Shown here: piece by piece, positions 1 through 64,000 of the stretch
Layout: the number at the start of each line of letters is the position of its first letter
Numbering within the stretch: the first letter of the stretch is position 1
Source: Leptotrichia shahii
Lineage (GTDB): Bacteria; Fusobacteriota; Fusobacteriia; Fusobacteriales; Leptotrichiaceae
DNA length: 64,000 bases
Direction of reading: 5' to 3'
NCBI RefSeq assembly: GCF_008327825.1
Contig: NZ_AP019827.1
Coordinates: forward strand, 124,001-188,000
The notes under the pieces: model-generated
Told to the model about the DNA's origin: nothing
Database searches by the model: none
What the model saw: the letters and a program-made list of their open reading frames with translations, nothing else
Position numbers and translations under genes: made by a program

Positions 1-3000
1 GATTTTGTTATAAAAGAGTTAGAATTTTGGAATATTACTAAAAGAATTGAAAAAGTAAAAAAAGTTAATAATGAATTTCTTGAAAAGAGAAGAAATAGAA
101 CATATATAAAATCTTATGTACTATTAGATAAGCACGAAAAATTTAAAATAGAAAGAGAAAATAAAAAAGATAAAATTGTAAAATTTTTTGTAGAAAATAT
201 AAAAAATAATAGTATAAAAGAAAAAATAGAAAAAATTTTAGCAGAATTTAAAATAGATGAATTAATAAAAAAATTAGAAAAAGAACTAAAAAAAGGAAAT
301 TGTGATACAGAAATTTTTGGAATATTTAAAAAACATTATAAAGTTAATTTTGATTCGAAAAAATTTTCAAAGAAATCTGATGAAGAAAAAGAACTATATA
401 AAATCATATATCGATATTTGAAAGGAAGAATTGAAAAAATATTGGTAAATGAACAAAAAGTCAGATTAAAGAAAATGGAAAAAATAGAAATAGAAAAAAT
501 TTTAAATGAAAGTATATTATCTGAAAAAATTTTAAAAAGAGTTAAGCAATATACGTTAGAGCATATTATGTATTTAGGGAAATTAAGACATAATGATATA
601 GATATGACAACAGTAAATACTGATGATTTTTCTAGACTTCACGCTAAAGAGGAATTGGATTTAGAATTGATTACTTTTTTTGCTTCTACCAATATGGAAT
701 TAAATAAGATTTTTTCTAGAGAAAATATAAATAATGATGAAAATATAGATTTCTTTGGAGGAGATCGAGAAAAAAATTACGTACTTGATAAAAAAATTTT
801 AAATTCAAAAATAAAAATAATAAGAGACTTAGATTTTATAGATAATAAAAATAACATTACAAATAATTTTATTAGGAAATTTACAAAGATAGGAACAAAT
901 GAAAGAAACAGGATATTACATGCGATTAGCAAGGAAAGAGATTTACAAGGAACGCAAGATGACTATAATAAAGTCATAAATATAATTCAAAATTTAAAAA
1001 TATCAGATGAAGAAGTGTCAAAAGCATTAAATTTAGATGTAGTATTTAAAGATAAAAAAAATATAATTACTAAAATAAATGATATTAAAATTTCAGAAGA
1101 AAATAATAATGATATTAAATATTTACCATCCTTTTCTAAAGTACTTCCTGAAATATTAAATTTATATAGGAATAATCCTAAGAATGAACCATTTGATACT
1201 ATAGAAACAGAAAAAATAGTATTAAATGCTTTAATATATGTGAATAAAGAATTGTATAAGAAATTAATTTTAGAAGATGATTTAGAAGAAAATGAAAGTA
1301 AGAATATATTTTTACAAGAATTAAAGAAAACTTTAGGAAACATTGATGAAATAGATGAAAATATTATAGAAAATTATTATAAAAATGCTCAGATTTCTGC
1401 TTCAAAAGGTAATAATAAAGCTATTAAAAAATATCAGAAAAAAGTAATAGAATGTTATATTGGATATTTGAGAAAAAATTATGAGGAACTTTTTGATTTT
1501 TCAGATTTTAAAATGAATATTCAAGAAATTAAGAAACAAATAAAAGACATTAATGATAATAAAACTTACGAAAGAATAACTGTAAAGACTAGTGATAAAA
1601 CTATAGTAATAAATGATGATTTTGAATATATAATTTCAATATTTGCACTGTTAAATAGTAATGCGGTTATAAATAAAATTAGAAATAGATTTTTTGCAAC
1701 ATCAGTTTGGTTAAATACTTCAGAATATCAAAATATTATAGATATTTTAGATGAAATAATGCAATTAAATACTTTGAGAAATGAATGTATAACTGAAAAT
1801 TGGAATCTTAATTTAGAAGAATTTATTCAAAAAATGAAAGAGATAGAAAAAGACTTTGATGATTTTAAAATACAAACTAAAAAAGAAATTTTTAATAATT
1901 ATTATGAGGATATAAAAAATAATATATTAACTGAATTTAAAGATGATATTAATGGTTGTGATGTTTTAGAGAAAAAATTAGAAAAAATTGTAATTTTTGA
2001 TGATGAAACTAAATTTGAGATAGATAAAAAATCGAATATATTACAAGATGAACAAAGAAAGTTATCAAACATAAATAAAAAGGATTTGAAAAAAAAGGTT
2101 GATCAGTATATAAAAGATAAAGATCAGGAAATAAAGAGTAAAATATTGTGTAGAATAATATTTAATTCTGATTTTTTAAAAAAATACAAAAAAGAAATAG
2201 ATAATTTAATAGAAGATATGGAATCAGAGAATGAAAATAAATTTCAAGAAATATATTATCCTAAAGAACGTAAGAATGAATTATATATTTATAAAAAGAA
2301 TTTATTTTTAAATATTGGAAATCCAAATTTTGATAAAATTTATGGATTAATTTCAAATGATATTAAAATGGCTGATGCAAAATTTTTATTTAATATTGAT
2401 GGTAAAAATATTAGAAAAAATAAAATATCTGAAATTGATGCAATATTGAAAAATCTAAATGATAAACTAAATGGATATTCTAAAGAATACAAAGAGAAGT
2501 ATATAAAAAAATTGAAAGAAAATGATGACTTTTTTGCAAAAAATATACAAAATAAAAACTATAAATCATTTGAAAAAGATTATAATAGAGTTTCTGAATA
2601 CAAAAAAATTAGAGATTTGGTAGAATTTAATTATTTGAATAAAATAGAAAGTTATTTGATAGATATAAATTGGAAACTTGCTATTCAAATGGCTAGATTT
2701 GAAAGAGATATGCACTATATTGTAAATGGGCTAAGAGAATTAGGAATTATTAAGTTAAGTGGCTACAATACTGGAATAAGTAGAGCTTATCCTAAGCGTA
2801 ATGGATCTGATGGCTTTTATACAACAACAGCATACTATAAATTTTTTGATGAAGAATCTTATAAAAAATTTGAGAAAATATGTTATGGATTTGGAATTGA
2901 TTTGTCTGAAAATTCTGAAATTAATAAGCCGGAAAATGAAAGTATTAGAAACTATATTTCACATTTCTATATTGTAAGAAATCCGTTTGCTGATTACAGT

Positions 3001-3285
3001 ATTGCAGAACAAATTGATAGAGTTTCTAATTTATTATCATATAGTACACGTTATAATAATTCAACTTATGCAAGTGTATTTGAAGTATTTAAAAAAGATG
3101 TGAATTTAGATTATGATGAATTAAAGAAAAAATTTAAACTTATCGGTAATAATGATATACTTGAAAGATTAATGAAACCTAAAAAAGTTTCTGTTTTAGA
3201 ATTAGAAAGTTATAATTCTGATTATATTAAAAACTTGATAATAGAACTTTTAACAAAAATAGAAAATACGAATGATACGTTATAA
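1..3285 (+). CDS. cas13a: CRISPR-associated RNA-guided RNase Cas13a (C2c2), N-terminus cut off by the window edge
   Basis: Effector of a type VI-A system: it processes its own pre-crRNA and, once a crRNA pairs with target RNA, cuts RNA with two HEPN domains. The frame is open from base 1, so 1094 C-terminal residues are visible and the start lies outside. HEPN1 shows RNRILH at visible residues 302-307 (nt 904-921). HEPN2 shows RNYISH at 983-988 (nt 2947-2964). With 295 residues missing, as in the known 1389-residue L. shahii protein, these become R597/H602 and R1278/H1283, the published catalytic residues. The rest is lysine-rich and helical, with Helical-2 and linker regions between the HEPN domains. 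An internal ATG-like start near 418 is not the real start because the frame continues upstream. cas1 follows directly. The identification is by recognition from memory, without a search. Confidence 0.97.
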   Translation, partial: DFVIKELEFWNITKRIEKVKKVNNEFLEKRRNRTYIKSYVLLDKHEKFKIERENKKDKIVKFFVENIKNNSIKEKIEKILAEFKIDELIKKLEKELKKGNCDTEIFGIFKKHYKVNFDSKKFSKKSDEEKELYKIIYRYLKGRIEKILVNEQKVRLKKMEKIEIEKILNESILSEKILKRVKQYTLEHIMYLGKLRHNDIDMTTVNTDDFSRLHAKEELDLELITFFASTNMELNKIFSRENINNDENIDFFGGDREKNYVLDKKILNSKIKIIRDLDFIDNKNNITNNFIRKFTKIGTNERNRILHAISKERDLQGTQDDYNKVINIIQNLKISDEEVSKALNLDVVFKDKKNIITKINDIKISEENNNDIKYLPSFSKVLPEILNLYRNNPKNEPFDTIETEKIVLNALIYVNKELYKKLILEDDLEENESKNIFLQELKKTLGNIDEIDENIIENYYKNAQISASKGNNKAIKKYQKKVIECYIGYLRKNYEELFDFSDFKMNIQEIKKQIKDINDNKTYERITVKTSDKTIVINDDFEYIISIFALLNSNAVINKIRNRFFATSVWLNTSEYQNIIDILDEIMQLNTLRNECITENWNLNLEEFIQKMKEIEKDFDDFKIQTKKEIFNNYYEDIKNNILTEFKDDINGCDVLEKKLEKIVIFDDETKFEIDKKSNILQDEQRKLSNINKKDLKKKVDQYIKDKDQEIKSKILCRIIFNSDFLKKYKKEIDNLIEDMESENENKFQEIYYPKERKNELYIYKKNLFLNIGNPNFDKIYGLISNDIKMADAKFLFNIDGKNIRKNKISEIDAILKNLNDKLNGYSKEYKEKYIKKLKENDDFFAKNIQNKNYKSFEKDYNRVSEYKKIRDLVEFNYLNKIESYLIDINWKLAIQMARFERDMHYIVNGLRELGIIKLSGYNTGISRAYPKRNGSDGFYTTTAYYKFFDEESYKKFEKICYGFGIDLSENSEINKPENESIRNYISHFYIVRNPFADYSIAEQIDRVSNLLSYSTRYNNSTYASVFEVFKKDVNLDYDELKKKFKLIGNNDILERLMKPKKVSVLELESYNSDYIKNLIIELLTKIENTNDTL

Positions 3286-3314
3286 GAATGAAATTTATAA
3301 GGAGTATGATTAAA

Positions 3315-4229
3315 ATGCCCAATATAATTCACATAACAAGGGCTGATGATTTGTCAATATCGAATAATCAGCTTATAATGGTTGATGAAGACAATAATGA
3401 TGAGAAAAATAAGATTTCTTTGAATGATATATCTGCGATAGTTATTGAAAACTGCTATTGTAAGATTAGTGCGATTTTGCAGTTGAGGCTGGTGGAAAAT
3501 AACATTCCGATTATTATTTGCAACGAGAAACATCAGCCTGAAATTCATTCGCTGGGATTATTTAATCATTTTCAAGTGACTTTACGAATAAATGAGCAGA
3601 TTGAGTGGGAAAAAGAGAAAAAGGAAAAATTGTGGAGCAGGATAGTGGAGAATAAGATTGAAAATCAAAGAGCATTGTTAGAGTATCTTGAAAAAAGTGA
3701 TATTTCCATTGAAAGACTGAAAACATATAAGGAAAACTTGAAAAAAGATGATGCGAGTGCAGAACATCAGGAAGCAATAGCTTCAAGGATATATTTTCAG
3801 GAATTGTATAGTAATAGTTTTAAAAGATTTGATGAAGATGGAGTGAATTCTGCACTTAATTATGGATATATGATTTTAAGAGCTATAATATCATCAAAGA
3901 TTGTAGCAAAAGGATTTCATCCAAGTTTAGGATTACATCATAAGTCACAGTTTAATGCCTATAATTTTTCTGATGATATAATAGAGGTTTTTCGTCCTAT
4001 GGTGGATTATCTTGTTTATATGTACAAGGATATTTTGAATGAAGTGAAATTAAGTAAGGAAATAAGGCAAAAAATACTTCTTGTAGCACAGCAGAAGGTA
4101 TTATTTAACAATAAGAAATATGATTTTTTCCAAGCGGTAGACTATTATTTGGATAGTATACGAAATTATTTTGTAAAAGATGAAGAAGTGATAATTCCGA
4201 CATTGAGCGTGATGGACTATGAGTATTGA
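3315..4229 (+). CDS. cas1: CRISPR-associated endonuclease Cas1
   Basis: Integrase subunit that, with Cas2, inserts new spacers at the leader end of the array. The 304-residue protein has the Cas1 fold order: a beta-rich N-terminus, then a helical catalytic part. Likely metal ligands are E153 (in EAIASRIYF), H208 (in the GLHH segment) and E224 (in DIIEVFRP). This type II-like arrangement is known for VI-A loci. I chose ATG 3315 because AAGGAG at 3299-3304 precedes it; an in-frame ATG at 3288, three bases after the cas13a stop, lacks a ribosome binding site but cannot be excluded. The end overlaps cas2 by 11 nt, so cas13a, cas1 and cas2 form one operon. Confidence 0.95.
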   Translation: MPNIIHITRADDLSISNNQLIMVDEDNNDEKNKISLNDISAIVIENCYCKISAILQLRLVENNIPIIICNEKHQPEIHSLGLFNHFQVTLRINEQIEWEKEKKEKLWSRIVENKIENQRALLEYLEKSDISIERLKTYKENLKKDDASAEHQEAIASRIYFQELYSNSFKRFDEDGVNSALNYGYMILRAIISSKIVAKGFHPSLGLHHKSQFNAYNFSDDIIEVFRPMVDYLVYMYKDILNEVKLSKEIRQKILLVAQQKVLFNNKKYDFFQAVDYYLDSIRNYFVKDEEVIIPTLSVMDYEY

Positions 4230-4536
4230 GTATTTTGGTCTGCTTATGTATGATTTTCCTATGCAGACAGATGTTGAGAGATTTGAATATAGGACTTTTA
4301 GGAAAAAATTGATAGAAAAGGGATATTATCAGCTTCAAAAATCGGTATATATAATGAGGTCGAAAACAAAAGAAAAAATCGAACTGGCAGAAAAACAGTT
4401 ATCAATGCTCGCTCCAGAAAATTCATCAATCCGTTCCATTATCCTGACAGAAGATCAGTTTCAAAAAATGAAGGTACTTGCAGGAGAAGTGACAATGGGA
4501 GAAAAAATTTCACAAAACAAAATATTGGAATTTTGA
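4219..4536 (+). CDS. cas2: CRISPR-associated protein Cas2
   Basis: Small structural partner of Cas1 in the adaptation complex, 105 residues, the usual Cas2 size. The first strand contains LLMYDFP with the conserved Asp of the ferredoxin-like fold. The next helix (about residues 22-34) is followed by a basic stretch and the LQKSVYIM strand typical of the family. The start overlaps the end of cas1 by 11 nt, which suggests translational coupling. The array leader begins immediately after the stop codon, the standard order of an adaptation module next to its array. Confidence 0.94.
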   Translation: MSIEYFGLLMYDFPMQTDVERFEYRTFRKKLIEKGYYQLQKSVYIMRSKTKEKIELAEKQLSMLAPENSSIRSIILTEDQFQKMKVLAGEVTMGEKISQNKILEF

Positions 4537-4675
4537 AAAATCAAAAAATATGGTATAATAGTATAGGGTGGTTCTATATTATTAATAAAGAGAAAAATAG
4601 GATTGAAAGTATTGAAAATAAAGACAAAATAGAAAAATTAGAAATAAATATCTCATCAGCAAGAAATTAGGATGG
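4533..4675 (+). promoter_or_regulatory. Leader and promoter of the type VI-A array
   Basis: TTGAAA at 4533-4538, overlapping the cas2 stop, and TATAAT at 4554-4559 within TGGTATAAT (extended -10) are 15 nt apart. The predicted start near 4566 would give about 110 nt of A-rich leader RNA before the first repeat. The direction agrees with the repeat orientation and with the degenerate repeat lying at the far end. Transcription start is inferred, not shown. Confidence 0.7.
4566..4579 (+). other. Anti-repeat-like segment in the array leader
   Basis: GGGTGGTTCTATAT is the reverse complement of repeat positions 2-14 (ATATAGACCACCC) with one extra T. It begins at the predicted start of the leader transcript. 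In RNA it could pair with the 5' part of any repeat, across the region where Cas13a trims pre-crRNA. Cas13a is known to need no tracrRNA, so function, if any, would be something else. A 13-nt match could also be a relic. Confidence 0.45.
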
Positions 4676-5036
4676 GATATAGACCACCCCAATATCGAAG
4701 GGGACTAAAACTAGATTGCTGTTCTACCAAGTAATCCATATTGATATAGACCACCCCAATATCGAAGGGGACTAAAACTAGATTGCTGTTCTACCAAGTA
4801 ATCCATATTGATATAGACCACCCCAATATCAAAGGGGACTAAAACTGATAACTAAAGGGGAAAAGGTAAAAATGAGGATATAGACCACCCCAATATCGAA
4901 GGGGACTAAAACGACAAATCTATCTGAATAAACTCTTCTTTTTCGATATAGACCACCCCAATATCGAAGGGGACTAAAACTCTAAAGAATTATCTATTCT
5001 GTCTTTTAAATTGATATAGACCACCCCAATATCGAA
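4676..5036 (+). CRISPR. Type VI-A CRISPR array, 36-nt repeat, 6 repeats and 5 spacers
   Basis: Repeats lie at 4676-4711, 4743-4778, 4810-4845, 4877-4912, 4945-4980 and 5013-5036. The unit is 36 nt, starts GATATAGACCACCCC and ends GGGGACTAAAAC; the CCCC/GGGG arms form the crRNA hairpin known for L. shahii Cas13a. The third repeat has a G-to-A change in the loop. The last repeat keeps only its first 24 nt, marking the leader-distal end. Spacers are 31-32 nt. The first two (4712-4742, 4779-4809) are identical, so there are four distinct spacers. No spacer matches another part of this window by eye. Confidence 0.97.
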
Positions 5037-5062
5037 AAGTGATATTTAATAAAAATAACTTC

Positions 5063-5099
5063 TGAGTGAGAATAAAATTTCAATTCTTGCTCATTTTTT
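5063..5099 (+). terminator. Rho-independent terminator after the type VI-A array
   Basis: TGAGTGAGAAT at 5063-5073 pairs with ATTCTTGCTCA at 5083-5093 (11 bp, two G-U pairs), followed by six T. It would end the pre-crRNA transcript and shield thrS from it. Confidence 0.75.
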
Positions 5100-5169
5100 A
5101 TTGTTTTTTGAATATGGTTGCTTGGTTGTTCTGAAACGAAAATTTTTGGAGATGTTTTAAATTTTTAGG

Positions 5170-5198
5170 TTGAAAAAAAATAAGAATTATACTATAAT
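5170..5198 (+). promoter_or_regulatory. Promoter of thrS
   Basis: TTGAAA at 5170-5175, 17 nt, TATAAT at 5193-5198. Close to consensus and the only strong promoter between the array terminator and thrS. Confidence 0.75.
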
Positions 5199-5212
5199 AA
5201 ATAATTATGCGA

Positions 5213-5232
5213 TTAGGCTAACTAGAGCCTAA
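5213..5232 (+). promoter_or_regulatory. Leader hairpin before thrS, possible attenuator
   Basis: TTAGGCT (5213-5219) and AGCCTAA (5226-5232) form a 7-bp stem with a 6-nt loop, followed by TTTTATTT. It begins about 8 nt after the predicted transcription start. It may be an early attenuator or a translational control site; no T-box consensus was recognised in this short leader. Confidence 0.4.
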
Positions 5233-5266
5233 TTTTATTTGAAAAAGATAGAAAGAAGGAATTGAA

Positions 5267-7177
5267 ATGATAGAAATGATTTTGCCTGATGGTAGTAAAA
5301 GACAGTTGGAAAATCCGATGACTGTTGTGGAGTTTGCAAAAAGTATTGGGAGCAGTCTTGGGAAGGCAACCGTTGGGGCGGTAATTGACGGTGTGCAAGT
5401 TGACTCATCTTATGTTATTGATAAATCTGGAGAAATTGAAATAATTACTAATACAAGTGAAAAGGGAATTGAAATTATAAGACATAGTGCGGCTCACATA
5501 ATGGCTCAAGCTGTGCAAAGATTATTCCCAAATACAAAAGTTACAATAGGGCCTGTTATAGAAAATGGATTTTTCTATGACTTTGATCCCGAAAGACCTT
5601 TTACTGAAGAAGATTTGGAAAAAATTGAAAATGAAATGAAAAAAATAGTAAAAGAAAATTATCCTTTTGAAAGAAGTGAAATGAGTGCCGAAGAAGCTAA
5701 AAAATTCTTTGCTGAAAAAGGTGAAACTTATAAAGTTGAAATAATTGATGACTTGGGAGTTGACAAAGTTAGCATTTATAAACAGGGAGAATTTGTGGAT
5801 TTATGCCGTGGAACACATGTTCCGTCAACTGGATATCTAAAAGCGTTTAAATTAATGTCAACTGCTGGAGCTTACTGGCGTGGAGATTCAAACAATAAAA
5901 TGCTTCAAAGAATTTACGGAGTGGCTTTTGCAACTAAAAAAGAGCTGGATGACTATTTGACAATGATGGAAGAAGCTGAAAGAAGGGATCACAGAAAATT
6001 AGGAAAACAGCTTAACTTGTTTTTCTTGGATGAACATGGACCAGGATTCCCGTTCTTTATGCCAAAAGGTGTGGAATTGTTTAATAAATTACAGGAAATC
6101 TGGAGAGTTGAGCATAAAAAAAGAGGCTATCAGGAAATAAAGACTCCAATTATGCTGGATAAGGAATTATGGGAAATTTCTGGACACTGGTTCAATTACC
6201 GTGAAAATATGTACACATCAACAATTGATGAAAAAGAGTATGCAATAAAGCCTATGAACTGTCCGGGTTCAATAATTGCCTACAAGAATAATTTACATTC
6301 ATACAAGGATTTACCATTAAAATACGGAGAAATGGGGCTTGTTCATAGACACGAATTTAGTGGAGCTTTACACGGGCTTATGAGAGTTAGGGCATTTACA
6401 CAGGATGATGCTCACGTTTTCTGTACAAAAGAGCAAATTGAGGAACAAATTATCGAGATTATTGATTTATACGATAAATTCTATACTTTATTCGGATTTG
6501 AATATCATATTGAATTATCGACAAAACCTGATAAAGCAATTGGTTCAGATGAAATTTGGGAAATGGCGGAAGCTAATTTAAAATCAGCTTTGGAACACAA
6601 AGGAATTGATTACAAGTTAAATCCTGGAGATGGAGCATTTTACGGTCCAAAAATTGACTTTAAAATGAAAGATTCAATTGGAAGAATTTGGCAATGTGGA
6701 ACAATCCAGTTAGACTTCAATTTGCCACAAAGATTTGAAATGAGCTACATTGGTGCGGATGGAGAAAAACATGAACCAGTAATGATTCACCGTGCAATGT
6801 ACGGAAGTTTGGAAAGATTCCTTGGAATTTTGATTGAACATTATGCAGGAGCTTTCCCAACTTGGTTAGCGCCAGTTCAAGCAAGAATTTTAACAATTTC
6901 TGATGAACAAGTGCCTTTTGCAAAAGAAGTATTTGAAAAACTTCAAAATGCGGGAATTAGAGTTGAACTTGACACAAGAGTGGAAAAAATTGGATATAAA
7001 ATTAGGGAAGCAAATGGAGATCAAAAAATACCAGTTCAATTGATTATTGGTAAAAACGAAGTTGCAAATAATGAAGTAAATATGAGAAGGTTTGGTTCAC
7101 AAGAAAGCAAAAATGTGTCAGTTGATGAAATTTTAAATATTTTGGTGGAAGAATCAAAAGTTCCGTTTAAAAAGTAA
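5267..7177 (+). CDS. thrS: Threonine-tRNA ligase
   Basis: Class II synthetase that charges tRNA-Thr in the cytoplasm; 636 residues, the normal full length. Order: TGS domain (about 1-62), editing domain with H73-x3-H77 and C180-x3-H184, catalytic core with motif 1 around 260-290, motif 2 at RHEFSGALHG (361-370), motif 3 at GSLERFLG, then the anticodon-binding domain (about 535-636). Zinc ligands C332, H383 and the His of MIHRAMYG correspond to the E. coli C334, H385 and H511. AAGGA lies 5-9 nt before ATG 5267; a second Met at residue 4 is less likely. It is a single-gene unit after the CRISPR locus. Confidence 0.97.
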   Translation: MIEMILPDGSKRQLENPMTVVEFAKSIGSSLGKATVGAVIDGVQVDSSYVIDKSGEIEIITNTSEKGIEIIRHSAAHIMAQAVQRLFPNTKVTIGPVIENGFFYDFDPERPFTEEDLEKIENEMKKIVKENYPFERSEMSAEEAKKFFAEKGETYKVEIIDDLGVDKVSIYKQGEFVDLCRGTHVPSTGYLKAFKLMSTAGAYWRGDSNNKMLQRIYGVAFATKKELDDYLTMMEEAERRDHRKLGKQLNLFFLDEHGPGFPFFMPKGVELFNKLQEIWRVEHKKRGYQEIKTPIMLDKELWEISGHWFNYRENMYTSTIDEKEYAIKPMNCPGSIIAYKNNLHSYKDLPLKYGEMGLVHRHEFSGALHGLMRVRAFTQDDAHVFCTKEQIEEQIIEIIDLYDKFYTLFGFEYHIELSTKPDKAIGSDEIWEMAEANLKSALEHKGIDYKLNPGDGAFYGPKIDFKMKDSIGRIWQCGTIQLDFNLPQRFEMSYIGADGEKHEPVMIHRAMYGSLERFLGILIEHYAGAFPTWLAPVQARILTISDEQVPFAKEVFEKLQNAGIRVELDTRVEKIGYKIREANGDQKIPVQLIIGKNEVANNEVNMRRFGSQESKNVSVDEILNILVEESKVPFKK

Positions 7178-7463
7178 GTTTGAATTTTGAATTATAATTA
7201 AATAATTAATATTAAAAATTAGAAATATTTATCTATTTAGTAACAAGAGGCTTTGTACCATTGATAAATATGGATTTTTAAAAATAAAATATAATGTAAG
7301 AGATTTTACAGATAAAAAAAAGCCTTTAAAAAAAATACAGTGGTATTATACTATGATAGTTTGGATATAAATTTTGGTTTAAATTCTATAGAATTAAAAA
7401 TTGATTCAAATTATTTTAGATAAATAATTTAATAAAAAAGTTTATAAATGAGAGGTGATTTTT
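7178..7463. other. Intergenic region before the Bax-inhibitor-like gene
   Basis: A+T-rich, no gene seen. A stretch near 7230-7260 (AACAAGAGGCTTTG) weakly resembles the palindromic core of the dispersed repeats described elsewhere. TATACT around 7346 could be a -10 box, but no convincing -35 was found. AGAGGTGAT before 7464 is the ribosome binding site of the next gene. Confidence 0.4.
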
Positions 7464-8231
7464 ATGAAAAACGATTATGACGAATTGGAAACTTATAATC
7501 ATAATAACGATAGTTATAATGAATATGGTGGACAAGCAAGAATGACTTACGATGATTTAAACAGAGTTGTAAGTTCAAAAGTCCGTGGGAGTATGCTTTG
7601 GATGGTATTAGGACTTCTTGTAACAGGGATTACAGGTTATACGGTGTATGCAGGATTAGCTTCAGGCAATCCAATTGCGTACGGAATTTTAAAAATGTAT
7701 TGGCTGTTTGCTGCTTTGGAAATAGCTCTGGTATTTGGATTTACTGCATTGGTTTATAAAGCTAATTCAAGTACATTAAGACTTATATTTCTTGTATATT
7801 CATTTTTAAATGGATTGACATTTTCAGCTCTTGGAATTGTTTATGCTCCTGAAATTATAGTTTCAGCATTTTTAGGAACATTTGTATTATTTGCAGTTTT
7901 GGCAGTTTATGGATATTTGACTAGAGAAAATTTGACAAAGTTTACACCAATTTTATTCGCTGGATTGATTGCAATTATTTTAGTAAGCATAATAAATATC
8001 TTTTTGCAAAATAGTGGAGTTGACTTGTTTATATCAATAATTGGAGTAATTATATTTACAATTTTTATTGCAGTTGATGTAAATAGAATAAGAAACAGCA
8101 TCATAGCTTACGCAGTTCAAGAAGATTCAGAAATTTTAAATAAAATAGAAATAGTCGGTGCGTTAAATTTATATTTAGACTTTGTAAATTTGTTTATTTA
8201 TATTTTAAGACTTTTAGGAAGAAGAAGATAA
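7464..8231 (+). CDS. Bax inhibitor-1/YccA family membrane protein
   Basis: Integral membrane protein of the TMBIM/YccA family (255 residues). After a hydrophilic N-terminus rich in Asn and Tyr (about 1-45) come about seven hydrophobic segments, with the family-typical YSFLNGLTFSALG region in the middle and AVDVNRIRNSI before the last segments. Family members are proposed to act as pH-sensitive calcium leak channels or to modulate the FtsH protease; the role here is not shown. A GTG at 7455 lies inside the ribosome binding site AGAGGTG, so ATG 7464 is the better start. A terminator follows at 8261-8300, then a shorter relative. Confidence 0.88.
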   Translation: MKNDYDELETYNHNNDSYNEYGGQARMTYDDLNRVVSSKVRGSMLWMVLGLLVTGITGYTVYAGLASGNPIAYGILKMYWLFAALEIALVFGFTALVYKANSSTLRLIFLVYSFLNGLTFSALGIVYAPEIIVSAFLGTFVLFAVLAVYGYLTRENLTKFTPILFAGLIAIILVSIINIFLQNSGVDLFISIIGVIIFTIFIAVDVNRIRNSIIAYAVQEDSEILNKIEIVGALNLYLDFVNLFIYILRLLGRRR

Positions 8232-8260
8232 ATTATATTTTAAAATATTTATGTAAAAAA

Positions 8261-8300
8261 TGCTTTAAAGTCGGAGTTTTTCTGATTTTAAAGCAATTTT
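8261..8300 (+). terminator. Terminator after the Bax-inhibitor-like gene
   Basis: TGCTTTAAAG (from 8261) pairs with TTTAAAGCA (ending 8295) through an inner imperfect stem, followed by ATTTT. Confidence 0.7.
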
Positions 8301-8324
8301 ACTTTTTTAGAAAGTGAGAAAGTT

Positions 8325-8909
8325 TTGCAAGATAATAAATTAAATAGCGATGTGGAAAAATTTATTAATGATGAAATTACAAACAGCAAAATTTGGGTGT
8401 TTTGTGGCATAATGATTTCAGTTTTGCTGTCACAGATGTTAAATTTACAAGCTGAAATATACAAAATTATGTATATTTTTAAAATGAGGAAAGTTTTGGA
8501 TAAAATGTCATTTTTATTTATTGCAATAATTATTTTAGAAATTTTTTTGACATTTTTTTTGTATAAAATTATAATCAATAAAAGCAAAAAAATTATAAAG
8601 TCAAGTTTTGTAGTTTATTCGCTTTTAACTGGATTAAACTTGTCGATTTTTTCTTCTATAATAAAAGTTTTGTTTCAGAAAAATATTGGAGTTTTGCCTG
8701 TAATATTACTAATAATATCGCTATTTTTAGTAATAATCTTAATAATTTTTGATTCAAAAAAAATAAAAAATATGATAAAAATAAAAGTTTTAGAAAATAA
8801 TGAAACTGAATTTTTGGAGAAAATAAGATTTTATGCGGCGGCGGTTTTGTATACTGGCATTGTAAAAATACTGATTTTTCTTATAATAAGCACAATGATT
8901 TTAATATAA
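8325..8909 (+). CDS. Small multi-pass membrane protein, divergent relative of the upstream Bax-inhibitor-like protein
   Basis: 194 residues, TTG start after a weak purine-rich AAAGTGAGAAAG site. Five or six hydrophobic segments are visible. The middle (VVYSLLTGLNLSIFS) and end (IIFDSKKIKNMIKI, then a Glu-rich loop and two hydrophobic stretches) align by eye with YSFLNGLTFSALG and AVDVNRIRNSII of the protein encoded just upstream, so this looks like a shortened, fast-evolving tandem duplicate. Function is unknown. The next gene starts 25 nt downstream, so the two are probably co-transcribed. Confidence 0.7.
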   Translation: MQDNKLNSDVEKFINDEITNSKIWVFCGIMISVLLSQMLNLQAEIYKIMYIFKMRKVLDKMSFLFIAIIILEIFLTFFLYKIIINKSKKIIKSSFVVYSLLTGLNLSIFSSIIKVLFQKNIGVLPVILLIISLFLVIILIIFDSKKIKNMIKIKVLENNETEFLEKIRFYAAAVLYTGIVKILIFLIISTMILI

Positions 8910-8934
8910 ATTTGAAAGGGAAATAAAAAAATAT

Positions 8935-9321
8935 ATGAAAAGAAAAATAGAATGTGTAGAAGAATTTCATAGAATTTATAAACTTGGAAATTCTGATAAG
9001 CCAATTGGAAAATTAAAAGATGGATTGGAAAAATTGAGATTTGACTTGATGGCTGAAGAAAATGGAGAATATTTGGAAGCGGCTAAAAAAGGAGATGTTA
9101 CAGAAGTGGCAGATGCCCTTGGGGATATGCTTTATATCCTTTGTGGAACTATTATAGAACATGGTATGCAAAATGTGATTGACGATGTCTTTGAAGAAAT
9201 TCATAGAAGCAATTTGAGCAAATTAGATGAAAATGGGAATCCAATTTATCGGGAAGATGGGAAAGTTGTAAAAGGGCCAAATTATTTTCCGCCAAATTTG
9301 AAGAAATTTTTTGAAAAATAA
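8935..9321 (+). CDS. MazG-like all-alpha nucleotide pyrophosphohydrolase
   Basis: 128 residues. The signature of all-alpha NTP pyrophosphatases is present: EENGEYLEA (about residues 41-49, E-x2-E) and, after one helix, EVADALGDMLYI (about 61-72, E-x2-D-x3-D); these acidic residues bind magnesium. The C-terminal HRSNLSKLDENG...PNYFPPNL block is typical of the phosphoribosyl-ATP pyrophosphohydrolase-like subgroup. It likely hydrolyses nucleoside triphosphates to monophosphates, a house-cleaning role; the substrate cannot be told from sequence. GAAAGGGAAA lies before ATG 8935. It is probably co-transcribed with the small membrane protein upstream. Confidence 0.8.
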   Translation: MKRKIECVEEFHRIYKLGNSDKPIGKLKDGLEKLRFDLMAEENGEYLEAAKKGDVTEVADALGDMLYILCGTIIEHGMQNVIDDVFEEIHRSNLSKLDENGNPIYREDGKVVKGPNYFPPNLKKFFEK

Positions 9322-9507
9322 GGGGAAATTTTTGAAAAATAAAGTAAAAAAATATCATAATAACTTGTAAAAGTTCCTAAAATATGATAAAATAGAATGC
9401 GATATGTAAAAATAATTTTAACTAAATAACGTTTTTTTTAAAATAGTTGAGTTAATATATTATAATAAAAACAGCAGGACTGTAAAAAAATAAAGATGAA
9501 AGGAGAA

Positions 9508-9526
9508 CTACTAAAATATTTAGTAG
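9508..9526 (+). promoter_or_regulatory. Hairpin between two Shine-Dalgarno-like sites before rpmB
   Basis: CTACTAAA (9508-9515) and TTTAGTAG (9519-9526) form a perfect 8-bp stem. AAAGGAG lies just upstream (9499-9504) and GAGGTG just downstream. The hairpin may control access to the rpmB start. Confidence 0.4.
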
Positions 9527-9537
9527 AGGTGAATAAA

Positions 9538-9795
9538 ATGCAAAGATGTGAAGTTTTTGGAAAAACAGTAAGCCACGGAAATAGAGTAAGTCACTCTCAC
9601 AGAGCTACAAAAAGAATTTGGAGACCAAATTTACAAACAATGCTTTTAACTATCAATAATGAAGAAGTTAGAGTAAGAGTTTGTACAAAAGCAATGAAAA
9701 CATTAAAAGGGAAAAATAACGATCAAGTTAAAAAAATCTTATTAAAAAATAAAGAAACATTAAGCCCTAAAATATTAAAAATATTGGCAAAGTAA
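9538..9795 (+). CDS. rpmB: 50S ribosomal protein L28
   Basis: 85-residue ribosomal protein of the large subunit. MQRCEVFGK, VSHSHRATKRIWRPNLQ and the C-terminal VRVCTKAMKTLKG are the L28 signature blocks. An in-frame ATG at 9496 would add 14 residues not found in L28; ATG 9538 follows GAGGTG and gives the usual MxRCEV start. Two Cys remain (residues 4 and 53 by count), fewer than in zinc-binding forms. A terminator overlaps the stop codon and tRNA-Arg follows. Confidence 0.95.
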   Translation: MQRCEVFGKTVSHGNRVSHSHRATKRIWRPNLQTMLLTINNEEVRVRVCTKAMKTLKGKNNDQVKKILLKNKETLSPKILKILAK

Positions 9796-9815
9796 GTTAT
9801 TAAAACTTACTTTTG
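9790..9815 (+). terminator. Terminator of rpmB
   Basis: AAGTAAGT (9790-9797) pairs with ACTTACTT (9805-9812), running into TTTT. It overlaps the rpmB stop codon. Confidence 0.7.
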
Positions 9816-9818
9816 TGT

Positions 9819-9895
9819 GTACCCGTAGCTCAACTGGATAGAGCGTCTGACTTCGGATCAGAAGGCTTGGGGTTCGATTCCTCACGGGTACGCCA
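9819..9895 (+). tRNA. tRNA-Arg (anticodon TCG)
   Basis: 77 nt with encoded CCA. Acceptor GTACCCG/CGGGTAC, discriminator G. D arm TAGCTCAACTGGATAGAGC, anticodon stem TCTGA/TCAGA with loop CTTCGGA (anticodon TCG), T arm GGTTCGATTCC. All stems close. Confidence 0.95.
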
Positions 9896-9912
9896 TTTTT
9901 TATTTTGAATTG

Positions 9913-10018
9913 CATAGTAAAACTTATTTAAAATCCAACTCAAAAATTATAACTATTTTACTCAAACTCTAAATTTGTATAATTTTTAATAGTTTAATTT
10001 TGAATGGGTTCGAGTATA
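9913..10018 (-). repeat. Dispersed repeat family 4, copy 1
   Basis: About 106 bp, ending TGGGTTCGAGTATA. Other copies: 12793-12891, 25801-26010 (interrupted), 33839-33945 and 61388-61493. The ends are imperfect inverted repeats around TTTAAAATTGAAC. It fills the space after tRNA-Arg. No coding potential. Confidence 0.65.
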
Positions 10019-10283
10019 AGATTAAATACAATATTTTTAATTCAGATAAAATTCATTTAAAAAATTGTTTTTTGTGGTAAAATGACTTTGTAAATTAAAA
10101 AGTACCTAAGATAGTTTATTTAACAAATTGAAGTTTAACAATTTTTTGACAAAAAAAGCAGCTTTTATCTTTAAATAGAGAGAAAGGCTGTTTTTTAATG
10201 GAATTTTTTTGAAAAAAATGTTAATATTTAACAAAAGATAGCAAGAAGAGTTTGCATAGAGAAAGTTAAGAGGTAGTAGTATA
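10019..10283. other. Gene-free stretch with a terminator-like hairpin
   Basis: No gene seen. AAAAAAAGCAGC (10151-10162) and GGCTGTTTTTT (10186-10196) form a terminator-like stem with no gene directly upstream, so a short non-coding RNA or a relic is possible. GGTAAAATG near 10075 could be a weak -10. Confidence 0.35.
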
Positions 10284-10871
10284 ATGAAATTAGAAAAGAA
10301 TAATTTAATTTTTAGATTTGCAACTGAAAAGGATGCCGAAGAAATTTTGAATATTTATAAGCCATATATTGAAAATACGACAATAACTTTTGAGTATGAA
10401 GTGCCTACGATTGAGGAATTTAGGGAAAGAATTAGAGAAATTTTGGAGGAGTATCCATATATCGTATGTGTATATGAAGGGAAAATTACTGGGTATGCTT
10501 ATGCACATAAAATTTGGAGCAGGGCTGCTTACCAGTGGGATGCAGAGCTTTCAGTTTATACAGATGAGAATTATGCGGGAAATGGAATTGGGAAAAAATT
10601 GTATAAAATTTTAATTGAAATACTAAAGCTGCAAAATGTTGTAAATATTTATGCACTTGTAACTTATCCAAATAAAAGCAGTGAAAAATTGCATAATTAT
10701 TTTGGATTTAAAAAAGTTGCGCTTTTTGAAAATTCTGGATATAAATTTGGAAAATGGATTGGCGTTACTTGGTTTGAAAAGGCTATTTCTAAGTATCCTA
10801 AAAATCCGAATCCGATAAAAAAAGTATCAGAAATTGATGAAGCTGAACTAAAACAAATTTTAGAATTATAA
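10284..10871 (+). CDS. GNAT family N-acetyltransferase, phosphinothricin/methionine-sulfone acetyltransferase-like
   Basis: 195 residues. The acetyl-CoA site motif A reads VYTDENYAGNGIGKKLY (about 91-107), with Q/R-x2-G-x-G/A spacing. RFATEKDAEEILNIYKPYIENT at the N-terminus, SRAAYQWDAELSVY and the C-terminal YPNKSSEKLHNYFGFKKVALFENSGYKFGKWIGV region match the Pat/MnaT group, which acetylates small amine substrates such as methionine derivatives. The real substrate is unknown. A short tail (about 170-195) extends past the domain. AGAGG lies 8 nt before ATG 10284. It appears to be a single-gene unit. Confidence 0.85.
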   Translation: MKLEKNNLIFRFATEKDAEEILNIYKPYIENTTITFEYEVPTIEEFRERIREILEEYPYIVCVYEGKITGYAYAHKIWSRAAYQWDAELSVYTDENYAGNGIGKKLYKILIEILKLQNVVNIYALVTYPNKSSEKLHNYFGFKKVALFENSGYKFGKWIGVTWFEKAISKYPKNPNPIKKVSEIDEAELKQILEL

Positions 10872-10931
10872 AAAGCATAAAAATTTTTTAGGATTTTATT
10901 ATTAAATATTGATTTTACAGGCATAAAATAG

Positions 10932-11048
10932 CTTGTTACTGAAGATACTGAAAATGTTTTGAGATTATATGTTAAATCACTTGAAAATCAGATTAAAGAG
11001 TGGTATAATTTAAGTGGAAAAAAAAGAGATTTTATAAATAAATTTTAG
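10932..11048 (+). pseudogene. Possible 38-codon coding relic before pgk
   Basis: An open frame without a start codon, preceded in frame by TAG at 10929, reads LVTEDTENVLRLYVKSLEN and continues to KKRDFINKF and a stop. Composition looks protein-like, but a frame this short can occur by chance. It covers the pgk promoter. Confidence 0.2.
10981..11009 (+). promoter_or_regulatory. Promoter of pgk
   Basis: TTGAAA (10981-10986), 17 nt, TATAAT (11004-11009), with an extended TGG before the -10. Near consensus, as expected for a strongly expressed glycolytic gene. Confidence 0.8.
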
Positions 11049-11062
11049 GAGGATATAACGGA

Positions 11063-12265
11063 ATGGCTAAAAAAACTTTAAAAGACTTAGACGTAAAAGG
11101 TAAAAAAGTATTAGTAAGAGTTGATTTCAATGTACCAATAAAAGATGGAGTTATCACAAATGATAATAGAATCACAGCTGCGATTCCAACTTTAAAATAT
11201 ATTTTGGAAAACGGTGGAAAAGTAATTGCATTCTCTCACTTGGGAAAAGTTAAAGAAGAAGCTGACAAAGCCTCAAAAACTTTAGCACCTGTTGCAAAAA
11301 GATTGGAAGAACTTTTAGGAAAACCAGTTAAATTCGTTCCTGAAACAAGAGGAGCAGCATTAGAATCAGCAGTTGCTGAGTTAAAAGATGGAGAAATCTT
11401 AATGTTTGAAAACACTAGATTTGAAGACTTGGATGGTAAAAAAGAATCTAAAAATGATCCTGAATTAGGAAAATACTGGGCATCACTTGGAGATGTATTT
11501 GTAAATGACGCATTTGGGACTGCACACAGAGCACATGCTTCAAATGTAGGAATTGCTTCTAACATTAAAGAATCAGCAGTAGGATTCTTAGTAGAAAAAG
11601 AAATTAAATTTATCGGTGGAGCAGTTGATAATCCTGAAAGACCATTAGTTGCTATTTTAGGTGGAGCTAAGGTTTCTGATAAAATTGGTGTAATCGAAAA
11701 CTTATTGGATAAAGCTGATAAAGTAATTATTGGTGGAGGAATGATGTTCACTTTCTTAAAAGCTGAAGGTAAAAACACAGGTTCTTCATTATTAGAAGCT
11801 GACAAAGTAGAATTAGCCGCTTCACTAATCAAAAAAGCTAAAGAAAAAAATGTTGAGCTATTATTGCCAATTGATACAGTTGTAGCAAAAGAATTTAAAA
11901 ATGATACAGAATTTAAAACAGTTTCTGTAGATGCTATTGAAGATGGATGGATGGGATTAGATATAGGAGAAGCATCTATCAAATTATTCTCAGACGCTCT
12001 AGTTGGTGCAAAGACAGTAGTATGGAATGGACCAATGGGAGTATTTGAAATGGAAAACTTTGCAAAAGGAACAATTGGTGTATGTAAAGCAATCGCAGAA
12101 TTGTCTGAAGCTAAAACAATCATTGGTGGTGGAGATTCAGCAGCAGCAGCTATTCAATTAGGATTTGCTGATAAATTCTCACATATCTCAACTGGAGGAG
12201 GAGCATCGCTTGAATACTTGGAAGGAAAAGTATTGCCAGGAGTAGATGCAATTTCTAATAAATAA
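11063..12265 (+). CDS. pgk: Phosphoglycerate kinase
   Basis: Glycolytic enzyme that transfers phosphate from 1,3-bisphosphoglycerate to ADP; 400 residues, full length, cytoplasmic. The substrate-binding VRVDFNVP (19-26), the SHLGK loop near 58-62, the MFENTRFE and [10 protein letters not shown] blocks, the hinge region [13 protein letters not shown] and the C-terminal nucleotide site WNGPMGVFE and GGGDSAAA are all intact. AGGAGG precedes ATG 11063. A large minus-strand open frame across this gene (11236-12123) is only a shadow. A terminator follows, so it is transcribed alone. Confidence 0.98.
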
Positions 12266-12327
12266 GAAGCTAACTTAAATAACTATTAATTTAGTTAACT
12301 AAAAATAATTTTTTCATTTTAATCACG

Positions 12328-12372
12328 AAATGGCTGTCTTGAAATTAATTTTTTAAGATAGTCATTTTTTTA
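12328..12372 (+). terminator. Terminator of pgk
   Basis: AAATGGCTGTCTT pairs imperfectly with AAGATAGTCATTT across an A/T loop and runs into TTTTTT. Confidence 0.7.
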
Positions 12373-12441
12373 TAAAAGTTAGTATTAAAAGTTATAACTG
12401 TTTCACAAAAGATTTTTAACTAAAAATAATTTTTTTTAAAA

Positions 12442-12470
12442 TTGAAACATAATCTAAATTGTGGTATAAT
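12442..12470 (+). promoter_or_regulatory. Promoter of yajC
   Basis: TTGAAA (12442-12447), 17 nt, TATAAT (12465-12470) within GTGGTATAAT. Confidence 0.8.
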
Positions 12471-12514
12471 TAAAAAAGATTTTAGAATTTAAGAAGGAGG
12501 AGAAATAAATAATT

Positions 12515-12781
12515 ATGGAAAAGAATTCAATAGGAGTAATAATAATTTATGTAGTATTTTTGGCAGTATTGATTTTACCGACGTATTTTGCAAATAAGAG
12601 AAAGAAGAAACAAAAAGCTCAATTAGTGGAAAATTTGAAGGTAGGAGTTAAAATAACTACAGTTGGAGGAATTCAAGGAACTATTACAAATGTTTTTACA
12701 GATACTGTGGAAATGAAAATTGATAAAAATGCAAGAATGACTGTCCTTAAATCTGCAGTTGAAAGAATTGAAACAAAATAA
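12515..12781 (+). CDS. yajC: Preprotein translocase accessory subunit YajC
   Basis: 88-residue single-pass inner-membrane protein associated with SecDF and YidC. One hydrophobic helix (about 7-25) is followed by a basic KRKKKQKA patch and the conserved LKVGVKITTVGGIQGTITNVFTDTVEMKI block. The size fits the family. AAGGAGGAG precedes ATG 12515. secD and secF, often its neighbours, are not adjacent here; repeats follow. Confidence 0.93.
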   Translation: MEKNSIGVIIIYVVFLAVLILPTYFANKRKKKQKAQLVENLKVGVKITTVGGIQGTITNVFTDTVEMKIDKNARMTVLKSAVERIETK

Positions 12782-12792
12782 ATTTTATAAAT

Positions 12793-12891
12793 TATACTCG
12801 AACCCATTTAAAATTGAACTGTTAAAATTATATAAACTCAGGGTTTGAGTAAAATAGTTGCATCTTTTGAGTTCAATTTTAAACCAGTATA
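12793..12891 (+). repeat. Dispersed repeat family 4, copy 2
   Basis: About 99 bp. It starts TATACTCGAACCCATTT and ends TTTTAAACCAGTATA; the inner parts of the ends (TTTAAAATTGAAC) are inverted copies. This is the best-preserved plus-oriented copy and shows what the interrupted copy at 25801 lost. Confidence 0.7.
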
Positions 12892-12954
12892 AAATTAAAA
12901 ATTATAAAAATTGAATGGTCGTCGTATTTATAGACAATTATAAGAGTAAAAGAT

Positions 12955-13071
12955 GTAGGAACTGAAAAGCATAGTATCTATAATAACCAAGAGATAGGAA
13001 TTTTTTCCTGGAAATAGAAAAAAATAAAAATTTAGAGGTATTATGTTTATTGAAGTTTATGAACTTAAAAA
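12955..13071 (+). repeat. Weak member of dispersed repeat family 2 before the amidase gene
   Basis: Contains CAAGAGATAGGAA, an A-rich stretch and TATGTTTATTGAAGTTT, the same order as the copies at 27721, 28737 and 61492. Strongly diverged. The region 12782-13106 has no gene; it holds this element, the family 4 copy and the amidase ribosome binding site. Confidence 0.4.
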
Positions 13072-13106
13072 ATAATTAAAATGATTAATAAAGAATAGGA
13101 GGAAAA

Positions 13107-14234
13107 ATGAAGAGGATATTATTATTTTTGTTACTTTTTGTAAGTGCAATTACATTTTCTGATACTTTAAAAAATGTTTCATATAATAATGGAAAAGTAA
13201 TTGGAACATTTAGGGAAAATAAACAGATTATTCCAAATGCTTCTGTCACAAAATTAGGGGGTGAAGACCTGTTAATGTTAAGTTTCCCAGATAGTAAAAT
13301 GGAAAGTGGCGTTCCAGCATTTATTAACAAAAGTGATCAGTATATAAGTAAGGTTTATACAGTTGAAAATAATGGAATGGTAGTAGTGTATGTGTATTTA
13401 AAACCATCTGTTACTTATCAAGTTACCAGTAGAAATGGCGAGTTTCAAGTAACATTAGATGGAGGTAAAGCTGCAACAGCGCAAAAATCATATAATACAC
13501 CACAAAGCCAGAATAATAACACTAACAATACAAGAATAACACAGACTCAGTCACAAAGCCAGTCAGGTAATACTTCAAGAGGAAATAAAAAATATACAAT
13601 AGTTGTAGATCCTGGACATGGTGGGCATGATTCAGGAGCAAGAGGAAATGGATATAATGAAAAAGACATAGCATTACAAGTAGCAACAAGATTGGCTAAT
13701 AATTTAAGACGAGATTATAACGTTATAATAACAAGAGATTCAGATTTCTTTGTGCCATTAGATACAAGAGCTAAAATTGGAAATGATGCAAATGCAGATT
13801 TCTTTATAAGTATCCACTTAAATTCAAGTTCGAGCTCATCAGCAAATGGAACAGAAGTATTTTATTTTAGTAAAAAAGATCAAGGAAGTTATGCTGCGCA
13901 AGTAGCCAAATTTGAAAATAAAGTTGATGGAAGCTATGGAGATGTGCCATTTTCGGACTTTATTCTAAATGATATTTTTTATAGAAAAAATCAAAAGACA
14001 AGTCAAGCTATAGCAGAATCTGTATTAAATAATCTTATAAATACAACAGGGCTTAGAAGAAGAGGAGTTTTTGGAGCAAATTTTGCAGTACTTCGTGGAA
14101 GTAATTCACCATCAATACTTGTAGAATTAGGATTTATGAATAATTATTCTGATTTATCGCAATATTTAACACCAGATGGTCAGGAAAGAGCAGCAAGCGC
14201 TATTGGTGATGCAATAAGAAATTATTTTAGATAA
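13107..14234 (+). CDS. N-acetylmuramoyl-L-alanine amidase (Amidase_3) with N-terminal AMIN-like domain
   Basis: Periplasmic zinc enzyme that cuts the bond between N-acetylmuramic acid and L-Ala in peptidoglycan, typically for daughter-cell separation. Signal peptide about 1-18. A beta-rich AMIN-like region (about 20-120) would localise it. A Gln/Asn/Ser linker (about 123-160) precedes the catalytic domain (about 161-375). Zinc ligands: H171 (DPGHGGHD), E185 (NEKD) and H237 (SIHLN); catalytic Glu E340 (ILVELGF). GGAGGAAAA precedes ATG 13107. The GerMN gene follows after 30 nt, probably in the same operon. Confidence 0.93.
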   Translation: MKRILLFLLLFVSAITFSDTLKNVSYNNGKVIGTFRENKQIIPNASVTKLGGEDLLMLSFPDSKMESGVPAFINKSDQYISKVYTVENNGMVVVYVYLKPSVTYQVTSRNGEFQVTLDGGKAATAQKSYNTPQSQNNNTNNTRITQTQSQSQSGNTSRGNKKYTIVVDPGHGGHDSGARGNGYNEKDIALQVATRLANNLRRDYNVIITRDSDFFVPLDTRAKIGNDANADFFISIHLNSSSSSSANGTEVFYFSKKDQGSYAAQVAKFENKVDGSYGDVPFSDFILNDIFYRKNQKTSQAIAESVLNNLINTTGLRRRGVFGANFAVLRGSNSPSILVELGFMNNYSDLSQYLTPDGQERAASAIGDAIRNYFR

Positions 14235-14264
14235 TGAAAATGTTATCCAAATTAGGAGAGATTT

Positions 14265-14810
14265 ATGCCAAAAAAAGAAGAATCAAGAGAAAAACCTAAA
14301 AAGAAAAAAGGATTTTTTAGCAGCACATTTTTTATAATATTGCTTTTTTTAATAACAGCTGCTGTAGTTGCAATAAATAGATATGATAGAAAACATAGAG
14401 ATGAAATACATGTAACTGTTGATAAAAATTTAGTAAAAGAAACAGTAAAAGATGAAGAAGTTCAAAATAAAATTTCTATATTTGTATATGATTCTGATAC
14501 AAAAACAATTAGTGAGCGAGAAATTACAGTTCCTCGTCAAATAAATTTGATAGAGGGAGATTTTATAAATGGAATTATTAGAAATTCAAACTATATTACA
14601 GAAGATATGAAGTTTAGAAGTGCTTATAACCTTAGAATTGACAACGTAAATACAACAGTTGTAAAATTAAATGCAGCATTTGCAAATTTAAAAAAAAATC
14701 CTGAATTATTTAATGGATTTTCTCAGGCTGTAACAAATACAATTTTAAAAAACTTTCCCAATATTCAAAGTGTTATAATTCAAATAGACGGGGAAACAAA
14801 TAATCAATAG
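14265..14810 (+). CDS. Membrane-anchored GerMN domain protein
   Basis: 181 residues. A very basic N-terminus (EKPKKKKG) is followed by one membrane segment (about 20-41), so the rest faces the periplasm. The C-terminal region (about 70-175), with VVKLNAAFANL and AVTNTILKNFPNIQSVIIQIDGE, is a GerMN domain, found in spore germination and cell-envelope proteins. Its partner is unknown; co-transcription with the amidase suggests a peptidoglycan role. GGAGAG lies 8 nt before ATG 14265. A terminator follows. Confidence 0.8.
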   Translation: MPKKEESREKPKKKKGFFSSTFFIILLFLITAAVVAINRYDRKHRDEIHVTVDKNLVKETVKDEEVQNKISIFVYDSDTKTISEREITVPRQINLIEGDFINGIIRNSNYITEDMKFRSAYNLRIDNVNTTVVKLNAAFANLKKNPELFNGFSQAVTNTILKNFPNIQSVIIQIDGETNNQ

Positions 14811-14843
14811 AAAGTGAAGCATTTAAGGGAAACATCAAAATAG

Positions 14844-14892
14844 ACTGTTTTGATATTAATAAGAGATTTTTAATATTAAAGCAGTTTTTTTT
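14844..14892 (+). terminator. Terminator of the amidase-GerMN unit
   Basis: ACTG-TTT...ATATTAA (from 14844) pairs with TTAATAT...AA-CAGT (ending 14885), followed by a run of eight T. Confidence 0.75.
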
Positions 14893-15186
14893 AAATAAAT
14901 TTCAAAAAATATTTTTTTGGTGTGATATAATAAATAGAAAGAGATTTTTTTTTGGAAATAATGAATTTATTTTAAATTCTGTTTAACAAGGATTAAGATT
15001 TCTTGACGGATCATAAATAAAATATGTTTTCTGTTTTTAAATAGAATTTATCGTAAAATACAGAGAAAATAATTATCACTTAAGCTATTATAAAAATCAT
15101 TTTTTCCTGTATTTAAAATAATTATTATTTTTGAAAAAATTTTTAAATTGAAAATTTAAACTATAAAAAAGTAAAAGGAGATATCA
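14893..15186 (+). other. Long leader region of the autotransporter gene
   Basis: No gene seen. TATAAT at 14926-14931 with TTCAAA at 14901 (19 nt apart) is a moderate promoter and would leave about 250 nt of untranslated leader. A stretch at 14975-15055 (AACAAGGATTAAGATTTCTTG) looks like a decayed dispersed-repeat core. AAAAGGAG before 15187 is the ribosome binding site. Confidence 0.45.
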
Positions 15187-18100
15187 GTGACTAATAATTT
15201 ATTACAGTTAAAAAGAGATTTAAAGTCGTTTGCAAAAAAATGTAAGGGATTTAAATATACAGATTCGGCTTTATTTACATTTTTGTTAAATGGAATGTTA
15301 ATTTCAACAGGTGAATTGGTTGCAGAATCAAAGGATTCGGGAATTAGCAATCAAATGAGTTTGATTAATTCTTCAATAGGTCAAATGCGTAAAGACTTTA
15401 AACATGCAAGAGCCGAAAATGATAAGTTAATTAAAAATACAAACTTGGAACTTATACAATTAATGGAACAGGGAGATCATGTAACAAAATCTCCATGGAG
15501 CAACTGGCAAATTGGAGCAACTGATTTCTATAATGACTGGCATGGACATTTTAAAGGTAAAGGAAATCGAGTTCAGGACAGCAAATTCTATCAAAGAGAC
15601 ACTACAATGGGAAAATATAGCTACCAGCCAAAAAATTTAAGCACTTACGGAGCAACAAGACTGAAATTAGATTCTGATAATATGGAAAAGTCAGTAGAAA
15701 TTGAAGTAGATGCTTCATTAAGAACCTTAGCAATAGATAAGCAGGCACCTAATTTTGTGCCTACTACGCCTAGTGGAGGATTGCCTCCGTTTGATCCATT
15801 GATGGTAACACCGCCTGTTATTAATCCTAAAAATGTTAATATTAGTCAGGTTCCTTCAGCACCTCCAACAGATGTTGCGTTTCAGAATGTTCCAAACTGG
15901 TCGTGGGGTTATAATGTAAATAATACCTTAGGAAATAATGCTTTAATGGCTCAATTGGAGATAATATCAGGAACATTCAATAATTATTTTAGTGGAGTGG
16001 GACAACCGCTTCAATATAATTTTAGTGGTGCTAGTGAAAATACTGCGTATACTCCTTCAGGATCTGCTACACATTTACCTGCTTCTGGTGCTGGAAGCAG
16101 TAATAATACAGCTGCATTCTATACACTAAGTGGTAAGGCACAGGTAGAAATACCGAGTGCGGTAACAGTTAATGTTGTAGGTAACAGTAGTGGAGGAGGA
16201 CAATTAAATTCAATTTATTATATGGGGAATCCGTCAGGTTCAGGAAATTCTGAAGCTAAATTAATACATAAAGCAAATACTAATATCTATGGAAATAATA
16301 TAGCAGTAGTAAATATAGATAACGTGGCTAGTACAGGTGGTATAACTTTTGTAAATAGAGGAAATATAATAGGACATGCACAAAATGGAACATTTGTTGA
16401 TACTTCAGGTACAACGTTAACTGGAGCAACTCCAGGGAATCATATATTTGGAGCTTATTCTTATGGAACTTCAGAAAGTGATAAAATAGAAAATGCTTCT
16501 GATGGAAGTGTAATTTTCTATGCGCCAGAAAGTGTAGGATGGGCATACAGTGCAAGTAATACGCAAGCTATAACGAGAAGTTCAATTAATAATGGTAAAA
16601 TGCAACTATTTGGAAAAAACAGTTTAGGAATAGCTACTGATAGTGATACTACAACTACACAAATGGCACACGCAGATATTCAGCTTAATACACCAATTGA
16701 AATATATGGAGATGAATCAGTAGGAGCAAGTTTCTTGTCAGAGCCAGATACTAGCTCAAATAATTTTTTTAATTCAAAATTTAATATTCAAATTGGAGGA
16801 TCTTCTTTAACTTCACAAGAAGCTACTTATGGTGATACCAAAGGAGACCTAAAAAAAGTTCAAAATTCAGTTGGACTAAATTTTGATTTTACAGTTAATA
16901 ATAATGGATTTACAAATTTAGATATAAATAATTATAATGTGAATTTAGAGAAAAATTCTAAAAATTCAATAGCTCTTAGAGCAGGAGAAGCTAAGCTTAC
17001 ATTTAATGATTCAGCTGCTAGCGTTATAACTATTGATGGGGAAGATAACATAGGATATCTTTCAGATGGAGGTACAAATAATAATTTAGTTTATAATAAT
17101 ACAACTAATAATTTTAAAGTTAAGGGAAATAATGCAATATTATTTGCTTCCAAAAGTGGTGGAACATTGAAAATAAATAATTCATTACCTCTAGCTTCAA
17201 CAACAGTTAGTGGAAAAGGATTTACTTTAGCGTATTCTGAAGGATCTGGTTCAACAGTTACATTGAATCAAGGTGTTACAGGAAAAGTTGCTGGCTCTGA
17301 TGCAGTACTGTATTATGCGAAAAACAGTGGAAATATTACTGTAACAGAAGCAGCAGTTACCCAACCATCAACTACTGTTAATTCATCAGGAGTGACAGTT
17401 GTAACAGATTTATCAATAGGAACTCCTAAAGTTACTATTTCTGGAAATAATGGAGTTGGATTCTATGCTACAAATGGAGGGCAAATTGTAGCGGAAAACA
17501 GTTTTATGAAATTATCTGATGGATTAGTCGGTGTGTATAGTGACGGTTCCACAAGCAATATAAATTTAAAAAATTCAATTTTAGATTATAAAGGAAGTGG
17601 TTATTCCATTTATAGTGGAAATAATGGGAAAATCGATTTACGAGGAAGTACAGTTGTTTTAAGAGGAAAGGCTATAGGAGTACAAGGATCTTCTTTAAGT
17701 GATATAACAACAAATGCAAATACAAAAATAGTTGTTATGTCAAATGATGCTATTCCATTTGAATTTAAAAATAAAGGAACGGTCAACTTAACATCCATAG
17801 ATACAGATTTAGGTATTACCGCTTCAGGAATTCAAGTTATAAACGGAGAAGATTCAACGACTACGTATACTGATTATAAAAAAGCATTTGTAGATGGAAT
17901 TACGAACTATAATATTGATGCAGATATTGATAAAAGTTTAGCTGCAAATATTGCTAATGAGTCAACAGATTCATTTAAATTTGTTAAGAGATATTTAGCT
18001 CAACGTGCAGTTTTGAATTTGCAGGCAGGTAAAAATGTAACAGCTCATTTAAGTTCTTCAGACCTAACAGCAACAGGAATGAAAGCTGTTGTTGGACTTG

Positions 18101-21100
18101 ATATGAGTTCAAGCAGTTCAGCAGTTTCAAATAATGAAACACAAATAAATCTTGCAGCAGGTTCTAAAGTTTCGGCAGACAGAACAGACGGTGGAAACGG
18201 AGCAGTAGGATTATTCATAAACTACGGAAAAGTTCATACAGATTTATCAGCTACAATAAATGTTGAACAATTAACAACTAACTCTCATAATAACAGTGCT
18301 GTAGGAATTTATGCTGTAAATGGTTCAGATGTAAATAATGAAGGTACTGTAAATGTTGGCGGAAACAGTTCAATTGGATTGTTAGGATTGGCGTATAGAG
18401 AAGATGCAGCTACTGGAGTGTCGAAAGTAAATGAATTTGGTGGGAAACCTGGTGAAGGAACAATTAACGTTGTAAATAAAGGTAATGTTATATTGGATGG
18501 AACTACATCTTATGGAATTTATGTGAAAAATAATAATTTAACAGGAACTAAAGCTGGAACTACTGGTAAAAATATAGGAAATGGAGCGTTAACTTTATCA
18601 GGAGATAAATCTATCGGAATGATAGGAGATAAAGCAACGTTAACAAATGATATAAATGCAAAAATTAATATGACAGGACAGGAACAAGTTGGAATGTTTG
18701 CTAATAATAGTTCATCATTGATAAATAAGGGAGAAATTAATTTAGCAGCTTCAACAGGTTCTATTCCAAGTGTAGGGATTTATACTAATGATGCAACAAC
18801 AGATATAGTAAATGATGGTAAAATTACTGGTGGAAATAAAAACTACGGTATTTTTGGAACAACAGTAACTCATGGAGCAACAGGAGAAATCACAGTTGGA
18901 GATGAAGGAGTAGGAATTTATTCAACAGAAGGAAATATCGCATTAAATCCAGGTTCTAAAGTAAAAATTGGAGCAAATGAAGGAGTAGGAGTATTTACTA
19001 CTGGAACAGCAGGAAGAACAATAAATTCTAATACTGATATGACAATTGGAGATTCTTCATTTGGTTATGTAATTAAAAACACAGGAACAACAACTTTAAC
19101 AACAAATGGAACAGCTGCATTAGGAAATGAAGCAAAATTCATTTATTCTAACAATAGCGATATAACAGTAAGTAATAATGTTGCATTGACTTCAACAGGA
19201 AATAATACTTATGGAATTTACTCTCCAGGAACAGTAGTAAATAATGCAAATATTGATTTTGGAAGAGGAACAGGAAGTGTGGCAATTTATGCGACTAATG
19301 GTGGAAATGCAACAAATAATGCAGTAATTTCAGTAAGTGGAAGTAATTTATTAGCAACTCCAGTTCCAGAATATGGAATGGGAATGGCAACGTCTAACGG
19401 AACAATAACAAACAACGGAACAATAAAGGTGGCAGTTGATGAAGGAATTGGAATGTTTGCTTCAGGAAGTGGATCAAGAGCAATAAACAGCAGTACAGGT
19501 GTAATAGAATTAAGTGGAAAAAATACAAAAGGAATGTATGTTGATAATAATGCAGTAGGAGAAAACTGGGGGATTATTAAAACAGTTCCTACAGCAAATA
19601 ATGATGGTATTTTAGGTGTGGTTGCAACAGGTGGAGGAATAATTAAAAACTATGGACAAATTATTGTAGACGGTCCTAATAATAAAGCTGGATATCTTGG
19701 TTCTACAGGAACATACACAAATGAAACTAGTGGGGGTATAACAGGAACTGTTACAAATACTAACGGCGCAGATGGAGTTATAAGAAAAGTAAGCAATCCA
19801 ACGAGTAAAACCGTAGCAGGAATAGAAATAATAGCCCCACCAGCAGCAACAGCAGCTACTATAAAAATAAACAATAATATTGTAATTCCAACGGTTATAA
19901 ATACGAATACTTCAACACCAAATCCGTCAGTTGCAACAGTAACTTCTCCAGACGGAACAGTAACAACTATAGACTTAAACTCAACGAAATTGGGAAGTAT
20001 TCCATCAAATGAACAAGCTGGAGTACTTGGAATGTATATTGATACATCAGGAGTAAATTATACACATCCGATTGAAGGATTGAATAATTTGACAGGATTA
20101 AAAAAAATTAATTTGATATTTGGTAATGAGGCAGCAAGATATACTAATAGTAAAGTTATAGAAGTTGGGGATAATATAATAAGTCCGTATAATAACATGA
20201 TATTATCATTAGCGGCATCAAGTAGTGGAATGAAATTTGCTTTAAATGCAGGAAGTTTAACTTGGTTTGCCACAGCAACGCAAAATTTATCTACTGGTGC
20301 TTTAGGAAAAGTTTATTTAGTAAAGATACCATATACTGCATTTGCTCAAGATAAAGATACTTATAATTTTTTAGCTGGACTAGAACAAAGATATGGAGCA
20401 GAAGAAAGTGGAAGAGAAAAAGAATTATTTAATAAGTTAAATAATTTAGGGAAAAGTGAATCTCATATTCTAGCACAGGCTGTAGATGAAATGAAAGGTC
20501 ATCAATATGCAAATATTCAACAAAGAACTAATGCCACAGGAAATGCTCTGGACAATGAGTTTAGCTATTTGAGAAATGAATGGAGAAATCCAACTAAGCA
20601 AAATAATAAAATCAAAGCATTTGGATTAAGAGACGAATACAATACTGATACAGCTGGAATTGTTGACTATAAGAGCAATGCCTATGGAGTAGCTTATGTT
20701 CACGAAGATGAAAAAGTCAGAATGGGTAACTCAAGTGGATGGTATGCAGGAGCAGTAACAAACAGATTCAGATTCAAGGATCTAGGAAAGTCAAGAGAAG
20801 ATCAGACAATGATAAAAGCTGGAATATTTAAGACAATGTCGCCTAAAAAGGATTACAACGGAGCATTGCAGTGGACAGTTGCAGGAGATGTATTTGCAGG
20901 AATTAATAACATGAAGCGTAAATTCTGGATAGTTGATGATACATTTGAAGCTAAATCTACATACCATACTTATGGAGCAGCTCTTAAAAATGAACTTGGT
21001 TATGATATAAGAATGAGTGAAAGAACACATTTAAGACCATTTGGAGCTGTGAAGATGGAATATGGAAGATTTAACGATGTGAAAGAAAATTCTGGACAAA

Positions 21101-21447
21101 TGAGATTGCAAGTTAAAGGAAATGACTATTTTTCAGTAAAACCAGAAGCAGGAGTTGAATTTAAGTATATTCAGCCACTTGCGGTAAAAACAAACTTGAC
21201 AGTAGGGCTTACAGCTGCTTATGAAAACGAGCTTGGGAAACTACAAAATGGAAATCAGGCAAGAGTAAGATACACGACAGCAAACTGGTATAATCTTGAA
21301 AAAGAAAAGGAAGATAGACGTGGAAACGGTAAGTTTGACCTTAATATCGGAGTTGACAATACAAGATTTGGTGTTACGGTAAATGCTGGATATGACACTA
21401 AAGGAAACAATGTTAGAGGTGGAATTGGATTTAGGGCAACTTATTAG
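15187..21447 (+). CDS. Large autotransporter adhesin (type Va secretion), 2086 residues
   Basis: Outer-membrane autotransporter. GTG start with AAAAGGAG 7 nt upstream. The N-terminus (about 1-45; KRDLKSFAKKCKG, then a hydrophobic FTFLLNGMLIS segment) is the extended signal region typical of fusobacterial autotransporters. A long passenger (about 50-1750) is rich in Asn, Gly, Ser and Thr with degenerate beta-helix turns such as VGIYST, GIYATNG and IGLLG. The C-terminal barrel (about 1780-2086; starting near NEFSYLRNEWRN) ends in GGIGFRATY, with a terminal aromatic residue as outer-membrane barrels require. Probably an adhesin or autoaggregation factor; the ligand is unknown. No protease triad was recognised. 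It stands alone, with its own leader and terminator. Confidence 0.92.
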   Translation: MTNNLLQLKRDLKSFAKKCKGFKYTDSALFTFLLNGMLISTGELVAESKDSGISNQMSLINSSIGQMRKDFKHARAENDKLIKNTNLELIQLMEQGDHVTKSPWSNWQIGATDFYNDWHGHFKGKGNRVQDSKFYQRDTTMGKYSYQPKNLSTYGATRLKLDSDNMEKSVEIEVDASLRTLAIDKQAPNFVPTTPSGGLPPFDPLMVTPPVINPKNVNISQVPSAPPTDVAFQNVPNWSWGYNVNNTLGNNALMAQLEIISGTFNNYFSGVGQPLQYNFSGASENTAYTPSGSATHLPASGAGSSNNTAAFYTLSGKAQVEIPSAVTVNVVGNSSGGGQLNSIYYMGNPSGSGNSEAKLIHKANTNIYGNNIAVVNIDNVASTGGITFVNRGNIIGHAQNGTFVDTSGTTLTGATPGNHIFGAYSYGTSESDKIENASDGSVIFYAPESVGWAYSASNTQAITRSSINNGKMQLFGKNSLGIATDSDTTTTQMAHADIQLNTPIEIYGDESVGASFLSEPDTSSNNFFNSKFNIQIGGSSLTSQEATYGDTKGDLKKVQNSVGLNFDFTVNNNGFTNLDINNYNVNLEKNSKNSIALRAGEAKLTFNDSAASVITIDGEDNIGYLSDGGTNNNLVYNNTTNNFKVKGNNAILFASKSGGTLKINNSLPLASTTVSGKGFTLAYSEGSGSTVTLNQGVTGKVAGSDAVLYYAKNSGNITVTEAAVTQPSTTVNSSGVTVVTDLSIGTPKVTISGNNGVGFYATNGGQIVAENSFMKLSDGLVGVYSDGSTSNINLKNSILDYKGSGYSIYSGNNGKIDLRGSTVVLRGKAIGVQGSSLSDITTNANTKIVVMSNDAIPFEFKNKGTVNLTSIDTDLGITASGIQVINGEDSTTTYTDYKKAFVDGITNYNIDADIDKSLAANIANESTDSFKFVKRYLAQRAVLNLQAGKNVTAHLSSSDLTATGMKAVVGLDMSSSSSAVSNNETQINLAAGSKVSADRTDGGNGAVGLFINYGKVHTDLSATINVEQLTTNSHNNSAVGIYAVNGSDVNNEGTVNVGGNSSIGLLGLAYREDAATGVSKVNEFGGKPGEGTINVVNKGNVILDGTTSYGIYVKNNNLTGTKAGTTGKNIGNGALTLSGDKSIGMIGDKATLTNDINAKINMTGQEQVGMFANNSSSLINKGEINLAASTGSIPSVGIYTNDATTDIVNDGKITGGNKNYGIFGTTVTHGATGEITVGDEGVGIYSTEGNIALNPGSKVKIGANEGVGVFTTGTAGRTINSNTDMTIGDSSFGYVIKNTGTTTLTTNGTAALGNEAKFIYSNNSDITVSNNVALTSTGNNTYGIYSPGTVVNNANIDFGRGTGSVAIYATNGGNATNNAVISVSGSNLLATPVPEYGMGMATSNGTITNNGTIKVAVDEGIGMFASGSGSRAINSSTGVIELSGKNTKGMYVDNNAVGENWGIIKTVPTANNDGILGVVATGGGIIKNYGQIIVDGPNNKAGYLGSTGTYTNETSGGITGTVTNTNGADGVIRKVSNPTSKTVAGIEIIAPPAATAATIKINNNIVIPTVINTNTSTPNPSVATVTSPDGTVTTIDLNSTKLGSIPSNEQAGVLGMYIDTSGVNYTHPIEGLNNLTGLKKINLIFGNEAARYTNSKVIEVGDNIISPYNNMILSLAASSSGMKFALNAGSLTWFATATQNLSTGALGKVYLVKIPYTAFAQDKDTYNFLAGLEQRYGAEESGREKELFNKLNNLGKSESHILAQAVDEMKGHQYANIQQRTNATGNALDNEFSYLRNEWRNPTKQNNKIKAFGLRDEYNTDTAGIVDYKSNAYGVAYVHEDEKVRMGNSSGWYAGAVTNRFRFKDLGKSREDQTMIKAGIFKTMSPKKDYNGALQWTVAGDVFAGINNMKRKFWIVDDTFEAKSTYHTYGAALKNELGYDIRMSERTHLRPFGAVKMEYGRFNDVKENSGQMRLQVKGNDYFSVKPEAGVEFKYIQPLAVKTNLTVGLTAAYENELGKLQNGNQARVRYTTANWYNLEKEKEDRRGNGKFDLNIGVDNTRFGVTVNAGYDTKGNNVRGGIGFRATY

Positions 21448-21470
21448 TTTTCAAAAATTGTAGATAATTA

Positions 21471-21511
21471 AAAAAATCGGAAGAGGAAAAAAATCAGTTT
21501 CCGGTTTTTTA
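21471..21511 (+). terminator. Terminator of the autotransporter gene
   Basis: AAAAAATCGGAA pairs with TTCCGGTTTTTT around a purine-rich loop; the 3' arm is the T-tract. Confidence 0.75.
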
Positions 21512-21536
21512 TTGATTTTCAAACAGAGTTTGGTAT

Positions 21537-21655
21537 TTATATTAACCCCCGTTTAAAAATAGAGGTTATATTTTATATTATTTGCTAACAAAGGATCTTG
21601 ACTTCTTGCAAAGAAATTTATGACCAGTCTGCGTTTTAAATGGAAAATGGTATTA
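21537..21655 (+). repeat. Dispersed repeat family 1, copy A
   Basis: About 119 bp. Left end TATATTAACCCCCGTTTAAA, right end TTTTAAATGGAAAATGGTA. The ends are imperfect inverted repeats; the centre holds a decayed CAAAGGATCTTGACTTCTTG core. Very similar to copy B at 23710. Confidence 0.7.
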
Positions 21656-21679
21656 CTTTGCCTGAATTGAAAAAAACAA

Positions 21680-21708
21680 TAGAAAAATAAAGGATTATAT
21701 GCTATAAT
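21680..21708 (+). promoter_or_regulatory. Promoter of the PpiD-like gene
   Basis: TAGAAA (21680-21685), 17 nt, TATAAT (21703-21708) with an extended TGC. Confidence 0.6.
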
Positions 21709-21753
21709 AATAAAATGATTAAAAGTGAGAGAAGAGAGAAAGGAAGATAGACA

Positions 21754-23583
21754 ATGGGATTCAGAAGTCACAAAAGAGCGATCCAAATTGCTTCAGCAGT
21801 TATGATGGGGGTATTTGGAATAGCAATGCTTATTACTGGAATACTATTTTTGAAAAATAATATTTTTGAAGCGTCAAAAGGTAATAGAGAAGTAATTGCG
21901 ACAATTAATGGGACAAAAATTTATCGTGATGATTTTGAAAGGGAAACTTATTCGTTAAAAAATCAGCTAAATGAGATTAATCAGCAAAAAATACAGCAGT
22001 TAGCACAAGCGGGAGTAAATACTGAAAATATAAAAAATATTCCTGATGACATTATAGATCAATATGTTTTGCAACTTTTGGTAAATAAGGAAATACTACT
22101 TTCATCAGCTAAGAATTTGGGAATAAAAGTGAGCAATTCAACAGTTGATAAGGAATTTAAAGCTTATCAAAAACAGTCAAAATTAGGGAAAGATGAATTT
22201 TCTCAATATTTAAGATCAGTTGGATATAATGTTACTTCATTTAAAAAAATGATAAAAGATCAAAAAACTGTTGATAAAATGAGAGAAAAATTATTTGCAG
22301 ATGATAAAATTACAGATGAAGAAGTTAGGAAGGCTTATGAAAGAAATAAATATACTCAAGCCTTTGAAAATCAAGAATTTGATGATGTAAAAGATCAAAT
22401 TAAAGAAAATATGAAGCAAGATAAAGATATTATGATTTTAAATTCATTTATTGCAAAGGCTAAACAAAAAGCTAAAATTGAATTTAAAGATGAAAAATTT
22501 AAAAAAATGTATGCTAATATAACAGCAGCTGTGGCACAAAATGGAGAGTATAAATATACAAATGCAGATGTAAATGAACAAATTGTAAATGCTGTTTCAC
22601 AAACTCAAGAAGGTTATTCACCAAAAATGGCAAATGATTTAAAAAGTATGTTAAAAACAAATTTGAATAAATTTATACAAATTGCAAATAAGGCTAAAGC
22701 GGCTGGAATAAAGGCAGATGCTGATTTAGTAGGAGTAGATCAGTTAAGAGATTATTCTCAAAAATATTATAATTATTTAATTGATACTTATAAACCTGAT
22801 AATGCGGCATTACAAGCAAAATTTGACTCTAGGAGAGATAGCTACAATACTCAAAATAGTATAGGCGGTTATGTAATTGGAGAAGAATATCAGGCTGGAG
22901 AAAATGATTTTGCCATGGCTAAAAAGCAGGCTGAAGAAATTATGAAGACTACAAATAAAGATAATTTTGCAGAAAAAGCTAGAGAATTTTCAAAGGATTC
23001 TGGTTCGGCTAAAAATGGTGGAAGTTTAGGAGAAACAGCGGATTTATCAAAACTTGTTCCAGAATTTGCAAATGCGGTTAAAAACGGTAAGGCTGGGGAT
23101 ATTGTGGGACCAATAAAAACACAGTTTGGTTATCATATTATTTACATTCAAAGTAAAGATCCGAAAAATGAAAATGTAGCGAAAGTTAGCCATATTTTAA
23201 TAACTCCGACTATTTCTGAAGCTTCAAAACAAAAAGTTATTAAGAAAATTCAAGACTTAAAAGCTGAAATTCAAAGTAAGAAAGTTACTTGGAGTAATGT
23301 GGAAAAACAGGATAAATATAACTTTAGTGTAAAAGAAAGATTTAAAAAGCTAGTTAAAACTGATGCAATTCCAGGAATTGGAATGAATAAAGAATTAATG
23401 GATCAAATATTTGCATTGCAAATAAATGGATTTTTAGAAAAAAATGATACAACTGGATATTACTTAATTGCAAAAACATCAGAAATACCATTTACACAGG
23501 CAACATTTGAAAATTCAAAAGAACGTGTAAGATTGGAACTTGCACATGAATATGCAGATAAGCAATTGGGAATTACACAATAA
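21754..23583 (+). CDS. PpiD/SurA-like parvulin-type peptidyl-prolyl isomerase, membrane-anchored
   Basis: 609 residues; periplasmic folding helper tethered by one N-terminal membrane helix (about 12-34). A SurA_N-like chaperone region follows (about 45-250). The parvulin domain (about 365-475) shows NFAEKAREFSKDSG, the GGSLGE turn, LVPEFANAV and the closing FGYHIIYIQ. A second, incomplete parvulin-like segment starts at VAKVSHILI (about 484) and lacks the GG and FGYH motifs, so it is probably non-catalytic. It likely helps outer-membrane proteins such as the neighbouring autotransporter fold. AAAGGAAG lies before ATG 21754. A terminator follows. Confidence 0.88.
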   Translation: MGFRSHKRAIQIASAVMMGVFGIAMLITGILFLKNNIFEASKGNREVIATINGTKIYRDDFERETYSLKNQLNEINQQKIQQLAQAGVNTENIKNIPDDIIDQYVLQLLVNKEILLSSAKNLGIKVSNSTVDKEFKAYQKQSKLGKDEFSQYLRSVGYNVTSFKKMIKDQKTVDKMREKLFADDKITDEEVRKAYERNKYTQAFENQEFDDVKDQIKENMKQDKDIMILNSFIAKAKQKAKIEFKDEKFKKMYANITAAVAQNGEYKYTNADVNEQIVNAVSQTQEGYSPKMANDLKSMLKTNLNKFIQIANKAKAAGIKADADLVGVDQLRDYSQKYYNYLIDTYKPDNAALQAKFDSRRDSYNTQNSIGGYVIGEEYQAGENDFAMAKKQAEEIMKTTNKDNFAEKAREFSKDSGSAKNGGSLGETADLSKLVPEFANAVKNGKAGDIVGPIKTQFGYHIIYIQSKDPKNENVAKVSHILITPTISEASKQKVIKKIQDLKAEIQSKKVTWSNVEKQDKYNFSVKERFKKLVKTDAIPGIGMNKELMDQIFALQINGFLEKNDTTGYYLIAKTSEIPFTQATFENSKERVRLELAHEYADKQLGITQ

Positions 23584-23662
23584 TTTTCCATTTAAATAGT
23601 TAGATTTGATTTATCAAGGATTCTTTTGTTATCAAATAAACAAAGTACAAAATATTATAAAG

Positions 23663-23701
23663 AACTGTTTTAAATACTAAAAATATTTAAGGCAGTTTTT
23701 T
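23663..23701 (+). terminator. Terminator of the PpiD-like gene
   Basis: AACTGTTTTAAATA (from 23663) pairs with TATTTAAGGCAGTT (ending 23697), followed by TTTTT. Confidence 0.75.
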
Positions 23702-23709
23702 ATTTATAT

Positions 23710-23826
23710 TAATACTAAATCTTGTTTAAAAATAGAAGTTATATTTTATATTATTTGATAACAAGGGGTCTTGACCTTTGCAGGAAAATTCATAGCCAGT
23801 CTGCTGTTTAAATGGGAAATAGTATA
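23710..23826 (+). repeat. Dispersed repeat family 1, copy B
   Basis: About 117 bp, close to copy A. Left end TAATACTAAATCTTGTTTAA, core ACAAGGGGTCTTGACC, right end AAATGGGAAATAGTATA. The right end creates TATAAT at 23823-23828 just before the downstream methylase gene and could serve as its -10. Confidence 0.75.
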
Positions 23827-23851
23827 ATTTTATTGAAGATCAGGAGTTAAA

Positions 23852-24511
23852 ATGAGTTATATTGAAAATTTAGAAAGTGTCGGAAAAAAGATAATTGTGG
23901 AGGAAGAAGGGCTTAAAATAACAGAAGATGCTATTTTACTTTCAGAATTTATAAAAAGTTATTTTAATAAGAAATACAAAAATTTAAAAAATAAGAAGTT
24001 ATTTTTAGAAATTGGAGCAGGACAGGGGATAATTTCATTATTACTTTCGGAACTTGATATTGTTTCAAAGATTTTTGCTGTGGAAATTCAAGAAGAAGTT
24101 TTTGCGACTTTAGGGAAAAATATAGAAATAAATGATTTAAATGAAAAAATAATTCCGATTAATGAAAATATAAAAAAGGTTGATGGAGAATATGATTTTA
24201 TTTTTTCAAATCCTCCATATAAAAAAACTGATTCTGGGAAAATGTCTCAAAATAAAGTAGAACGAATTAGTAAATATGAAGTTTTGTTGACATTGGAAGA
24301 ATTAATTTTAGAAATAAGAAGGCTATTAAAAAATTATGGAGAATTTTTTATAGTTGTACCGAACAGCAGATTAAATGATGTTTTTCGGTATATTTATGAA
24401 AATAAGCTAAATATATTGTCGATTAAAATAAATAAGTACAAAAAGGTAGATTTGGTTGTTGTGCATGGGAAAAAAGGTGGGAAAATAAATTCGGTAATTG
24501 AAATTAAGTAA
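23852..24511 (+). CDS. TrmN6-like SAM-dependent methyltransferase (tRNA1(Val) adenine-37 N6 type)
   Basis: 219 residues, Rossmann-fold methylase. The SAM loop is LEIGAGQG (52-59), and the amino-methylase motif IV is NPPY (120-123) in FIFSNPPYKK, as in TrmN6/YfiC enzymes that modify A37 of tRNA1-Val. The N-terminal GLKITEDAILLSEFI matches the substrate-side helix of this group. The exact target is inferred from family resemblance. AGGAGTTAAA precedes ATG 23852. It follows directly after a family 1 repeat that may supply its -10 box. Confidence 0.85.
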   Translation: MSYIENLESVGKKIIVEEEGLKITEDAILLSEFIKSYFNKKYKNLKNKKLFLEIGAGQGIISLLLSELDIVSKIFAVEIQEEVFATLGKNIEINDLNEKIIPINENIKKVDGEYDFIFSNPPYKKTDSGKMSQNKVERISKYEVLLTLEELILEIRRLLKNYGEFFIVVPNSRLNDVFRYIYENKLNILSIKINKYKKVDLVVVHGKKGGKINSVIEIK

Positions 24512-24560
24512 TTAATTATTAACAAAATATATATAATATACATAATATATAATTAATTCA

Positions 24561-24602
24561 TTGACAATCAAATTAAAAAATGATACTATAACACGTGTTA
24601 TA
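24561..24602 (+). promoter_or_regulatory. Promoter with palindromic operator before the porin-like gene
   Basis: TTGACA (24561-24566), 17 nt, TACTAT (24584-24589). A perfect 16-bp palindrome, TATAACACGTGTTATA (24587-24602), overlaps the -10 and the predicted start; with one mismatch it extends to 22 bp. This is the form of a dimeric repressor site. The regulator is not identifiable from the window. Confidence 0.7.
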
Positions 24603-24649
24603 ATAATGGAATTAAAATAAGAAAATAAGTGAGAGGAAGGTAATAATTT

Positions 24650-25717
24650 ATGAAAAAATTATTGGGACTATTGTCTTTGACTTTGGTAACCTCTGGATTT
24701 GCTAAAGCGGATCAGGATGTATTGAAAAATATTAATGTTTCTACTGAATATAGGCAGAATTATCAGGATAAGACAGGTGATGATGCAAATGGAATTGGAT
24801 TTGCGGGAATTAAAAAGGATAATCGCGGGAGAACACGGGTAAGAAATATTTTTTCTGGAAAAATCGGATTAGTTGACGAAGGGGACTGGGATTTGACTTT
24901 TTTTACAAGATGGGATAAAGATCAAAATAGAAATAAATTTAATGGACAAACAATTACTCAGTATGGAACTTTTAGAAAAAATGATAGAATTTATAGTAAA
25001 TTAGGATTAGAGAAGAAATTATCAGATGATGTTAAATTGAAAATTAGATGGCAAAATGATATTTATAGAAATAAAGATTTAGTTACAAAAGAAATTTCTA
25101 CAACAGGAATTGGGAATGAATTTGCGATAGGACCGACGTTTAATAAAAAAATATGGGGACAAAATGTAACATTGGCTGTAGAAGGTGTTTATTTTCGATT
25201 TAAGGGGAATAGAAGAGGAGAATATTATTTGAGCGGAAATGACTTTAAAGGGTCAAAAGTTAATGGTTGGGGACTTAATGCGGATCTTGAAGTAAGTAAT
25301 AATATTAAAAAGGGAGAATGGGGAAGTTTAGATTATTATGCTTATTTCACGAATCATTACCGAGACACGAATAAGACACAAAAAAATGGGAAAAAGGCTA
25401 AACCATCAGTTTATCAAGATTATTATGCAAACTTATCATATACGACACCGTCAGTTGCGGGAATTTACGGGAAAGTTGTCTTAGAAAATGAATTTGAAAG
25501 ATATCCAAGATATTATTGGGAAAATATGTTTGGTGTAATTACAGAAGCTGGATATAAAAAATCATTTGAAGCGGGGGAAGGCAAAGTTTCGGTAAATCCT
25601 TTTGTAAAATATCGTCCATATTATAGGGATTCTTATAAGAAATCAGGATCAAATAGAAAAACTACAGAAACAGAAGAAGTAAGATTTGGATTATCGGTGG
25701 GATATTCTGTAAATTAA
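24650..25717 (+). CDS. Outer-membrane porin-like beta-barrel protein
   Basis: 355 residues. Signal peptide about 1-20 (KKLLGLLSLTLVTSGFAKA, cleavage after Ala). The mature part is a run of alternating beta strands rich in Tyr, Gly, Asn and charged residues (WDLTFFTRW, YDYYANLSY-type strands) without hydrophobic helices, typical of outer-membrane barrels. The end, EEVRFGLSVGYSVN, lacks a terminal aromatic residue but has one four residues before the end. Family not assigned more precisely. GAGAGGAAGG precedes ATG 24650. Probably regulated through the palindrome in its promoter. Confidence 0.75.
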   Translation: MKKLLGLLSLTLVTSGFAKADQDVLKNINVSTEYRQNYQDKTGDDANGIGFAGIKKDNRGRTRVRNIFSGKIGLVDEGDWDLTFFTRWDKDQNRNKFNGQTITQYGTFRKNDRIYSKLGLEKKLSDDVKLKIRWQNDIYRNKDLVTKEISTTGIGNEFAIGPTFNKKIWGQNVTLAVEGVYFRFKGNRRGEYYLSGNDFKGSKVNGWGLNADLEVSNNIKKGEWGSLDYYAYFTNHYRDTNKTQKNGKKAKPSVYQDYYANLSYTTPSVAGIYGKVVLENEFERYPRYYWENMFGVITEAGYKKSFEAGEGKVSVNPFVKYRPYYRDSYKKSGSNRKTTETEEVRFGLSVGYSVN

Positions 25718-25762
25718 AAAATTTAATGATATTTCATAATTCCAAAATAATTTTAATAATAT

Positions 25763-25800
25763 AAAAAAGAATCTATTCAATAAAGAATAGAACTTTTTTA
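25763..25800 (+). terminator. Terminator of the porin-like gene
   Basis: AAAAAAG..TCTATTC and GAATAGA..CTTTTTT form the stem around AATAAA; the 3' arm ends in a T run. Confidence 0.75.
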
Positions 25801-26010
25801 TATGAACGAACCCATTCAGAATTGAACTGCTAAAAATTATATAATAGATATGTTCGATAACCTAAGTTTTTTTTATCTATACAAGGGGTCAAGACCCCTT
25901 GCTTCAAGATATTTATTTTATTAAATTCTAAGTTTGTATAGTTATCGAACAGGTCTAATAAGTAAAATAGCCATAGTTTTTGAATTGGATTTTAAATCAG
26001 TTTTTCTATA
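25801..26010 (+). repeat. Dispersed repeat family 4, copy 3, interrupted by a family 3 element
   Basis: The left half (25801-25844, CGAACCCATTCAGAATTGAAC) and right half (about 25961-26010, GTAAAATAGCC to TTCTATA) match the two halves of the intact copy at 12793. Between them lies a complete family 3 element (25851-25951). About a dozen bases of the original centre are missing at the junction. Confidence 0.7.
25851..25951 (+). mobile_element. Dispersed repeat family 3 (MITE-like), copy 1, nested in family 4
   Basis: 101 bp with perfect 11-bp terminal inverted repeats TGTTCGATAAC / GTTATCGAACA; similarity of the flanks (TAGA.. inside and outside) may extend them. The perfect palindrome CAAGGGGTC-AA-GACCCCTTG lies at 25882-25901. 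Non-coding. A second copy is at 31883-31979. Confidence 0.7.
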
Positions 26011-26045
26011 AATGAATTTTCATTCAAGATATTTTATAATTAATT

Positions 26046-26522
26046 TTATAGAGAAGTCAAATAATCAACCAGTTCCTTTTCAATTTCTGCATTAAATTTT
26101 CCAATTCTAAAATTGTATTTTATCTCGTCAAAATTTTCTGGTTTTTCATTCATCTCTTTTCTTACTACAGCTGGAAATTCATTCCAAAAAGTATTATATT
26201 TTCCATCAACATACGAAATCAATGTAGGTATTTTTATTTGTTCTTCTGTGTCTGGAAAAAATTCTCTGGCAGTTTCTCTTGAACGGTAGTCGATTTTAAT
26301 TTTACTGTTTAAATCGCTGAATTTTTTTAGGAAAGGGACAGTTGCACGGCAATCTGGACAGTAAACTTGTGCTACGGCGATAATTGTAATATCCTTGTCT
26401 ATACCTTTTATAGCCTTTTCAGTTTCTTTTGATAAAGAGATTTTTTCTATAATCCTTAGCTGCTTTTTGTCCTCTTGCGATTCAGTCACTTCAAATTTTA
26501 AATAATCTTCAAATGTTCCCAT
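26046..26522 (-). CDS. Thioredoxin-like protein with a CPDC active site
   Basis: 158 residues. The redox motif is CPDC (C55-x2-C58) after the strand ITIIAVAQVY, followed by a thioredoxin-like helix and IPTLISYVDGKY with the cis-Pro (IPT) expected near the active site. No signal peptide, so cytoplasmic. The substrate is unknown; thioredoxins of this kind often reduce disulfides or act in peroxide defence. GTG at 26531 would add MKI but lies in the ribosome binding site GAGGTGA; ATG 26522 fits better. TACAAT (26559-26564, minus strand) with TTGCAA further upstream is a plausible promoter. Confidence 0.78.
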   Translation of the reverse strand: MGTFEDYLKFEVTESQEDKKQLRIIEKISLSKETEKAIKGIDKDITIIAVAQVYCPDCRATVPFLKKFSDLNSKIKIDYRSRETAREFFPDTEEQIKIPTLISYVDGKYNTFWNEFPAVVRKEMNEKPENFDEIKYNFRIGKFNAEIEKELVDYLTSL

Positions 26523-26653
26523 TATTTTCACCTCATAAATTTTATTTCTCTTTTTGACATTGTATCATTATTAGGCAAGTTTTTGCAAGTTCAAAAAAAT
26601 TTTAATTCAAATTTTTTTGGGAATGTGCTAAAATCATTGTAGTAGGGAATTTT

Positions 26654-27119
26654 ATGTATAAGGCTGTTATATCAGGAAGAGGTTAGAAGATTATTTTTAT
26701 AAATAGAAAGCAATATTCAAAGTAAATTGAATGGAACGACTTTGAAAAACTTGCTTTTACAAAAATATTTTTTCTAGGCATGTATAAAAACAGTTGGAAA
26801 TAGAAGAGGAAGTAAGAAAAGTAATGAATAATAAAGTTAATATTGTATTTGTAAATGAAAAAAGCTTAGAAACTTTTTCAAGGGATTGTGATAAGGCTGT
26901 GGTGGCTGGATTCTTGCTTCAAAGAAATGAGGTGACATTAAAAGATGCTGTTTCGTTTGGAGATTTAATAATTATGACTTGATAACTCAAACTGGATTTA
27001 GATTTGTAATAAAAGATTCAATTTATAGATTGCTTGAAAAATTAATGGATAATGAAATTATTGGAAGTAGTGCTGAAGATGAAATGGCAACGAAGGTAAA
27101 GGAAATATTTAAGACTTAG
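26654..27119 (+). pseudogene. Decayed Cof-type HAD phosphatase, third paralogue
   Basis: The start MYKAVIS (26654) matches the paralogue at 28857, then stops within four codons. Fragments follow that align in order with the paralogue at 27900: EDYFYK, FTKIFFLG, VNIVFVNEKSLETFSRDCDKA, LKDAVSFGD, then after a frameshift YDLITQTGFRF, LLEKL and EIIGSSAEDEMATKVKEIF, ending at the normal stop. Most of the first half is deleted and several stops and frameshifts remain. An inner 62-codon frame (26794-26982) is part of this wreck and not a gene. Confidence 0.85.
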
Positions 27120-27247
27120 CAAAAATATAAAATTTGAATATTTTTAAATAATAATAGAATTACAAAGAGTTAAGAACTTTATTATTAAATGAATTTAAAT
27201 AGGTTTGGTTTTAAAATAATAAATAAAATAAAGAGAGAAGGGAAAAA

Positions 27248-27610
27248 ATGAATAAAATTGCATTGGTTGTAGATGATGCATCGTATATTAGAGAAGATAT
27301 AAAGGATATTCTCGAAGAGCAAGGATATAAGGTATATGAAGCAAGTGATGGGCTGGAAGCTGTAGAAATGTATAAAAAGGTAAGTCCATCTGTTGTAACA
27401 ATGGATATAAATATGCCAAGAATGCATGGATTAAAAGCTGCACAAATTATTACAGATTTTGATAAGGAAGCAAAAATTATGATTTGCAGCACAATGGTTA
27501 TGTTTCCTAATTATATGAAAATGGGAAAAGAAGCTGGAGCAAAGGCATTTTTATCAAAGCCTTTTAATGAAGTGGAATTTATGAATGAATTTTCAAAATT
27601 ATTTTCATAA
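27248..27610 (+). CDS. Stand-alone CheY-like response regulator
   Basis: 120 residues, receiver domain only, no output domain. Acidic pocket D9-D10, phospho-acceptor D53 (VTMDINMP), Ser/Thr switch S81-T82 and K104 (FLSKPF) are all present. It should be phosphorylated by a histidine kinase and signal by protein binding. Related Leptotrichia are not flagellated, so motility control is not implied. No kinase gene lies in the window. AGAGAAGGG precedes ATG 27248. It is flanked by the Cof pseudogene and a family 2 repeat. Confidence 0.9.
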   Translation: MNKIALVVDDASYIREDIKDILEEQGYKVYEASDGLEAVEMYKKVSPSVVTMDINMPRMHGLKAAQIITDFDKEAKIMICSTMVMFPNYMKMGKEAGAKAFLSKPFNEVEFMNEFSKLFS

Positions 27611-27720
27611 AAATTATTGAAGTGCGATAATGAGTAATTTTAAAAGTAATAGAGTTAAAAGATATTATATTAATTAGATTTTTATAAATTTTTCATAAAA
27701 AATATAATGATAGATAATTC

Positions 27721-27868
27721 TAAAAGTAAAAGCGATAAAGATTGAATAACAGCAGTATTTATAATTGCAAGGGGTCAAGACCTCTTGTCAGATAGGTAGA
27801 GAAAAATAAGAAAATTAAACAATAAGAAATACTGTGTTTATTGAAATTTTTATACTTTTACAAATAGC
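27721..27868 (+). repeat. Dispersed repeat family 2, copy 1
   Basis: About 148 bp ending 31 nt before the phosphatase start. Outer inverted ends TAAAAGTA/TACTTTTA, inner CAGTATTT (27753-27760) / AAATACTG (27827-27834), core CAAGGGGTCAAGACCTCTTG. It matches 61492-61637 over nearly its whole length. Confidence 0.7.
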
Positions 27869-27899
27869 TAAAAATATAATAAGAGAAGGAGAGAATAAA

Positions 27900-28712
27900 A
27901 TGTTTAAAGCTGTTGTAAGCGATTTGGACGGCACACTTTTGAATGCGGAACATAAGGTAGGTGAATTTACTAGGGAAACAGTAAAACTATTATTAGAAAA
28001 AGGGATAAAGTTTTATATTGCGACTGGAAGAAATTATTTGGGAGCAAAAGAAGCTATGGATGAACTTGGAATAAAAGTTCCGCTTATTACTTCGCATGGA
28101 TCTGCTGCTTTTGATGAAAATGGAAATGAGATTTTTTCAAATAAGTTAAAGAGAGAATATTTAGATAAAGTTTTGGATATTGATTACAAGTCGTTTGGAA
28201 AAGATATAATTATAACAGGATATTCAGGACCAAACTGGTTTGTTACTGAAGATTTGAGAGAATATTTTTATAATAAAAAGCCTGATAGAACTAGATACCC
28301 AAAACAGATTACTCCTGAAGAGTTTAGAAAACATGATTTTGCAAAAATATTTTTTCTTGGAGAAAAACATAGCGAGCTTCTTGCTCTTGAAAATGAAATA
28401 AAAAAAGCTGTTGGTGAAGGGAATGTAAGTCTTTTATTTGCAAATAAAGGAAGCCTGGAAGTATTTTCTGCAAGCTGTAATAAGGCAAAGGCGGCTGAAA
28501 CAGTATTGAAAAGGGATGGATTGACATTGGATGATGCTGTTTCATTTGGGGATGGAGTAAATGACTATGACTTGATAACAGAAACTGGACTTGGATTTGC
28601 AATGGGAAATTCGATTTATCTTCTGCTTGAAAAACTGACAGATACTGAAATTATTGGAAGCAATGCGGAAGACGGAATGGCAAAAAAAGTTAGAGAATTG
28701 TTTAATCTATAA
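27900..28712 (+). CDS. Cof-type HAD family hydrolase
   Basis: 270 residues, HAD superfamily class IIB (Cof). Motif I is SDLDGTLL (7-14) with the nucleophile Asp; motif II is ATGR; motifs III/IV are the Lys of CNKAKAAETVLKR and SFGDGVNDYDLI. These enzymes dephosphorylate sugar phosphates, pyridoxal phosphate or FMN; the substrate cannot be predicted. An upstream in-frame start at 27834 lies in the repeat; ATG 27900 follows AGAAGGAGAG and gives the normal MFKAVVSDLDG start. A paralogue follows and a decayed one precedes it. Confidence 0.9.
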   Translation: MFKAVVSDLDGTLLNAEHKVGEFTRETVKLLLEKGIKFYIATGRNYLGAKEAMDELGIKVPLITSHGSAAFDENGNEIFSNKLKREYLDKVLDIDYKSFGKDIIITGYSGPNWFVTEDLREYFYNKKPDRTRYPKQITPEEFRKHDFAKIFFLGEKHSELLALENEIKKAVGEGNVSLLFANKGSLEVFSASCNKAKAAETVLKRDGLTLDDAVSFGDGVNDYDLITETGLGFAMGNSIYLLLEKLTDTEIIGSNAEDGMAKKVRELFNL

Positions 28713-28736
28713 TAAAAAAATGAATGTTATGAAAAT

Positions 28737-28845
28737 TAAGTGAGTATTTATGCTAGGTAGCAAGAGGTTAAAACTTTTTGTCAAAAATGGAGAAAAATAA
28801 GAAATTAAACAATAAAAAATACTGTATTTGTTGAAAGAAATAGGA
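28737..28845 (+). repeat. Dispersed repeat family 2, copy 2 (diverged)
   Basis: GTATTTATGCTAGGTAGCAAGAGG, an eroded core, then GGAGAAAAATAAGAAATTAAAC and AATACTGTATTTGTTGAAAG, in the same order as copy 1. It ends just before the second phosphatase gene. Confidence 0.6.
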
Positions 28846-28856
28846 AAGGAGAGTTT

Positions 28857-29681
28857 ATGTATAAAGCGGTTATCAGTGATTTGGATGGAACTTTATTAAG
28901 CAGAGGGCATCACGTTACAAAATTTACTAAAAATGTGATAAGGGAAATAATAAAAAAAGGAATAAACTTTTACATTGCTTCAGGTAGAAGTTATGATCAA
29001 ATTGGGTATATAACTGAACAGCTTGAAGTAAAAATTCCCATTATAGCTGCAAATGGTGCAAGAATTTTTGATGCAGATGGAAATATGATTTATGAAAAAG
29101 GTTTGCCAAAAGAAGCAGCAGAGGCAATCTTGGGGCTGGATTATGAAAGCATAGCTGAAGGTTCACATTTAAACATTTTTTCGGGAAATGACTGGATTAT
29201 TACAAAGGGAACGGCTCAAAAAGTGTATGACAGAATTTCAAGGGATGTAAAAGTTGATTTTAAGGAAGTTCCAAAAGATGAATTAAAAAACTTGGATATT
29301 TTAAAAATATTCTACATTGGAGAACATGAGCAGCTTACAAACTTGGAAAAAGCCATCTTGAAAATAAGAAATGATGTAAATGTTATTTTTGTTACCGATT
29401 ATTGTATGGAAATTATGGCAAAAGGAGCAAATAAGGGTGCAGCGGCAAAATTTCTGTTAGAAAGGGAAGGCTTGGAATTGAAGGATGCGGTAGCTTTTGG
29501 TGATGGTGAAAACGATTTTGAAATGCTTACAATGGTTGGGAAAGGTTATGCAATGGGAAATTCCATAGACAGATTAAGAAAACTGTTGCCAACGGATTTT
29601 GAATTTGTTCAATCAAATACGGAAGATGGAGAAGCTGTGAAATTACAGGAACTGTTCTTGGAAAGAGCAAAAAATATTTAA
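28857..29681 (+). CDS. Cof-type HAD family hydrolase, second paralogue
   Basis: 274 residues. Motif I is SDLDGTLL (7-14), motif II ASGRS near residue 42, the Lys of GANKGAAAKFLLER and the acidic motif FGDGENDFEML close the active site. Overall similarity to the preceding gene (same motif spacing, YAMGNSIDRL, NTEDGEAVKL end) shows a tandem duplication. The substrate is unknown. AAAGGAGAGTTT precedes ATG 28857. Both duplicates carry a family 2 repeat in their upstream region. Confidence 0.9.
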   Translation: MYKAVISDLDGTLLSRGHHVTKFTKNVIREIIKKGINFYIASGRSYDQIGYITEQLEVKIPIIAANGARIFDADGNMIYEKGLPKEAAEAILGLDYESIAEGSHLNIFSGNDWIITKGTAQKVYDRISRDVKVDFKEVPKDELKNLDILKIFYIGEHEQLTNLEKAILKIRNDVNVIFVTDYCMEIMAKGANKGAAAKFLLEREGLELKDAVAFGDGENDFEMLTMVGKGYAMGNSIDRLRKLLPTDFEFVQSNTEDGEAVKLQELFLERAKNI

Positions 29682-29715
29682 TAATTAAAAATCTCTTTAA
29701 ATTAAAAAAATATAT

Positions 29716-29798
29716 TATACTAAACTCTGTTTAAAAAAGAAGTTATATTTTTCTGAAATGTTTTAAAAATAATAACTATTTTTTATTTATAGTATTAT
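29716..29798 (+). repeat. Dispersed repeat family 1, copy D (partial)
   Basis: Left end TATACTAAACTCTGTTTAAA and GAAGTTATATTT match copies A and B. The central palindrome and most of the right end are lost; only ATAGTATTAT remains. Confidence 0.55.
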
Positions 29799-29867
29799 CT
29801 GTTTAATCTAAAAAATTCATTTATGAATAAATTTGATTTGTATAACAAAAAATTAAAGGAGAGTATT

Positions 29868-30617
29868 ATGTTAAGAGCCAATGAGGAAAAGTTTCTAAAA
29901 AAAATGAAAGAAAATATCAATATTGAAAATTTAAAAGGGGATGGGAAAATATTTTCATATGTAAATAAAGACTATCTCACAGGAGATAATGAAAAATATA
30001 TGAATATGTATGATAAGTTATCATTTTGGTATGATTTTGGTGAAAAATGGATAGAATTGCTCAGATATGGAAATACAATTTCTGAAATGAGAAAAAATCT
30101 TATGAAACATCTAGAATGGAGAAATGGAGTTTCTGTTTTATATATCTCTATTGGTACTGGAAAGGATTTAAATTTTATTCCACAGGACATTGATTTAAAT
30201 TCTTTAGATTTTACGGGAGTAGACATTTCCTATGGCATGTTAAAAAAATGTTATTCTATCTGGAAAAAAAAGACAAATCTTACATTAGTAAATTGCTGTG
30301 CAGAAGATTTGCCTTTTAAGGATAATGTTTTTGATATTGTTTTTCATGTAGGAGGAATTAATTTTTTTACTGATAAGGCTCGAGCTATAAAAGAAATGAT
30401 TCGTGTATCAAAACCTGGTTCAAAAATAATGATAGCAGATGAAACCGCAGATTTTATTGGAACTCAATATAAGAAAAGTATTTTCACAAAAAATTACTAT
30501 AAAAATACAGATTTTGATTTAAGTGAAATCCAGAAATGTATACCTGTAAATGTAAAAGAAAAGAAGATGGACTTTTTATGGAATAACAGATTCTATTGTA
30601 TTACATTCAGAAAATAG
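29868..30617 (+). CDS. Class I SAM-dependent methyltransferase, UbiE-like
   Basis: 249 residues. SAM site motif I: VLYISIGTGKDLNFI (about 89-103), acidic residue at the end of strand 2 (GVDISYGML), then CAEDLPFKDNVFDIVFHVGGINFF and the post-motif III AIKEMIRVSKPGSKIMI, the typical Methyltransf_11/UbiE layout. The substrate is unknown; the N-terminal helical part (1-75) is not one I recognise. An in-frame ATG at 29823 lacks a ribosome binding site, while ATG 29868 follows AAAGGAGAG. Family 1 repeats flank the gene on both sides. Confidence 0.85.
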   Translation: MLRANEEKFLKKMKENINIENLKGDGKIFSYVNKDYLTGDNEKYMNMYDKLSFWYDFGEKWIELLRYGNTISEMRKNLMKHLEWRNGVSVLYISIGTGKDLNFIPQDIDLNSLDFTGVDISYGMLKKCYSIWKKKTNLTLVNCCAEDLPFKDNVFDIVFHVGGINFFTDKARAIKEMIRVSKPGSKIMIADETADFIGTQYKKSIFTKNYYKNTDFDLSEIQKCIPVNVKEKKMDFLWNNRFYCITFRK

Positions 30618-30632
30618 ACAAAACAGCACTTT

Positions 30633-30749
30633 TATACTAAACCCCATTTGAATAACAAATGTATTATAAATCTTTTTAATGGATTAAACCTAATTTTTAC
30701 TTTTAAATAATTAGAATAAATATCCACTTTTTAAATGGGGAATAGTATA
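30633..30749 (+). repeat. Dispersed repeat family 1, copy E (clearest terminal inverted repeats)
   Basis: 117 bp. Left end TATACTAAACCCCATTT, right end AAATGGGGAATAGTATA: 17-bp inverted ends with two mismatches. The centre differs from copies A-C and lacks the CAAGGGG palindrome. It separates the convergent methyltransferase and tsaD genes. Confidence 0.7.
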
Positions 30750-30783
30750 AAATATCAAAATTTATTCACAAATATGCAAATTT

Positions 30784-31803
30784 CTAATTTTTAGTAGAAA
30801 TCGCATCCACATCGTATTGTTTCAATTCACCTTGAGAATTATTTTTTAAATCATAATAAGCCGCAACTCCTATCATAGCCGCATTATCAGTACAATATTC
30901 CATTTTCGGAAAATGAACTTGAATTTGCTCATTTTCATCAGTTTTTAAATTTGTAAATTCTAAAAATTTTTCACGAAGCCGTTTATTTGCAGAAACACCA
31001 CCTGCAACAAGTATCGTTTTCACATCTTTTTCTTTCACAGCCATCAAAATTTTATCATATAGCACATTTACGATAATTTCCTGAAGAGATTTTGCAATAT
31101 CTTCTTTTGAAAATGGATTACCTTTCATATTTTGAGTATTTACATAGTTAGTTATAAAAGTTTTTATTCCGCTAAAACTAAAATTATAACCATCAACTTT
31201 TGGTTTTTTTATTTTCAGAATATCTTTACCACTTACTGACAGTTTATCAATATGCGGACCTCCTGGATATTCTAGCCCCAATATTCTTGCAATTTTGTCA
31301 TATGTTTCCCCAACAGCGTCATCTAACGTTTCACCAAGTAAATCAGTAATTATTTTTCCATTTTCTTCATAAATGTAGTATAAATTTGTATGTCCGCCTG
31401 ATACAACTAGTGATATTGCAGGTAATTTTACATCATTGTCAATGAAACTTGAGAAAATATGTCCGTTAATATGATTTACTGGGATTAATGGAATGTTATT
31501 GGCATAGCTTAGGGATTTTGCAAACATTAAGCCTACAAGTAAAGACCCGATAAGTCCAGGAGTATTTGTTACTGCGATATAATCAATATCACTTAATTTA
31601 CAGTTGGCTTTTTCCAGAGCTTCAGTAAATACCGGTAAAATATTTTCTATATGGTGTCGTGAAGCAATTTCAGGCACTACACCGCCAAATTCTTTGTGAA
31701 TATCAATTTGTGTGGAAATAATATTGCTTAAAATCTTTTTCCCATCCTCAACAACTGCAACAGAAGTTTCATCACAAGATGATTCAAATGCAAGTATTTT
31801 CAT
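30784..31803 (-). CDS. tsaD: tRNA threonylcarbamoyladenosine biosynthesis protein TsaD
   Basis: 339 residues, full length. With TsaB and TsaE it transfers threonylcarbamoyl to A37 of ANN-decoding tRNAs. ESSCDETSVAVV (7-18), the metal-binding HINGH (about 109-113), SLVVSGGHTNLYYI and VAGGVSANKRLRE are the family signatures of the ASKHA fold. Start ATG 31803 with a purine-rich AGAAAGAGAG site. tsaB and tsaE are not in the window. A family 3 element separates it from the upstream glycosyltransferase gene. Confidence 0.96.
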   Translation of the reverse strand: MKILAFESSCDETSVAVVEDGKKILSNIISTQIDIHKEFGGVVPEIASRHHIENILPVFTEALEKANCKLSDIDYIAVTNTPGLIGSLLVGLMFAKSLSYANNIPLIPVNHINGHIFSSFIDNDVKLPAISLVVSGGHTNLYYIYEENGKIITDLLGETLDDAVGETYDKIARILGLEYPGGPHIDKLSVSGKDILKIKKPKVDGYNFSFSGIKTFITNYVNTQNMKGNPFSKEDIAKSLQEIIVNVLYDKILMAVKEKDVKTILVAGGVSANKRLREKFLEFTNLKTDENEQIQVHFPKMEYCTDNAAMIGVAAYYDLKNNSQGELKQYDVDAISTKN

Positions 31804-31882
31804 AATTTTTCTCTCTTTCTTTTTGTGTTTTTTTATTTTTTGTATAAAATTATTTGATAATTTATAAAAATTTTGTTAGTTA

Positions 31883-31979
31883 TGTTCGATAAACTAAGTT
31901 TTTTTCTATACAAGGGTTAAAATACCTTGCTTCAGGATATTTATTTTATTAAATTCTAAATTTATATAGTTATCAAACA
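31883..31979 (+). mobile_element. Dispersed repeat family 3 (MITE-like), copy 2
   Basis: 97 bp. Ends TGTTCGATAAA / GTTATCAAACA are decayed versions of copy 1, and the central palindrome has become CAAGGGTTAAAATACCTTG. The sequence GCTTCAGGATATTTATTTTA matches copy 1 with one change. It ends just before the stop codon of the heptosyltransferase-like gene. Confidence 0.7.
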
Positions 31980-31985
31980 GGTCTA

Positions 31986-33026
31986 TTAATTGTATTCTTT
32001 AATAATTTTATTAAATACAGTTTCTATTGAGATTCCAGTCATACAATCTGCGTATTTTTTTGGAAATTTATTGTCTCCGTAAAGTGAATGTGGCGGACAG
32101 CTTGGATTATTGAGTAAAAAAGTATTTTTTTCAAAGGAAAATAATTTCGGATCAGTCGGTCCAAAAAATACAAAAGTCTTGGCTTTTACAGCCCTAGCTA
32201 TATGAAATGGGCCTGAGTCATTTGTAACAGCCACTTTTGCATATTTCAACAATATTCCACTTTCCTTAAAGGAAATTTTCCCGCACAAATCAATAATTTG
32301 GACATTTTCATCAGTTTTTACAACATTTTCATCTTCTTTTCCGCCAATCACAAAAATTCTTAATTTTTCCTCATTATTTACAAATTTATTTTTATTTTTC
32401 AAAATTTTTTTTGCCAATTCATCATAATAAGGCCATTTTTTCGTAAATTTAGAAGCTCCAGGAGCTAACACAAAATAATTTCCATTTTTCAAATCATATT
32501 TTTTTACAAACTCTTCTTCCATTTTTTTATCAATATAAAATTCTAGATTATCCCCAAGTCCATTTTTTATGTTTTCATCCAAAAAATTTATTCCTAATTT
32601 TTTTAAAGCTGTAAAATAACTCTCAACAATAGTACAATCTGCATTATAAGTTATAAGTTTTGCTTTTACAAGAATAGTTTTCCACCATTTTCTTTTTTTA
32701 TATCGGCAATAGTGAGTATGCTTATTTTCAAGACTTTTTCCAATAATTCTAGACAGAAATTTAGAATGAAGATCAATGACATAGTCATAATTTTCTGTTT
32801 TTAGTCTATTTATCATATTTTTTATATATTTTTGATCCTTACTTTTTTTCTTATCAAAAATTATCAAATTTCTAATTTCAGGATTTAATGAAATTGCTTC
32901 AGAAAAAGTATTGTAAACTACAAAATCTATTACAGCCTTTGGATATTTTTCTCTAATTGCCCTTATTACTGGAGTTGTAAGCACTATATCTCCAAATGAG
33001 CTAAATCTTATTATTAATATTTTCAT
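31986..33026 (-). CDS. Glycosyltransferase family 9 (ADP-heptose:LPS heptosyltransferase-like)
   Basis: 346 residues, GT-B fold. The N-terminal MKILIIRFSSFGDIVLTTPVIRAI and the C-terminal VTNDSGPFHIARAVKAKTFVFFGPTDP (nucleotide-sugar site) are the GT9 signatures; FVLAPGASKFTKKWP is the middle block. Such enzymes add heptose to the lipopolysaccharide core on the cytoplasmic face, so this implies an LPS-like outer leaflet. A longer in-frame start at 33104 lacks support; ATG 33026 follows AGAGGAA and gives the family start. Apparently a single gene. Confidence 0.88.
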   Translation of the reverse strand: MKILIIRFSSFGDIVLTTPVIRAIREKYPKAVIDFVVYNTFSEAISLNPEIRNLIIFDKKKSKDQKYIKNMINRLKTENYDYVIDLHSKFLSRIIGKSLENKHTHYCRYKKRKWWKTILVKAKLITYNADCTIVESYFTALKKLGINFLDENIKNGLGDNLEFYIDKKMEEEFVKKYDLKNGNYFVLAPGASKFTKKWPYYDELAKKILKNKNKFVNNEEKLRIFVIGGKEDENVVKTDENVQIIDLCGKISFKESGILLKYAKVAVTNDSGPFHIARAVKAKTFVFFGPTDPKLFSFEKNTFLLNNPSCPPHSLYGDNKFPKKYADCMTGISIETVFNKIIKEYN

Positions 33027-33189
33027 ATTTTTTCCTCTTCTAAAGTATAATATTTTACTCGATTTCTTTAATATCAAGATAAATTTAAGTAAAAATTTGA
33101 GCAAAATATTTATAAGTTTTTAAACTTTTATTTATGTTACTTCATGTTATTTTATAATTTAAAACTATTATTAGTCAAGTGTTTTTCTT

Positions 33190-33293
33190 TCTAAAAATAG
33201 AAATTATATTTTATTTATTTTCTGACAAGGGGTCTTGACCCCTTGCATAGTAGAAATTATAGCAAATCTATTATTTTAATGGAAAATAGTATA
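33190..33293 (+). repeat. Dispersed repeat family 1, copy C (perfect central palindrome)
   Basis: About 104 bp. CTAAAAATAGAAATTATATT, then CAAGGGGTC-TT-GACCCCTTG (a perfect 9-bp-arm palindrome) and AATGGAAAATAGTATA at the right end; the extreme left end is eroded. The region 33027-33375 has no gene; it holds this copy and the tRNA terminator. Confidence 0.7.
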
Positions 33294-33294
33294 A

Positions 33295-33326
33295 AATAAA
33301 AAAATGTAGCCATTTAACTACATTTT
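33295..33326 (-). terminator. Terminator of the minus-strand tRNA cluster
   Basis: AAAATGTAG / CTACATTTT stem (9 bp) at 33301-33326, read on the minus strand and followed there by a T run. Confidence 0.7.
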
Positions 33327-33375
33327 ATAAAAAAAAATACCTACATTAATTGCAAGTATAGCTTAATTAATATAA

Positions 33376-33452
33376 TGGTGCCTAGAAGAAGATTCGAACT
33401 TCCGACCCTACGGGTATGAACCGTATGCTCTAGCCAACTGAGCTATCTAGGC
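33376..33452 (-). tRNA. tRNA-Met, elongator (anticodon CAT)
   Basis: 77 nt with encoded CCA. Acceptor GCCTAGA/TCTAGGC with a fully paired 1-72, D arm TAGCTCAGTTGG, anticodon stem TACGG/CCGTA with loop TTCATAC, T loop TTCGAAT. The paired first position marks it as elongator rather than initiator; a tRNA-Ile2 with CAT is a less likely alternative. Confidence 0.93.
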
Positions 33453-33455
33453 ATT

Positions 33456-33532
<77 letters not shown>

Positions 33533-33553
33533 ACAATAAAAATTTCTTATAAG

Positions 33554-33641
33554 TGGTGCCTCGGGCCGGACTTGAACCGGCACGGGATAAATTCCCACAG
33601 GATTTTAAGTCCTGTGCGTCTACCGATTTCGCCACCAAGGC
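33554..33641 (-). tRNA. tRNA-Leu (anticodon TAA)
   Basis: 88 nt with CCA and a long variable arm (GGGAATTTATCCC). Acceptor GCCTTGG/CCGAGGC, anticodon loop CTTAAAA. First gene of the three-tRNA transcript. Confidence 0.95.
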
Positions 33642-33672
33642 ATATTTACTTAAAAGTAAACTTACAAATAAG

Positions 33673-33701
33673 ATTATACAGTATTTTCTTAAATTTGTCA
33701 A
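33673..33701 (-). promoter_or_regulatory. Promoter of the tRNA-Leu/fMet/Met cluster
   Basis: On the minus strand TTGACA (33696-33701), 17 nt, TATAAT (33673-33678): a perfect consensus. Confidence 0.85.
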
Positions 33702-33838
33702 CAACTTTTTTTTCTAGATTTTTTTTAGTTAAAGTGGTAAAATATATTATAAGGTATTTTTAGATCTCTTAAAAATTCAGATTAATAAAAGCTAAATAAA
33801 TTTAACAAATTTAAAATTTAGTTTGAAATAAGCTGTTT

Positions 33839-33945
33839 CATAGTAAGACTACTTTAAAACCGAACTCAAAAATTATAATTTTCTACATTAAGTCCTAGTT
33901 TTACTTAATTTTTAATCAGTTCGATTTTAAGAAGGTTTGAATATA
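33839..33945 (-). repeat. Dispersed repeat family 4, copy 4
   Basis: About 107 bp. CATAGTAAGACTACTTTAAA, then CCGAACTCAAAAATTATAA and at the right CAGTTCGATTTTAAGAAGG, parallel to the copies at 9913 and 61388. No gene between the tRNA promoter and murE. Confidence 0.6.
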
Positions 33946-33992
33946 TTATTAAAAATTTTAGAATTATAAGATTTTTGGAAAAGGAAGAGGAT

Positions 33993-35510
33993 ATGAAAAT
34001 GTATAAAATATTTAAAGATGTAAATTACAAAGTGCTTCAAGAGGGTGAAAACTTTGAAATCAAGGGTATTGAGTATGATTCACGGAAAATTGAAAAGGAT
34101 TTTGTATTTGTGGCAATGACAGGAAGTACTGCAGATGGGCATGATTTTATTCAAAAGGCTATTGACAGTGGAGCTAGAATGATTATTTGTGAAAAGAATG
34201 TGGATATAAAAGAATATAAAAATGCTGATTCTGCAACTTTTGTCCAAGTGGAAGATATACGTAAAAAATTAGGAATAATTGCTTCAAATTATTACGATTA
34301 TCCACAAAATAAAATAAAAATAGCTGGAATTACAGGAACAAACGGAAAAACTACATCAAGTTTTATTTTGGAAAATATTTTGGAAAAAACAGCTAGAATA
34401 GGAACTACTGGAAACCGTATTTTAGATGAAGAATTTGAAACAGTTAATACAACTCCAGAATCATTGGAATTAATAAAATTAATAGATAAAAGTGTAAAAA
34501 AAGGTGCAGATTATTTTATAATGGAAGTTAGTTCCCATGCTCTTGAAATTGGACGTGTGGATATGCTTCAATTTGATTCTGCAATATTTACTAATTTAAC
34601 ACAAGATCATCTTGATTTTCATAAAACTATGGAAAATTATTTTAATGCTAAGAAAAAAATATTTTCAATGTTGAGAAATAATGGTACAGGAATAATTAAT
34701 ACTGATGATAAGTATGGAGAAAAAATTTATTCTGAAAAAAAAGATGAAAATAATGATTATATTTCCATAAGCATAAAAAATGAAGAAGCTGATATATGGG
34801 GAGATATTTTAAATTATACAAATCATGGAATGAAAATAAAAATAAACTTGGATAACTATTTTGAAAGAAGAAATCTTGTAAAAAGTAAAGATGAAGAAGA
34901 ATACAAATTTGAAATAGAATTAGTGGGAGAATATAATTTGTATAATGTCCTTGGCTGTGTTGCCAGTGCATTGTCGCTTGGAGTAAAAATAGATTTTATT
35001 GTGAAAAAATTACAGGAAATGCCATCAGTTCCAGGAAGATTTGAAACAATAAAAAATAATCTGGAAGCAAGGATCGTAGTGGATTTTGCACATACAGATG
35101 ACGGACTTTTAAATATTGGAAAAACTTTGAAGCAAATTACAGATAATCAAGTAATTACAATATTTGGTGCAGGTGGTGACAGAGACCATGATAAGCGTCC
35201 AAAAATGGCAAAAGCGGCAACAGAATTTAGCGATTACATCATTTTAACATCAGACAATCCTCGTACAGAAAATCCTGTAAAAATTTTAGCAGATATAGAA
35301 AAAGGGCTTATTGCTGAAAAATACCCATTTGACAAATATATAATTATTGCCGATAGAGAAAAAGCTATAAGATACGGAATGCGACTTCTTCAAAAGGGAG
35401 ACAGCCTTTTAATCGCAGGAAAAGGACATGAAACTTATCAAATAATTGGAAATGAAAAAAACCATTTTGATGATAGAGAAATAGTAAGAAAAATTTTAGA
35501 AGAAAAATAA
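33993..35510 (+). CDS. murE: UDP-N-acetylmuramoyl-L-alanyl-D-glutamate ligase MurE
   Basis: 505 residues. Adds the third stem-peptide amino acid in peptidoglycan synthesis, cytoplasmic and ATP-dependent. N-terminal UDP-binding region with YDSRKI (29-34), ATP loop GITGTNGKT (112-120), carbamylated-Lys candidate K220 (YFNAK), C-terminal DNPRTENP (421-428). DNPR is the motif of enzymes that add diaminopimelate, or lanthionine in some fusobacteria, rather than lysine; which one applies here is not known. TTG 33975 was rejected; ATG 33993 (or 33999) follows AAGGAAGAGG. It stands apart from other mur genes. Confidence 0.95.
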   Translation: MKMYKIFKDVNYKVLQEGENFEIKGIEYDSRKIEKDFVFVAMTGSTADGHDFIQKAIDSGARMIICEKNVDIKEYKNADSATFVQVEDIRKKLGIIASNYYDYPQNKIKIAGITGTNGKTTSSFILENILEKTARIGTTGNRILDEEFETVNTTPESLELIKLIDKSVKKGADYFIMEVSSHALEIGRVDMLQFDSAIFTNLTQDHLDFHKTMENYFNAKKKIFSMLRNNGTGIINTDDKYGEKIYSEKKDENNDYISISIKNEEADIWGDILNYTNHGMKIKINLDNYFERRNLVKSKDEEEYKFEIELVGEYNLYNVLGCVASALSLGVKIDFIVKKLQEMPSVPGRFETIKNNLEARIVVDFAHTDDGLLNIGKTLKQITDNQVITIFGAGGDRDHDKRPKMAKAATEFSDYIILTSDNPRTENPVKILADIEKGLIAEKYPFDKYIIIADREKAIRYGMRLLQKGDSLLIAGKGHETYQIIGNEKNHFDDREIVRKILEEK

Positions 35511-35565
35511 AACTATGTTTTTTGTTAAGTTTTAGTCATCTAAAAAATATTAAATAAAAATCTTT

Positions 35566-35590
35566 ATAGCCCTTGACAAAAGGGCTTTTA
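35566..35590 (+). terminator. Terminator of murE
   Basis: AGCCCTT/AAGGGCT stem (35568-35586) followed by TTTA. Its loop and 3' arm overlap the promoter of the str operon. Confidence 0.75.
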
Positions 35591-35601
35591 TAGTATAAAA
35601 T
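35573..35601 (+). promoter_or_regulatory. Promoter of the str operon
   Basis: TTGACA (35573-35578) lies inside the murE terminator, with TAAAAT (35596-35601) 17 nt away; TATAAA at 35594 is an alternative -10. Confidence 0.65.
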
Positions 35602-35867
35602 AGTTAGGTTAGAACTCATAACTAAATTTTGAAAAATATATTATTTTATAAAATAGTGTGTTTTGAAGTGAATTTTAGAGTAAATCGACATACTTAAAAT
35701 AAGTGTGCAGTTATGTTTGATGAGAAAAGCAAAAAAATTAAAAACTTTGTCAAGTGCAGCTTTATCAAATATAGATTGAAGAAATGAGCTTTATAAAAAG
35801 TTTTAGTTTTGAAAAATAACGCGAGAATAAATATATAAATCAAAGAAATTTGAGAGGAGGAAAACAG
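35602..35867 (+). other. Long leader of the str operon
   Basis: About 260 nt without a gene between the promoter and rpsL. CATACTT/AAGTGTG at about 35691-35709 is a small hairpin. AGAGGAGG precedes the rpsL ATG. Confidence 0.4.
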
Positions 35868-36236
35868 ATGCCTACTATTAATCAATTAGTAAGATTTGGT
35901 AGAAGTACAACTGAGAAAAAGAAAAAATCACCTGCATTGAAAGGTAATCCACAAAAAAGAGGGGTTTGTGTAAGAGTATATACAACTACACCTAAAAAAC
36001 CTAACTCAGCCTTAAGAAAGGTAGCAAGGGTTAAATTAGTAAATGGAATCGAAGTTACTGCTTATATTCCAGGAATCGGACACAACTTACAAGAACATAG
36101 TATCGTTCTTTTAAGAGGAGGAAGAACAAAAGATTTGCCGGGGGTTAGATATAAAATAATCAGAGGAGCATTGGATACAGCAGGAGTTGTAAACAGAAAA
36201 CAAGGTAGATCAAGATACGGAGCGAAAAAAGGGTAA
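35868..36236 (+). CDS. rpsL: 30S ribosomal protein S12
   Basis: 122 residues; decoding-centre protein. [12 protein letters not shown] at the start, [15 protein letters not shown] (the loop where streptomycin resistance mutations fall; Lys is present, the sensitive state) and [17 protein letters not shown] are the family blocks. The TTG at 35850 lies in the ribosome binding site GAGAGGAGG; ATG 35868 is the start. First gene of rpsL-rpsG-fusA-tuf. Confidence 0.97.
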
Positions 36237-36268
36237 TTAATTTTTAAAAAAGTAAGGAGGACAATTAA

Positions 36269-36739
<471 letters not shown>

Positions 36740-36843
36740 TCTTAAATTTGCTTAATAAAATATTGAGCATTAAAAAATATTTGATATTTATATTTTTACA
36801 AAATTCATTTTTTCAGAATTGAATTATAAAAATATGATAATCA

Positions 36844-36943
36844 GGGTAGGAACTATCCAAAGCGCTTGGTAAATATATTTTCCAAGAAGCTCTAGCTTTT
36901 AAAAATTTAGAGCAGTTTACACATACTTCTTTTTAAAAGAAGT
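36844..36943 (+). ncRNA. Run of four hairpins between rpsG and fusA, candidate structured leader
   Basis: Stems: GGGTAG/CTATCC (36844-36858), CTTGG...CCAAG with an A/T inner extension (36865-36886), GCTCTA/TAGAGC (36889-36913) and ACTTCTTTT/AAAAGAAGT (36925-36943, perfect). The 229-nt gap is unusually long for this operon. No known riboswitch class was recognised. Confidence 0.4.
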
Positions 36944-36968
36944 TTAAAAAATAAGGAGGAAAAATTAA

Positions 36969-39053
36969 ATGGCAAGAAAAGTTGCTTTGAAAGATACCAG
37001 AAATATTGGTATCATGGCACATATAGACGCCGGAAAAACAACTACGACTGAAAGAATTTTATTTTATACAGGAGTAAATCATAAAATCGGAGAAGTTCAC
37101 GAAGGAGCTGCTACGATGGATTATATGGAACAAGAACAAGAAAGAGGAATTACAATTACATCAGCTGCAACGACAGCGTTCTGGAATGGACATAGAATTA
37201 ATATAATAGATACACCAGGCCACGTTGACTTTACAGTTGAAGTAGAAAGATCATTAAGAGTATTAGATGGATCTGTTGCTGTATTCTCAGCAGTTGATGG
37301 AGTTCAACCGCAATCAGAAACTGTTTGGAGACAAGCAGACAAATATAACGTACCAAGAATGGCATTTTTAAATAAAATGGATAGAGTCGGTGCAGATTTT
37401 AATATGTGTGTAAACGATATTAAAGAAAAATTAGGTGGAAATGGTGTACCAATTCAATTACCAATCGGTGCAGAAGATAATTTTGAAGGAATTATCGATC
37501 TAGTAACAATGAAAGAATATTTATTTAAAGATGAAACTATGGGAGCTGATTATGAAGTGGTTGACATAAGAGCTGAATTAGCAGACGAAGCTCAAGAAGC
37601 TAGAGAACATATGATAGAATCTGTAGTTGAAACTGATGAGGAATTGATGGAAAAATACTTTGGTGGAGAAGAAATCACTGAAGAAGAAATTAAAAAAGCA
37701 TTGAGAGTTGCTACAATCGCAGGAACTGTTGTACCAGTTTTATGTGGAACAGCATTCAAAAATAAAGGGATTCAACCATTACTTGATGCAGTAGTTGCTT
37801 ATATGCCATCACCACTAGACATTAACGGTGGAAAAATTAATGGAACTGACCCTAAAACTGAAGAACCTATTCAAAGAGAAATGGGAGACGATGCTCCATT
37901 TTCAGCATTGGCGTTCAAAATCATTACAGATCCATTTGTTGGAAGATTATCATTCTTCAGAGTTTATTCAGGAGTCCTAGAAAAAGGATCATATGTATTA
38001 AACTCAACTAAAGGTAAAAAAGAAAGAATGGGAAGATTGCTTCAAATGCACGCTAATAAAAGAGAAGAACTTAATGTAGTTTACTCTGGAGATATAGCTG
38101 CGGCAGTTGGATTAAAAGATACTACAACAGGAGATACATTGTGTGCTGAAAATGCTCCTATTATCTTAGAAAAAATGGAATTCCCTGATACAGTTATCCA
38201 AATTGCGGTAGAGCCAAAAACTAAAGCCGATCAGGAAAAAATGGGAACAGCTCTTGCAAAACTTGCAGAAGAAGATCCAACATTTAAAGTAACGACTAAC
38301 CAAGAAACTGGACAAACACTTATCGCAGGAATGGGAGAATTACACTTGGAAATCATTGTAGATAGAATGAAACGTGAATTCAAAGTGGAAGCAAATGTTG
38401 GTAAACCGCAAGTTGCTTATAGAGAAACAATTAATGGAGCAACAGATGTTGAAGAAAAATATGCGAAACAATCTGGAGGACGTGGACAATACGGACATGT
38501 TAAGATGAAAGTTGAAGCTAATCATGGAAAAGGCTATGAATTTGTTAATGAAATTACTGGAGGGGCTATTCCAAGAGAATATATACCAGCAGTAGATAAA
38601 GGGATTCAAGAAGCATTAGAAGCAGGAGTTGTTGCAGGATACCCTGTTCAAGATATAAAAGTTACATTGTATGATGGATCTTACCATGAAGTCGATTCAT
38701 CAGAAATGGCATTTAAAATAGCAGGTTCAATGGCAGTTAAAAAAGGGCTTAGAGCTGCTAATCCAGTATTATTGGAACCAATCTTCAAAGTAGAAGTAAC
38801 TACTCCAGAAGAATATATGGGAGATGTAATCGGAGATTTGAATTCAAGACGTGGACAAGTTTCAGGAATGACTGACAGAAATAACGCAAAAATTATTGAT
38901 GCAAAAGTACCTTTAGCACAAATGTTCGGTTATGCAACTGATTTAAGATCAAAAACACAAGGAAGAGCATCTTACTCAATGGAATTTGAAAAATATGTAG
39001 AAGTTCCAAAAAATATTGCTCAACAAGTAATTGATGAAAGACAAGGTAAATAA
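36969..39053 (+). CDS. fusA: Translation elongation factor G
   Basis: 694 residues, full length; ribosomal translocase. GTPase motifs [12 protein letters not shown] (G1), the switch I/II region with GITITSAAT and DTPGHVDF, and NKMD are intact. Domains II-V follow, including the domain IV loop region near [23 protein letters not shown] precedes ATG 36969. The structured gap upstream may allow separate control; tuf follows after 32 nt. Confidence 0.97.
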
Positions 39054-39085
39054 TAAAAATAAAATAAAATGGAGGAAAAATTAAA

Positions 39086-40269
39086 ATGGCAAAAGCTAAA
39101 TTTGAGAGAAGCAAACCACACGTAAACATAGGGACAATAGGTCACGTTGACCACGGTAAGACAACAACAACAGCGGCAATTTCAAAAGTATTATCTGAAA
39201 AAGGTCTAGCTGAAAAAGTTGACTTTGAAAACATTGACCAAGCCCCTGAAGAAAGAGAAAGAGGGATTACAATTAACACGGCTCACATTGAGTATGAAAC
39301 AGAAAAAAGACACTACGCTCACGTAGACTGTCCAGGCCATGCTGACTATGTAAAAAATATGATTACAGGAGCAGCTCAAATGGATGGAGCTATCTTAGTA
39401 GTATCAGCAGCTGACGGTCCAATGCCTCAAACAAGAGAACACATCTTGCTGGCAAGACAAGTTGGAGTGCCTTACATTGTAGTATACTTGAACAAGGTAG
39501 ACATGGTAGATGATGAAGAGTTATTAGAATTAGTAGAAATGGAAGTAAGGGAACTATTGAACGAATATGGATTCCCAGGAGATGACGTGCCAGTAATCAA
39601 AGGGTCTTCATTAGGAGCATTAAATGGGGAACAAAAATGGGTAGATGCAATTGCAGAACTAATGGACGCAGTGGATGAATATATTCCGACACCAGAAAGA
39701 CCAGTTGACCAACCATTCCTGATGCCAATTGAAGATGTATTTACAATTACAGGAAGAGGAACAGTAGTAACAGGAAGAGTAGAAAGAGGAGTAGTGAAAG
39801 TTGGGGAAGAAGTAGAAATTGTAGGAATCAAGCCAACTTCAAAAACTACAGTAACAGGAGTAGAAATGTTCAGAAAATTATTGGATTCAGGACAAGCTGG
39901 AGATAATATAGGAGCATTGCTAAGAGGAACTAAGAAAGAAGAAGTGGAAAGAGGGCAAGTACTTGCAAAATAGGAACAATCACTCCACATACAGGATTTA
40001 AATCAGAAGTATATGTATTGACAAAAGATGAAGGAGGAAGACATACACCATTCTTCACAGGATACAAGCCACAATTCTACTTCAGAACGACTGACATTAC
40101 AGGAGAAGTAAACTTGCCAGAAGGAGTAGAAATGGTAATGCCTGGAGACAACATAGAAATGACAGTGGAACTAATTCACCCAATCGCAATGGAAGAAGGA
40201 TTAAGATTTGCGATAAGAGAAGGTGGAAGAACAGTAGCTTCAGGGGTAGTTGCAACTATTACTAAGTAG
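39086..40269 (+). pseudogene. tuf: Elongation factor Tu with a frame break near residue 296
   Basis: The frame runs intact from [29 protein letters not shown] through DCPGHADY and NKVD to RGQVLAK (295 residues) and meets TAG at 39971. The family continues [11 protein letters not shown]; here the Pro codon is replaced by the two bases TA, so [10 protein letters not shown] and the rest of domain 3 (98 residues to 40269) continue in the next frame. Joined with the Pro, the product is 394 residues, the normal length. EF-Tu is essential, so either another tuf copy exists, or this is a sequencing or assembly error. Since a base is lost and another differs, a collapsed junction between two copies is a further option. 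Confidence 0.93.
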
Positions 40270-40306
40270 TTATGAATAGTAATTTTTTTGAAATATGAAA
40301 AAAATA

Positions 40307-40335
40307 TTGCAGATAATTAAAATATTTGTTATAAT
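40307..40335 (+). promoter_or_regulatory. Promoter of the S10 operon
   Basis: TTGCAG (40307-40312), 17 nt, TATAAT (40330-40335). Confidence 0.7.
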
Positions 40336-40379
40336 ATTTAGAAATGTAATAGAAAGAATAGTTTGAGTTAAATAAAAAG

Positions 40380-40410
40380 GAGAGATTAGATTTTGATAAT
40401 CTAATTTCTC
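40380..40410 (+). promoter_or_regulatory. Leader hairpin of the S10 operon
   Basis: GAGAGATTAGATT pairs with AATCTAATTTCTC around TTGAT, about 38 nt after the predicted start. In other bacteria L4 (here rplD) binds the S10 leader; whether this hairpin has that role is inference. Confidence 0.45.
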
Positions 40411-40453
40411 TAATTATTAAAAAAACAAGGTAAAATAAACAGGAGGAAAGACT

Positions 40454-40759
40454 TTGGATAAAATAAGAATATATTTACAATCTTATGATCACAAGCTGTT
40501 GGATCAATCTGCTAAAAAAATTGCAGAAGTAGCTAAGAAAAATGGTTCAGAATTAGCAGGACCACTTCCATTACCTACAAAAATTAAAAAATATACAGTT
40601 TTAAGATCAGTTCACGTAAATAAAGATTCAAGAGAACAATTTGAAATGAGAATTCACAGAAGATTTGTAGAAATCAAAAATTCAAATCAACAAATCGTAA
40701 ATGCATTGGCATCATTAAACTTGCCATCAGGTGTGGGAGTTGAAATTAAGCAATCGTAA
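40454..40759 (+). CDS. rpsJ: 30S ribosomal protein S10
   Basis: 101 residues, also NusE in antitermination. TTG start 10 nt after AGGAGG. IRIYLQSYDHKLLDQSAKKI, GPLPLPTKI and TVLRSVHVNKDSREQFEMR are S10 blocks. First gene of the S10/spc operon that runs to secY. Confidence 0.96.
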   Translation: MDKIRIYLQSYDHKLLDQSAKKIAEVAKKNGSELAGPLPLPTKIKKYTVLRSVHVNKDSREQFEMRIHRRFVEIKNSNQQIVNALASLNLPSGVGVEIKQS

Positions 40760-40819
40760 GGCTTAGTACAAGTTGGCATAAAAGCTGTCAACCAATATAT
40801 TAAGGAGGAAAAGTAAAAA

Positions 40820-41446
40820 ATGATATTAGGTAAAAAAATCGGAATGACTCAAATTTTCGAAGATGAAAAATTAATTCCAGTTACAGTAATTGAAGCAGGA
40901 ACTAACTTCATTACACAAATTAAAACTGAAGAAAAAGAAGGATACAACGCTATCACATTAGCTTATGGAGATAAAAAAGAAAAAAATACTACTAAACCAT
41001 TATTAGGTGTATTTAAAAAAGCAGGAGTTACTCCAAAAAGATTTCTTAAAGAATTTAAAGTAGCTAATCCAGCTGACTTTACATTAGGACAAGAAATTAA
41101 AGTAGACGTATTAGAAGGTATCGAATTTGTTGATATTTCTGGAACTTCAAAAGGTAAAGGGACTGCAGGAGTTATGAAAAGACATAACTTTGGTGGAAAC
41201 AGAGCTTCACATGGGGTTTCAAGAAACCATAGACTTGGAGGTTCTAACGCAGGAGGAGCCGCATCAAACAGTAACGTTCCAAAAGGTAAAAAAATGGCTG
41301 GAAGATTGGGAGCTGAAAAAGTAACAGTTCAAAACTTGCAAGTTATTAAATATGATGTAGAAAACAGTCTTTTATTAGTAAAAGGTGCTGTTCCAGGACC
41401 AAAAAATGGTTACTTAGTTATCAAAAAATCAGTAAAGAAATATTAA
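40820..41446 (+). CDS. rplC: 50S ribosomal protein L3
   Basis: 208 residues. MILGKKIGMTQIFEDEKLIPVTVIEAG at the start, and the FGGNRASHGVSRNHRLGGSN loop that reaches the peptidyl transferase region. AAGGAGGAAAAG precedes ATG 40820. Second gene of the operon. Confidence 0.97.
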   Translation: MILGKKIGMTQIFEDEKLIPVTVIEAGTNFITQIKTEEKEGYNAITLAYGDKKEKNTTKPLLGVFKKAGVTPKRFLKEFKVANPADFTLGQEIKVDVLEGIEFVDISGTSKGKGTAGVMKRHNFGGNRASHGVSRNHRLGGSNAGGAASNSNVPKGKKMAGRLGAEKVTVQNLQVIKYDVENSLLLVKGAVPGPKNGYLVIKKSVKKY

Positions 41447-41467
41447 TAGGAAAGAGAGGAGGATAAC

Positions 41468-42112
41468 ATGCCAGTTTTAAATATATATAAATTAGACGGT
41501 TCACAAGCAGGAACTATTGAAGTAAATAACGACATATTTGGAATTGAACCAAATAAACACGTAATGCACGAAGTTTTAGTAGCAGAATTAGCTGAAGCCA
41601 GACAAGGATCTGCCTCAACAAAAACAAGAGCAGAAGTAAGAGGTGGAGGAAGAAAACCTTTTAGACAAAAAGGAACAGGAAGAGCAAGACAAGGATCTAC
41701 AAGAGCACCACACATGGTAGGTGGAGGAGTAGTTCACGGACCAAAACCTAGAAATTATGCTAAAAAAGTAAATAAAAAAGTTAGAAGATTAGCTTTAAGA
41801 TCAGCTTTAGCTCAAAAAATTAGTGAAGGAAATGTAATTGTATTAGATGATTTTGCTTTAGAAACACCAAAAACAAGAACATTTATTGATTTTGCAAAAG
41901 CATTGAACTTTGATGGCGTAAAACAGTTATATGTAACAAATGATGATACAGATACTGTAGATAGAGATTACTTCTTATACTTATCTACTAGAAATATTGA
42001 AAAAGTTGCAGCAATTAATACGAGAGATTTAAGTATTTACTGGTTAATCAAACAAGATAAAGTAATTTTAACTAAAGAAGCTCTTGCAACTATTGAGGAG
42101 GTGCTGGCATAA
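41468..42112 (+). CDS. rplD: 50S ribosomal protein L4
   Basis: 214 residues; lines the exit tunnel with its long loop ([20 protein letters not shown], about 57-77) and in several bacteria represses its own operon. AGAGGAGGA precedes ATG 41468. The stop TAA shares its last base with the rplW ATG, so translation is coupled. Confidence 0.97.
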
Positions 42113-42396
42113 TGCATATTACTGATATTATCAAAAAACCTATAATTAATACAGAAAAAGCTAGAACTTTGCTAGAAAATAATGAATATGTTTTTATCGT
42201 AGATAAAAGAGCAAATAAGCTTCAAATTAAAGATGCGGTTGAAAAATTATTCAATGTAAAAGTTCAAGGCGTAAATACTTTAAACATTAAGCCAAAAAAC
42301 AAAAGATTCAGAATGTCAATGTATAAAACAGCTGCTATAAAAAAAGCAATTGTTAAATTAAAGGCTGGAGAATCAATTACAGCTTACGAAGGATAA
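42112..42396 (+). CDS. rplW: 50S ribosomal protein L23
   Basis: 94 residues; tunnel-exit protein that docks trigger factor and SRP. IIKKPIINTEKA and IKPKNKRFRMS match L23. GAGGAGGTG in the end of rplD is its ribosome binding site. A 187-nt gap with a promoter follows. Confidence 0.95.
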   Translation: MHITDIIKKPIINTEKARTLLENNEYVFIVDKRANKLQIKDAVEKLFNVKVQGVNTLNIKPKNKRFRMSMYKTAAIKKAIVKLKAGESITAYEG

Positions 42397-42462
42397 ATAA
42401 TACATAAAATTTATTTTGATTTTGAAGTTTAATTAAAAAAAGCAAAATGAACAATTTTTTTG

Positions 42463-42491
42463 TGGAAATTCTTTAATAAAAATGCTATAAT
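42463..42491 (+). promoter_or_regulatory. Possible internal promoter before rplB
   Basis: TGGAAA (42463-42468), 17 nt, TATAAT (42486-42491) in the 187-nt gap between rplW and rplB. Confidence 0.5.
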
Positions 42492-42583
42492 AAATAAGTT
42501 ATGTAAAATTATAGAAATTATTTAAAAAATTTTTGAATAATTATAAAATTAAAAGAGAAATAGGAAGAGAGGGAACATAAGTT

Positions 42584-43411
42584 ATGCCAATAAAAAAATT
42601 AAAACCGATGACTAGTGGGACACGGCATATGTCGATATTAGTTAATAAGGACTTAGATAAAGTAAGACCTGAAAAATCTTTAGTTGAGCCATTAAATTCA
42701 TCTTATGGAATTGACAACTATGGACATAGAACAGGTAGAAATAGACATAAAGGACACAAGAGATTATATAGGGTAATTGACTGGAAAAGAAATAAGATCG
42801 GAGTACCAGCAAAAGTTGCAACTCTTGAATATGATCCAAACAGAACTGCAAACATCGCATTGTTGCACTATGTTGATGGAGAAAAAAGATATATCTTGGC
42901 TCCAAATGGACTTAAAAAAGGTGATATTGTATTATCAGGAGAAGGTGCAGATATCAAACCTGGAAATGCGTTAAAATTAAAAGACTTACCAGTAGGGACA
43001 GTTATTCACAACGTTGAATTAATGCCTGGTAAAGGTGGACAGTTAGCAAGATCAGCAGGAACAGCTGCAAGACTTGTTGCAAAAGAAGGAACTTACTGCC
43101 ACGTAGAATTACCATCTGGAGAATTAAGACTTATTCATAAGGAATGTATGGCTACAATTGGAGCAGTAGGAAATTCTGAACATTCATTAGTATCATTAGG
43201 AAAAGCTGGAAGAAATAGACACTTAGGAAGAAAACCTCACGTTAGAGGATCTGTAATGAACCCTGTGGATCACCCACACGGAGGAGGAGAAGGTAGATCT
43301 CCAATAGGTAGAAAATCACCAGTTACACCTTGGGGTAAACCTACACTTGGTAAGAAAACTAGAGGTAAAAAACCTAGCGATAAATTCATTGTTAGAGGAA
43401 GAAAAAAATAA
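42584..43411 (+). CDS. rplB: 50S ribosomal protein L2
   Basis: 275 residues, the usual size. [14 protein letters not shown] at the start, [14 protein letters not shown], and the C-terminal [17 protein letters not shown] loop with the conserved His needed for peptidyl transfer. ATG 42584 follows GGAAGAGAGGGAA. Confidence 0.97.
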
Positions 43412-43487
43412 TTGTTTAAAAATTGACTTAATATTCCAAAATATATTGATAAAATTTTTAAATAAAAAACGTAGAAATGGACTGTGC

Positions 43488-43518
43488 CAGCCAAAATATC
43501 TAAATAGAAGTTTGGCTG
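43488..43518 (+). promoter_or_regulatory. Hairpin in the rplB-rpsS gap
   Basis: CAGCCAAA (43488-43495) / TTTGGCTG (43511-43518), a perfect 8-bp stem, no T-tract after it. The 205-nt gap is unusual because these genes are normally almost contiguous. Function unknown. Confidence 0.35.
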
Positions 43519-43616
43519 AATATAAAAATATTGCTTAATACATGGAATTAAATAATCTAAGATGAAATGTATTGAGTAACATTTCTCGATTTAAAAAATG
43601 AAATAAGGAGGAAAGA

Positions 43617-43886
43617 ATGGCTCGTTCATTAAAAAAAGGACCTTTTGTTGATGCATATTTATTAAAAAAAATAGAAGCATTAGGAGGTAAAAAACAAGTT
43701 ATTAAAACATGGTCTAGAAGATCAACTATATTCCCTCAATTTATTGGACATACTTTTGCTGTATATAACGGTAAAAAACATATACCTGTATATGTGACTG
43801 AGGAAATGGTTGGACATAAATTAGGTGAATTTGCACCAACTAGAACTTTCTATGGACATGGAAAAGATGCAAAAAAAGCTAAATAA
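43617..43886 (+). CDS. rpsS: 30S ribosomal protein S19
   Basis: 89 residues. [37 protein letters not shown] and [16 protein letters not shown] are S19. AAGGAGGAAAG precedes the ATG. Confidence 0.97.
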
Positions 43887-43944
43887 TATGAAAAATTAAG
43901 AGATAAAAGTTAATAGATATACATTGGAAAGGAGAGGACTTTGA

Positions 43945-44283
43945 ATGGCAGTTGTAGCTAAATTGAAATACCAAAGATTGAGCCCTCAGAAAGCAAGATT
44001 AGTTGCTGATATTGTAAGAGGGAAAAACGCATTGCAAGCATTAAATATATTAAAATTTACAAACAAAAAAGCAGCATTATACATAGAAAAAACATTAAGA
44101 TCAGCCATTGCAAATGCTGAGCATAATAACAATATGGATCCTGATAAATTATTTGTTTCAAAAATATTAATTGACAAAGGACCTGTATTAAAGAGAATCA
44201 GCCCAAGAGCAATGGGAAGAGCTGATATTATCAGAAAACCAACAGCTCACATCACAGTAGAAGTTGATGAAAAAGAAGATTAA
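43945..44283 (+). CDS. rplV: 50S ribosomal protein L22
   Basis: 112 residues. RLSPQKARLVADIVRGK at the start and the C-terminal beta hairpin KRISPRAMGRADIIRKPTAHITVEV that lines the exit tunnel. GGAAAGGAGAGG precedes ATG 43945. Confidence 0.97.
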   Translation: MAVVAKLKYQRLSPQKARLVADIVRGKNALQALNILKFTNKKAALYIEKTLRSAIANAEHNNNMDPDKLFVSKILIDKGPVLKRISPRAMGRADIIRKPTAHITVEVDEKED

Positions 44284-44298
44284 TAAGGAGGTAAGTCT

Positions 44299-44955
44299 GT
44301 GGGACAAAAAGTAGATCCTAGGGGGATAAGATTAGGAATCACAAGAACTTGGGATTCAAAATGGTTCGCTGAGGGGAAAGAGTACGTAAATAATTTTCAT
44401 GAAGATTTAAAAATAAAAAAATATATTAAGAAAAACTATTACCACGCGGGGGTTTCTTCTATTCAAATAGAAAGAACATCACCTACAGAAGTAGCAGTTA
44501 TCATAGAAACTGGAAAAGCTGGAATTTTAATTGGTAGAAAAGGTCAAGAAATTGAAGCTTTAAAAGTAAAATTGGAAAAATTAACTGGTAAAAGAGTACA
44601 AATTAAAGTACAGGAAATCAAAAATCCTAATAAAGACGCTCAATTAGTAGCAGAAAGCATTGCAACAGCAATCGAAAAAAGGGTTGCTTATAAAAGAGCA
44701 GTTCAACAAGCTATTCAAAGAGCAGAAAAAGCTGGGATTAAAGGAATTAAAGTTATGGTATCGGGAAGATTGAATGGTGCCGAAATTGCAAGAAGTGAAT
44801 GGACACTTTCAGGAAGAGTACCACTACATACTTTAAGAGCAGATGTTGATTATGCAACAGCTACTGCACACACTACATACGGTGCTTTAGGATTAAAAGT
44901 ATGGATATTTAATGGTGAAGTTCTTTCTACTACAAAGGAAGGAGAAAACGAATAA
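44299..44955 (+). CDS. rpsC: 30S ribosomal protein S3
   Basis: 218 residues, GTG start after [34 protein letters not shown], the KH domain [12 protein letters not shown] (about 75-86) and the C-terminal [20 protein letters not shown] are S3. mRNA helicase site at the entry pore together with S4 and S5. Confidence 0.97.
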
Positions 44956-44956
44956 T

Positions 44957-45382
44957 ATGTTAATACCTAAAAGAACGAAATATAGAAAACAGTTCAGAGG
45001 AAAAATGGGTGGTGTAGCAACTAAAGGAAACAAAGTTGATTTTGGTGAATTTGGACTTGCCGCTAGAGAATTTGGTTGGATTACTTCAAGACAAATTGAG
45101 GCTTGTAGGGTAACAATCAACAGAACGTTTAAAAGAGAAGGTAAAATTTGGATTAGAATATTCCCTGATAAACCTTATACAAAAAGACCTGAAGGAACAA
45201 GAATGGGTAAAGGTAAAGGTAATGCAGAAGGTTGGGTAGCAGTAGTTAAAAAGAATAAAATAATGTTTGAAGTTGGTGGAGTATCTGAAGAGAAAGCCAA
45301 AGAAGCATTAAGAAAAGCTGGACATAAACTACCTATAAAAGTTAAATTTGTTAGAAAAGAAGAAGTAGGTGGTGATAAGTAA
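44957..45382 (+). CDS. rplP: 50S ribosomal protein L16
   Basis: 141 residues. [19 protein letters not shown] start, [16 protein letters not shown], and the [16 protein letters not shown] loop near the A site. A longer frame from 44912 overlaps rpsC and was rejected; ATG 44957 gives the family start. The stop overlaps the rpmC ATG (TAATG). Confidence 0.97.
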
Positions 45383-45573
45383 TGACAATTAACGAAATTA
45401 GAGAATTATCATTGGAAGAATTGGAAGTTAAAGTAAATGAATTGAAACAAGAATTGTTTAATTTAAAATTTCAAAAAACTCTTGGACAATTACAAAACAC
45501 TGCTAAAATACGAGATGTTAAAAGAACAATAGCAAGATTAAAAACTGTTGTAACTGAAAAAACTGGTAAATAG
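45382..45573 (+). CDS. rpmC: 50S ribosomal protein L29
   Basis: 63 residues, two-helix protein. [29 protein letters not shown] and [12 protein letters not shown] are typical. Translationally coupled to rplP. Confidence 0.95.
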
Positions 45574-45584
45574 GAGGATCAAGA

Positions 45585-45845
45585 GTGGAAAATAAAAGAA
45601 ACGAAAGAAAAGTAAGAGAAGGAATCGTTGTTTCAAATAAAATGGATAAAACTGTAGTTGTTCTTGAAGAAACAATGAAATTACACAAACTTTATAAAAA
45701 AAGAGTAAAAACTTCTAAAAAATATAAAGCACATGATGAAAACAATGACTGTGGAATCGGAGATAAAGTGCAAATTATGGAAACTAGACCATTAAGTAAA
45801 GATAAAAGATGGAGAGTTGTTACAATTTTAGAAAGAGCTAAATAA
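45585..45845 (+). CDS. rpsQ: 30S ribosomal protein S17
   Basis: 86 residues, GTG start after [29 protein letters not shown] and [21 protein letters not shown] mark the OB-fold of S17. A 95-nt gap follows. Confidence 0.96.
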
Positions 45846-45940
45846 TTTAATCTTACTAAAAAATTACTTGATGTTTTATTTTCAATATTAAAACAGGAAA
45901 AAAATAGTGTGAGTTAACATTTGAGAGGAGGAAATTTTAA

Positions 45941-46309
45941 ATGGTTCAACAACAAACGATGCTTAATGTTGCTGATAACACTGGAGCTAAAAAAATCATG
46001 GTTATTAGAGTATTAGGTGGATCAAGAAGAAGATTCGGTAAAATAGGAGACATCGTAGTAGCAACTGTAAAAGAAGCTATACCAAATGGAAACGTTAAAA
46101 AAGGTGATGTAGTTAAAGCCGTAATCGTTAGAACAAGAAAAGAATTAAAAAGAGCAGATGGTTCATATATAAAATTTGATGATAATGCGGCAGTTATATT
46201 AAATACAGCATTAGAAGTAAGAGGGACAAGAATTTTTGGACCTGTAGCAAGAGAATTAAGAGCGAAAAACTTTATGAAAATAGTTTCTCTAGCACCAGAA
46301 GTATTATAG
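45941..46309 (+). CDS. rplN: 50S ribosomal protein L14
   Basis: 122 residues. [27 protein letters not shown] and [26 protein letters not shown] match L14. GAGAGGAGGAAA precedes ATG 45941. A 282-codon minus-strand frame across rplN, rplX and rplE is a shadow. Confidence 0.97.
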
Positions 46310-46324
46310 GAAGGAGAGTTAAAC

Positions 46325-46708
46325 GTGGCTAAACCAAACTTAAAATCAGTACCTAAAAGATTACATGTTAAAACTGGAGATACAGTTATTGTAATTAGTG
46401 GTAGATCAAAAGATTTGTTACGTAATGAGAGCAGTACGCAAACTGGAGATAAAGGAAAAATTGGAAAAGTATTAAAAGTATTCCCTAAAACTGGAAAAAT
46501 AATTGTTGAAGGTGTAAATATCAAAAAAAGACATATTAAACCTAATGCAATGAACCCACAAGGCGAAGTTGTAGAAAGAGAAATGCCAATCTTCTCATCT
46601 AAAGTAATGCTTTGGGACGAAGGAGCAGGGAAACCTACAAGAGTAAGAAAAGAAATTAGAGATGGAAAAAAAGTAAGAATATCAGTTGTATCTGGTAATG
46701 AAATATAA
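46325..46708 (+). CDS. rplX: 50S ribosomal protein L24
   Basis: 127 residues, GTG start after GGAAGGAGAG. KTGDTVIVISGRSKD is the KOW motif; GVNIKKRHIKPN follows as in L24. Slightly longer than the common 100-110 residues, with an insertion near RNESSTQTGDKG. Assembly initiator of the large subunit. Confidence 0.95.
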   Translation: MAKPNLKSVPKRLHVKTGDTVIVISGRSKDLLRNESSTQTGDKGKIGKVLKVFPKTGKIIVEGVNIKKRHIKPNAMNPQGEVVEREMPIFSSKVMLWDEGAGKPTRVRKEIRDGKKVRISVVSGNEI

Positions 46709-46733
46709 TATTTTAGAGAGGAGGATGTAATAA

Positions 46734-47288
46734 ATGGCTGAAAAATATATTCCAAGATTACAGAAATTATACAAAGATGAAATAGTTTCATCATTATTGA
46801 AAGAATTAAATTTATCTAATGTTATGGAAGTACCAAAAATTGATAAAATAGTAGTGAATATGGGGATTGGAGAAGCAGTAAGCAATCCTAAGTTAATAGA
46901 TGCGGCTATTGCTGAATTAGCACAAATTACAGGACAACAGCCTGTACCAAGAGCAGCTAGAAAATCAGAAGCTGGATTTAAATTAAGAGAAGGACAAAAA
47001 ATTGGAGCAAAAGTTACATTAAGAAAAGAAAAAATGTATGAATTCCTAGACAGATTAATCAGCATTACATTACCAAGGGTAAGAGATTTTGAAGGTGTTT
47101 CACCTAAAGGATTTGATGGAAGAGGAAATTATACATTAGGACTAAGAGAACAAATCGTATTCCCTGAAATCGAAATTGATAAAGTAGATAAAATCTTTGG
47201 ATTAGGAATTACAATTGTATCTACAGCACAAAATGATGAGCAAGGAAGAGCTTTATTAAAAGCATTCGGAATGCCGTTTGCAAAATAG
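46734..47288 (+). CDS. rplE: 50S ribosomal protein L5
   Basis: 184 residues; binds 5S r[43 protein letters not shown] and [20 protein letters not shown] are L5 blocks. GAGAGGAGG precedes ATG 46734. Confidence 0.97.
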
Positions 47289-47318
47289 TATTATTTTGAA
47301 GGAGGTGTAATTTAATCA

Positions 47319-47606
47319 ATGGCTAAAAAAGCAATGGTTGAAAGAAACTTAAAAAGAGAAAAAACAGTTGATAAATATGCAGCTAAAAGAGCTGAATTAA
47401 AAGCAAGAGCTAAAAAAGGTGATAGAGAAGCAATTTTAGAATTATCTAAATTACCAAGAAATGCTTCACCTACAAGAGTTAGAAATAGATGTCAGATTAA
47501 CGGAAGACCAAGAGGTTACATGAGAGAATTTGGTATTTCAAGAGTTATGTTCAGACAATTAGCAGGAGAGGGAGTTATCCCAGGAGTAAAAAAATCAAGT
47601 TGGTAA
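47319..47606 (+). CDS. rpsN: 30S ribosomal protein S14, zinc-free type
   Basis: 95 residues. [31 protein letters not shown] is the S14 signature. Only one Cys, so the zinc ribbon of the short form is absent; this is the long C-minus form. GAAGGAGGTG precedes ATG 47319. Confidence 0.96.
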
Positions 47607-47627
47607 TTTTGAGAGGAGGAAGAATTA

Positions 47628-48023
47628 ATGTATTTAACAGATCCTATTGCTGATATGCTTACTAGAATCAGAAACGGAAACATGGCTAAACATGCACAAG
47701 TTGCAGTACCATTTTCAAGAATTAAAGAAAGTATAGCAAATATATTAAAAAATGAAGGATATATAAACGGTTATGAAATTAAAGAAGAAGGAGCTATAAA
47801 AAATATAGTTGTTTCTTTAAAAACTGTAGATGGAGAAGCTGTAATCAAAGGGTTGAAAAGAATATCAAAACCTGGAAGAAGAGTTTACACATCTGTAGAA
47901 AGTTTACCTAAAGTATTAGGTGGATTAGGAATTGCCATTGTCTCAACACCACAAGGTGTTATTACAGACAAGGAATGCAGAAAGCATAACGTTGGTGGAG
48001 AAGTTCTTTGCTACGTGTGGTAA
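47628..48023 (+). CDS. rpsH: 30S ribosomal protein S8
   Basis: 131 residues; in E. coli the repressor of the spc operon. [18 protein letters not shown] and the C-terminal [31 protein letters not shown] are S8. GAGAGGAGGAAG precedes ATG 47628. Confidence 0.97.
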
Positions 48024-48055
48024 TTTACGCATTTTATAAATTAGGAGGATAAACA

Positions 48056-48589
48056 ATGTCAAGAATAGGTAACAAACCTATAACTATACCTGCTGGCGTT
48101 GAGATTAAGCAGGATGGAAACACTTTTACTGTAAAAGGGCCAAAAGGGCAATTAGTAAGAGAATTAAGCAGTGAAATTAAAGTAAATATTGATGGTAACG
48201 AAATTACATTTGAAAGACCAAATAATTTGCCAAATATAAGAGCTCTTCACGGAACTACAAGAGCAAACTTAAACAATATGATTGTCGGAGTAAGTGAAGG
48301 ATTTGCTAGAGGATTGGAATTAGTCGGAGTAGGGTACAGAGTACAAGCTAGCGGAAAAGGATTAACATTATCTTTAGGATATTCACATCCAGTTGAAATT
48401 GAAGCAGTAGAAGGAATTACTTTCAAAGTTGAAGGAAATACTAAAATTTCTGTTGAAGGAATTGACAAACAATTAGTTGGACAAGTTGCTGCAAATATAA
48501 GAGCTAAACGTCCACCTGAACCATATAAAGGAAAAGGTGTTAAATACGCTGATGAAGTAATTAGAAGAAAAGAAGGTAAGAAAGGATAG
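48056..48589 (+). CDS. rplF: 50S ribosomal protein L6
   Basis: 177 residues. [27 protein letters not shown] and [27 protein letters not shown] are L6. AGGAGGATAAAC precedes ATG 48056. Confidence 0.97.
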
Positions 48590-48602
48590 GAGGTAGATTT
48601 TA

Positions 48603-48965
48603 ATGGTAAAAAAACTTGATAGAAATAAATTAAGACAAAAAAAACATAGAAGTATTAGAAAAAAAATCGTTGGAACTGCTGAAAGACCTAGACTTGCTGT
48701 GTATAGAAGTTTACAAAATATCTTCGTTCAAGTAATTGATGATACAACTGGAAACACTTTAGTTTCTGCATCAACTATTGAAAAAGGTGCGAAAATTGAA
48801 AATGGTTCAAATATTGAAGCAGCTAAACAAGTTGGAGAAAGAATTGCTAAGAAAGCGTTAGATAAAGGGATTACTGCTGTTGTATTCGACAGAGGTGGAT
48901 ACGTGTACACAGGAAGAATTAAAGCTGTGGCAGATGCTGCTAGAGAAGCAGGATTAAAATTCTAA
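48603..48965 (+). CDS. rplR: 50S ribosomal protein L18
   Basis: 120 residues; 5S rRNA binder. [31 protein letters not shown] and [27 protein letters not shown] are L18. AGGAGGTAG precedes the ATG. Confidence 0.97.
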
Positions 48966-48983
48966 AGATAAGGAGGATTTATT

Positions 48984-49493
48984 TTGGCTAGAGATAGAGA
49001 TAACAGAGAAAGAGAAAGTGAATATAAAGAAAGACTTTTAAGAATAAGCAGAGTTTCTAAAACTGTTAAAGGAGGAAGAAGAATTTCATTCTCAGTATTA
49101 GCAGCTGTTGGAGATGAAAAAGGAAAAGTAGGTATCGGTTTAGGAAAAGCTAACGGTGTACCTGATGCAATTAGAAAAGCCATTGCAAATGCTAAGAAAA
49201 ACCTAGTAAATGTTTCATTAAAAGGTGGAACTTTACCACATGAGCAAATTGGAAAATACAACGCAACTAGTGTATTATTGAAACCAGCTTCAAAAGGGAC
49301 AGGAGTTATCGCAGGTTCAGCAACTAGGGAATTACTTGAGCTAGCAGGTGTAACCGATGTGCTTACAAAAATTAGAGGTTCAAAAACTAAAGATAACGTT
49401 GCAAGAGCAACTTTAGAAGGTCTTAAACAATTACGTTCTATCGAAGATGTTGCAAGACTTAGAGGAAAATCAGTTGAAGAAATTTTAGGATAA
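48984..49493 (+). CDS. rpsE: 30S ribosomal protein S5
   Basis: 169 residues, TTG start after AAGGAGGATTTAT. RISRVSKTVKGGRRISFSVLAAVGD and GSATRELLELAGVTDVLTKIRGS are S5 blocks. Accuracy protein near the decoding site. Confidence 0.97.
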   Translation: MARDRDNRERESEYKERLLRISRVSKTVKGGRRISFSVLAAVGDEKGKVGIGLGKANGVPDAIRKAIANAKKNLVNVSLKGGTLPHEQIGKYNATSVLLKPASKGTGVIAGSATRELLELAGVTDVLTKIRGSKTKDNVARATLEGLKQLRSIEDVARLRGKSVEEILG

Positions 49494-49514
49494 TAAGGTT
49501 AGGAGGTAAAATTA

Positions 49515-49694
49515 ATGTCTAAAGTAAAAGTAACGCTTGTAAAAGGAATTAATGGAAGAAAACCTAATCATGTTGCGACTGTAAAATCACTTGGATTAAG
49601 AAAAATCAGTCAAAGTGCAGTTCATAACAAAACTGCTGATATTGAAGGAAAAATTAAATTAGTTTCTTATTTACTTAAAGTAGAGGAGGTTTAG
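49515..49694 (+). CDS. rpmD: 50S ribosomal protein L30
   Basis: 59 residues. It reads MSKVKVTLVKGINGRKPNH, then TVKSLGLRKISQSAVHNKT and ends KLVSYLLKVEEV, the full L30 fold. AGGAGGTAAA precedes ATG 49515. The 3' end contains AGAGGAGG, the ribosome binding site of rplO. Confidence 0.96.
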   Translation: MSKVKVTLVKGINGRKPNHVATVKSLGLRKISQSAVHNKTADIEGKIKLVSYLLKVEEV

Positions 49695-49699
49695 AATAG

Positions 49700-50314
49700 A
49701 TGAATCTTAATGAATTAAGACCTGCTGCTGGATCGAAAAGAGAAAGAAAAAGAGTAGGAAGAGGACATGGAACTGGTTGGGGAAAAACAGCTGGTAAAGG
49801 TCACAATGGACAAAAACAAAGATCAGGTTCTTATGTATCACCTATATTTGAAGGTGGACAAATGCCTATTATTAGAAGAATTCCTAAGAGAGGATTCTCT
49901 AATGCACCATTTAAAAAAGATATAATAGCAATTACATTGGCTGATATTGTAGAAAGATTCAATGATGGAGATGTAGTTAGCTTAGAAACATTAGTTGAAA
50001 ATGGAATAGTTAAAAACCCTAAATTTATAAAAAAATATTCTGATGAAGCATTGAGAAATGTAAAAGGAAGAAGAGCTGTAAAAGAGTACTTAAACTCAAA
50101 TGTTGAGGCTTATGTAAAAGAAAAAGAATTTACTAGCTTATTAAAAATTATAGGGAATACAGAAGTTAATAAAAAATTAACTGTAAAAGCGCACAAAATC
50201 TCAAAAGCAGCTAAAGAATTAATCGAAAAAGCTGGAGGAAGTGTAGAATTATTAGAAATCAAATCATATTCAGCTAAAGCAGGAAATAATAAAAAAGAAG
50301 ATGGAGATAAGTAA
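49700..50314 (+). CDS. rplO: 50S ribosomal protein L15, with an insertion
   Basis: 204 residues against about 145 in most bacteria. The N-terminal glycine-rich region (KRVGRGHGTGWGKTAGKGHNGQ) and IRRIPKRGFSN are normal, as is the C-terminal KLTVKAHKISKAAKELIEKAGG. The extra length lies mainly in the middle (about 90-145, a Lys- and Glu-rich helical segment) and in a charged tail. The coding frame is continuous. secY follows. Confidence 0.95.
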   Translation: MNLNELRPAAGSKRERKRVGRGHGTGWGKTAGKGHNGQKQRSGSYVSPIFEGGQMPIIRRIPKRGFSNAPFKKDIIAITLADIVERFNDGDVVSLETLVENGIVKNPKFIKKYSDEALRNVKGRRAVKEYLNSNVEAYVKEKEFTSLLKIIGNTEVNKKLTVKAHKISKAAKELIEKAGGSVELLEIKSYSAKAGNNKKEDGDK

Positions 50315-50360
50315 GATTTAATATCTTGCTTTTTCTTCATACACTAAAGGAGTGGTAGAA

Positions 50361-51668
50361 TTGACTCTAGCTGAAGCAGTATCAAGTAGGGTAAAAGCTA
50401 TTTTTAATATACCTGAGTTAGAAAAAAGAGTAACGTTCACATTACTTATGATAATGGTTGCAAGAGTTGGAATTCACATAGCAGTTCCTGGAATTAATAC
50501 AGAGGCTTTTAAAAATTTCCAGCAAGGAAATGCGATTGCTCAATTTTTAAATTTATTTTCGGGTGGAGCTGTTGAAAGAGCTTCAATTTTTGCATTGGGA
50601 ATTGTCCCTTACATTAATGCTTCCATTGTATTTCAATTATTAGGAGTAATTTTTCCTAAAATAGATGAAATGCAAAAGGAAGGTGGAAAAGAAAGAGATA
50701 AAATAACTCAATGGTCAAGATATGTAACAATTGTACTTGCATTAATTCAATCTTTTGGAATTGCAATATTAATGCAAAATCAAGGATTAGTGTTAGAACC
50801 AGGTTCTAAATTTATACTTAGTACAGTAGTTCTAATTACAGGAGGAACTTCATTTTTAATGTGGATTTCTGAAAGAATCTCGATAAGAGGTATTGGAAAT
50901 GGGACATCAATGTTGATTTTCTTAAATATTGTTGCTGGATTGCCATCAGTTATTAGTAATATGTCTGCTGGATTGCCTAGTGGAATGGGAAAAGTTTTAT
51001 TAGGCTTATCAGTAATAGTATTTATAATATTTATTGCATTAATGGTAATTGTACAGTTAGCTGAAAGAAGAATTCCTATTCAATATGCTGGAAAAGGAAG
51101 TCTTGGATTTGGTGGTGGACAAAGTACAGTTGGAAAAAGAACATACTTGCCATTAAAAATAAATATGTCTGGAGTAATGCCAATAATCTTTGCGTCAGTA
51201 TTGATGGCAGCACCTCCGTTTTTAGTTTCAATGATGAAATCTGGAAATTTAAAAAACTTCTTGGCAGCTCAATTTGAGCCAAAAGGAATTTTTTACTTAT
51301 TATTATTTGCAATATTAATTACAGTATTTTCATTTTTTTATACACTTACAATTGCTTTTGATCCAGACAAAGTATCTGATGACTTAAAGCAAAGTGGAGG
51401 AACAATTCCAACAGTAAGAGCTGGAAAGGAAACTGCTGATTATTTGGAAAAAGTTGCAACAAGAGTAACATTTGGAAGTGCGATATTTTTATCATTATTA
51501 GGTATTATGCCAAATATATGGTTTGGATACATCTTAAATCTTCCAGTAATGCTTGGAGGAACAAGTTTACTAATTCTAGTTGGAACTGCTGTAGAAATAT
51601 TATTGCAGATAGACTCATTCTTGGCAGTTAAACATATGAAGAGTTTTGTAAATAGAAGACATCGTTAA
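50361..51668 (+). CDS. secY: Preprotein translocase subunit SecY
   Basis: 435 residues; channel of the Sec translocon with ten membrane segments. GIHIAVPGIN, LFSGGAVERASIFALGIVPYINASI and the cytoplasmic loop QLAERRIPIQYAGK are SecY signatures. TTG 50361, 8 nt after AAAGGAG, was preferred to GTG 50352, which overlaps that site. Last gene of the operon here; adk, map and infA do not follow. Confidence 0.96.
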   Translation: MTLAEAVSSRVKAIFNIPELEKRVTFTLLMIMVARVGIHIAVPGINTEAFKNFQQGNAIAQFLNLFSGGAVERASIFALGIVPYINASIVFQLLGVIFPKIDEMQKEGGKERDKITQWSRYVTIVLALIQSFGIAILMQNQGLVLEPGSKFILSTVVLITGGTSFLMWISERISIRGIGNGTSMLIFLNIVAGLPSVISNMSAGLPSGMGKVLLGLSVIVFIIFIALMVIVQLAERRIPIQYAGKGSLGFGGGQSTVGKRTYLPLKINMSGVMPIIFASVLMAAPPFLVSMMKSGNLKNFLAAQFEPKGIFYLLLFAILITVFSFFYTLTIAFDPDKVSDDLKQSGGTIPTVRAGKETADYLEKVATRVTFGSAIFLSLLGIMPNIWFGYILNLPVMLGGTSLLILVGTAVEILLQIDSFLAVKHMKSFVNRRHR

Positions 51669-51696
51669 TATTAAAATTTAGATTTTATATAAAATA

Positions 51697-51737
51697 AAAA
51701 ATCTCTAATTAGTTAAAATACTTTTTAGAGTTTTTTT
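51697..51737 (+). terminator. Terminator of the S10/spc operon
   Basis: AAAAAATCTCTAA pairs with TTAGAGTTTTTTT around an A/T loop. Confidence 0.75.
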
Positions 51738-51923
51738 ATTTATTAAGTAAACTAGATTCATATTTTTTAATTAGAGAATATCCAAAACTTTGGAATAAAA
51801 GAGAGAGAGGCTATCAAGATACAGATTTTATTCATATAAAAAGTATTATTTCATTATATTGGTTGATACAGGTCTAAATATGTGATATTGTTTCAAAAGA
51901 AAGTATTATTTCGATAGAATGAT

Positions 51924-52070
51924 AAGATTATCACAGTAAAACAGGCTGCTGAAAAATGGAATATATCCGATAGAAGAGCAAGAATTTTATGCTCTGGAGA
52001 AACTCTTGGTGCATATCAAGAAGGAAGAGCTTGGAAAATACCATATAATGCAATAAAGCCAACTGATTGA
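51924..52070 (+). pseudogene. Remnant of an HTH domain protein of the kind linked to Fic proteins
   Basis: The open frame reads KIITVKQAAEKWNISDRRAR, then ILCSGETLGAYQEGRAWKIP and ends NAIKPTD, a MerR-like helix-turn-helix domain typically fused to or beside Fic/DUF proteins. It has no start codon (TAG precedes it in frame) and stops after 48 codons, so it is probably a fragment of a lost gene. Confidence 0.65.
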
Positions 52071-52129
52071 AGATATAAAATTACAAAATCGTTCATTTCA
52101 ATATTAAAAGAAAAATTAGTCAATGACAA

Positions 52130-52195
52130 GTTATTGCTAACAAGGGGTTCTGCCCCCTTGCATAACTATTTCTCTATTTAAATGGGAAATAATAT
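52130..52195 (+). repeat. Dispersed repeat family 1, copy F (right half)
   Basis: CAAGGGG-TTCTG-CCCCTTG core, then TATTTAAATGGGAAATAATATT, like the right half of copy B. The left half is missing. Confidence 0.6.
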
Positions 52196-52203
52196 TAAAA
52201 ATT

Positions 52204-53010
52204 TTAATTTTTCAAATATTTTTTTCTCAATAAATATGAAATAAATTCCAATATAATTGCTACACCAAATATTAAATATACAAATACTCCAATTTCACGT
52301 ATATCAAAATACATTGTTCCAGACATAAACATATCGTATCCAATTCCACCAGCTCCAGCGGCAGCTCCTACTAAAACCGCATTTGTAAAGTTTATTTCAA
52401 AACGGATAAAAGTCCAGGATAGAATAGAAGTTATAGTGCTTGGTAAAATTCCTTGAAAGATAATTTTCCAAAATGAAGCTCCTGTTGCACTTAAGGCTTC
52501 GATAATTCCACTGTCTATTTCTTCAATGCTTTCAGAATAGGCTTTTACGAGGTAGGCGATGCTATGGAAGGACATTCCTATAATTGCAGCTTCTACTCCG
52601 ACATTTGCGACGACTGAAAAGACCATAACCCATAATATTGTTGGGATTGCTCGAATAAAGGATAAACCTAATTTTATAATTTTTGATAAATGTTTATTGG
52701 AAAGATTTTGGGCTGCAAAAAAGGATAAAAATAATGCTATAAATGAGCCAATTATTGTTGTAAGGACTGCTAGGGCGATTGTTACTGCAAGGCTTTGAAA
52801 CACTTGGGCATAAGTGTATCTGTCAGATAAACTAGGAGAAAAAAACATTGTTTTTAAGTCTTTAAAAAAATGTTTAGTTGCTTCAATAATATTGACACCT
52901 CCAAAATCCATTGTGACTAAAGTATAAACTGTAATAATTAATAACACTGATAAAGTTGTGTATAAATAGATTCTTGATTTTGTAAGTTTTTTTATTTTTA
53001 TTTTTTCCAA
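52204..53010 (-). CDS. phnE: Phosphonate-type ABC transporter permease PhnE (second permease)
   Basis: 268 residues, six predicted membrane segments. The EAA-like loop SIEEIDSGIIEALSATGASFWKIIFQGILPS contacts the ATPase. Family: PhnE, import of phosphonate, phosphite or related anions. A longer frame to 53079 starts in poor context; TTG 53010 follows AAGAAGGTGA and gives a normal length. The last gene of phnC-phnE-phnE. Confidence 0.82.
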   Translation of the reverse strand: MEKIKIKKLTKSRIYLYTTLSVLLIITVYTLVTMDFGGVNIIEATKHFFKDLKTMFFSPSLSDRYTYAQVFQSLAVTIALAVLTTIIGSFIALFLSFFAAQNLSNKHLSKIIKLGLSFIRAIPTILWVMVFSVVANVGVEAAIIGMSFHSIAYLVKAYSESIEEIDSGIIEALSATGASFWKIIFQGILPSTITSILSWTFIRFEINFTNAVLVGAAAGAGGIGYDMFMSGTMYFDIREIGVFVYLIFGVAIILEFISYLLRKKYLKN

Positions 53011-53084
53011 AAGAATATTCACCTTCTTTTTTATTTTATTTATTTCTTTTTGATTTTTATAATAAAGAAAATTATTCAAATATT

Positions 53085-53879
53085 TTACATTAATTCACTT
53101 CTAAGTTTGTTTGAAAGAATTTCTATGCCAACTACAATGACTGTAACGACTAAAATTACAAGCCCAGCGGCATCGTAACGGAAACTTTTGTAATATAAGC
53201 TAAATGTAAATCCTATTCCAGTTCCTGTTAAAATACCGACTAATGTTGATTCCCTAACTCCAGTTTCTATGAAAAATAGAAGCCAGGATAAAAGCTGGGA
53301 AGATATGCTTGGAATAACTCCGCAAAATATTATTTGAAAATATGAAGCTCCTACTGACTTTAATGCTTCAATCACATCGCCTGTAACGTCGTCTATTGTT
53401 TCAGAAAAGGCACGTGTCAAATATCCAAATGTTATTAGAAATAACGCCAGAAAGCCTGTAAATTGGCTTTGTTTAAAGGAAAATACAAGTATTAATGACC
53501 AGGCTACAATTGGCATATTTCTAAAAAATGAAGCGATTACTTTTGTTATAATTTTTGTAAAAATGTTGATTCCAGTTGAGTTTGAGCCGATTATTGCGAG
53601 AAATAGGGCAAATGTTGCTGAAATCATTGTGGAAGTTATGGCAAGAAAAACTGTTTTTAGAGCAGAATTTAGGATTTCTGGAAAATATTGGAGGGCATTT
53701 TGTGAGGGAATAAATTTTTGAAGTAGCCAAAAAATTCCAGCTGGAATTGAGGAGAATGCCATTCCATTTTGAAAACCTGAAATAATAGAGGATATTATGT
53801 AAAGTAAAATAATTATCAGCACAAATATAATTTTAGAATAAAATCTCTGTTTAAAAATATCTTTTTTGTCTAAGTTCAT
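53085..53879 (-). CDS. phnE: Phosphonate-type ABC transporter permease PhnE (first permease)
   Basis: 264 residues with six hydrophobic segments. The ATPase-contact loop reads ETIDDVTGDVIEALKSVGASYFQIIFCGVIPS, parallel to the next permease, so the two probably form a heterodimer. ATG 53879 follows GGGAGG, 11 nt after phnC. Confidence 0.85.
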   Translation of the reverse strand: MNLDKKDIFKQRFYSKIIFVLIIILLYIISSIISGFQNGMAFSSIPAGIFWLLQKFIPSQNALQYFPEILNSALKTVFLAITSTMISATFALFLAIIGSNSTGINIFTKIITKVIASFFRNMPIVAWSLILVFSFKQSQFTGFLALFLITFGYLTRAFSETIDDVTGDVIEALKSVGASYFQIIFCGVIPSISSQLLSWLLFFIETGVRESTLVGILTGTGIGFTFSLYYKSFRYDAAGLVILVVTVIVVGIEILSNKLRSELM

Positions 53880-53890
53880 AAAACCTCCCG

Positions 53891-54640
53891 TTAATCCTGT
53901 TCTTCATCTTTATAAATAAATTCAATCGTGTCATTTGTAAGATATTCTGGCTTATCATCAAAAATTTTTTCACCTTTATTCAAAGCAATGATCCTGTTGG
54001 AATATTTTTTTGCAATATCAACTTGGTGAAGATTGACAATGCATGTAATTTTCAGTTCTGTAACGATTTTTTTTAAATAATCCATTATATTTTCGGAAGT
54101 TTTTGGATCAAGTGAAGCGATTGGCTCATCACAGAGAAGCAGTTTCGGCTTTTGCATTATTGCTCTCGCAATTCCCACACGCTGTTTTTGCCCACCTGAA
54201 AGTTCGTTACACTTCTGATAGGCATATTTAGTCATATTTACCTTTTCTAAAAAGGTAAAAGCCTCTTTTTTTTCCTCTTCTGAATAAATTCCCAATATTC
54301 CAGCAAATATGGACTTATATCCAAGCCGTCCATGAAGCACATTTTCAATAACAGTCAGTCTTTCCACAAGATTATAATTTTGAAAAATCATACCAATTTC
54401 ACGCCTTACAAGCTCAATTTCCCTTTTCTTTAAATTCTCGATATTCCTATTTTCAAATAAAATTGAACCTTGGGAAATATCAATCATTTTATTAATACTT
54501 CTAAGCAATGTCGATTTTCCAGAACCCGATGGTCCAATGATGGAAATAAATTCTCCCTTTTCCACGTCAAATGAAACGTTCTTTAAGGCAGTTATTCCAT
54601 TGTTATATTCCTTTGAAATATTTTTTACACTTAATAACAT
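53891..54640 (-). CDS. phnC: Phosphonate-type ABC transporter ATP-binding protein PhnC
   Basis: 249 residues. Walker A GPSGSGKST (36-44), Q-loop IFQNYNLVERL, signature LSGGQKQR, Walker B LLLCDEPIASLD and the H-loop His in VNLHQVD. The Q-loop region with ENVLHGRLGY is typical of PhnC. AAAGGAA precedes ATG 54640. No PhnD binding protein gene is adjacent; it may be elsewhere or shared. Confidence 0.88.
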   Translation of the reverse strand: MLLSVKNISKEYNNGITALKNVSFDVEKGEFISIIGPSGSGKSTLLRSINKMIDISQGSILFENRNIENLKKREIELVRREIGMIFQNYNLVERLTVIENVLHGRLGYKSIFAGILGIYSEEEKKEAFTFLEKVNMTKYAYQKCNELSGGQKQRVGIARAIMQKPKLLLCDEPIASLDPKTSENIMDYLKKIVTELKITCIVNLHQVDIAKKYSNRIIALNKGEKIFDDKPEYLTNDTIEFIYKDEEQD

Positions 54641-54692
54641 AAAAAAATTCCTTTCTAAAATTCAAGTTTAGTTTTACTATACAAATAATACT

Positions 54693-54728
54693 TTAAAAAA
54701 TAAGGCATATCATTATCGGTATGCCTAT
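54693..54728 (-). terminator. Terminator of the isomerase/coiled-coil unit
   Basis: On the minus strand AGGCATA/TATGCCT stem (54703-54725) followed by TTATTTTTT. Confidence 0.7.
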
Positions 54729-54736
54729 TATAAAAT

Positions 54737-56281
54737 TTATCTGTTTCCAATATTAATTTTATTAGTATTTTGATTGCCATTTTGCTTTTCTGCATTATTA
54801 CTGCTGTTATTGGTATTATTGTTACTGTCATTGTTAATATTGCTAGAACTTGCATTATTATTTAAAATATTGATTGCTGAACCATTATTTTGATTGTTAT
54901 TTTGTGGAGCATTTTCATTAGTTACAGCAGCCTGTTCAACTGTTACAATAGTTCCAAGTGACAGTAAATCCTTTTGCAGTTTATCAAGCTTATCCTTTTG
55001 AGCATAAACGGTGTCAATTAATGTTTCAATATTTTTATTATCTTCCTCATATTTTGTCATAATTTGCTGATAATTATTATTTCTCAAGTTTTCAATTTTT
55101 TGAGTTAGCAATGTTTTTTCCTCATCAGTCAAGACAGTATGATTCAAGTTTTTAAAATTATTATTTTCCATAACAAGTTCTGAAGAAAGTTTTACAGTTT
55201 TTCCTTCAATTAGATCATTTTTGGAATATTCAATAAGTGAAACTATTTTATTAACTGCAAATAAAGTTTTAGAAGTAAAGTTATCTTTATTATATGTAAT
55301 TTCATAACCATTATTCTGACCTTTTATCAAAGCCTTTGAATGATTTTGTAATAAAATTTCTCCACTTACTTGCGAAAGATTTCCATTTAACCCTTTAGCC
55401 ACAATTTTTCCTTCGTTAATATCCATATCTGAAATTCTAATATTTAAATCTTTTATTTCCTTTACGAGAGCAGTAGCCTTTAAAGCTGTATTTAATGAAG
55501 TTTCTAAATCTTTCCCTTTATCTAGAAATATATAAAGATTCATATTTTGAATATTGCTGTTGGAGTTATTGTTAAAGTCGTTTAATGAAATTTCCTTTTC
55601 AAGTTTAGTCAAATTATCAGAAACATTTGCAAGTACAATATCTCTTTCCAGTTCAATTTCAGAAATATTTTTTTCAACATTTTCCTTTTCAGAATTTATA
55701 GATTTTACAAGTGGCTTGATTTCATTATTTAATTCCACAATTTTTTGAGCTTTGCTCTTCAAGTCTGTAGTTTCTGCATAATTTTTTTTCAAGGTATTAA
55801 TTTTTTCAATGCTTTGTTTCCATTTGTTATTGATAAGATTATCAGTATTAGTTGTTAAAGTTGTTGTCTTATCTGTTGTTTCCTTAATAAAATCAGCAGT
55901 TGTTTTACTTGCCTTTTCTTGAGCGCTAAGGGAATTTATTTTTTCTGTAAAAGTATCAATTTGAGAATCTTTTTCTTTGTAAATGCCTTCTAGCTTCACA
56001 TCTTCCAGCTTTAGGTTAGAAATTGTCAATTTTGGCACAAGTTTAAACAGTCCAGTTCGTATTATTCCAACTGTGGCATGTCCTTTTCCAAGATCTTTTC
56101 CATTAACTACAAAATTATCAAAAACCATCTGGCTATTTTTTACAGAATATTTTACATTTTCAAATTTAGAATGCTTGGATCTTGCCATAAATGAAACAAT
56201 ATTGCTCGAAAACATAATACCAAAAAGAAATATAATTAATACTATCAATATAGCACTTAACAAGTATTTTAAAATTTTCAC
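54737..56281 (-). CDS. Membrane-anchored coiled-coil protein, AsmA-like N-terminus, Asn-rich tail
   Basis: 514 residues, GTG start 6 nt after GGAGGG. One N-terminal membrane helix (about 7-32) is followed by a region like AsmA/TIGR03545 proteins (SQMVFDNFVVNGKDLGKGHATVG, then LKLEDVKLEG). Long predicted coiled coils (about 105-235 and 375-445) follow. The last 60 residues are almost all Asn, Ser, Gln and Gly. It probably spans the periplasm. Exact function unknown. 27 nt after the SurA-like lipoprotein gene, so co-transcribed; both may serve outer-membrane assembly. Confidence 0.65.
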   Translation of the reverse strand: MKILKYLLSAILIVLIIFLFGIMFSSNIVSFMARSKHSKFENVKYSVKNSQMVFDNFVVNGKDLGKGHATVGIIRTGLFKLVPKLTISNLKLEDVKLEGIYKEKDSQIDTFTEKINSLSAQEKASKTTADFIKETTDKTTTLTTNTDNLINNKWKQSIEKINTLKKNYAETTDLKSKAQKIVELNNEIKPLVKSINSEKENVEKNISEIELERDIVLANVSDNLTKLEKEISLNDFNNNSNSNIQNMNLYIFLDKGKDLETSLNTALKATALVKEIKDLNIRISDMDINEGKIVAKGLNGNLSQVSGEILLQNHSKALIKGQNNGYEITYNKDNFTSKTLFAVNKIVSLIEYSKNDLIEGKTVKLSSELVMENNNFKNLNHTVLTDEEKTLLTQKIENLRNNNYQQIMTKYEEDNKNIETLIDTVYAQKDKLDKLQKDLLSLGTIVTVEQAAVTNENAPQNNNQNNGSAINILNNNASSSNINNDSNNNTNNSSNNAEKQNGNQNTNKINIGNR

Positions 56282-56308
56282 AAAAACCCTCCTTTTTGAT
56301 TAATTAAA

Positions 56309-57193
56309 CTATTTAATATTTTTTATAGAATCATCCATATTTGAAAGTTTAAATTCATCAGACACAGATTTTAAATAATTTTGCTGTTCAACTTGTCTTT
56401 TTTGATTTTTTATTTGAGCTTTTATACCTTCCTTAACTTTTTCAAAAGGAACTAAACCTTTAGAATTTTTTCCTAAAACTTTTACGATATATAAAGCATT
56501 GTCAACTTTAACTACATTATTAACAATTTGTCCAACTGCTACATTTTTAATAGCCTCTCCTAAAGCTCCTAAACGGCTGTCTGGAATTTCAGGAGTTTCT
56601 CCAATTTCAGAAACTCCAGCGATGTTTGAATTATATTTACGTGCGTAAGTATTAAAATTGCTAGGGTTTGCAAGGACATCTTTTAATACTTGGTTTGCTG
56701 TTGCAGCATCTGTGGCTTTAAATGGAATAATCTGTAATTTTGCAGAATCTTCCTGAAGAGTGAAAGAAGCAGGATTTGCCTCATAGTATTTTTTAGCTTC
56801 TTCATCAGAAACATTGATTTTACCATTAACTTCATTAACTAAAGTTAAGCTTGCCAATAATTGCTCCTTTATAACATTTTGATTTTCAGTATATTTTTTA
56901 TCTTTATCAAGTTTTTCTTCTTTACCTTTTATGGCAAGAGCTCTGTTTAAAGCGATATTTTTAACAATAGATTGTTTCATTTGCTTAATTTGATCAGGTG
57001 TAAGATCTTTTTGTGATATACCGTTGGAAAATAAGTTTTTTTCCAATTCAATATTAACTTCATTTTCATATACTTTTATTTTTTTATCTGCTGATTCAAA
57101 TAATACTTTTCCACTTTGTCCATTTCCATTTCCACAAGATAATGCAAATATGCATAATGTTGCTAAAATACCCATTTTCAATTTATTATTCAT
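56309..57193 (-). CDS. SurA-like peptidyl-prolyl isomerase lipoprotein
   Basis: 294 residues. Lipoprotein signal with lipobox ALSC (about residues 16-19, Cys to be lipidated), so anchored in the envelope facing the periplasm. SurA_N-like helical region (about 40-140), then a parvulin-like domain (about 145-250) with weak versions of the motifs (IAGVSEIGETPEI, LGEAIKNVAVGQI, VDNALYIVKVLG); the canonical FGYH is absent, so chaperone rather than isomerase activity is likely. ATG 57193 follows GGAGG; TTG 57208 lies in that site. Confidence 0.78.
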   Translation of the reverse strand: MNNKLKMGILATLCIFALSCGNGNGQSGKVLFESADKKIKVYENEVNIELEKNLFSNGISQKDLTPDQIKQMKQSIVKNIALNRALAIKGKEEKLDKDKKYTENQNVIKEQLLASLTLVNEVNGKINVSDEEAKKYYEANPASFTLQEDSAKLQIIPFKATDAATANQVLKDVLANPSNFNTYARKYNSNIAGVSEIGETPEIPDSRLGALGEAIKNVAVGQIVNNVVKVDNALYIVKVLGKNSKGLVPFEKVKEGIKAQIKNQKRQVEQQNYLKSVSDEFKLSNMDDSIKNIK

Positions 57194-57331
57194 CTTAAAA
57201 TCCTCCAATTTAATTTTTTTGTTTAAATTTCTAATTATAGTTTTAGTATATCACAACATTACAAACATTTCAAACTAATTAAGTAAAAGTGAAATAATTT
57301 TTTTATTTATTTTAAAAAATTTGTATATATA

Positions 57332-57360
57332 TTGAAAAAATATAAAAAATTTGCTATAAT
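57332..57360 (+). promoter_or_regulatory. Promoter of glmS
   Basis: TTGAAA (57332-57337), 17 nt, TATAAT (57355-57360). Confidence 0.75.
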
Positions 57361-57390
57361 CATTTAAACTAGGAAATAAAGATATAAAAA

Positions 57391-57500
57391 AGCGCCAGTT
57401 CTTTAGAAATAATTTTAAATATATTATGGCTAAAGAAGACGAGGAAAAGGGTTATCGAAGTAATCGGCGGATGCTCTTTAGGTGGTTACAGCCTCAATAA
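57391..57500 (+). ncRNA. glmS ribozyme (glucosamine-6-phosphate-activated self-cleaving riboswitch)
   Basis: The 5' core AGCGCC (57391-57396), P1 arms AGTTCTTTAG (57397) / CTAAAGAA (about 57430), then GACGAGGAAAAGGGTTATCG, AATCGGCGGATGC and the closing GGTGGTTACAGCC match the glmS ribozyme consensus. Cleavage is expected between A57391 and G57392. Glucosamine-6-phosphate is the coenzyme, so product feedback destabilises the glmS mRNA. It lies between the promoter and glmS. Confidence 0.93.
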
Positions 57501-57585
57501 TATACAAAAATTTCAAGTAATTGGAATTACAAAAATATTATAGTAACATTTTCTAGTAATTTTATGTTATTAAAGGAGAAGAGCC

Positions 57586-59415
57586 ATGTGTGGTATTGTA
57601 GGTTACATTGGAGCAAAAAATGCTCAGGAATTTGTTATTGACGGGTTGGAAAAATTAGAGTACAGAGGATATGATTCGGCTGGGATTGCTGTTAATACTG
57701 GAAGTGAAAAATTTGAGATTGTGAAAAAAGTGGGAAGATTGCAGAATTTGGCTGATGAGCTGAAGAAACATCCGCTTTCAGGGACAGTTGCGATAGGGCA
57801 CACAAGATGGGCGACTCACGGTAAGCCATCTGATGAAAATTCACATCCTCATTTTAACAAGGATAAGACATTAGTTGTTGTTCACAATGGAATTATTGAA
57901 AATTATCTGGAATTAAAAAAAGATTTAATTGCAAAAGGGTATGAGTTTAAGTCAGAAACTGATACAGAAGTTGTAGCACACTTATTGGATGAATTTTATA
58001 CAGGAGATATACTTGAAACAGTAAAAAAATTGCTGAAAGTTATAAAAGGTGCTTATGCACTTGGAATTATGTCTGTAAAAGAACCTGACAGAATTATTGC
58101 GGCTAGGAAAGAAAGTCCGTTAATAGTTGGAATTGGAAAGGGAGAAAACTTTATTGCATCTGATATCCCTGCTATTTTGAAATATACAAGAGATGTATAT
58201 TTGATTGAAAATAATGAAATTGTGGAAATAAAAAAAGATTCTGTAAAAATTATGGATATAGATGGAAATGAGATAAAAAGAGATATAATTCATATTGAAT
58301 GGGATTTGGAAGCTGCTTCTAAAGGTGGATATGAGTACTTTATGGAAAAAGAGATTTTTGAACAGCCAGAAGTCCTTGTGAAAACATTAAACAGCAGAGT
58401 TGATGAGAATTATAATATTAATTTTGATGATGCAGGGCTTACAAAGGAATATTTGAGCGGAATTAACGATATTTATATTGTGGCTTGTGGAACTGCTTAT
58501 CATGCAGGACTTGCTGGAAAGCATATTATTGAGAAAAAAACGAGAATACGTGTAGATGTTGATATTGCTTCTGAATTTAGATATAGAAATCCTGTAATTG
58601 ATGATAAGGCACTGGTTATAGTGTTAAGCCAGTCTGGAGAAACTTTGGATACGCTTGAAGCTATGAAGGAAGCTAAAAGACACGGTGCAAGAGTTGTTGC
58701 GATTACAAATGTGGTAGGATCTTCAGTGGCAAGAGAAGCAGACCATGTTATCTATACTTGGGCAGGACCTGAAATTGCCGTTGCCTCTACAAAGGCATAC
58801 ACTACTCAAATGGTAATTTTAAACTTGATGGCAATTGATTTTGCATATAAATTTGGAAAAATTACAAAAGATGAAGCAGCTGAGGATATTAAAAAATTGT
58901 ATGAAGTGGAACAAAGTATTCAAAAAATGCTGGAATATGATGAAAAAATCAAAGATGTTGCAGATAAAATCAAGGATAGTGAAAGCATGTTCTATCTTGG
59001 GCGTGGACTTGATTATGTAATCGCTGTGGAAGGTGCCCTAAAATCTAAAGAAATCTCGTATATTCATTCAGAAGCCTTTGCTTCAGGGGAATTGAAACAC
59101 GGAACTATAGCATTAATTACAGATGGAGTACCAGTTGTTGTAAATGCTACACAATCTGACTTATTTGAAAAATCAGTATCAAACATAAAGGAAGTTACAT
59201 CAAGGGGTGCTTATGTCATTGCAGTTGCAAAAGAAGGAAATACAGTTGTGGAAGAAGTGGCAGATGAAGTATTCTATATTCCAAATGTGGCAGATGATTA
59301 CGCAGGATTCCCTACAATCGTAATTCATCAGTTATTGGCATACTATTTATCAAAATTAAAGGGAAATGATGTTGATAAACCAAGAAACTTGGCAAAATCA
59401 GTAACTGTAGAATAA
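57586..59415 (+). CDS. glmS: Glutamine-fructose-6-phosphate aminotransferase (isomerizing)
   Basis: 609 residues, full length. Makes glucosamine-6-phosphate, the first step to UDP-GlcNAc for peptidoglycan and LPS. N-terminal class II glutaminase: Cys2 nucleophile in MCGIVGYIG, RGYDSAGIAV, GHTRWATHG. Two SIS domains: ACGTAYHAG, SQSGETLDTL and, near the end, the conserved NLAKSVTVE. AAAGGAGAAGAG precedes ATG 57586. Controlled by the ribozyme upstream. Confidence 0.98.
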   Translation: MCGIVGYIGAKNAQEFVIDGLEKLEYRGYDSAGIAVNTGSEKFEIVKKVGRLQNLADELKKHPLSGTVAIGHTRWATHGKPSDENSHPHFNKDKTLVVVHNGIIENYLELKKDLIAKGYEFKSETDTEVVAHLLDEFYTGDILETVKKLLKVIKGAYALGIMSVKEPDRIIAARKESPLIVGIGKGENFIASDIPAILKYTRDVYLIENNEIVEIKKDSVKIMDIDGNEIKRDIIHIEWDLEAASKGGYEYFMEKEIFEQPEVLVKTLNSRVDENYNINFDDAGLTKEYLSGINDIYIVACGTAYHAGLAGKHIIEKKTRIRVDVDIASEFRYRNPVIDDKALVIVLSQSGETLDTLEAMKEAKRHGARVVAITNVVGSSVAREADHVIYTWAGPEIAVASTKAYTTQMVILNLMAIDFAYKFGKITKDEAAEDIKKLYEVEQSIQKMLEYDEKIKDVADKIKDSESMFYLGRGLDYVIAVEGALKSKEISYIHSEAFASGELKHGTIALITDGVPVVVNATQSDLFEKSVSNIKEVTSRGAYVIAVAKEGNTVVEEVADEVFYIPNVADDYAGFPTIVIHQLLAYYLSKLKGNDVDKPRNLAKSVTVE

Positions 59416-59464
59416 AAAAGATAGTTATCTAATAATTATAAATAAAAAAATGGAGGAAAAGATT

Positions 59465-59776
59465 ATGAAATTTGACGATTTAAAAAAAGGTGCAGAAGAT
59501 GCATTGAAAAAAACTGTAGATGGAGCAAAAGACTTGGCTGACAAAGCTGCTGACAAAACAAAGGAAATTGCAGGAAGCGAAGTTGCTCAAAATATTAAAA
59601 AAGGAACTGAAGAAGTTTTTGAAAAAACAGTAGAAGGAGCAAAAGATTTAGCTGAAAAAGCAGCAAATAACAAAATTGTTAAAGATGTGGAAAAAGGTGC
59701 TGAAAAAGCAGTAGATAAGACAGTAGAAGGAGCTAAGGGATTAGCAGATAAAGTTACTGGAATGTTTAAAAAATAG
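59465..59776 (+). CDS. Small Lys/Ala-rich repeat protein (LEA-like)
   Basis: 103 residues built of three imperfect repeats of about 35 residues: KKGAEDALKKTVDGAKDLAD, KKGTEEVFEKTVEGAKDLAE and EKGAEKAVDKTVEGAKGLAD. Highly charged, amphipathic helices without Cys, Trp or membrane segments, like late-embryogenesis-abundant or YtxH-type stress proteins. Function not established. ATG 59450 lies in the ribosome binding site; ATG 59465 follows GGAGGAAAA. 49 nt after glmS, so it may share its transcript. Confidence 0.8.
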   Translation: MKFDDLKKGAEDALKKTVDGAKDLADKAADKTKEIAGSEVAQNIKKGTEEVFEKTVEGAKDLAEKAANNKIVKDVEKGAEKAVDKTVEGAKGLADKVTGMFKK

Positions 59777-59808
59777 TGAAAACAAAAACTTAATACAAAA
59801 AGTTAGTT

Positions 59809-59836
59809 GGAGTATCATTTTTGGTACTCCATTTTT
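59809..59836 (+). terminator. Terminator after the LEA-like gene
   Basis: GGAGTA (59809-59814) / TACTCC (59825-59830), then ATTTTT. Confidence 0.8.
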
Positions 59837-59846
59837 AAAAAAAATT

Positions 59847-60075
59847 TTGAAAAATCAAAAAAATGTGGTATAATAAGTTTGTGGTAAAAATTCCTACCAC
59901 TACCAATAATAGAAAAATTAGAGAAAAATCTATTGAAAGCCAGTAAAAATGGAGGCTAGAAGTTACGGAAAATACCAAAAAAACAGCAAAAAATAACAAA
60001 AATTAATCAAAAAAATGCGATTTTAATGTCTGAAAAAATCTCTGTAACACCGATAAATAAAGAATTTTCTCAAAA
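59847..60075 (+). promoter_or_regulatory. Leader and promoter of the orphan CRISPR array
   Basis: TTGAAA (59847-59852), 16 nt, TATAAT (59869-59874) in GTGGTATAAT, nearly the same sequence as the promoter of the type VI-A array. GTGGTA/TACCAC (59881-59900) is a 6-bp hairpin at the predicted RNA start. About 175 nt of A-rich leader follow to the first repeat. No gene was found in this stretch. Confidence 0.6.
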
Positions 60076-60332
60076 GTACGGGTAGAGTATCCATTAAAAT
60101 AAGGATTGAAACGAGTTATAAGTTTCCTGATCAACAATAAATTTCATAGGTTAAAGTAGAGCATCCATTAAAATAAGGATTGAAACGAATCGGTCATATT
60201 CCCGACATTATAATGTCTATTGTTGTGTTAAAGTAGAGTATCCACTAAAATAAGGATTGAAACCCACAATCGATCAATATTAAATTTTCTTCATCGTTAA
60301 AGTAGAGTATCCATCAAAACAAGGATTAAACT
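60076..60332 (+). CRISPR. Orphan CRISPR array, 37-nt repeat, 4 repeats and 3 spacers
   Basis: Repeats at 60076-60112, 60150-60186, 60227-60263 and 60296-60332; consensus starts GTTAAAGTAGAGTATCC and ends AAGGATTGAAAC. The first repeat is changed at positions 3-6 and the last has four substitutions, ending AAACT. Spacers are 37, 40 and 32 nt. The ATTGAAAC end is usual for class 1 (type I or III) repeats and unrelated to the Cas13a repeat. No cas gene is nearby in the window. Confidence 0.9.
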
Positions 60333-60345
60333 ATTCGTTAAAAAT

Positions 60346-60374
60346 AACAACTTTTACATAAGGTTGTTTTTTTT
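60346..60374 (+). terminator. Terminator after the orphan array
   Basis: AACAAC-TTT / AAGGTTGTT stem (60346-60368) followed by TTTTTT. Confidence 0.7.
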
Positions 60375-60425
60375 ATTTGTAAAAAAAGATTTAAATACTT
60401 TAATCCATCAAATTTTTAAAATGTT

Positions 60426-60454
60426 TTGTTATTTTTGGGAAAATTTGATATAAT
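60426..60454 (+). promoter_or_regulatory. Promoter of the M50 protease gene
   Basis: TTGTTA (60426-60431), 17 nt, TATAAT (60449-60454). Confidence 0.65.
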
Positions 60455-60541
60455 TTATGCAATAGGAATTGGATCTTGGGTGATGAATTTGAGTAATGAA
60501 TAAAAAATATTATGTAAAGTCAAATTTGGAAAGGAAATTTT

Positions 60542-61306
60542 GTGAAAAAATTAAAAGACTATTATGACAGATTCAAGAGTTTGAATCCGCAGTATTCGGG
60601 AATAAAATTGGGGATTATTGTTGCAGTTATTGTTTATTTTATTGCAAGAATTTTTTTTGTGGTGGAAATTTCAAGGGATATGATAATTTCACTTGTAGTT
60701 TTTGTAATATCAATGACTTTTCACGAGGTGGCACATGGATATGTGGCTTATAAATTTGGGGATAATACGGCAAAAATGAATGGGAGAATAACTCTGAATC
60801 CTTTAAGGCACATTGACTTGACAGGAATACTTTTGCCTATTTTAATACTTTTGAGTGGATTTAAGTTTTTGGTAGGCTGGGCAAAGCCTGTTCCAGTGAA
60901 TTTTGATAATCTAAGACCACATCGGCTTGGGTTATTTTGTGTTGCGATAGCTGGAATAACTGTAAATTTTATTATTGCTGCAGTTTCACTTCTTTTATTA
61001 AAATATCTTGGGAAATACTTGGATATTGAAAATATTTTTATGACAGTTCTGCTTTATACATATCTAATAAATTTGTTGCTTGGTATGTTTAACTTAATAC
61101 CAATAACACCTTTGGATGGTGGAAGGATAATTTATTCTTTTTCTGGTAAAAGAGTAAGAAAATTTTATGATAAAATTGAAAAATATGGAATTTTAATTAT
61201 ATTTGCCATAGTTTACTTTGGAAGTCGAATTCTAATGAATGGATTTATAGTAATTGTGGAGTTCCTTTTAAAATTAGCGGGAATTAATTTTAATTTGATG
61301 TTTTAA
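60542..61306 (+). CDS. Site-2 protease family membrane peptidase (M50)
   Basis: 254 residues, GTG start after GGAAAGGAAA. Intramembrane zinc metalloprotease: HEVAH (H61, E62, H65) in a hydrophobic segment, and the second ligand region NLIPITPLDGGRI (Asp binds zinc) near 190-202. Five or six membrane segments, no PDZ domain, so it belongs to the short YwhC-like group rather than RseP. The substrate is unknown. It follows the orphan array with its own promoter. Confidence 0.9.
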   Translation: MKKLKDYYDRFKSLNPQYSGIKLGIIVAVIVYFIARIFFVVEISRDMIISLVVFVISMTFHEVAHGYVAYKFGDNTAKMNGRITLNPLRHIDLTGILLPILILLSGFKFLVGWAKPVPVNFDNLRPHRLGLFCVAIAGITVNFIIAAVSLLLLKYLGKYLDIENIFMTVLLYTYLINLLLGMFNLIPITPLDGGRIIYSFSGKRVRKFYDKIEKYGILIIFAIVYFGSRILMNGFIVIVEFLLKLAGINFNLMF

Positions 61307-61387
61307 ATTTCAAAAAAAATCAAGAAAAAATTTTTAAAAATCAAAAATGTGGGATATACTATAATGTATAAAAAATATAGGCGATTG

Positions 61388-61493
61388 TATAGTACAAATG
61401 ATTTAAAGACGAACTCAAAAGTTATGACTATTTTACCCCAACCTTAGGTTTATGTAATTTTTAATAGTTCAATTTTAAATGGGTTTGAGTATA
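61388..61493 (-). repeat. Dispersed repeat family 4, copy 5
   Basis: About 106 bp, from TATAGTACAAATGATTTAAA to AAATGGGTTTGAGTATA, very similar to the copy at 9913. A family 2 copy begins at its end. The region 61307-61691 has no gene; it holds these two repeats and a TATAAT at about 61369. Confidence 0.7.
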
Positions 61494-61637
61494 AAAGTAA
61501 AAGCGATGAAGACTGAATGACAACAGTATTTATAATTACAAGGGTCAAGACTCCTTGTCAGAAAGTGGAAAAAATAAGAAATTAAAGCATAAAAAATACT
61601 ATGTTTATTGAAAGTTTTAAACTTTTACAAATAACTG
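61492..61637 (+). repeat. Dispersed repeat family 2, copy 3
   Basis: About 146 bp. TAAAAGTAAAAGCGATGAAG at the left, CAGTATTTATAATTACAAGG with core ACAAGGGTCAAGACTCCTTG, then ATACTATGTTTATTGAAAG and ACTTTTACAAATAACTG at the right. It matches 27721-27868 along nearly its whole length. Confidence 0.75.
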
Positions 61638-61691
61638 TACAATGAATATTAAAGGAGATGTTTTTATCAAAATTTTAAGGATGTGGTAAAG

Positions 61692-62573
61692 ATGAGAAAA
61701 TTATTCTTGATTTTAGGAATATTTTTAATGATGAATTTTGAAATATATGGATTTACACAAAAGGAAAAGATTCAGGAAACATTGTCAAAACTTGGAGTTA
61801 AGCAAGAATTGATTGATGAAACGATTGCATTGGATTATGAAATACGTGATACGCAATATTTTGAGGAAGATGAGAAAATCATACGAGAACGGGTCGCAAA
61901 GCTGGAAAAATTGCTTCAGAAGGATAAGAGGAATTATATAGCCGCACAGGCATTGATTACTATTTTTGAATCAAAAATAAGCGGAGATTATAAAAAATAT
62001 CTGGATTTATTTGAAAAATATACGCCTTATGAATATACAAAAACTTTTTCAAAAATGATGTACGCTCTAGATCAAGGAAATATGCCTGAATTTGAAAAAA
62101 TTATGGATGAAATTCCTAAAAAATATAATGATCCTGCGATAGTAGCATTGTCAAAAATTTTTGTGGCAAAGAATCCTGATGAAAAGCAGATGCTGACAGA
62201 AAAAGTTCTAAAATTGCTAAAAGAAGAAAGTGAAAGAAGAAAAATAGGAGTTTCTGATGAAGAGTACCATCTTATGAAATTGACTTATTATTTAAATAAG
62301 ATACGTAGATTATTTGATAATGGAGAAGTAAAACAGGCTGTTGCTGAATATCTGAATAATGTTGCAAATGATGATGTCAGTAACGAAATACGAAATTATA
62401 ATCTTCGTGCGGAAGTAATACTTTATTTTAATGTTGTAATAATGAATGAGGAAATAAAGGAAGTCGTACTTAAAATAAACAATGGAGTAAAATTGGAAGA
62501 TACCTGGATTGCTGACAAAATTCAAAAAGAAACTGAAAAGGATAAGGATTTCTTAGCAAAAATGGTAAATTAA
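61692..62573 (+). CDS. Secreted helical protein of unknown function, tandem paralogue 1
   Basis: 293 residues. Signal peptide about 1-21 (KLFLILGIFLMMNFEIYG, then FTQKEK). The mature part is helical and charged with weak tetratricopeptide-like periodicity, no Cys pairs and no recognised domain. Its start TQKEKIQETLSKLGVKQELI, then DETIALDYEIRD, matches the next gene closely, so the two are tandem duplicates. GTG 61683 is in frame, but ATG 61692 follows AAGGATGTGG at better spacing. Function unknown; periplasmic or surface location inferred from the signal. Confidence 0.7.
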   Translation: MRKLFLILGIFLMMNFEIYGFTQKEKIQETLSKLGVKQELIDETIALDYEIRDTQYFEEDEKIIRERVAKLEKLLQKDKRNYIAAQALITIFESKISGDYKKYLDLFEKYTPYEYTKTFSKMMYALDQGNMPEFEKIMDEIPKKYNDPAIVALSKIFVAKNPDEKQMLTEKVLKLLKEESERRKIGVSDEEYHLMKLTYYLNKIRRLFDNGEVKQAVAEYLNNVANDDVSNEIRNYNLRAEVILYFNVVIMNEEIKEVVLKINNGVKLEDTWIADKIQKETEKDKDFLAKMVN

Positions 62574-62661
62574 TACCGCTAAATAAGAGAACAGGAGTTC
62601 CATGCCAGTATAAATAAACAAAATATTTAAATAAAATTTATATAAAAACAGGAGGAAATTT

Positions 62662-63822
62662 ATGAAAAAATTGTTTGTATTGTTGCCATTGCTGCTGTTT
62701 TTTGGTTTAAATTCAAAATCACTAGCATATACACGGGCAGAGCTTATACAGGATAGGCTTTCTAAAATTGGAATAAAACAGGATATTATTGATGAAACCA
62801 TAAAACTTGAGTACGATATTAAAGATGAAAAAAATTTTTTTACAGAAGATGGGAAGGAAAACGATGACCTTTTAAAATTAAAGGAAATTTATGAAAAAGA
62901 CGAGAGAAATGAAACATTGGGAGCAACTATTGCTGGTGCATATATGATTGGAGAACAAAAGGATTTTAAAAAAGCAAGACAATATATGGATAAAATTTCA
63001 AAATATTCGTCAAAATTTGATAGATTGTCAAATGAATGGAGCTATTATAAACTAAAGGGCGATGAAAAACTTTCCAAAAAGTATTACGATCTTTTGAAAA
63101 GAAGTTATAAAGGAACTCCAGCTATGGATTTGATTGAAATATTAAATGATAATTTAGAGATGATTTCATTTCTTAATACATTGAGAGATTATCTAACTGA
63201 AGAAGATAACAATAGTAATAGTGAAGCAAATGATCTTCCAGATGGTTTTTTATACGACGAAAAAAATGGAATTATTCAAAATAAAGATGATAATGATTCA
63301 GATGAAGCGGAAAATACTGAAAAAGATAATCAGACTTATTCTGAAAGCATAAAAGAAATTCTTGATGATGGAAAAGATACCATAAAAAGTCAAAAAGAGG
63401 AAGTCAGTAAATATAAGCGAATAGTGGATTATTTTAAAATTGATAAAAACCAAAAGGAATTTGGTATTCCAAATGACTATGTAAGAGGATTTGAGTTAAA
63501 AATCGCAGAAATAGAGATAGCTAAAAATATGATGAATTATGGAGTGGGAAGTGCAGTAAAATATTATTTAGATAACGTTTCAACAAAGGATGTAAGTTAT
63601 GAAGATGTATACTTTAACGAGCAGTCAGAACTAGAACTTTATCTAGCTGTTGCCCAAATGCTTGCAATCGCTGATGAAAGTGTAGTAAACAAATATAGAA
63701 AGGATTTTGAAAATACAAGAGTAATTAAACTGTTGGATGAAGTTCTAAAAAATGAAAGAAAAAAAGAAAAGGATAAAATTGAAAATCCTGATAAAAATGG
63801 TAAAAGTCACATAAAAAGTTAA
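62662..63822 (+). CDS. Secreted helical protein of unknown function, tandem paralogue 2
   Basis: 386 residues. Signal peptide about 1-22 (KLFVLLPLLLFFGLNSKSLA). The first 40 mature residues (LIQDRLSKIGIKQDIIDETI) match the upstream gene. An acidic, low-complexity insert (about 185-235, rich in Asp, Glu, Asn) makes it longer, and the C-terminal helical part (ELKIAEIEIAKNMMNYGVGSAVKYYLDNV) again parallels VKQAVAEYLNNV of paralogue 1. No domain recognised. GGAGGAAATTT precedes ATG 62662; 88 nt after its partner. Confidence 0.72.
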   Translation: MKKLFVLLPLLLFFGLNSKSLAYTRAELIQDRLSKIGIKQDIIDETIKLEYDIKDEKNFFTEDGKENDDLLKLKEIYEKDERNETLGATIAGAYMIGEQKDFKKARQYMDKISKYSSKFDRLSNEWSYYKLKGDEKLSKKYYDLLKRSYKGTPAMDLIEILNDNLEMISFLNTLRDYLTEEDNNSNSEANDLPDGFLYDEKNGIIQNKDDNDSDEAENTEKDNQTYSESIKEILDDGKDTIKSQKEEVSKYKRIVDYFKIDKNQKEFGIPNDYVRGFELKIAEIEIAKNMMNYGVGSAVKYYLDNVSTKDVSYEDVYFNEQSELELYLAVAQMLAIADESVVNKYRKDFENTRVIKLLDEVLKNERKKEKDKIENPDKNGKSHIKS

Positions 63823-64000
63823 TTTTTAAAATTAGATTTGCTGAATAACATATATTGTTGTTAAGCAATCCATTTATATTTTATTATATTTTAATTTTCT
63901 AATCAAAAAAAAAAGAAGAAAAAGAAAAAGAAAAAGACTGTTATTGGTTAATTGTGATATAGTTAAATAAGAATAAAAAATTTTTAGAAAGGAAGTTGAA
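63823..64000 (+). other. Intergenic end of the window
   Basis: TTGCT...AGCAA around 63840-63871 is a weak hairpin. A purine-only tract of A-runs with interspersed G lies at about 63906-63937. GAAAGGAAG at the last bases looks like a ribosome binding site for a gene starting outside. Confidence 0.4.

Follow-up and report, generated by a model that had tools for sequence, protein, structure and literature searches.

Pre-crRNA is processed by Cas13a alone, with no need of a tracrRNA, and LshCas13a and its relatives are RNA-targeting enzymes in wide use. The tracrRNAs of type II and some type V systems are separate small RNAs, with an anti-repeat, that lie near the array and are required for processing. 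Closest to the case presented here are systems in which the leader itself pairs with a repeat. A 2026 study found that leader-repeat hairpins in VI-B, VI-BtA and VI-F prevent extraneous crRNA (ecrRNA) from being made from repeat 1, and VI-A was used there as a negative control in which no leader-repeat hairpin was seen (p = 0.92; PMC13187072). The criteria applied were complete opening of the repeat stem, a window of 180 nt upstream and the pooling of all VI-A arrays. According to the same study VI-A crRNAs are repeat-guide, with extraneous crRNA coming from the terminal repeat, and decay of the terminal repeat is a route to ecrRNA suppression in repeat-guide systems. For II-A it cites Liao et al. 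2022, where the leader was proposed to interact, possibly, with repeat 2 as well. VI-A is a subtype to which the published explanation of leader-repeat pairing cannot apply and for which the recent survey reported no such pairing; the literature yielded no paper that assigns a role to the native leader of an LshCas13a-type array.

The Leptotrichia shahii locus and its leader

The window, that is the whole 64 kb stretch of L. shahii DNA that was analysed, carries cas13a, cas1 and cas2 in that order, followed by a leader of 139 nt and a short CRISPR array. The locus is type VI-A CRISPR-Cas13a, with an effector above the family cut-off and repeats bearing a VI-A handle. It is not an array of the guide-repeat kind, in which extraneous crRNA comes from the first repeat. 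The full-length product of the effector gene is LshCas13a, which has 1389 aa in the genome and matches PDB 5wtj/7dmq over its whole length; R597, H602, R1278 and H1283, the HEPN catalytic residues named in PMC11042736, are invariant in Cas13a alignment A1. The features are as follows.

1 to 3285, + strand: 3' part of cas13a (NCBIfam NF038188, 436.5 bits against a cut-off of 150); the gene begins upstream of the window
3288 to 4229, + strand: cas1, type II-like Cas1 family (TIGR03639, 251 bits)
4219 to 4536, + strand: cas2 (TIGR01573, 51 bits)
4551 to 4559, + strand: extended -10 promoter element TGGTATAAT, from the sequence; similar stretches occur throughout the genus
4566 to 4675, + strand: predicted leader RNA, from the position of the -10 box
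4566 to 4580, + strand: leader anti-repeat GGGTGGTTCTATATT, forming a duplex with repeat positions 1-14 in which one T is bulged; its predicted place is at +1 or just beside it
4648 to 4657, + strand: left arm of the junction inverted repeat, ATATCTCATC, from the fold; an ATCCCAT/ATGGGAT-like core is found in other leaders
4671 to 4680, + strand: right arm of the junction inverted repeat, GATGG-GATAT, GATGG being the leader end
4676 to 4980, + strand: five full-length repeats with spacers, consensus GATATAGACCACCCCAATATCGAAGGGGACTAAAAC, the repeats starting at 4676, 4743, 4810, 4877 and 4945
5013 to 5048, + strand: terminal repeat, positions 1-24 intact and the 3' half (GGGGACTAAAAC) lost
5064 to 5100, + strand: probable intrinsic terminator, a GAGTGAGAAT/ATTCTTGCTC stem followed by a T-rich run, read by eye; its loop of 9 is beyond the limits of the terminator scan

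The -10 box is TATAAT at 4554-4559, preceded by TG at 4551-4552, and a -35-like TTGAAA at 4533-4538 is weakly spaced, 15 nt from the -10. Given this short spacing the array promoter looks like one of the extended -10 type, and a DNA search found close copies of the promoter stretch at many sites in genomes of the genus. From the -10 box and the preceding TG, transcription is expected to start at about 4565-4567. Within the array the third full-length repeat has a single G to A change, and repeat-spacer units 1 and 2 are identical, a 67-nt duplication at 4676-4809. The duplicated spacer had no match elsewhere in 13 genomes of the genus (<=3 mismatches) and no exact match in viral contigs, and the leader and array (window 4400-5270) had no match in Rfam. 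The terminal repeat, without GGGGACTAAAAC, has no Cas13a handle and still holds the target of the anti-repeat.

The last 28 nt of the repeat are presumably the mature form in LshCas13a crRNA, in which case the enzyme cuts off positions 1-8 of each repeat. These same 28 nt appear in a plant CRISPR/Cas13 paper, PMC6315463, and a mature form of this length fits the remark in PMC8209922 that the 5' flank left by LshCas13a is shorter than that of other U-cleaving orthologs.

A preliminary description of this DNA had claimed that GGGTGGTTCTATAT (4566-4579) is complementary to repeat positions 2-14 with one bulged T; this proved correct, and T4580 extends the duplex by a G-U wobble with G1 of the repeat. 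The duplex with repeat 1-16 has an energy of -20.3 kcal/mol, a value attained in none of 1000 dinucleotide-shuffled leaders, whose mean is -8.1 (p = 0.001). Among the ~64,000 overlapping 17-mers on the + strand of the window it is the best complement of the 5' half of the repeat, the runner-up on that strand, at 59204, reaching -18.3. The further claim, that the segment forms the 5' end of the leader transcript and can pair across the processing region, is supported, with the 5' end at 4566 as a prediction.

Conservation and covariation of the anti-repeat

To collect related arrays with VI-A-type repeats, the genus was searched with DNA and the family with a pattern, and the leaders of these arrays were then read. 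The evidence is comparative and computational, and comes from ten promoter-bearing leaders of seven genomes (G000-G005 and G021) in two genera of one family. An anti-repeat lies 4-10 nt past the -10 box in all ten of these VI-A-type leaders; the preliminary description had named lack of the complementarity in related leaders as evidence against its reading, and no promoter-bearing leader lacked it. The conserved gene of ~277 codons that adjoins four of the arrays is taken here to be purH. The anti-repeat of these four arrays is (G)GGGTAATCTATATC, that of L. shahii GGGTGGTTCTATATT, and those of other cas2-adjacent arrays of the genus TGGTAGTTTATATC and GTGGTGGTTTATATT; G001 has GGGATAATCTAAATC, G004C5c has GGGGTAATCTAAATC and G021, from another genus, has AGGTGGTTCATATC.

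In every one of the ten the best leader/repeat duplex is formed by leader nt 2-18, with repeat 1-16 as the target and likewise with the whole 36 nt, and the best duplex falls there in just 2.5-8% of shuffled leaders. The combined p for anti-repeat:repeat-1 pairs was 2.5e-12, a figure to which related leaders contribute without being independent, and pairing of the leader, taken from its predicted start, with repeat 1 was above chance with a Fisher p of 2e-9, likewise inflated by related leaders. Base-pair tests were weaker on the published window of 180 nt upstream than on the leader from its predicted start, which may be part of the reason for the published VI-A negative; the anti-repeat in these sequences marks a family-level exception that need not contradict the pooled result. 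Pairing was weak in three leaders (G004C4, G001 and G005C9), and no anti-repeat was seen in three arrays without a recognised leader promoter (the second G004C4 array, the second G005C9 array and G004C5b). Four leader groups cannot be aligned with one another outside the anti-repeat, and the spacing between the anti-repeat and repeat 1 varies over 63-103 nt, a 50-nt hairpin insertion included, as expected for RNA pairing.

Pair counts were taken on ten concatenated anti-repeat/repeat rows, in which 87% of cells were paired, compared with 30-41% after sliding the partners. All 80 aligned cells at repeat positions 1-8 were paired and 37 of 40 at positions 11-14, while positions 9-10, adjoining the Lsh cut, were the loosest (9/20); the alignment shifts the G000 bulge by one column, so that its pairing is undercounted. 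Five pairs showed changes on both sides, among them U-A to A-U at position 4 and U-A to C-G at position 6, and the covariation score was matched by 2 of 500 shuffles. Matched changes can be read directly from the anti-repeat/repeat pairs CTATATC/GATATAG, CTAAATC/GATTTAG and TCATATC/GATATGG. The sequences are related and the counts are not independent events; at the level of lineages the compensations number about three (positions 4, 6 and 10). We consider it highly probable that the element is a selected anti-repeat acting at the level of RNA.

Several features of individual arrays were also recorded. The leader of G004 C5c (L044) has a hairpin of ~50 nt, AGAGTGTGTCTG...CAGACACACTCT, between the anti-repeat and the array start at 5640, apparently a tolerated insertion. 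The G004 C4 array (L037) is split at about 1398-2750 by ~1.35 kb of other DNA into a leader-proximal part and a distal part, the latter without a recognised leader promoter, and the newer units of G003 have a shifted repeat, ACTACCCT. The single hit in a scan of genome contigs was Leptotrichia sp. oral taxon 879 F0557, whose array is G005 C40. No similar Cas13a was found in plasmid and phage collections, no similar leader in the plasmid collection and no Cas13a in viral contigs, and matches of repeat fragments in viral contigs, one per contig, were read as chance.

Pairing partner and candidate roles

The partner of the anti-repeat could be repeat 1 (R1), repeat 2 (R2) or the degenerate terminal repeat, a choice that minimum-energy folds of long RNAs cannot decide. 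When the leader is folded with R1 alone the anti-repeat takes R1, and the R1 handle stem is opened in 6 of 10 leaders. With R2 included, equilibrium folds leave R1 mostly free, its own stem at 0.77-0.98 in seven of eight, and place the anti-repeat on R2; with two or more repeats R1 is usually held by the junction inverted repeat together with its own stem. When the arrays of G000 and G004C5c are folded in full, 13.6-13.9 pairs of the anti-repeat fall on the terminal repeat.

The junction inverted repeat spans the leader/repeat-1 boundary (ATATC.CATC/GATGG-GATAT) and is also seen at the leader ends of L037, L049, L043 and L044. Its outer pairs do not track the change of the repeat in the GATTTAG arrays, and it may therefore serve spacer integration as a DNA feature, or compete as a hairpin. 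Terminal repeats usually keep the 5' half, and nearly all are without the GGGG strand or the 3' tag. Those of L037, L038, L039, L041, L042, L044 and L049 are changed to AAGT, AAGA, AAAC, AGGA etc., and in that of G004C5a the stem is intact and ACT has become AGT. Such decayed terminal repeats are consistent with silencing of extraneous crRNA in VI-A. As VI-A crRNAs are repeat-guide and the terminal repeats are decayed, the anti-repeat needs a reason other than ecrRNA suppression.

The reading ranked first is that the anti-repeat, acting in cis, protects the 5' end of the pre-crRNA and masks one repeat, and in its full form it is offered tentatively, as a possible mechanism. The first ~15 nt of the transcript would pair with a repeat not yet processed, be it R1, R2 or the terminal one, covering positions 1-8, which LshCas13a removes, and positions 11-14 on the 5' side of the handle stem, with a loop or bulge usually at or beside the cleavage site within the duplex. 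A helix would then close the 5' end with next to no overhang (~0-3 nt as predicted from the -10 position), which would shield a long untranslated pre-crRNA from 5'-end-dependent decay by RppH and RNase J, and one repeat would be kept masked until Cas13a removes its positions 1-8. Since that removal would leave the lock without a partner, protection would be confined to unprocessed RNA. Position is the constraint that tells most: an anti-repeat at the predicted first nucleotides of a transcript is what hiding a 5' end needs. RppH of B. subtilis requires at least two unpaired nucleotides, and occlusion of the 5' end stabilises RNAs where RNase E is absent and RNase J is used (PMC3997798). A homologue of RNase J is present in the genome (629 bits), and it is these facts, together with the 5'-end position, that place end protection with masking first.

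Pairing is mainly with the part of the repeat that is lost on cleavage by Cas13a, so that the anti-repeat can distinguish unprocessed from mature crRNA. It may be a processing sensor that pairs only with repeats still carrying positions 1-8, a reading we hold to be less likely than the protection itself. Pre-crRNA would then be protected and silent when Cas13a is scarce, and released and consumed when it is present, and the supply of precursor in VI-A systems would be tied to the level of the effector. By the same token a decoy for mature crRNA, one of the options in the preliminary description, is unlikely, the best-conserved target (1-8) being absent from the mature 28-nt Lsh repeat. Two further options named there, 5'-end protection and autoregulation, are kept as candidates. 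VI-A-type arrays with a leader and an anti-repeat occur in G003 (L041) and G002 (L042), in neither of which a cas13a was found, and release by Cas13a would not be the sole use of the anti-repeat there.

Below 5'-end protection with masking we rank, in order, blocking of repeat 1, a DNA-level site, a 5'-3' panhandle and relic or chance. A leader-repeat hairpin that blocks Cas13a at R1, and so adjusts either processing or how much of the newest crRNA is made, on the pattern of II-A and VI-B, would agree with the opening of the R1 handle stem in 6 of the 10 single-repeat folds; the same architecture was shown to block processing in VI-B2, and its II-A counterpart promotes the first crRNA as that work is reported in PMC13187072. 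Against this, the extraneous crRNA of VI-A arises from the last repeat and blocking R1 would cost only the newest crRNA, the published test of VI-A was negative, the fold at equilibrium usually frees R1 and occupies R2 once R2 is present, and such blocking does not call for an element at the very 5' end, so that we regard it as unlikely. An inverted partial copy of the repeat beside +1 might also work as DNA that is bound by Cas1-Cas2 or a regulator, with the effect of repressing the array promoter or marking the leader. It does overlap the promoter, complementarity looks alike in DNA and RNA, and the leader end has an inverted repeat of its own, but the spacing to R1 varies without clear helical phasing and the 1-nt bulge of G000 and the U-G pairs at 1, 7 and 10 better fit RNA pairing; no one of these points is decisive, and a DNA-level role seems improbable.

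The prospects are also poor for a panhandle in which the anti-repeat sits mainly on the degenerate terminal repeat and closes the whole pre-crRNA. Terminal repeats that have usually lost GGGGACTAAAAC yet keep the 5' half offer a target free of a competing stem, and this is where the full-array folds of G000 and G004C5c place the anti-repeat. Decay of the 3' half only is, however, also expected from ecrRNA suppression, G022 and G001, the latter with 8 nt of its terminal repeat left, offer poor targets there, and co-transcriptional folding reaches R1 and R2 earlier. A relic, as the preliminary description had allowed, or a chance complementarity, functionless in either case, would sit easily with an effector that needs no tracrRNA and an element of which no experimental effect is known, but the position kept in ten of ten leaders, the covariation at five pairs and the four unalignable leader groups make it very improbable indeed.

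Two other candidates were rejected. A leader peptide is not a common function, as frames of 26-27 codons are found only in G004C4, G005C40 and G021. The frame MKIWKTQINSKNNNQNILSLKTNDGI in the leaders of G004 C4 (L037) and G005 C40 (L038) has AAGGAG upstream and ends at TAG within repeat 1 (GATATAG), the G005 C40 copy differing by one in-frame codon, and the frame of G021 has 26 codons. As for a separate trans-encoded anti-repeat of the tracrRNA kind, no evident conserved copy was found outside array leaders.

Comparison with described anti-repeats and 5' stems

An anti-repeat that lies at the predicted 5' end of the transcript and covaries with the repeat says that the leader acts on the pre-crRNA, and judged by its sequence conservation it probably controls or protects the precursor RNA as a working part. 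It is one short motif, open to mutation and rescue in E. coli. Like the tracrRNA anti-repeat it lies near the array, but it is in cis in the pre-crRNA leader, is ~15 nt long and pairs with a part of the repeat that is removed from the mature crRNA. Meeske and Marraffini in 2018 reportedly described a type VI anti-tag that is also complementary to the repeat, at its 3' end, whereas the anti-repeat here matches the 5' end; even with all 36 nt offered the 5' half wins over the last 8 nt. The stabilising stems of ompA and aprE, as cited in PMC3997798, resemble what is predicted here in having a 5' end in a helix with little overhang, but the candidate partner here, a CRISPR repeat, lies at least 63-103 nt downstream, and stabilisation is a proposed effect.

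The stem-loop of II-A (Liao et al. 2022, as cited in PMC13187072) likewise involves a leader pairing with a repeat near the array start, and differs in its dependence on tracrRNA and RNase III, its guide-repeat crRNAs and its effector. The hairpins of VI-B, VI-BtA and VI-F (PMC13187072) share with the present case a leader paired to a repeat, a type VI system and no tracrRNA; the opening of the handle stem predicted for them is seen here in 6 of 10 leaders folded with R1 alone and mostly not once R2 is included. Here, unlike there, the system is VI-A and repeat-guide, extraneous crRNA arises at the opposite end of the array, and the anti-repeat is predicted to be 5'-terminal, has positions 1-8 and 11-14 as its target and may act on a repeat other than the first. 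Such an anti-repeat would separate the question of why leaders pair with repeats from the suppression of extraneous crRNA.
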